Part shown: positions 1 to 64,000 of the stretch, piece after piece
How the letters are laid out: each line of letters opens with the position of its first letter
How positions within the stretch are numbered: position 1 is the stretch's first letter
Assembly: GCA_963921795.1 (NCBI GenBank)
Contig: OY997659.1
Coordinates: 25,714,649-25,778,648 of the forward strand
Direction of reading: 5' to 3'
DNA: 64,000 nt
DNA from: Nannobrachium achirus
Taxonomy: Eukaryota; Chordata; Actinopteri; Myctophiformes; Myctophidae
Made by a program: the position numbers and the translations under genes
Notes under the pieces: model-generated
The model's database searches: none
What the model saw: the letters and a program-made list of their open reading frames with translations, nothing else
What the model was told of the DNA's origin: nothing

Positions 1-419
1 TACAGAAAAGGGTCGTTTTTCATGTTCTGAACACAGGCATGTTTCTCCTTGAAGCATATTGAGGTTGCCATCCCCCTCTTTCAGGGTGTGATACCAGACT
101 TATTTTTCTTGTTCACACAGTCTGAATATGATGGATTGCCTGTCAGCTCAGCCACGTTTTATATAACCATGATCCTTTCATTGCTAATAGAGACTTTGCT
201 GTCCATTGGCTGTTTTGTTGCATAGCCTGAAAGCCTTTGTGCAGTGAATTACTTCAGAGAATGTTGGCTGTCACATCAAAACCGTGTTTTCGGATGGTTT
301 TGCATTGTATTGACCCAGTTATTGCAATGACTTTAAAGCTTAAGCTGCATTCATTTTGCATTAATGAATATTTTTATGTGCTTATGTTTTCTTGTCTCGT
401 GGATAATGTTGTGCTCTAG
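1..419. other. ubr3 intron (3' part), nothing recognised
   Basis: This is intron sequence upstream of the first visible ubr3 exon. It is AT-rich and unique-looking. I see no exon, repeat or RNA gene in it. It ends in the acceptor tgctctag at 412-419. Confidence 0.6.
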
Positions 420-31635
<31,216 letters not shown>

Positions 31636-33540
31636 ACTCTCCCAAAGCCCACAAAAAGAATCCACAATCCCTATATGGGGAAATAAAAGAAATCTTGCTT
31701 ATGTGTCCACCTATATGAAACATTTGGGAAGCTAAAAATGTGATATACACAAACATGCAGTGAGGGTGTTGCTGCCACAGCCTTGGTTTATGTCAAGTTT
31801 GGTGTACAATCATGCCTAAAGACTAACAAGCGTGTGTGTGTGTGCGCGTGTGTGTGTTTATTTAAGTGATTTAACTGTGTGGTTTTCAACAGGGAGAAAT
31901 GGAATCTGATAAGTTGGAAGTGAAAGCACAACTTTGCCCAGAAAGAGAGAGGTTTGCAAGAGGCTATTTAAGCCTGTAACACTTGTTTGGCTTCCATAGT
32001 TAAGGAAAAAAAATCACCCTCAGTTTGACTTTTTTTGTCCCCCATTTATGATGCATATCCCTCATTTATTGGAAATTGCTATGCTGTGCTGGCATGAGTT
32101 TCAAACTCCCGAAGTGAGTGTAGCAGAGTTATTGCACTCTTGTTTGTAGATGTAATGTTAGGCAGGACAAGTCCACTCATCAACACTAGAGTTTTATTGC
32201 AGACTAGCAAAGCTCTTTTTATGGGTCTAGTTGCAATCCATCCTCAGGAATTTGTTTTCTCTTTTTGCTGTTTAAAATACAAACTTTTAGATATTTAAAT
32301 AAATGCTGCTGCTCATTGTTAAACTAAGTAATTTTACCTTTTTTGTGAACTTTTGTTTTCTATGACATTTTGCTTTGAGTTTATAGATGATGGCTGGGAA
32401 TGTTGACTCAAGCTCACTTTAATGTTTATCCTGACATGCGGTCATCTCTTTATTACTCATGATCTATGTTGTCCTGCCCTCCATTGAGCCACTTTAGTTC
32501 AGGTTGGTTCTGAAAGGAACTTCCAATACCAAGTCGTTCAAAAGGCAAGTGGAGCTACAGTTCATCAGGTCAGGTTGAATATTGATTTAACAATCCAAAA
32601 TGCATTTGTTGTCATGGCTCCCTATAAGCCCCTTATTCTCATATAAGCTACATATTCAATTAGTATTTTTATGGGGGTTTTAAGACTTTTCATGCCGTTG
32701 CACAGACATGGTATTGTGCAAAAATGATAAGAGTGCAAGAATGTTCCTCTTACCTGATAATTGGAGATATAAAAAGAAGAATATGCTGAGACATAAAATA
32801 AAAAAAAAAGGAAAAGAATCTCATCCCCCAAAATACACTAAATTGTTCAAAATGGTAATCCTTTGGCTGTCAGAAGAAAATACCTAGGTTTTTTGCTGGC
32901 AAAGGTTTTAATTGTAGTAAAATGCATTTAAAGGAAGAATTTCCCTTATGTCCATAAATACATGTTTGCCAAATCGTGGCCACATCCCAAAATTTGACAA
33001 TTTCCAGGCATCAGTATCCATTACAAGTGGTGCATGGCATTCTGTTGCCATCATTTTTTAAGTGTCTTAGGTGCTTAATTTTTTTGATTAATCTTTTATC
33101 CCTAGAAAAAAAAGGACACTTGCCCAGCTGTGCCTGCAGGATTAATGTTACCTTTTGAGGTGATAAACAGTATACTGAATCCCTGGTGATATCTGGTTTT
33201 GAATTGCTGGACACAAACATGCTTCAATGAGGACTCTTTAAGGAGAAAGGTCTGAACACTTGAATTAGTTCCTCTTGAATTCATGCATGCTGTTTCCATT
33301 TTCTCTTGAGTTTACCTCTACTTTTATTTTGTAGTACTTACGTTGTACATGACCGCAACTGAACAGCCAACGAGTAAAGGGTGTAAATTGTAACTGACAG
33401 CTCTAGTGTGTTCTCCTGTATGAATAAATAGAAAGAATACAGTACATTACTGTAGGTGCTGACTCAAACTTTCTGAGTTTGATCAGAAAGTATGACTTGG
33501 ACATATAATGCAAAATGTAACATATGTGAATAAAATATAA
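31636..33540 (+). other. ubr3: ubr3 3' UTR and downstream region
   Basis: AT-rich sequence without an ORF follows the stop. AATAAA signals occur at 32298-32303, 33423-33428 and 33529-33534. Which one is used cannot be told from sequence. The last pair would give a 3' UTR of about 1.8-1.9 kb. Confidence 0.6.
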
Positions 33541-33793
33541 ACACACAGATGTAATGTTCGTTTTCATTTTTTCCTGCCGGAAGCGCTTTTACATCTTAAT
33601 AATATGCCTATTATACAGTAGTAGCACACATGATTGGCAAGCATCAGGCCTTCTCTAGCCTCATGTATTTACAATTGCCATTTAAGGGCGATTTCCTAGT
33701 CTTGCTGTCGCAATTGAAGCAATCTCCAGGGAGGCCGACTGTCAGCATTACAGGGTTGTTTATTTGTTTCAGCCGAGCATGAACGACAGTTGA

Positions 33794-33935
33794 GGTTGGA
33801 GCAGTGATTTCCAATCTGTGGGCCATGAGGATAATGCAAGTGGATCATGTTAATATAGCATTAATCAAATAAAATGTATATGGTATTTCTCCTTGAAAAA
33901 TGTTGCACAATAGGTTGGGAACCACTGGGTTATAG
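33794..33935. mobile_element. 126-bp hAT-type MITE
   Basis: The element proper is 33802-33927. It begins CAGTGATTTCCAA and ends TTGGGAACCACTG, an imperfect inverted pair. The flanks GGTTGGAG and GGTTATAG agree at 6 of 8 positions, a decayed 8-bp duplication. Confidence 0.6.
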
Positions 33936-34156
33936 GAAACTAGCTCTTACCCGTTCAAAGATATGAGCTCCAAAATGATGTGCAGTGTGTGGGTTATGGG
34001 ATGTGCACTGTGCATACAGTATATGAGGGATGGAAAGTAACTTTAACTGGTGCTTGCATGATAATATCTAGGAGCATCAATGTAAGAAATACCCGTTTCG
34101 TTTAATGGCTACCCCCCCCCCCACCCGCCCACCCGCCTGCGCACACACCCGCCTGC

Positions 34157-34160
<4 letters not shown>

Positions 34161-34218
<58 letters not shown>

Positions 34219-34227
34219 AGAGAGAGC
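34161..34227. repeat. (AC)n then (GA)n microsatellite
   Basis: About 27 AC units followed by a short GA run. Confidence 0.95.
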
Positions 34228-34590
34228 TGGTTAAACATGTTGCCTCATGCTAGATGCAGAATAGATGTGCCTCATGCTAGATGCAGAATAGATAGTAGAT
34301 ACACCATAAAAATGCTAATATACAGTATATGATTTGTGAAAGTGACAAACGGGCTTCACAGTTATGTTAGGTGTGTTCATATGCTAATGGTGATGCGATT
34401 TCAGATCAATTGCTCCAGCCACTGAGGAGAAACGCTGTTTCAGACAGACACTCACTCAGACATTCGCAAAATTATAGTATAGATGTGACGGCAAGCATTT
34501 CAGTTCTTTCAAGTTCAAATCCTACTCTGCTTCAAGATCAGACTACTTGCATGAATCCTTTCAATGACAACTGTTTTTTTTTCTTCTTTT

Positions 34591-35087
34591 TTAAAGCTGT
34601 ACTGTGGAAGCTGCTCAACTAGTGGTCAGTAGCGGTATTGCTTTTTTCGGCCGTTTTTCGCCGCGGACCACCGGAACGGGGGTCCGCGGACCACCGCGGC
34701 CGCCGCGACCACCTCCGCCTCGCCGATACGAATCCATAGAGCTGTCTCCCGTCATTTTTAGACCAGGATTGGGAGTAGCATGCAAGATTGCTTCACTAAT
34801 GTAAACACAGTTGTGAGGGAAGCTATTTTCTGAAGAGACAGCAAGACTCGCTGTGATTGGCCGGTGGTGTATGATCGGCGCTGTGATTGGCCGGTAGTGT
34901 ATCATGTGGGAGATGACATCATTTTGCCGGGAAATACAGCCCCTGTCATGGGTATGTAGAAAACATATAAAGAAAAGGCTTTTGGGGCTGAAATTAACGG
35001 AGTGGGTGTTCTAAAACTTTAGCGATTTAATAGTTAGGAACATTTTAAGATTTGTTTTATTAAAAAAGTTACATAGTATAACTTTAA
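34591..35087. mobile_element. TTAA-flanked element candidate with CpG-dense core
   Basis: TTAA lies at 34591-34594 and 35084-35087. Inside, the left end AGCTGTACTGTGGAAGC is similar to the reverse complement of the right end, AGTTATACTATGTAAC. The core has a CpG-dense block (34648-34725) with the palindrome GGTCCGCGGACC at 34681-34692. After it comes a 30-bp direct repeat (34851 and 34881), each copy with CTGTGATTGGCCGGT. There is no coding capacity. Confidence 0.45.
34851..34910. repeat. two 30-bp direct repeats carrying ATTGG boxes
   Basis: CTGTGATTGGCCGGTGGTGT at 34851 and CTGTGATTGGCCGGTAGTGT at 34881. Each holds ATTGG, the reverse of a CCAAT box. Any binding by NF-Y is inference only. 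Confidence 0.8.
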
Positions 35088-35232
35088 TAGTCATTGGACT
35101 AGAATGACTAGGCCAATGTGTGGCCACAAGGGGTCATTTGACATAGTAAAAAATTTAATGGGAGAAATACTAAATGATTGCTTACAGTAGAAACACTGAA
35201 AACCACAATGTCTTCATGTTTAGACTATATTA

Positions 35233-35346
<114 letters not shown>

Positions 35347-36538
35347 CAGAGACGTTAAATTAAACTAGTTTATAGGCCTATTAGAGCCCACAGACTTAGA
35401 ATTTAAGCAGAATTCCACTGTTTGGTGCAACATTTACAAAATATACCCTAATTAAGATGGGCCTAGCCTACTTATTGTTAAAATATAGATGTTTGTTCAA
35501 AAAAATTAGTTTATTATTTGAGGATCAACCAATTACATGGGCTGTATATTTGTGTGGTGGACCATTGGACCCTGCACAATTACTGCTGTTCATCTAAAAG
35601 GAAAGTGTGTTGCCGTTGCTATAGAATAATTTCTGGAAGACAAAATGTGCAACATTGTGCGTGTGGGGGATAAGTGGGTTAAAGTTTCATAAACAATGGA
35701 GGCCTTCGAGGTAATGACCAGTGGGCGCCACAAAGCCTTTCATGCCTAATTAGTGGAAATTGTGAGGCATGTAGGCACATAGCTCCAGTCCAAACTGAAT
35801 GTTAAGGCGGAGAGAAGAAGTCCAATGTTTTGAAATGTTGCTATAAAGGCAACGCTTGAACGAGCATCGCTGAACACATGTTCAACTTCGAATTTGAGCA
35901 GTTTATTCCAGGCACAGGTAAGCATGGATGCTTTCAACGCAATAAACTACTCCCAGGGCCATATAAAGTGATATAACGTTAGATAGCCACTGCAGTGTCA
36001 AGTCAATCTCTTTGCTCATGAGGGTATTGCTTCCTCTTTGTAGAAGGACTCGCGCAGGTGCCTATATCACATTACTGTTAATTATTAAATTCCTTCACTC
36101 GGGAAAGAGAAAAATCAGTTCGGAATGGATATGTGGCTATGGACGGTAAGCTGTAATGTTACTTAAAGAATTCCAGTGTTAACTTAGTTTAACAGTAGCA
36201 CTTTATCATAATGCCAATATAGTCTATTGTACAGTACAGTAGGTTGCTAGCTACTACTGTTGGATACATTGAACGAACGACCAAACTGTGGGTCATGAAA
36301 GTGATGCTCGCTTGCATTCTTCATGTAGGCTAGAATGACTTGTGCTGCCTGTAATGCTAGTTTTATTTCATGTTTCTTCTATTATCAGGTAGGAATGGAA
36401 ACACGGATGCAGCAGAGACTGGGTAGGAGACAGTTTACTCATCTAAGCTTGGCACAGGGCATTTTATTTAGTCTAGATATAGGCCTAGAGGTGTGTTCAC
36501 TGTTTATTTTTATTTTGAGACACATGTTAATGCCTCAG

Positions 36539-36543
<5 letters not shown>

Positions 36544-36597
<54 letters not shown>

Positions 36598-36607
36598 CGT
36601 GTGTGTG
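36544..36607. repeat. (TG)n microsatellite
   Basis: About 30 TG units with a few interruptions (GTGCGTGCG) near the end. Confidence 0.95.
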
Positions 36608-37543
36608 AGTGTTCAGTTTAATAGAGAGAAACACAAATCAATATTTGACAAGTAAAGCAATATGTAGAGTCTTTAGAGAGTCTCCCTTGCAATTTGAACC
36701 AGGCAAATTGGCCCAAATATTTTATCAGAGTTATTCCAGTTTACCATGTTCAATCAGACTGGATGTCATAGTTCATGGCCTGTGTAGAAATATATGGTCT
36801 TGCGACTCTGTGAAATATTTATTTTTTATTTTCTTTATTTACATTATCGCATAGATTAGTTCTTCTGAGACTACATTTAATTTAGCCTACTGTACCGTAT
36901 GCCTGACATCTACAATAGTATTGAAGTCACATGTCATGAATTATCTCTATAGCAAACAATACAGTATATTGTTAAGTGTGACCAAAATACATGCATTATT
37001 GCAAAATGAATTGTGTAAGTTGGCAGCATACTTCAATTTGACCACTGTTCAGCATATATTTGACCAAAACCCCATGGCACACTTTAGGTACCTCTAAGCC
37101 ACTGTAGAACAGTATGGTATATCTGAAGAGAACCCTATTCATTTAGAAACAGTGATACGCAGGATCACTTTTTACTATTGCTATCCCCCGTATGTCTATG
37201 AAACGTGAAAGTAAAAATGAAAGGGAGATGGATGGGTGGCAGCAGCAGGTATGTCACTGTGGTTATGAAGTTGGTGACTTCCACCACAACTACTTTGTTG
37301 AGTTATTTAATCCCATGTACTTTGGCTCCCTATAACCCAACACACATGGTGCCAACATGTTTCAGTGTACAGTATAATTACAGCTCACAGTCACAGATAC
37401 AATAGAGGGTATGCGTGGTGTGACATCATCATCATCAGTGATGTTACTATGTTTTCAATGTAATGGGTCCCGGGACCCACAGGTGGTCTTTCAAATGGGT
37501 CCCAGAAAAGTTTTATGAGTCCTCAATACAATGTTTTCGAGCG

Positions 37544-37571
37544 CTGTGAGCTTGTAGATCGGCTATTTTCA
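37544..37571. repeat. one arm of the dispersed palindromic repeat
   Basis: CTGTGAGCTTGTAGATCGGC followed by TATTTTC. The sequence after it (ATGTTTGCCTATTTCTT) also follows the arm at 31351, so the two copies share more than the palindrome. Confidence 0.65.
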
Positions 37572-38076
37572 AAATGTTTGCCTATTTCTTATATTTATTT
37601 TACAATTTGGCTAATGTTTGAACTTAGAACTACTAAAACTACTAAAACATGTGCCCCTAATGAATTCGGGCGCGCAAAATGGCGTCGGACGTCGGTGGAA
37701 TCAAAACATTGACGTTTCTATCGTCTGTTTAAGACTTTCTACGTGGATTTTATTTGTGTTAACGTAGGGTAAAGTAGGATGCTTTCACCCATGAACAATG
37801 GTGGTGTCTGTGGAATTTTAAAATGTTTTTCTTTTACCGCGACCCGGTAAATTATTTTAACATGGACTCCAATGGAGGCGCATCCCCGGGACCCCAGGAC
37901 CATGACATGAATGAGTCCCTGGGCGACTTGAATGAGTTTTTGATGCGGGATGCGCACGTAATGACATCACTGCATCATACCTGGAAGTTATGCTGGAACG
38001 CCTACTGAGTGGCAAAAAACTATTTCTTTTGGCCTTGACAGCCCATACATCCAAACAGAAAAGTCCTATCTGATTG

Positions 38077-38123
38077 CATTAAACGACGTTAAACAACATT
38101 AAGCAACATTAAACAACGTTAAA
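38077..38123. repeat. 10-bp minisatellite
   Basis: About four and a half units of the ATTAAACAAC type with small changes. Confidence 0.85.
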
Positions 38124-39803
38124 CTCACTTTGCCACTCGATTTACCATTCAGTTTATGCATGTGCATACCCTCTATAGAGGAACACAATGTCTCTTTATA
38201 GGTACGTTTTTAAGATTAAATGTTCCTTATCTCAAACAGGGTTTAGATAGGATTTTTTTTTTTACTCAATAACCCAGGAGACACTGTGGCTTAGAAGAAA
38301 CGACCCCAAAGAGAGAAGAGCTTTTCCATCTGCATGGCAGAATATGGTGAGAAATTAGATGATAGTGTGGAAGGTTGTGTAAATTCTACACAGTAGCATC
38401 CACATATCATGTATATTATTATCATTTAATATACACAGTAGCAGGGCAAAGGCTGGTAAATAGCATAAAGACGTGTATTAGAAGTTCAGTTTATTATGCA
38501 TGAATGCACACTATTAGCTCAGTGTACATTCCTTTTTTTTGTGTGCCCAGCAGTATGGATTCTTGGTCAGCCAGGGTGAGAACAAGGACACGATGCTTCA
38601 GTCCTGGCTGGTGGCTGGTGGAGGTTTACTGCAAAGCCTACTCATATCCCCTTAGCGCGGGGATTATAGTTGAGAGTATTTCTTAACCAAAGACTGACCC
38701 CTGGGCTTAACCGTTGGAGTTACTGTAAGGCTTTCCATTGAGGGTGGGATTGAAAGTGTAATGTATGTGTGTGTGCGCGTGTGCATGTGTGTGTGTGTAA
38801 GAGAGAGAGAAAGTAGTTAGATGGAAGCAGAAAATTAGATTACTAACTTACACTTTTTCCACAATGCTCTCATGACAAAGAAAGCCTCTGTTGCAACTGG
38901 ACACATAATGGAAGAGAGTTACCATGTCTGCACATATATGTCACCCTGTATGATTTGACTATGAAAATGTATGCTTATACTTATTGCTAAAGGAAGGAGC
39001 ACTTTTATAATTATACTTGTTCCCAATGCTGAACTTCAAATCATTCACATAAAATTTACATTATAGACTGTGTTGGGCTTTGGATTTGGGTTTTGTTTTA
39101 GATAGGAGAGATAGACACAAAGGAAAGAGTAGAGAGGGCTAAGGAGTTTGCAAGCAACACAGATCTCTGGCTGGAACCAATCCGCGACAATACAATAATG
39201 TGGTCAATGCACGATGCCCTGGGCCAGTTTAGCTGTGGGTCCAGCAAGCACATTCGTATTATATTTTCTTGCAGATGACCTTACTGACTAGCACTGGCCA
39301 ACATATCTTCTTTGTAGGGCGGAAAGCTTCTATGTCTTAAACTGTTACTTTTCAGGACAACCTGTGATCTAATGGATCCAGTATAGTTACAGTATTATTT
39401 AGTGACAACTGACAAGCTCTTTAATAATGACAGTGTCATATGGCAAATTAAAATAGCCATCAAATCATGAAAAAAAAAAAAAAGATAGACTAGAGTATTG
39501 AGGTACAAGGTTTCGTCCCTACAACGATGATATTGAACTGCAAATAGAACAATGTGTAACCTGAGCAATTCCATCATCCAGCAGCATTGGTCTACTGTTC
39601 TAAGCAGAAATTGTGCACCTTCAATTAAGAATTGCAGTTGGTTTTGGTGTAGCCTTATAAGTGGATTATAAAGGCGATTATAATGCATCATAGACACAAC
39701 ATTCACTAAGTGTTTACCAACAGATTATATTGTTGGTGCAAATTATTTTTCCCTGAATTGTGGAACGCCTCTCAATTTCATTTTGGCTCTGATTGTATCT
39801 ACT

Positions 39804-39849
39804 TTTTGAGCGGTGGTCACAACGCTCCTATACGTGGCCGTGTGTGTGG

Positions 39850-39883
<34 letters not shown>

Positions 39884-39953
39884 ATGTCTGTCTCCGGGTA
39901 TGTAGCCTGCAGTAACCTTTTCTGACCACACATGTTAAGGGAGGGGCGCTGTT

Positions 39954-40006
<53 letters not shown>

Positions 40007-40035
40007 ACCGCTCAGTTCACACGAGTGTGATTTTT
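39804..40035 (+). mobile_element. short hairpin-bounded, TTTTT-flanked element
   Basis: TTTTT, then GAGCGGTGG (39809-39817) with an internal hairpin GAGCG/CGCTC, then CTCCTATACGTGGCCGTGTG, a TCTG tract, TATGTAGCCTG, GACCACACATGTTAAGGGAG and a CA tract. It ends with CCACCGCTC (40005-40013, exact complement of the start) and TCACAC-GA-GTGTGA-TTTTT. Its ends and start block match the units at 17072-19178; its middle matches 56806-57037. Confidence 0.85.
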
Positions 40036-41410
40036 CTGCAAGCGGTGTTAAACGTGTGAAAAGCACCAAGGTACTGGGCGGAAAGGATACAGGCGACATC
40101 AAAGCTCTCTGGAGATACAAGCCTATATAGTACAGTGTCATTGTTAGATCCCTTGGGTTTGGAACTCATGGCAACGTAGCATCTAGTGTTTTTGCTTCTG
40201 GGTGGAAAATTGTTTTGTTTTCAGCCATAGCCATTCAGCATTTAGATGACATCCAACAGATTGTTTCACGTGTTGCTGTAGTTACACACTGTCACCGCAA
40301 GATCAAGTATAAAGAATAAAGATGTTCAATTAATTAAGTTATATAATCAAATTCATTAAATGGATACTCCTAACTTTATATTCCATAATCCTAAAGGACT
40401 TTGTAGATAAGTGAAGCCTACTGTGTGGGATAATCATTACACTTTTACAACTCTTATTATGGCATAATTATATTGACAGCAAATATACCTATTTGAGTGG
40501 CATAGCAAAAGAGATGTCAAAGGTTGTCTGGACTCAGCCATGGGTGAAATGTAATAACAGTTGTAAGTAAAGATGACTTTATTTACAAAGGGGAGACTGG
40601 CAGGAGTCCTATGACGGAGTAACTCTCACGGACTTCCTGGTTACCCTGCATGCAACCCGAGATCCTTCATATCGGCGACCATTATGAGTGGATAGATACA
40701 TCTGCCACCTGAATATTTAAAAGTAGATCACATTGCAGAATGCTTCTGAATGAATAATTAATCACCTTTGATTAGCATGGTTTGGTCCAGCACATTTAGT
40801 TGAGAGGGGTAGATGGAAACATTTTCACAGACATTGACACGGGATCACGAGTCAGAAACAGGTATGTGTGACTTATGGTTCTATGGTCTAAGGCATCAGA
40901 AATAAGTTCTCAGAATAGCATTTTTAAGCATTTAACAGTTGAACAGAATAAATCAGTGTAGTGTATAGTAGTATATGAGGTTGCTAATAGTTGGCATGAA
41001 ATGTACTGGCGTATTCATTCACATGTAAATAATTTCATTTCATCAGGTGATTTCATCAAAGATTAGGTGGATTCGTGATCATTTAGGATGGATTCATGAT
41101 TGATTAGTGACTGTTGAAATACCTTTTTATTTTCATTACTGTTTTGGAAAGAAATTGATTGTTGATTAGCCATGTTAGTGATATTACTGCAGATATTAAT
41201 TGTGTAATTCACTGTATTTCATCAGCGACTTCAGTAAGCTTTATAAACAATGCTACTGTGTTTTTGAGACTTGACCCTTTGTTACGTAATGGCAGGAGAA
41301 AGTTGATATTGTAGAATGGGTATCTGCTGTTGCTCACGATCACAGATAGACAGCTGCTCTAGAGCAATATGAGCCTACTGTTACAAAAGTTGGTGATGCT
41401 ACCTTGACAA

Positions 41411-41858
41411 CAGGTGACCAGTGGTGTAAAGCAACGAAGTACATTTACTCAACAATTTTGAGGTATTTGTACTACTGGACTATTTCCAATTTTCTACTCC
41501 ACTACATCTCAGATCCAAATTGAAAACCTTAGTTACAAGTTACTTTGCAGATATAAATTATAATATTATTATAAAACATACATTAACCTATTTAACCCTA
41601 TTTAATAGCTTACCTAGGCTATTTTCTAAATAGCAGATCTAGAAGCTCACAACACATCGCATTGCGACACAGCTTGCTATTTTAAAACATTTTGTGCTTT
41701 TACTTTTGGTACTTTAAGTACATTTTGATGCCAACACTTTCACAATTTTACTCAAGTACATTTTGAATTCCGGACTTTTACAGAACGGGGTTTTTCTATA
41801 TTGCAGTATTGATACTTTTATTTAGTATTTGAGTACTTTTTCCACCACTGCAGTTGAC
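41411..41858. mobile_element. 432-bp hAT-like element
   Basis: The element proper is 41419-41850. It begins CAGTGGTGTAAAG and ends TTTTTCCACCACTG. The flanks CAGGTGAC and CAGTTGAC agree at 7 of 8. The inside is rich in AAGTAC and TTTACTCAAGTAC motifs. It contains a palindromic copy at 41618-41683. Related sequence recurs at about 59447-60530. Confidence 0.75.
41618..41683. repeat. copy of the dispersed palindromic repeat inside a hAT-like element
   Basis: AATAGCAGATCTAGAAGCTC is followed by ACAACACATCGCATTGCG and ends AGCTTGCTATTTT. The right arm is partly deleted. Confidence 0.7.
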
Positions 41859-42799
41859 TAGCAACTAGCAAGGTACTCAAAGTACTGTTTAGATACTAAC
41901 TAGCATATACTAGTGTAGATACCACCAAGCTTTAGAAAACAGAATGATGTTAACACATTTTAAGGAAATAGGTCTTAGATCTTGTTCATTATAAAGGCAT
42001 GTGTGATGCAGTCTTATTCACTGGCATTTGGAAGGGGCAATTAATCCCAGAATGACCACTGACAGATTATTGATCGTATTTACTGTTAGATTAATCTGGA
42101 CATGTAGCCAAATATTTAGGTGGTCCTTTTACACAACATACTGTTAAAGAAAGCTATTTGTCCTCATGCTGTTATTTCCTCCCTCGAAGGGCACTCTGAA
42201 GGACATCAGCTCTATCTTTGTGCTGCATGTTTGAAAGTCCCCATAGATTGTGGTATATCTGTATAGCCTTAAGCCATCACTCAACCTGCTTGCACAACAA
42301 TTCATAAATCTATCTTCACAGGTGTCTTTGCAGCACTCTCAAGGGTTAAACATCACTCACATTCTCTCATATCAATCTGCTGAGTCCCCCCAAACGTGGC
42401 TCCCCAATGACCCCCTCAGGGTCATATGCATGTGATACATGACAAGAACACTCATGGGTTTATATATAAACACCACACGTGAATCGATCTTGTTTATTTA
42501 GAATTGCTGTCATTTCATGAAAATGGGAGGCATATTTCCTAAAATGTCAATATGACTTCCTAATGTATCATGTTATTCGAGTCACATTCAGCTGTTGTGA
42601 CACATGTTGCCTTGCACCACTGATCTTACATGCGGATGGTTATGCTGACATTTCCGCCAGAGCTAAAGGATGATTTATGCTAGGCCTTTGCACCGATGCT
42701 AATCATTAATCCTCTTGTGTGTGTTATTATGTGATACGTGTCCTTTTTTTAAATATATTTTGTGCGTGCGATGAAGTTCTGGTTGTGCAGATGGCAGGC

Positions 42800-42970
42800 A
42801 TAACTGAATCGGTAGAGAAGCCGACTGACCCTCGGCTGGCCCAGACTGCCCAGTGTATGTGTTGAGTGTCACTGAGCAAGACACTTAACCTTTAACAGCC
42901 CCCGGGGCACTGTATTAATTGCATCCACTGCTCCTAATAGTTAGGATGGGTAAATGCAGGTAGAATTTCA
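42800..42970 (+). mobile_element. SINE-like dispersed fish repeat
   Basis: It contains TGAGTGTCACTGAGCAAGAC, then ACTTAACC, CCCCCGGGGCACTGTA, CCACTGCTCC and GGATGGGTAAATGCAGG. I recognise this block pattern as a very common fish interspersed repeat. The boundaries and family name are uncertain. Confidence 0.5.
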
Positions 42971-43971
42971 GGCATTTGCGAATGTACAACAACTAAAGGG
43001 GTGGCTCATTTATTTTTATTTGATAATTTCATGAAACATTCTAATTGTTTCTGTGTTTAGTATTGGTGGGTTGGTTCACTGATCATTCAGGACGGCACCC
43101 GCCAAGTTAATCTCTGTCCAAATCCAATTGATCTTGAAGAGATTGTGCGTCTTAGTGGACTGTGACTGGGTCCCAGTGGAGAAGACCAAGTCAAGCTCTC
43201 TGTTATGCTAGAGTACTTGTCAACGATCCTCTTGGGGAGGCAATCTTTGTTGTTTTTGGTGCTGTTTTATTATGATCACTCGAGACTCTTTAGTTGTAAG
43301 TCATTTGTGTGAGACCGCCTTATGAATCAGAAGAAAATAACACTGGCAATGTAAGTAACGTCATTCTTCAGCCATCTGCTTTGTATTTAGCTTTCACCTC
43401 TGCTGATGTGGCTCCTTTGGCAAATAAAGTTATGTCATTGAGCTCAATCTATATAATAGGCCTATGGTAATGTACTCTGTCTGAACAATGCTCATGCAGT
43501 TGCATGTAACCAGTCGATACTTTTTAATGACTTGCCACTGTATTGAAGGCTGTATTCATAGGTGTTGCAAGGCTGAGCTGTGTTAAATAAATAATTTGCT
43601 TTTCCTTGATTAGGCGGCTATAGTGTTGTACAAGGATTAGCATTTCGTTTGTTTCTCTAAATATAGCAAATAAGTTCACCCGAAAGTCTTCATGCCTCAG
43701 GGTCCATTTCAGAGGGATCAACATTTTGTACGTGTTGCTATTCACTGAGAGAGTTGGAATTCAGATACTATAAAATGCTTACTGTCTTGTGTGTTTACTC
43801 TTGAAATCTTTCCTAAAAACATTTTAATTTGGCTAGTTTTGTCTGTCAGGCAGAAATGATGTCCAAAACCGTTACTTTTCAGGAATTGGAGAAAATAAAC
43901 CTGTGTTCCAATGGATCCATTGTAGTTAAAGATTTAATTTATACTTTTCATTGGGTAGATATTTATAATTC

Positions 43972-44276
43972 CCCTAGAACAGTGGTTCTCAATCTTTTTT
44001 GGCTGGAGTACCCCCTTATACTGATTTCCGAAAGCCTGACCACAGCAAAATAAAACGTCATAATGGCAAATAAACATTGCTTTCTATTCAATAACTTATT
44101 GTCATGATGTCATTTGGTTTAGAAATGTACAGATGAGCAGGTTCACACAAACTCAATGTTTTATCATTAACCATTACAGTAAAATACATATTCCTATTTT
44201 CATTTTCTTCCTCACGTACCCCCTGCAGAGTCCCTAGGGGTACACATACCCCCATTTGAGAAACATTGCCCTAGGT
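43972..44276. mobile_element. 289-bp hAT (Charlie-like) element
   Basis: The element proper is 43980-44268. It begins CAGTGGTTCTCAATC and ends TTGAGAAACATTG, an inverted pair with two mismatches. The flanks CCCTAGAA and CCCTAGGT agree at 6 of 8. The inside has GGAGTACCCCC near the left end and GGGGTACACATACCCCC near the right end. Confidence 0.75.
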
Positions 44277-44418
44277 CTAGACAGACCGACAAAGATGTTT
44301 AAGTCCCAACAACATTTCGCTGCTTGCTTGTACTTTTATGTTAGTGACAAATAAAATCTTCTTGTCCCTTTCCCTGGTGACCATGTAAGTGAAAATGTCC
44401 AAACATAAAAAATTGTAG

Positions 44419-44475
44419 AAATAACAAATCTACAATCTCAAAATGTGTGTTAGCTTGTTAATTGGCTATTTTCAC
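44419..44475. repeat. decayed copy of the dispersed palindromic repeat
   Basis: AACAAATCTACAATCTCAAA pairs imperfectly with TGTTAGCTTGTTAATTGGCT and is followed by ATTTTCAC. It lies about 150 bases upstream of the first myo3b exon seen. Confidence 0.5.
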
Positions 44476-44625
44476 TACCTTTGAGAGACTGTCACTGCCA
44501 TACACATAAATAAGGCATTAATTTGTCAAAGAAAAAAGATATGGAAATACAACGTATCTGCCTGACACCAACATTATATTATAACCAAACAAGCACTAAT
44601 CTGGGATTGTTGTTATTCTCTATAG

Positions 44626-49792
<5,167 letters not shown>

Positions 49793-51984
49793 TGAGACAC
49801 TGGAGGGCGCTCCCAGCACACAACTGGAGCAGGCCCACACACGGTGCACTCCGTTGCCCCAAAACACTCTTGATTTAGAGGGCAAATTAATTCAGAAGGG
49901 GTTAATTACAATATGCTCTTGTTTAGAGTTAGAGTAGAATGACCAAGATGAGGTAAAGCTGTTTCTTATTTGGTAGTCTAAGAAATTACAACATGTAGCA
50001 CATTATGTTTAATTGGTATTTTGCTGACTGAGCAACCGTTAGAATCTTTATTTTGAACAGAAAATGCCTTGTATTTGGCCTGAACATCATTGTTTGGTCT
50101 GAACACATTCACTTACTTCCCTGTCTGATGATCATGTGATCAGGTTCAACAGTATTATGAGGTTGACCTTTATGATAGCAGCACAATGACACAATGATCT
50201 CACTTTGGGGTAAAGATGTGCTCTCCTGATTACAATTTGCATTAGTGATTAGCTCCATTCACATTGCAATGAGGCCGTCACCCGCCACCTGTCACAATGT
50301 TATCTCCTCCACACCAAGAGGAAGACCATGCGTATAACAGGAATTATGGGAGCTACCACAGCAGTTTATCACAACAAAATACAACATGAACAAGTCACAG
50401 CAATTACAGGATCAGAGAAGGCTAACGGGAAGTTGCATGAGTCAATAGAGGCTATCAATTCATTTTCCCTGTCCTCTATTTCCCTGTTTAGGAGCCGGAG
50501 ACGTACACATAGTTACTGTCACCTTTTTGTTGAGAAGTTTGGATGTACTGTAGGCTTTTTGGTTGTAGTAAATTGAGAACAAGTAGTATAGGAATCCTGT
50601 GAATGTGAACAGAATTAGGAACATGTAGTAAGCTGATGTTATTGAGTCTTTTCTCAAATCAAAATAGATATTTGGCAGTGGCGTGCCGCGTGGTACATAA
50701 ATTATGTGAATAGGGACCTTAGGATGGGCGTGACCAATATAAATCACAGTGAGGGCACACTGAACCATGAAATGATTCTGTTAACATGTCATTTATCTCA
50801 TATATTTTCCCATCAGCAAAGCAGCAAGGCAGTTAAAATCACAAGACAAAAGGTTATGTGGATTTCCTCTTCTATATGAATTCCACGCTATGCAAGGACA
50901 TTTATTTTACCTTCGTTTTTTCCAACAATGGTGGCATCTTGATAGTGATGCATATTCATGAGCACAGATGTATAGATAACTTAAAAGTTGATGATTATAT
51001 AGATCTTTTATTTCATATTTCTCTACGTTTCCATTTATAATTGCATGTTCCATGTGACCTTGTGCCCTTTCAATCTAATATGTCACAAGCCATTAACAGT
51101 AGGGTTTGTCCTGATGGAGGAGGATTGTCCTTGGGTATATGTTTTATGAAATTCTCATTGGCACTAAAACGCAATAGGTATTTCCATCATTCGGATAGTT
51201 TACAGTTCCACATGGTAATGTATTCCCAGGTCACAGTAGACTGTCATGCAGTATACAGTATATTGCGTCTATCGTAATTTTTCAATCTTTGAAATATGTC
51301 TACCTGTCAAAGACGGTTGGAACATTCCAACATAGATTTGATTAATCTTCCCTGCGTTGCACAGTGTTTTGGTACACAGCAGCGGAACAACCATACTGTC
51401 TTTCCCAATGGAACCCATATTTATTCGGCATGACTGCCTTTTTCTTTTTTTCTTTTTTTTTCAATTGGTTCTGCTGAGTTCATATTTGTAAACCCATGGT
51501 GAGCACTCATCTAGGCAAAGTATGCATCACTACTACATCACTACTACAGTACCACCACACTGACTTTAACCACTTCAACCCTGTGGGGCCTATTTTCCTT
51601 CCAACGCAGTCCGCACTGGCGGAAGCGAACTTCTTAAAGAGCTGGTGCCATAGTTTTGTACTTTTTCTGTTTTGTATGTGTCTATGGAGTTGACATTACT
51701 CTAATAGACCTCCAAGTGTGGCTATAATGTGCAGGTTTTTGGTTACTTCCTGAAAGCTGAAAGACGAAAAACACAGATTAAATTACATCATATAATCATC
51801 CCCTCCCCTTTAACCATTCACCCAACACTGTGGGTGTGGCTAACCTCAGCTGGGCCACCAGACAACCAGGCATACTTAATGAACTGGAGGGTGTGGCCAC
51901 ATAAAAACCCAATTTTAACACTTTCTGTACACTTAAAAAAAACTTCCTCCTAGTATAATCATAATACCTGATCATCATGTTTTA

Positions 51985-52000
51985 GGGGGGGGGGGGGGGG
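51985..52000. repeat. poly-G tract
   Basis: A run of 16 G. Confidence 0.95.
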
Positions 52001-52351
52001 ATCACGGCACTGCATCTTTAAAGCTATCGTCCTACCAGTGCATGTCAAATTTCTATCACTTGCACATTTTCAGCTTTTTGCTATTCTGTAAAACCTGTTA
52101 GTTAGATAGTATCTATCTATGCATTCACGAGTGAGTTGTCACCAGCATCTCAAGAACCACCCAACCCATGAACTTGAAACTTGAGGGACTGATACAATAA
52201 ATATAAAGAAATTGTAATATAACAAGTTACTATTATGTTTTGAGTGATAATATAATAATAATAATACAGATACAGTTAGTTACTCGTTCGTAATCACAGC
52301 TTACTGTAGTAGTGAGTGTAGTATGATTAGCGTGTTGTCATGAATTTGAGG

Positions 52352-53126
52352 CTAAAAGCCCGGTAGGAGCGAGATCATTTAGCGACCTACAACCGGGTCG
52401 CGACGTGGTCGTTAGTTTTCAGCGACCGGGTCGCTAAATCGAGCGACCGGGTCGCTAAATCGAGCGACCGGGTTGTTAAATCACCGACCGCGCCGCTAAA
52501 CCGACCGACCCGGTCGCTAAATCTACCGACCTGCCTGCAGTTTTAGGTCGGTAGATTTAGCGACCCGGTTGGTACATCTAGTGACCCGGTCGGAAGATTT
52601 TGCGCCCCAGTCGGTCGATTTAGCGACCCCGTCGCTCGCTTTAGCGGTGATTTAGCGACGCGGTCGGTGATTTAGCGACCCGGTCGGGAGGTTGCGTGGC
52701 AGGTTAGCCTAACTGAGGTAAGGTTACTGAGGTTAGGGTTAGGGTTAGGGTTAGGGTTAGGGTTAGGGTTAGTAGCCCGATGGTCGGTGGAAGCGACCAC
52801 CGGTCGGTGGATTTACCTACCCAGTCGCTGGATTAGCGTCCCGGTCGGTGGAATTAGCGTCCCGGTCGGTGGAATTAGCGTCCCGGTCGGTGGTTTTAGC
52901 GTCCCGGTCAGTGGTTTTAGCGTCCCGGTCGGTCGATTTAGCGAACCGGTCGGTGTTTTAGCGTCCCGGTCGGTGGTTTTAACGTCCTGGTCGGTGGTTC
53001 TAGCGTCCCGGTCGGTGGTTTTACCGTCCCAGTCGGTCGATTTAGCGACCCAGTCGCTGAAAATTACCGACCACGTCGCGACCCGGTTGTAGGTCGCTAA
53101 ATGATCTCGCCCTCTCTCTAAAAGCC
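52352..53126. mobile_element. fold-back element with minisatellite arms, TTAGGG core and perfect 9-bp target duplication
   Basis: The element proper is 52361-53117. It is flanked by identical CTAAAAGCC at 52352-52360 and 53118-53126. Near both ends, in inverse orientation, lies a long arm starting GCGAGATCATTTAGCGACCT and CAACCGGGTCGCGACGTGGT, alignable for at least 70-80 bp. The arms continue as a minisatellite of about 20 bp with variants of CGGTCGGTGGTTTTAGCGTC. The core at 52731-52772 is seven perfect GGTTAG units. A 9-bp duplication fits MULE/fold-back type transposition. No transposase ORF is present; the translated reading frame is only minisatellite. Confidence 0.82.
52731..52772 (+). 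repeat. seven perfect telomere-type GGTTAG repeats
   Basis: 42 bases, equal to (TTAGGG)n shifted, inside the fold-back element. Confidence 0.97.
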
Positions 53127-53280
53127 TTCAGGCAGTGGTGCAGTATACTCGGTGCAGTGGACCTCGATCTCCATACCTACCACAACATTATATGTTCTCT
53201 CTCCCCCTGATCTGTTCCGTTTTCAAGCAACGGCAGCTTTCATAGTTTAAGTATGCCTGATTTCTACAGATTCATTGTAG

Positions 53281-53330
53281 ATAGCTGATCTACAAGCCCA
53301 TAACACAGCTTGCTGTGACGTGTTGTGAAC
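53281..53330. repeat. copy of the dispersed palindromic repeat
   Basis: ATAGCTGATCTACAAGCCCA, then TAACAC, a loop, and GTGTTGTGAAC. The right arm is cut short. Confidence 0.65.
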
Positions 53331-53622
53331 TATTTGCGTAACTTGGGCATGCTGCAAACTCCACTCCATCCGAGAAAGCTTTTGTTTAGCAGTCCCTATG
53401 TCGACAGACTTAGACAATCTTGAGGCTTTATTTCAAACGGTATTGCGTAACCAGTGGGGAATGCGTTCGTAACTAAATAATACAAAAATATTTCTCTAGT
53501 ATGGTTAATGAGTTTTTAAAGATAATGTTTGAATATAGAAGTTCCTTCAAATATAAGTCCTGGCGGTCCAAGTGCGGAGGGCCAAGCAAGGACCCTAAAT
53601 CTCTTTCTGTTGATTTTTGGTG

Positions 53623-53830
53623 CCGTATTCCTGGGGTCCAACCTATGTTCCCCAGGTTCTATGTTCCCCAGGTTCTATGTTCCCCACCTCACAGCATTAG
53701 TTTAGTGAGGTTATGGTTATGGTTAGGGTTAGGGTTAGGGTTAGGGTTAGGGTTAGGTGGTAAGAAAGTGGGGAACATAGAACCTGGGGAACATAGAACC
53801 TGGGGAACATAGGTACGGTCCCGTATTCCT
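53623..53830. mobile_element. 188-bp fold-back element with telomere-type core and perfect 10-bp flanking duplication
   Basis: The element proper is about 53633-53820, flanked by identical CCGTATTCCT (53623-53632 and 53821-53830). The left arm carries about three units of CTATGTTCCCCAGGTT and the right arm has the same units inverted (GGGGAACATAGAACCT). The core is two GGTTAT and six GGTTAG units (53709-53756). There is no ORF. Confidence 0.85.
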
Positions 53831-54662
53831 AATCCCTGTATGCATATCTCTTATTTATTCAGTAGTTTTTTGGGGGGAGAGAGCTGACACGCAGCAAAGG
53901 TCGTCGGGATCGAGACTCGAACCCCCAACAACTACGCTTCTGTTTCTGTATCGGTTACTGTCATGACAACTGAATTTCCCTTGTGCGAGCAGTAAAGGTT
54001 TATCTAAATCCATGTCCCATTGACCCTGTCCAAGTATTACAAGACATTATTGTCTAGTAATGCATAACTTACTGCATAACATGCAGTTTGAATCTCCCTT
54101 TTGTCCGTAGCCACAACAGGCCATTACAGTACAGACCGTTCTTTGTGATGAAAGGTGTGATTATAATTGTGACTGCTATTTATATGACAGATATGGAAGG
54201 ACCAAGGATGCCATGAATGGAGGTAATGGAGCATGCGAAAGGTTGAAGATGTAAAATCGTTAACTGAAAAATTAATTATGGGAACTCGAGATGTATATTC
54301 AGTATGTGGGAAGGTTAATTGCTTGAGTCAGTGCCCTCTGTACTCTGTCTCCACATACTAAAAAATAAAGAAATAAGCTGTGAAGGTTAAACCTATGTGT
54401 CAAAGACATTAATTCATAGACATCACTGCAAAATCCAGTGTTGATCTAACACTTAAGGCCAATAGATACTGTACTACATTTTTAGAGCTGAAATAAATGT
54501 GGTTCGGCTTGGTCGGGTGTGTGGTACCCATCCTAATTTTGGCTGTTTGGTGTCGCCAAGATGTTGTGACACCCCAAATTTAGTTCGGCTTTCTGCATTG
54601 TTTCCGCTTTCATTCAGCCCATCTTCAAGTTTGTTATGTCAGCAGTGAAATTACCCAATAAC

Positions 54663-55510
54663 TAGGGATGCACTGAAACCGATATGACTTGATTAATGTA
54701 TCGGATATCGGACAACGCATATTGGATATTGGACACGATAAAAAATATAAATATACTTATAAATATACAATATAATCACACAATTGTAAGCCCATAACCA
54801 AACGTTTTGGCATATAATTAAATTTACAATCTTATATTTACAATTGGCTTAAAGCCGCATCCCACTTCCAAGCCCATGGCACGCCCACTCTGCATCCACT
54901 CCAACTCTACTTCAACTCAACGGTAGGGAGAAGGACGTAGGGAATAATACCGCCCACCTCTATGCCGTCCGCTCATTCGCTAAGCACGAGAGAGAGGAGG
55001 CAACAGGGGAGGGGGGGCGGGCAAGCGAGAGAGAGAGAGAGAGAGAGTGAAATTTGACACCACTGTGTTTGCACTCACTGTGTCCACAGTGAGTGCAGAG
55101 AAATAGCAGAGGCATAACAGTCACTTCTCTCCAGTGCGTCCGGCGGTCAAATATGTCCGACCGGAAACGTGCGCTGCGGCACAATAGTTCCGCCACATTT
55201 TTTTTTTTTTTTTTTTTTTACTTTTTTTTACTTTTTTTCCCCCTTTTTTTAAACTTTTTTTTTTTTTTTTTACTTTTTTTTTTTTTTTTTTTAACTAGAT
55301 GGGAGCGGCCCGAAGGGCCGCAACCCTCTAGTATCCCACAATCTTATCCAGCAAACTTTTTTCGTCCACTCTGGTCTCAAGAGACGAGACACGAGTTGCC
55401 ATTGCATTTTGCACTTAGTTGCACTGACCGCACTTGTAAGTATCGGGTATCGGTATCGGGAAATATCAAAATGTATATATCGGAACAAAACCTGTTTCGG
55501 TGCATCCCTA
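54663..55510. mobile_element. 848-bp hAT-like element with poly-T interior
   Basis: It begins TAGGGATGCACTGAAAC and ends TTTCGGTGCATCCCTA, an inverted pair with one mismatch. Flanking 8-bp sequences (CCAATAAC, AATAAAAC) do not match well, so the duplication is decayed or the copy is rearranged. Inside are a GA tract (about 55026-55048), T-rich runs (55198-55292) and subterminal ATCGG motifs. Confidence 0.65.
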
Positions 55511-56195
55511 AATAAAACCCTTCAAATATACAGTAGGCTATAGACTGGGTGTGGTTGCTAAACCATTTTGGACAGAGTGGAGCAAATACATTTCTGCTGT
55601 GGAAATGTTAAAATGTGGCCATGGGACTATCACGATATCCTGACATATCAACTTAATCAACTCTCATTCTCAGTTATGTTCTCCTTTATTTAAACCACAA
55701 ATTAAAGCACAAGAACTTGTGTTGGAGTTCTATGGATGGATACGACTGTTAACTGCTCTCCACTGAGCAGAGACAGATTAAGAAAGCCAAGACGCAATGG
55801 TTCATGATTCATGATTCTATCAGCAATTAAGTGTAGAATAAATGCTATAAATCATTTCTATAAATTTCTCTCTCTGTCCCCTCCGTCTCCTCTCTGTGCA
55901 AATAAAATGGCACTTGCCCAACGCAATCTATTGTTAATCTGGTCCAGATCATTATTTTATTTTACCGTAATGTGGAGTCTCTCAGAAATGGCATCTACAG
56001 TGCCATGTTGAGCATAAGTGTTATTGTGTTGATTTTAGATGGATTTTTCTGTTATAAGTAGGTTTTTTAACCCCATTAAGACCTGAGGCCGATGTACAAA
56101 CACCTTCTAAAATCGAAAATCCTTCTAAGTTTTATGAAAAACTAAAACATTATGTTATATACTGCTATATGGTTGCTGTTGAGCAGAAACTATAG

Positions 56196-56222
56196 GCCCC
56201 CTAGCGTGTTCACGCCAGGGGG
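56196..56222. repeat. GC-rich hairpin
   Basis: GCCCCCTAGCG pairs with CGCCAGGGGGC around a TGTTCA loop with one mismatch. It is 100 bases upstream of a palindromic copy and may belong to the same unnamed repeat. Confidence 0.7.
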
Positions 56223-56321
56223 CTGTCTCCCATAAGTGAGACATTGAGTGAATAATATGAAAATTTACTTTTTGCTGTTTTTTCACACCCTACTTGATAA
56301 TACTACAACGTCACACTAAAG

Positions 56322-56383
56322 CATCAAAAGTAGCAGATTTACAAGCTCGAAACAAGTTTTGAGCTTTTAGATCTGCTACTTTT
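56322..56383. repeat. copy of the dispersed palindromic repeat (compact)
   Basis: CAAAAGTAGCAGATTTACAA runs into GCTCGAAAC, a very short spacer and GTTTTGAGCTTTTAGATCTG then CTACTTTTG. It is a near-perfect palindrome with almost no loop. Confidence 0.85.
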
Positions 56384-56800
56384 GCAATTCTTCTAAATTT
56401 GAATCCTGAAAAGTAACAGTTTTGGACATAATTTAGTTTCCACCCTACAGGGAAGATATAGTATGCCTGTATTTACAACAACTACACACAGAGGTGTTCC
56501 CAGCTTGAAGGGTATAACAACATAGGTGTTCCAGGTCTGCATCTAAAAGTATTACAGAGACACAGCGGTAACGTGCACTGCTCGCTGTGAACTCCATTTG
56601 GATCTGTTCAATATCATATTAATGATGGCCTTAGCCTACTCTATACAGAGACAGAATGCCAAGAGCCTATAGATTCATGAAATGTTTACCTTAATAAGAG
56701 GTATGTGAACAGTGAACACGTATCAGCAACACAAGAGGCACACATGAAAAAATGCATCTTTCTGTACGTTCTCTCCCTCTTTCTCTCCTTGTTGCTTGTC

Positions 56801-57037
56801 TTTTTGAGCGGTGGTCACACCGTCTCCTATACGTGGCCGTGTGTGTATGCGTGCGTGCGTGTCTGTCTGTATGTAGCCTGCAATACCTTTTCTGACCACA
56901 CATGTTAAGGGAGGGGCGCTGTTGTTCAGCCTCAGGCCAGGCACACTCACACTCACATTCAGACACACACATACACACGCACGCACGCACACACACACAC
57001 GTAGCCTCCACCGCTCAGTTCACACAAGTGTGATTTT
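56801..57037 (+). mobile_element. short hairpin-bounded, TTTTT-flanked element, second copy
   Basis: TTTTT, then GAGCGGTGG (56806-56814) with internal hairpin CGGTG/CACCG, CTCCTATACGTGGCCGTGTG, TATGTAGCCTGCA and GACCACACATGTTAAGGGAG. It ends with CCACCGCTC (57008-57016) and TCACAC-AA-GTGTGA followed by T. It differs from 39809-40035 mainly in the middle repeats. Confidence 0.85.
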
Positions 57038-58372
57038 TTTGGACAGCATCAATGTTTTGTTTAAATTTTCTTCTTCCTTTTGAGCATAAAAAGTATTTCA
57101 ATTTCATTGTGCGCTGTGTAAATACTAAGGAAACGTTCGTGTTTTGCACTAAGCAAAATGCACAAATTGGATTTAACTCTGGGCATATGATAGCACTATA
57201 CGCTCTGATTGCACCAGACTACACCTTGTTTGAGGACCAACACATGTTGTTCAATATTTACAGGGACACAGAGCTAAAGGGGCTAAAGGACACCTGCGCC
57301 ATTCTGAAAATAGGATGAACACGTGCGCTTCCACTAGCGCCGCATTGCTCCAGGCGAAAAATAGTGCCTTCAGTGTAAAAAAACGAATAGTGTAACTCAG
57401 AGAGTGTATGAAAGAACCAAATAAAGCCTTGTGAGATCACTTGGTTACATTTGTACGCTCTCAGATTTAAATGAACACTCAATATTTTACTGTGCATCCA
57501 CATATTTAACAGTGCTTGTATCTGCCTGTGTGGAGACCAGAGGTGTGCGTGAGACGAAGTAATTGATGGTGTGTCAAAAGCCCACAAAGGCTAATCAAAT
57601 CACAGGCCTGGTGAATGGCATCCAGACCAGTGTTCTGGTCAGAGACCGGTTCCTAGCAAGAAAGCCACAGGATAATATGAAGTCTGCAGAGCAGAACAGT
57701 CAAGGGCGGGAGCCGGGAGGTGTCGATAAAATCTCTACTCTTTTCACTGATACTGTTCATCCTTTCGAGACGTTTGAGTTTGGAATGAACCAAAGCCATG
57801 TAGTGCTTCTGTATAGAGTAACACTATTTTCGGCAATGCCTCAATGAGCATTGTAGATGAAGAATATAAATTTCACATCCCCCGTTGACGTAAACATTTA
57901 GGTTATCTGATGTTTTGTTTTCATATACGCTATATTTGTGAGCACTGCTAGCCTCTGGCAAAATTATATTCAAAGGTCCATTGCATCAACTGCACTAAGA
58001 AGTTTTCTTTTTTAAATCTGTGGAACAGATTACATTAAACAGATTACATTGTCCTGAGACATTCAGGCGACCTAGGCGACCTATTTGCCGATTGGCTGTC
58101 GCATGTCACATGGTAACCAAGCTAGTTTCATGATTGGGTGCGGCCAGAGCAGTATAATCAGAGAGTGGTGTCACCGCGGACACGCAACTCTCCATTCTAG
58201 GGCTCTGGGAGCGGCCTTGCGCTGTTCTTCTTCTCGAGTTTGGAAAAAAAGGATCCGTTCCGTTTGTCACATTGTCATGATCGTAAAACTATCTAGTTTT
58301 AACGTTCAGAACGTTTTCTTTTTGAACAATAAAAACATTGACAGCCAGGGGGGAAAAAATCCATGAAGGACA

Positions 58373-58681
58373 CGGAATGCAATCGTTCACTCGCCGTTGG
58401 AAAATTGACTTATATTAGACTATTCTGGATGTGTGGCTAACGGCTAACTAGCGCTAGCTGCAGGCTAACGCTAGCTAGCGCTAGCTGCAGGCTAACGCAG
58501 GCATGTTATACACAATTACTCATGGAATAAAACGGCGACCCAACTCGGAATGCAATCGTTCACTCGCCGTTGGAAAATTGACTTATAGACTATTCTGGAT
58601 GTGTGGCTAATGGCTAACGCTAACGTTAGCTAGCACTAGCTGCAGGCTAACGCTAGCTAGCGCTAGCTGCAGGCTAACGCA
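58373..58681. repeat. tandem duplication with GCTAGC-rich palindromes
   Basis: Two copies start CGGAATGCAATCGTTCACTC at 58373 and 58546 (period 173). Each ends in nested palindromes built from GCTAGC and GCTAACG (for example CGCTAGCTAGCGCTAGCTGC). The copies differ at a few positions. Confidence 0.85.
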
Positions 58682-58862
58682 CGAGTCACGGTGTGTAATA
58701 AATTCACTTCAACCTCGTGTTGAGCAGTTAAACCTATTTGCTACGTACGTCTACAAAAACGTTCATATTTCAAAGATAAAGTGCTTACTGAAGTCTCACA
58801 GATGTCACAGTATGGTACGCTCAAGCAGAATTACCTGTATCTTTCATATTGTTTAATAAACA

Positions 58863-58992
58863 GCATTTTAATCCGATCAGACGTCATTTTCTGTTGTTTT
58901 TCAGCCATGCGACCCCATCGGTTGCGAGGTGTACTGCACTTAGATACATTAATACCTTTTTAAGGAAACGACGACCGATCGGATTAAAATGC
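58863..58992. repeat. perfect 16-bp inverted repeat pair
   Basis: GCATTTTAATCCGATC at 58863-58878 and its exact reverse complement at 58977-58992, 98 bases apart. Confidence 0.85.
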
Positions 58993-59388
58993 TCCTCTTT
59001 AAATAATACGATCAATACGGGACATTCTGCTGGAGCGTACACGTTGTGTCATGTTTTGTAATTGTCCTGACTGATTTCGCTGTATTCATGCTGAAGCACA
59101 GCTCGCACGAGTCAAAGACTTTCTACAGTCGCGAGGGGCGGGTCTTGACTTCGCTCCAGGCTTTGTGGACAGCGGCTGCTGTTCGCTGTTCATGCCGCGA
59201 TGAGAGGTTCATGTGTGGGATGAACAAGCCATTGTGACTCGGTGATTTTTATGGAGCTTTTCTTTCCCGGGCCGTTTCTGGGACAAATCATCATGACAAA
59301 ATAAGATAAATAGGGGACAGCCGGACAGGGCGACTATTTGTGAGGATAAGTTAATAATAATTAGAAGATAGAGTTAAAATAAAACATT

Positions 59389-59622
59389 AAACCAAGCACT
59401 TTGACCGAGGCTTGCGCTCGCATCTAGGCTCGCATCTACGCTGGTGACTCGTGTGTAAAGTAACTAAGTAGCCAACATTTACTCAAGTACTAAACCAAGC
59501 ACTTTGACCGAGGCTTGTCATCATTGTGAGTGGATGAGAGCCGCTCGCCCGCTCGCATCTACGTGCAGCCTGCTAGTGAGTCGAGTGTAAAGTAACTAAG
59601 TAGCCTACATTTACTCAAGTAT
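59389..59622. repeat. imperfect tandem duplication
   Basis: Both copies start AAACCAAGCACTTTGACCGA and end GTAAAGTAACTAAGTAGCC plus ACATTTACTCAAGTA. The second copy has extra sequence in the middle. Confidence 0.75.
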
Positions 59623-60530
59623 TGATGTACTTTGAGGCGGAGATAGCCGCGACCAGCTCTTCTTCTAATCGGCTCGCCTGTAGTCGGTATCTAAGTAGGC
59701 TACATTTACTCAGATACTGTACTTAAGTAGGGCCCTACAATTTTGAGGTATTTTTACTTTACTGGAGTGTTTTACATTTTCAGTACTTTTATTTCTACTC
59801 CACTTCATCTCAAAATAAATCATTGTAGGCTACTTTTACTCCACTGCAGTTATTTAAAAAAAGTTATTAAAAATACTTTGTTTAATTATTATTACAAACC
59901 ATTCATTAATCACTATATATACATCGGCCATTTGAAATTAGCCGATCTACAAGCTCACAGTGCGTGACGGACATTTTCTTGTAACGGTTTATTTCTACAT
60001 TGTAGTATCGATACTTTTACTTGTTGATACTTTTACTTGAGTACAAAATATGAGTACTTCTTCCACCGCTGCGCTGTCAGTCCGTGCAGCCGTGCTGACA
60101 AGGAAACGGCAGGGGGGGGGGCAGAAATGGGCGTGTCCAGCTTGCATTTCACCGAGACAAGAGGGCAAGAGAGATTCTCTTGTTTTCGTCATTTTCACGC
60201 GACAACTTTATTTCCGAAGTTATTTCCCAAAATGGCCACAGTTGGTCTTATTAATTTATAAACCTCAAATGTAACTATGTATTCTCAAACTAATATGACT
60301 CAAATATATGTAAACAATACTTAGGGGGACCTTTAGAGACATGTGTCAACAGTTTTACAAGGCAAATGTCATGGTGCCTACACTTTAAGTACATTTGGAT
60401 ACCAATACTTTTGTACTTTTACTCAAGTACATTTTTAATTCTGGACTTTTACTTGTAACAGAGTGATTCTACATTGCAGAATTGATACTTTTACTTAATT
60501 ATAAAAATGTAGGTACTTTTTCCACCACTG
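59447..60530. mobile_element. cluster of hAT-like fragments related to 41419-41850
   Basis: Several left-end-like blocks (GTGTAAAGTAACTAAGTAGC and ACATTTACTCAAG) and two right-end-like blocks (TACTTCTTCCACCGCTG near 60071 and TACTTTTTCCACCACTG ending at 60530) lie in one stretch. One arm of the dispersed palindrome is at 59939-59965. It looks like nested or rearranged copies. Confidence 0.55.
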
Positions 60531-60637
60531 TGTAAACGTTTGTGTTCTCATGCCAATAAAGCTTCTTTGAATTGAAGATTGCTCCCCATGTGGCGGAGTA
60601 CACAATAATGGTAAATAAAGTAGCTTACTCTAAAATA

Positions 60638-60660
60638 ATCCATCCATCCATCCATCCATC
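60638..60660. repeat. (CCAT)n with a fish repeat tail
   Basis: Six ATCC units followed by TTCAACCGCTTATCCAGC, a common fish interspersed-repeat end. The family is not named. Confidence 0.6.
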
Positions 60661-60766
60661 TTCAACCGCTTATCCAGCATCGGGTCACTGGGGTAACAGT
60701 TCCAACTGAGATTTCTAGAGTTCCTTAATAATAATAATTAAAATAAACAATACTAATGATTATAAT

Positions 60767-61095
60767 TGCGACCGTCAGGTCGCAGTTACTATGAAAACCT
60801 CCACCGCCTGTCTGTCCGTCAGTCTGTCTGTCACGTCACATCACACTTTTTTGCCCCTATCCATGTGAAATTTTCCACACACAATCCTTGTCTGCCAATC
60901 CACAACCTCCACCCTTCCAGGGACCCCCGCAGCTCCAGGGACCCCCGCCAAATTTTTTAAAACACATTTTTGAATACTGCTCCTACAGTTTTTGCCCTAA
61001 AATCACACAAATCGCTACACAGTATGTCTACACTTATCTCATCGACATGGATCTGTCCCATATAGCGCCACCATCAGGTCGATTTTTTAACACAT
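60767..61095 (+). repeat. distant relative of the hairpin-bounded repeat family
   Basis: It begins with hairpin TGCGACC-GTCA-GGTCGCA (60767-60784), then a TCTG-type tract. TCACACAAATCGCTACAC is similar to TCACAAAAATCGGTACAC in the 17-19 kb array. TATAGCGCCACC at 61061-61072 is the exact reverse complement of GGTGGCGCTATA in that array (17461-17472). The right end is not clear. Confidence 0.45.
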
Positions 61096-62839
61096 TTTTG
61101 GACCTAAACCTTTTTTCTAAAAAAAATTTTTCAAACTTTTTTTTTTTTTCAAAAAAGATTTTTTTTCAAACTTTTTTTACACTAACGTCAACACACCAAT
61201 CCACAGATTTTATATTGACTGTGTGTCAATTCTTGTTTCTTTAAAGATTACTATTGGCAACATGTCAGCTCTTCGATCCATCCTAGAGTAGTCTTGCATA
61301 GCCAGACAACTATTCCACAATCTCTGTATGCTATATAGAGACTGGAACTACAGCTCCTGAACGGCGAGTAATGGAAACTAGCATATATTCAAGAGAATAT
61401 ATTTTAAAATGTCATTACTGATAAGCAGCAAGCTAAATATGCTTAGATGATTTTTATTTATATAATGATAAATGTGCGCGATGTGAGACGGAAACGGAAG
61501 TGAGGAGGAGGCTTCACTTCCGCTTTATTCTTCTTATGTTATTCCAGACTGTATGACGGGAGCATTTGCAAATCGTGGAGTCAACAGTCTGGCCACGTGA
61601 GACTAATCGTAAAGGGACTCTGGGAATAATGCTTAATCTGAAAGTATCTGTGTGATCAGTATACTTCAATTTGCCTCTTTACCCTAACAAAGACTACAAT
61701 TTTCTCCACACCAACAGTAATCCTTTTTTTCTGGAGAATGAAACCTTTAGAGTCTACACATTTTAGTGCACATGGTCACATTTTATTACCCAAAAATGAT
61801 TCAGTTATGTTGAGACCCATTTCCTTGGGTTGAAAGCGTTTTCTTATTCTGTTCATTTCCCTCTTATTTCCATTCTCATCCAACTGCCAAAGGTGCATAT
61901 ACTGTAATGTATTGGACACTGACTGGAGATGGCTGCTTGGTTTGGTGACATTCCAATCATGAGCAAAAGGTCTATGCCTCCATCTTTGATGCAGTTATTT
62001 CATGCACACGGATCTGTGTGGTCTCCAGCACACTACCACGTGGCAATGTTGTTGGAGAGTTTGTGGACATGATAAATGTAGCACTAGTTTTCCGTGCTCA
62101 TTCATGTGTGTGCACGGGAACTGCTGGAGCTCAGGCTGTAGTGATGGATGAGCTGAAATTTTGAGCGTGTGGGCCATTTACTGAATAAGTCTTTATTTTG
62201 GCCTCCGATACCCCTGCTCTGTTACTCTTGTCTTAAGGCCATAGCTGTATTTTCGTTCTGTTGCCCAAGTAAAGGGATATTACACCACACCAGTCTAAAA
62301 CAATTTGTGTAGCTTAAAACATGGGTATCTGGCAAACAGGTTTATACTCAGCAAGTTATATCTGGTTTATAGACTACTACATGAATGATTCCGTTAACCT
62401 GAAACCGCTGATTTCGCCCCATTGAGGCTCTTCATTTCATCATAAATAAATGACAGACCCAGCAGGGAACTATACTAGCATTTTTCTGATTTTCATGTAT
62501 CGTTAGCAAAAAACCTGTATCAATTATTGTTCTTATAATAGAAGATATTAGAAATATGTTCTGAGTTCATGACAGAACAACAATCATTGTTTGTCATGGA
62601 TGTCATGGATGGGGATTATCACCAATGACCAAGATTTAATGTTTGTTGTCTCAGTTTTCAGAATAGGTGAACTGATAGTGGTTCTCAACCTTTTTCCTGT
62701 GTCCTCACTCCTCATTGAGACCAGGAGGAGTGAGCACATCAAGGGAATGGATCCAGAAAGTTTCCCTCTGGTTAATTCTCGTGAGGCGATCACCACCTCT
62801 TGTGAAATATTTGATATGGTCTATACCTGTAATCCCTAG

Positions 62840-64000
62840 GAGAGTGTCATTGCTGATATATTTGACTGACCAAATCAAACGCAAAGCGGATGACGGCAAA
62901 TATAGCGGCATGGTCATGATGGACCTCCAGAAGGCATTTGACACCGTAAATCATTCTATTCTGATTGAGAAACTAAAAGCCATCGGTCTTGACAGCGCAG
63001 CAGTGAGTTGGATGCAATCTTACCTGGTGGGGAGGGAACAGGTGGTGGAGATTAACGGTACCCTGCCCCCCCCCCTCCCAGTAAGCTGTGGTGTTCCTCA
63101 AGGTAGCATACTGGGACCTCTGTTGTTCCTAATATACGTGAACGACATGGCATCTGCTTGTGACTGCAACCTGTTCCTGTTCGCGGATGACTCGGCTCTC
63201 CTAGTCTCGGGCAAGGACCACTTGCAGGTTGAAAAGACACTTAACTCTGAACTAAGTAAGATCTGCACATGGCTTAACAACAACAAATTATCAATTCACC
63301 TGGGAAAAACTGTCCATCCTCTTTGGATCAAAACATAACCTCAAAAAAGTCGATAACTTCACAATCAAAGTGGGTGACAAGGTCATAACACGAAAAAACT
63401 AAATCTCTTACTTAGGATGTATCCTTGAAGCTAATCTTTCCAGCGAAAAGATGACTTCTAAAGTAATAAATAAAATCAACCAACGAACTCGTTTCCTACA
63501 GAGGATCGCCCCAATGGTCAATTTCAACACACTGAAGACCATAGCTGGTGCAATAATCCAGCCCCTCTTTGACTACGGAGTCCACGTATGGTATCGTGAT
63601 ACCCCACAAGCCCTAAAAACTAAACTCCAAACAGCCCAAAATAAACTAATTAGGGTCCTGCTTAACCTTCCCTATCAGACTCACCTCACCGCTACTCACC
63701 AGTTAAGAGTGGGGTGGCTCAGAGTAGATGACAGAGTACAGCAACTTGCAATGGGCCTGGTGTACAAGATACACTACACCACTATGATACCCAAGTACCT
63801 GTCAAAATACTTTATAAACATTAAGGATGTCCATAATTACAACACCAGAGGCAGCGCCACAGATCACTTTCAACCCAGAGTCAAAACCAACAAAGGGTCA
63901 AACTCTTTTTTCTGCTATACCACCAAAATGTGGAAAGCCTTACCGAAGGCCATAAAGGAGTGTGGATCACTAGCATCCTTTAAAATTGCCCTGAAAAACC
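62840..64000 (+). mobile_element. 5'-truncated, broken non-LTR retrotransposon (reverse transcriptase and C-terminal part)
   Basis: The translated sequence reads MVMMDLQKAFDTVNHSIL, SCGVPQGSILGPLLFLIYVN and LFLFADDSALL. FADD at 63180-63191 is the catalytic motif of non-LTR reverse transcriptases. After KICTWLNNNKLSIHLGKT the frame shifts at about 63311 and resumes as SILFGSKHNLKKV. An in-frame TAA follows at 63400-63402, then SYLGCILEANL and further homologous sequence to the window end. It is a pseudogene copy of jockey/L2/CR1-like type; the clade is not settled. Confidence 0.88.

Follow-up and report, generated by a model that had tools for sequence, protein, structure and literature searches.

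The closest described relatives of the locus reported here are fold-back elements of the MULE superfamily, and the comparisons made below draw on the parts of the cited papers that were accessible to us. Muta1 and related MULEs of Aedes aegypti generate 8- or 9-bp target duplications and have long ends with subterminal tandem repeats, and Muta1 has been termed a type 2 Foldback element (PMC5225508). In the Tm1 Mutator/Foldback family of root-knot nematodes, asymmetric motifs of 7 bp stand outermost, beyond the inverted repeat; the arms have variable counts of short tandem units, and there are both MITE-like and transposase-bearing members, the transposase being of the Phantom (FLYWCH-MULE) subclass (PMC3169594). 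Drosophila FB4 (PMC8277862) and Tetris (PMC4079207) have long inverted ends around a non-coding middle and were assigned to the MULEs by duplication size, which is 9-10 bp for FB4 and 8-10 bp for Tetris; the ends of Tetris contain tandem repeats of 220-bp units.

MULE target duplications measure 8-11 bp (PMC6446971), and MULEs are rare among 100 animal genomes (PMC8277862). For vertebrates, no MULE transposase could be confirmed in a 2019 survey, whose authors took the Repbase reports for misidentifications (PMC6446971). Vertebrate chromosomes do contain short interstitial telomeric sequences, which are put down to telomerase copying its RNA into breaks; at the loci studied, the authors saw no part for transposons (PMC8537989).

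Here we describe two fold-back elements, E1 and E2, in a 64-kb window (the whole stretch of DNA analysed) from the fish Nannobrachium achirus. The plan of the Muta1 group, with a MULE transposase, 8- or 9-bp duplications, long tandem-repeat ends and many non-autonomous derivatives sharing those ends, is matched by E2 and its transposase-bearing partner of the L084 type (PMC5225508). Asymmetric outer motifs, arms of short tandem units in variable number, members with and without transposase, and a Phantom-type enzyme are points of likeness to Tm1 (PMC3169594). The differences lie elsewhere. E1 and E2 have arms of 21-bp and 16-bp units, a telomere-type middle and a vertebrate host, and their ends are asymmetric, whereas the Muta1 group has an imperfectly palindromic 10-bp motif (PMC5225508). 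The duplications of Tm1 are mostly 9 bp and its units about 14 bp, and in some of its members the place of the telomere-type repeats of E1 and E2 is taken by a histone hairpin (PMC3169594). E1 also differs in its 8-bp duplication from FB4 (PMC8277862), and the accessible text on FB4 and Tetris mentions no telomere-type middle (PMC8277862, PMC4079207). The short telomere-type arrays of E1 and E2 resemble the interstitial telomeric sequences of other vertebrates, but that of E1 lies inside a transposon family (PMC8537989). Fold-back MULEs are a kind of element known from insects and nematodes; unusual here are the telomere-type middle, present in two families, and the vertebrate host.

Structure of E1 and E2

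The features of both elements are collected in Table 1. E1 is non-coding and 758 bp long, one base more than given in the first-pass annotation, which had described a fold-back element with arms of about 20-bp units around a core of seven perfect GGTTAG units. The core is as described; the arm units are mostly 21 bp. E2, which follows the same plan 0.5 kb downstream of E1, had been missed. These two elements hold the only GGTTAG arrays of at least three units in the window.

Table 1. Coordinates of E1, E2 and the paired MULE matches (plain numbers are positions in the window; contig positions are prefixed by the contig)
Feature	Position	Strand	Remark
E1 target duplication, left, TAAAAGCC, 8 bp	52353..52360	.	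ends set by 31 family copies
E1 non-coding fold-back element, 758 bp	52361..53118	+	
E1 outer end A, CGGTAGGA (copies usually CAGTAGGA)	52361..52368	+	not inverted at opposite end
E1 terminal inverted block, 43 bp	52369..52411	+	identical to right counterpart
E1 left arm, 21-bp minisatellite units	52412..52531	+	single orientation
E1 inversion axis	52532..52545	.	unit orientation flips (I9)
E1 opposite-orientation units left of middle domain	52546..52689	-	
E1 middle domain	52690..52778	+	degenerate and perfect telomere-type repeats
E1 GGTTAG x7	52731..52772	+	perfect
E1 right arm, 21-bp units	52779..53067	-	oriented as 52546-52689
E1 right terminal inverted block, 43 bp	53068..53110	-	
E1 outer end B, GAGAGAGG	53111..53118	-	read on minus strand
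E1 target duplication, right, TAAAAGCC	53119..53126	.	ends set by 31 family copies
E2 target duplication, left, GTATTCCT, 8 bp	53625..53632	.	
E2 fold-back element, E1-like plan, 190 bp	53633..53822	+	
E2 left arm, 16-bp units CTATGTTCCCCAGGTT	53641..53687	+	47 bp perfectly inverted at right
E2 telomere-type run	53709..53757	+	six perfect GGTTAG units at 53721-53756
E2 right arm	53768..53814	-	
E2 target duplication, right, GTATTCCT	53823..53830	.	
Opposite-strand MULE pairs	C9:67273060/67274817; C18:4469544/4471152; C20:55498052/55499724; C12:4159592/4162883; C1:83577155/83579859		

Both elements have the structure of the fold-back class, long inverted ends of tandem units around a middle domain. 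In E1, the two ends agree without a mismatch over the 43 bp that follow the outer 8 bp, and at 51 of the 61 positions beyond these; the inverted arms (I1) measure 104 nt and are 90% complementary. The single strand of E1 folds well beyond shuffled sequence (z -19.5, with none of 20 shuffles folding equally well), and E2 has a folding z of -11.4. The outermost ends of E1 are conserved across copies and unlike each other: one is CAGTAGGA, the other GAGAGAGG.

The palindrome had been drawn with the telomere-type core at its centre. The inverted minisatellite arms are real, but the telomere run is not their axis: the units change strand near 52538, to the left of the run. Five to six units point one way left of this position, and the units that flank the run on both sides point the opposite way. 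The run thus occupies the physical middle of E1, yet interrupts units that share one orientation.

A search of the window with Rfam gave no match, and Pfam detected no transposase in ten frames across the window or in 20 frames at 51.0-55.2 kb. Patterns of E1, E2 and the telomere core had no match in IMG/VR, nor did E2 in GTDB or E1 in plasmids. A literature search with sequence fragments returned papers that look unrelated.

E1 belongs to a dispersed family

The search for the terminal block proposed with the first-pass annotation was made over the host genome (1.66 Gb, 564 contigs). The exact terminal 20-mer of E1 occurs 758 times forward and 761 times in reverse, 1519 in all and dispersed, against 0 for a reversed-pattern control. 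We took as a sample the first 100 ends among the matches listed, which lie on C1 and on C2 up to 24.1 Mb. Sixty of these form 30 inward-facing pairs with spans of at most 1397 bp, and 40 are single. The 30 pairs, in which both 20-mers are intact, and the window copy make up the 31 copies measured, a set that favours intact copies. Twenty of them are of standard length and are 81-98% identical to their majority sequence, 14 at 95% or more. Three long copies (L011, L014, L018) match E1 repeatedly along their length and look like arm expansions. Nine single ends were inspected over 2 kb inward: three (L042, L044, L047) have a partner with one or two mismatches, and for the other six none turns up over these 2 kb with as many as 4 mismatches allowed. 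One E1 end also recurs five times on the same strand at an exact spacing of 3,496 bp (L039, C1:84825529-84839532), as a tandem array of a 3.5-kb unit.

The family also settles the length of the target duplication. The 9-bp repeat CTAAAAGCC reported around E1 is present (52352-52360 and 53118-53126), but its first C is E1's own last base, and the true duplication is the 8-bp TAAAAGCC. An exact 9-bp duplication abutting both ends is found in 0 of 31 copies, while an exact 8-bp duplication is found in 22, so that the proposed tally bears out defined ends and not the 9-bp length. A further three copies match at 7 of 8 positions and two at 6 of 8 (27 of 31 with at least 6 of 8); the remaining four (L020, L024, L026, L035) have no duplication, with 0 to 2 of 8 positions matching. 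Flanks swapped between copies gave an exact 8-bp match in 0 of 930 combinations and at least 6 of 8 in 7 of 930. As a measure of chance for the longer repeat, 11 of 8663 control positions have a match of at least 9 bp between their 25-bp flanks.

E1 is thus a real copy of a common dispersed fold-back element family, with defined ends and target duplications, and not a chance structure. The reading as a transposed unit and not a satellite, already made in the first-pass annotation, holds. An alternative would be a satellite or minisatellite of the usual kind that turned into a palindrome through rearrangement in place, its flanking repeats being due to chance. In its favour, the E2 unit forms long arrays (218 matches over about 3.5 kb on C1), and one E1 end sits in the 3,496-bp tandem unit on C1. 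The defined ends and the exact duplications in 22 of 31 dispersed copies, set against 0 of 930 in the swapped control, contradict this explanation and make it extremely improbable.

The telomere-type middle is inherited

GGTTAG is present in 27 of the 31 E1 copies, as at least two consecutive units in 26 of those 27, and in all 27 it runs from the CAGTAGGA end toward the GAGAGAGG end. The four copies that lack it are short (142 to 378 bp). In standard-length copies the run lies near the middle. Most of these 20 have ...GAGGTTAGGTTTAG there and then a variable number of GGTTAG units; the window copy is without this interruption. The telomere-type core is therefore inherited within the family, with a unit count that varies in the manner of a microsatellite.

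Vertebrate genomes do acquire telomere-type arrays through telomerase at breaks (PMC8537989), and telomerase might have inserted the repeats of E1 during break repair at this very place, the arms being incidental. The GGTTAG repeats, inherited by the family copies, were not put in here by telomerase: they stand in one orientation in 27 of 31 dispersed copies and near the middle of those of standard length. Insertions at break repair bring deletions or filler, and the word 'duplication' is absent from the main text of that report (PMC8537989); E1 has an 8-bp duplication where such scars would be expected. We regard a telomerase origin at this site as very improbable, contradicted as it is by the family data.

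Outside GGTTAG, homology between the middles of E1 and E2 is unsupported, since shuffled sequence scored at least as high in local alignment in 882 of 5000 cases for the left part and in 4600 of 5000 for the right. One could imagine that two fold-back families unrelated in sequence each keep a telomere-type middle, oriented alike with respect to their ends, that transposition is a main source of short interstitial arrays in this genome, and that a G-rich loop is perhaps beneficial to the elements; taken together this seems to us distinctly unlikely. Such a loop may be kept, for example, if it forms a quadruplex and so keeps the hairpin open to the transposase.

Telomere-type arrays were seen at some MULE loci as well. 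In L052 (2173-2281, contig C235) eight GGTTAG units are followed head-to-head by ten CTAACC units about 0.4 kb after the MULE domain match, and L053 and L069 have shorter arrays.

MULE transposases of the genome and the assignment of E2

The MULE profile PF10551 has at least 52 matches in the host genome, with 150 of 215 candidates scored. Several of these loci (L049-L078 and L082-L091, ten of them extended to about 5 kb on each side) have open frames longer than 420 aa, and dispersed copies share kilobases at 95-99% identity. Six frames were checked, and all six contain both MULE and FLYWCH domains, the Phantom type. Both ends could be set for six elements of three types, which are 5.8 to 8.9 kb long, have inverted arms of 16-bp units and are flanked by duplications matching at 8/8 (L083), 7/8 (L084), 9/9 (L088), 8/9 (L091), 8/9 (L090) and 7/9 (L082) positions. 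At five places, listed in Table 1, two MULE matches on opposite strands point away from each other, separated by about 1.4 to 3.0 kb.

Of special interest for E2 is the 5.8-kb element L084, whose frame has MULE and FLYWCH domains. It contains the E2 arm unit, as the consensus of a diverged array, and the E2 ends, GGGGTCC..CCTATGTTCCC and GGG.CCGTACCTATGTTCCC. Identity between the two, with the ends counted in, is 93% for the last 59 bp of E2 and 89% for the first 54 bp. Because its ends and arm unit match this FLYWCH-MULE-encoding element, we file E2 as a MULE derivative; judged by sequence, it is a non-autonomous relative of these MULEs. Its apparent 10-bp duplication consists of 8 bp plus two bases of the element, and 8 bp is within the MULE range.

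The second end of E2 occurs 282 and 261 times on the two strands of the host genome, with 0 for the control. The E2-type copies examined are few: four from the list of 100 ends, and three places where the E2 unit occurs. An exact 8-bp duplication flanks the window copy and L095, L080 matches at 7 of 8 positions, and L093 has none. Telomere-type units lie mid-element in the short copies L093 and L095 (three and two, respectively); in the stretch read, the longer relatives L092 and L094 and the array L079 have none. L080 has two units in its left part and more past its right end, and L081 has one telomere-type array 4.9 kb from its E2 units.

Some of these places have an arrangement of their own. 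L081 (992-4479, C1 near 1805991-1809479) has 218 matches to the 16-bp unit in one orientation, a minisatellite of about 3.5 kb without telomere-type repeats. In L080 an E2-type end is followed by a mirrored copy (..GGTCCCGTTTGAAGC .. GCTTCAAACGGGACC..), either two elements or an inverted duplication at one target. L092 has two E2-type ends about 110 bp apart with TTTAATAGTTAAAG before each, as if end and target had been duplicated.

What may move E1

The first-pass annotation had argued for a MULE or fold-back mechanism from the length of 9 bp. Because the ninth base belongs to the element and the duplication itself is 8 bp, that argument fails; support for a MULE comes instead from the FLYWCH-MULE elements of the genome and from the ends of E2. 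E1 and the local MULE elements are built alike, with short outer ends that are asymmetric and lead into inverted minisatellite arms, and E1 has an 8-bp duplication. Our preferred reading, to which we give a probability of about 0.65, is that E1 is a non-autonomous fold-back DNA transposon moved in trans, most likely by a FLYWCH-MULE transposase. Both the movement in trans and the choice of a MULE over another 8-bp enzyme are what we infer from this material.

A transposase supplied in trans would recognise the short asymmetric ends and the inverted minisatellite arms. E1 would be cut out and pasted at a staggered 8-bp cut, the filling-in of which would produce the 8-bp duplication. The arms would lengthen and shorten through tandem-repeat turnover, and the telomere-type middle would travel with each transposition while its unit number drifts like that of a microsatellite. 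The likeliest enzyme would be one of the Phantom-type FLYWCH-MULE transposases of the genome.

The 8-bp duplication lies within the 8-11 bp of MULEs and is not diagnostic of the enzyme, so another transposase that makes 8-bp duplications (hAT, the P-type as in Galileo-like fold-backs, or Merlin) could have moved E1, with E2 alone a MULE derivative. We place this alternative on the unlikely side. It gains from the ends of E1, CAGTAGGA and GAGAGAGG, which are unlike the GGG-starting ends of the local MULEs, a comparison with six elements of three types that gives no rule for all MULEs. The window itself holds two elements with 8-bp duplications that we presume to be hAT-like. hAT elements prefer T at position 2 and A at position 7 of their 8-bp duplication and have ends of the form YARNG. 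The ends and duplications of E1 do not follow this pattern, the 22 exact duplications having T at position 2 in 4 and A at position 7 in 3, which is no preference. Fold-back ends evolved in more than one superfamily (PMC3169594), which speaks for the alternative. Merlin elements make 8-9-bp duplications and have ends that begin with GG (PMC8101967); the ends of E1 do not begin so. Because its plan is shared with the local MULE elements, we favour a MULE for E1 by roughly two to one over another enzyme.

A direct partner of E1 was sought among the transposase loci. The terminal block, at up to 4 mismatches, was found within 1.5 kb on either side of 0 of 30 MULE loci, and 0 of 12 MULE matches on C1 and the first 24 Mb or so of C2 lie inside an exact pair of E1 ends. 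L048 was considered as an autonomous partner and rejected; it shares only about 31 bp of the E1 end, and its junction occurs nowhere else in the genome when up to 2 mismatches are allowed.

Surroundings of the elements

Kinase exons on the + strand at 44600-49793 were found by sequence motifs and are read as part of a class III myosin-like gene. The Pfam kinase domain in the first of them is weak (E 1.3e-5, below the family cut-off). E1 and E2 sit 2.6-4 kb downstream of the last kinase exon found, probably in the next intron; the motifs tried found no later myosin-III-like exon in the window. Together with this gene, the chromosome-sized contigs and the abundance of CA repeats fit a fish-like vertebrate host.

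The two elements that we take to be hAT-like, named from their ends TAGGGATGCACCG and TAGGGTTGCAACGG, lie at 28588-28947 and 2974-3625 and have perfect 8-bp duplications, ATTTTAAA and CTGTCAAG. A tandem pair of stretches of about 150-180 bp, each with a 27-bp GCTAGC-rich repeat, lies at 58373-58690, and a reverse transcriptase domain (RVT_1, E 5.9e-24) at 62679-63335 probably marks a LINE-type element.

Telomere-type repeats carried by transposons

A literature search, with most subscription papers outside its reach, found no description of a fold-back, MITE or MULE element with a telomere-type middle. Measured against the literature consulted, such a middle in two families and a MULE in a vertebrate host are apparently new, the kind of element being known. 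The multi-copy FLYWCH-MULE open frames of this fish genome contrast with what the 2019 survey concluded for vertebrates, as far as its accessible text goes (PMC6446971). For the telomere-type repeats themselves, transposition is a concrete route by which they can be scattered through chromosomes, in contrast to the action of telomerase at breaks (PMC8537989).
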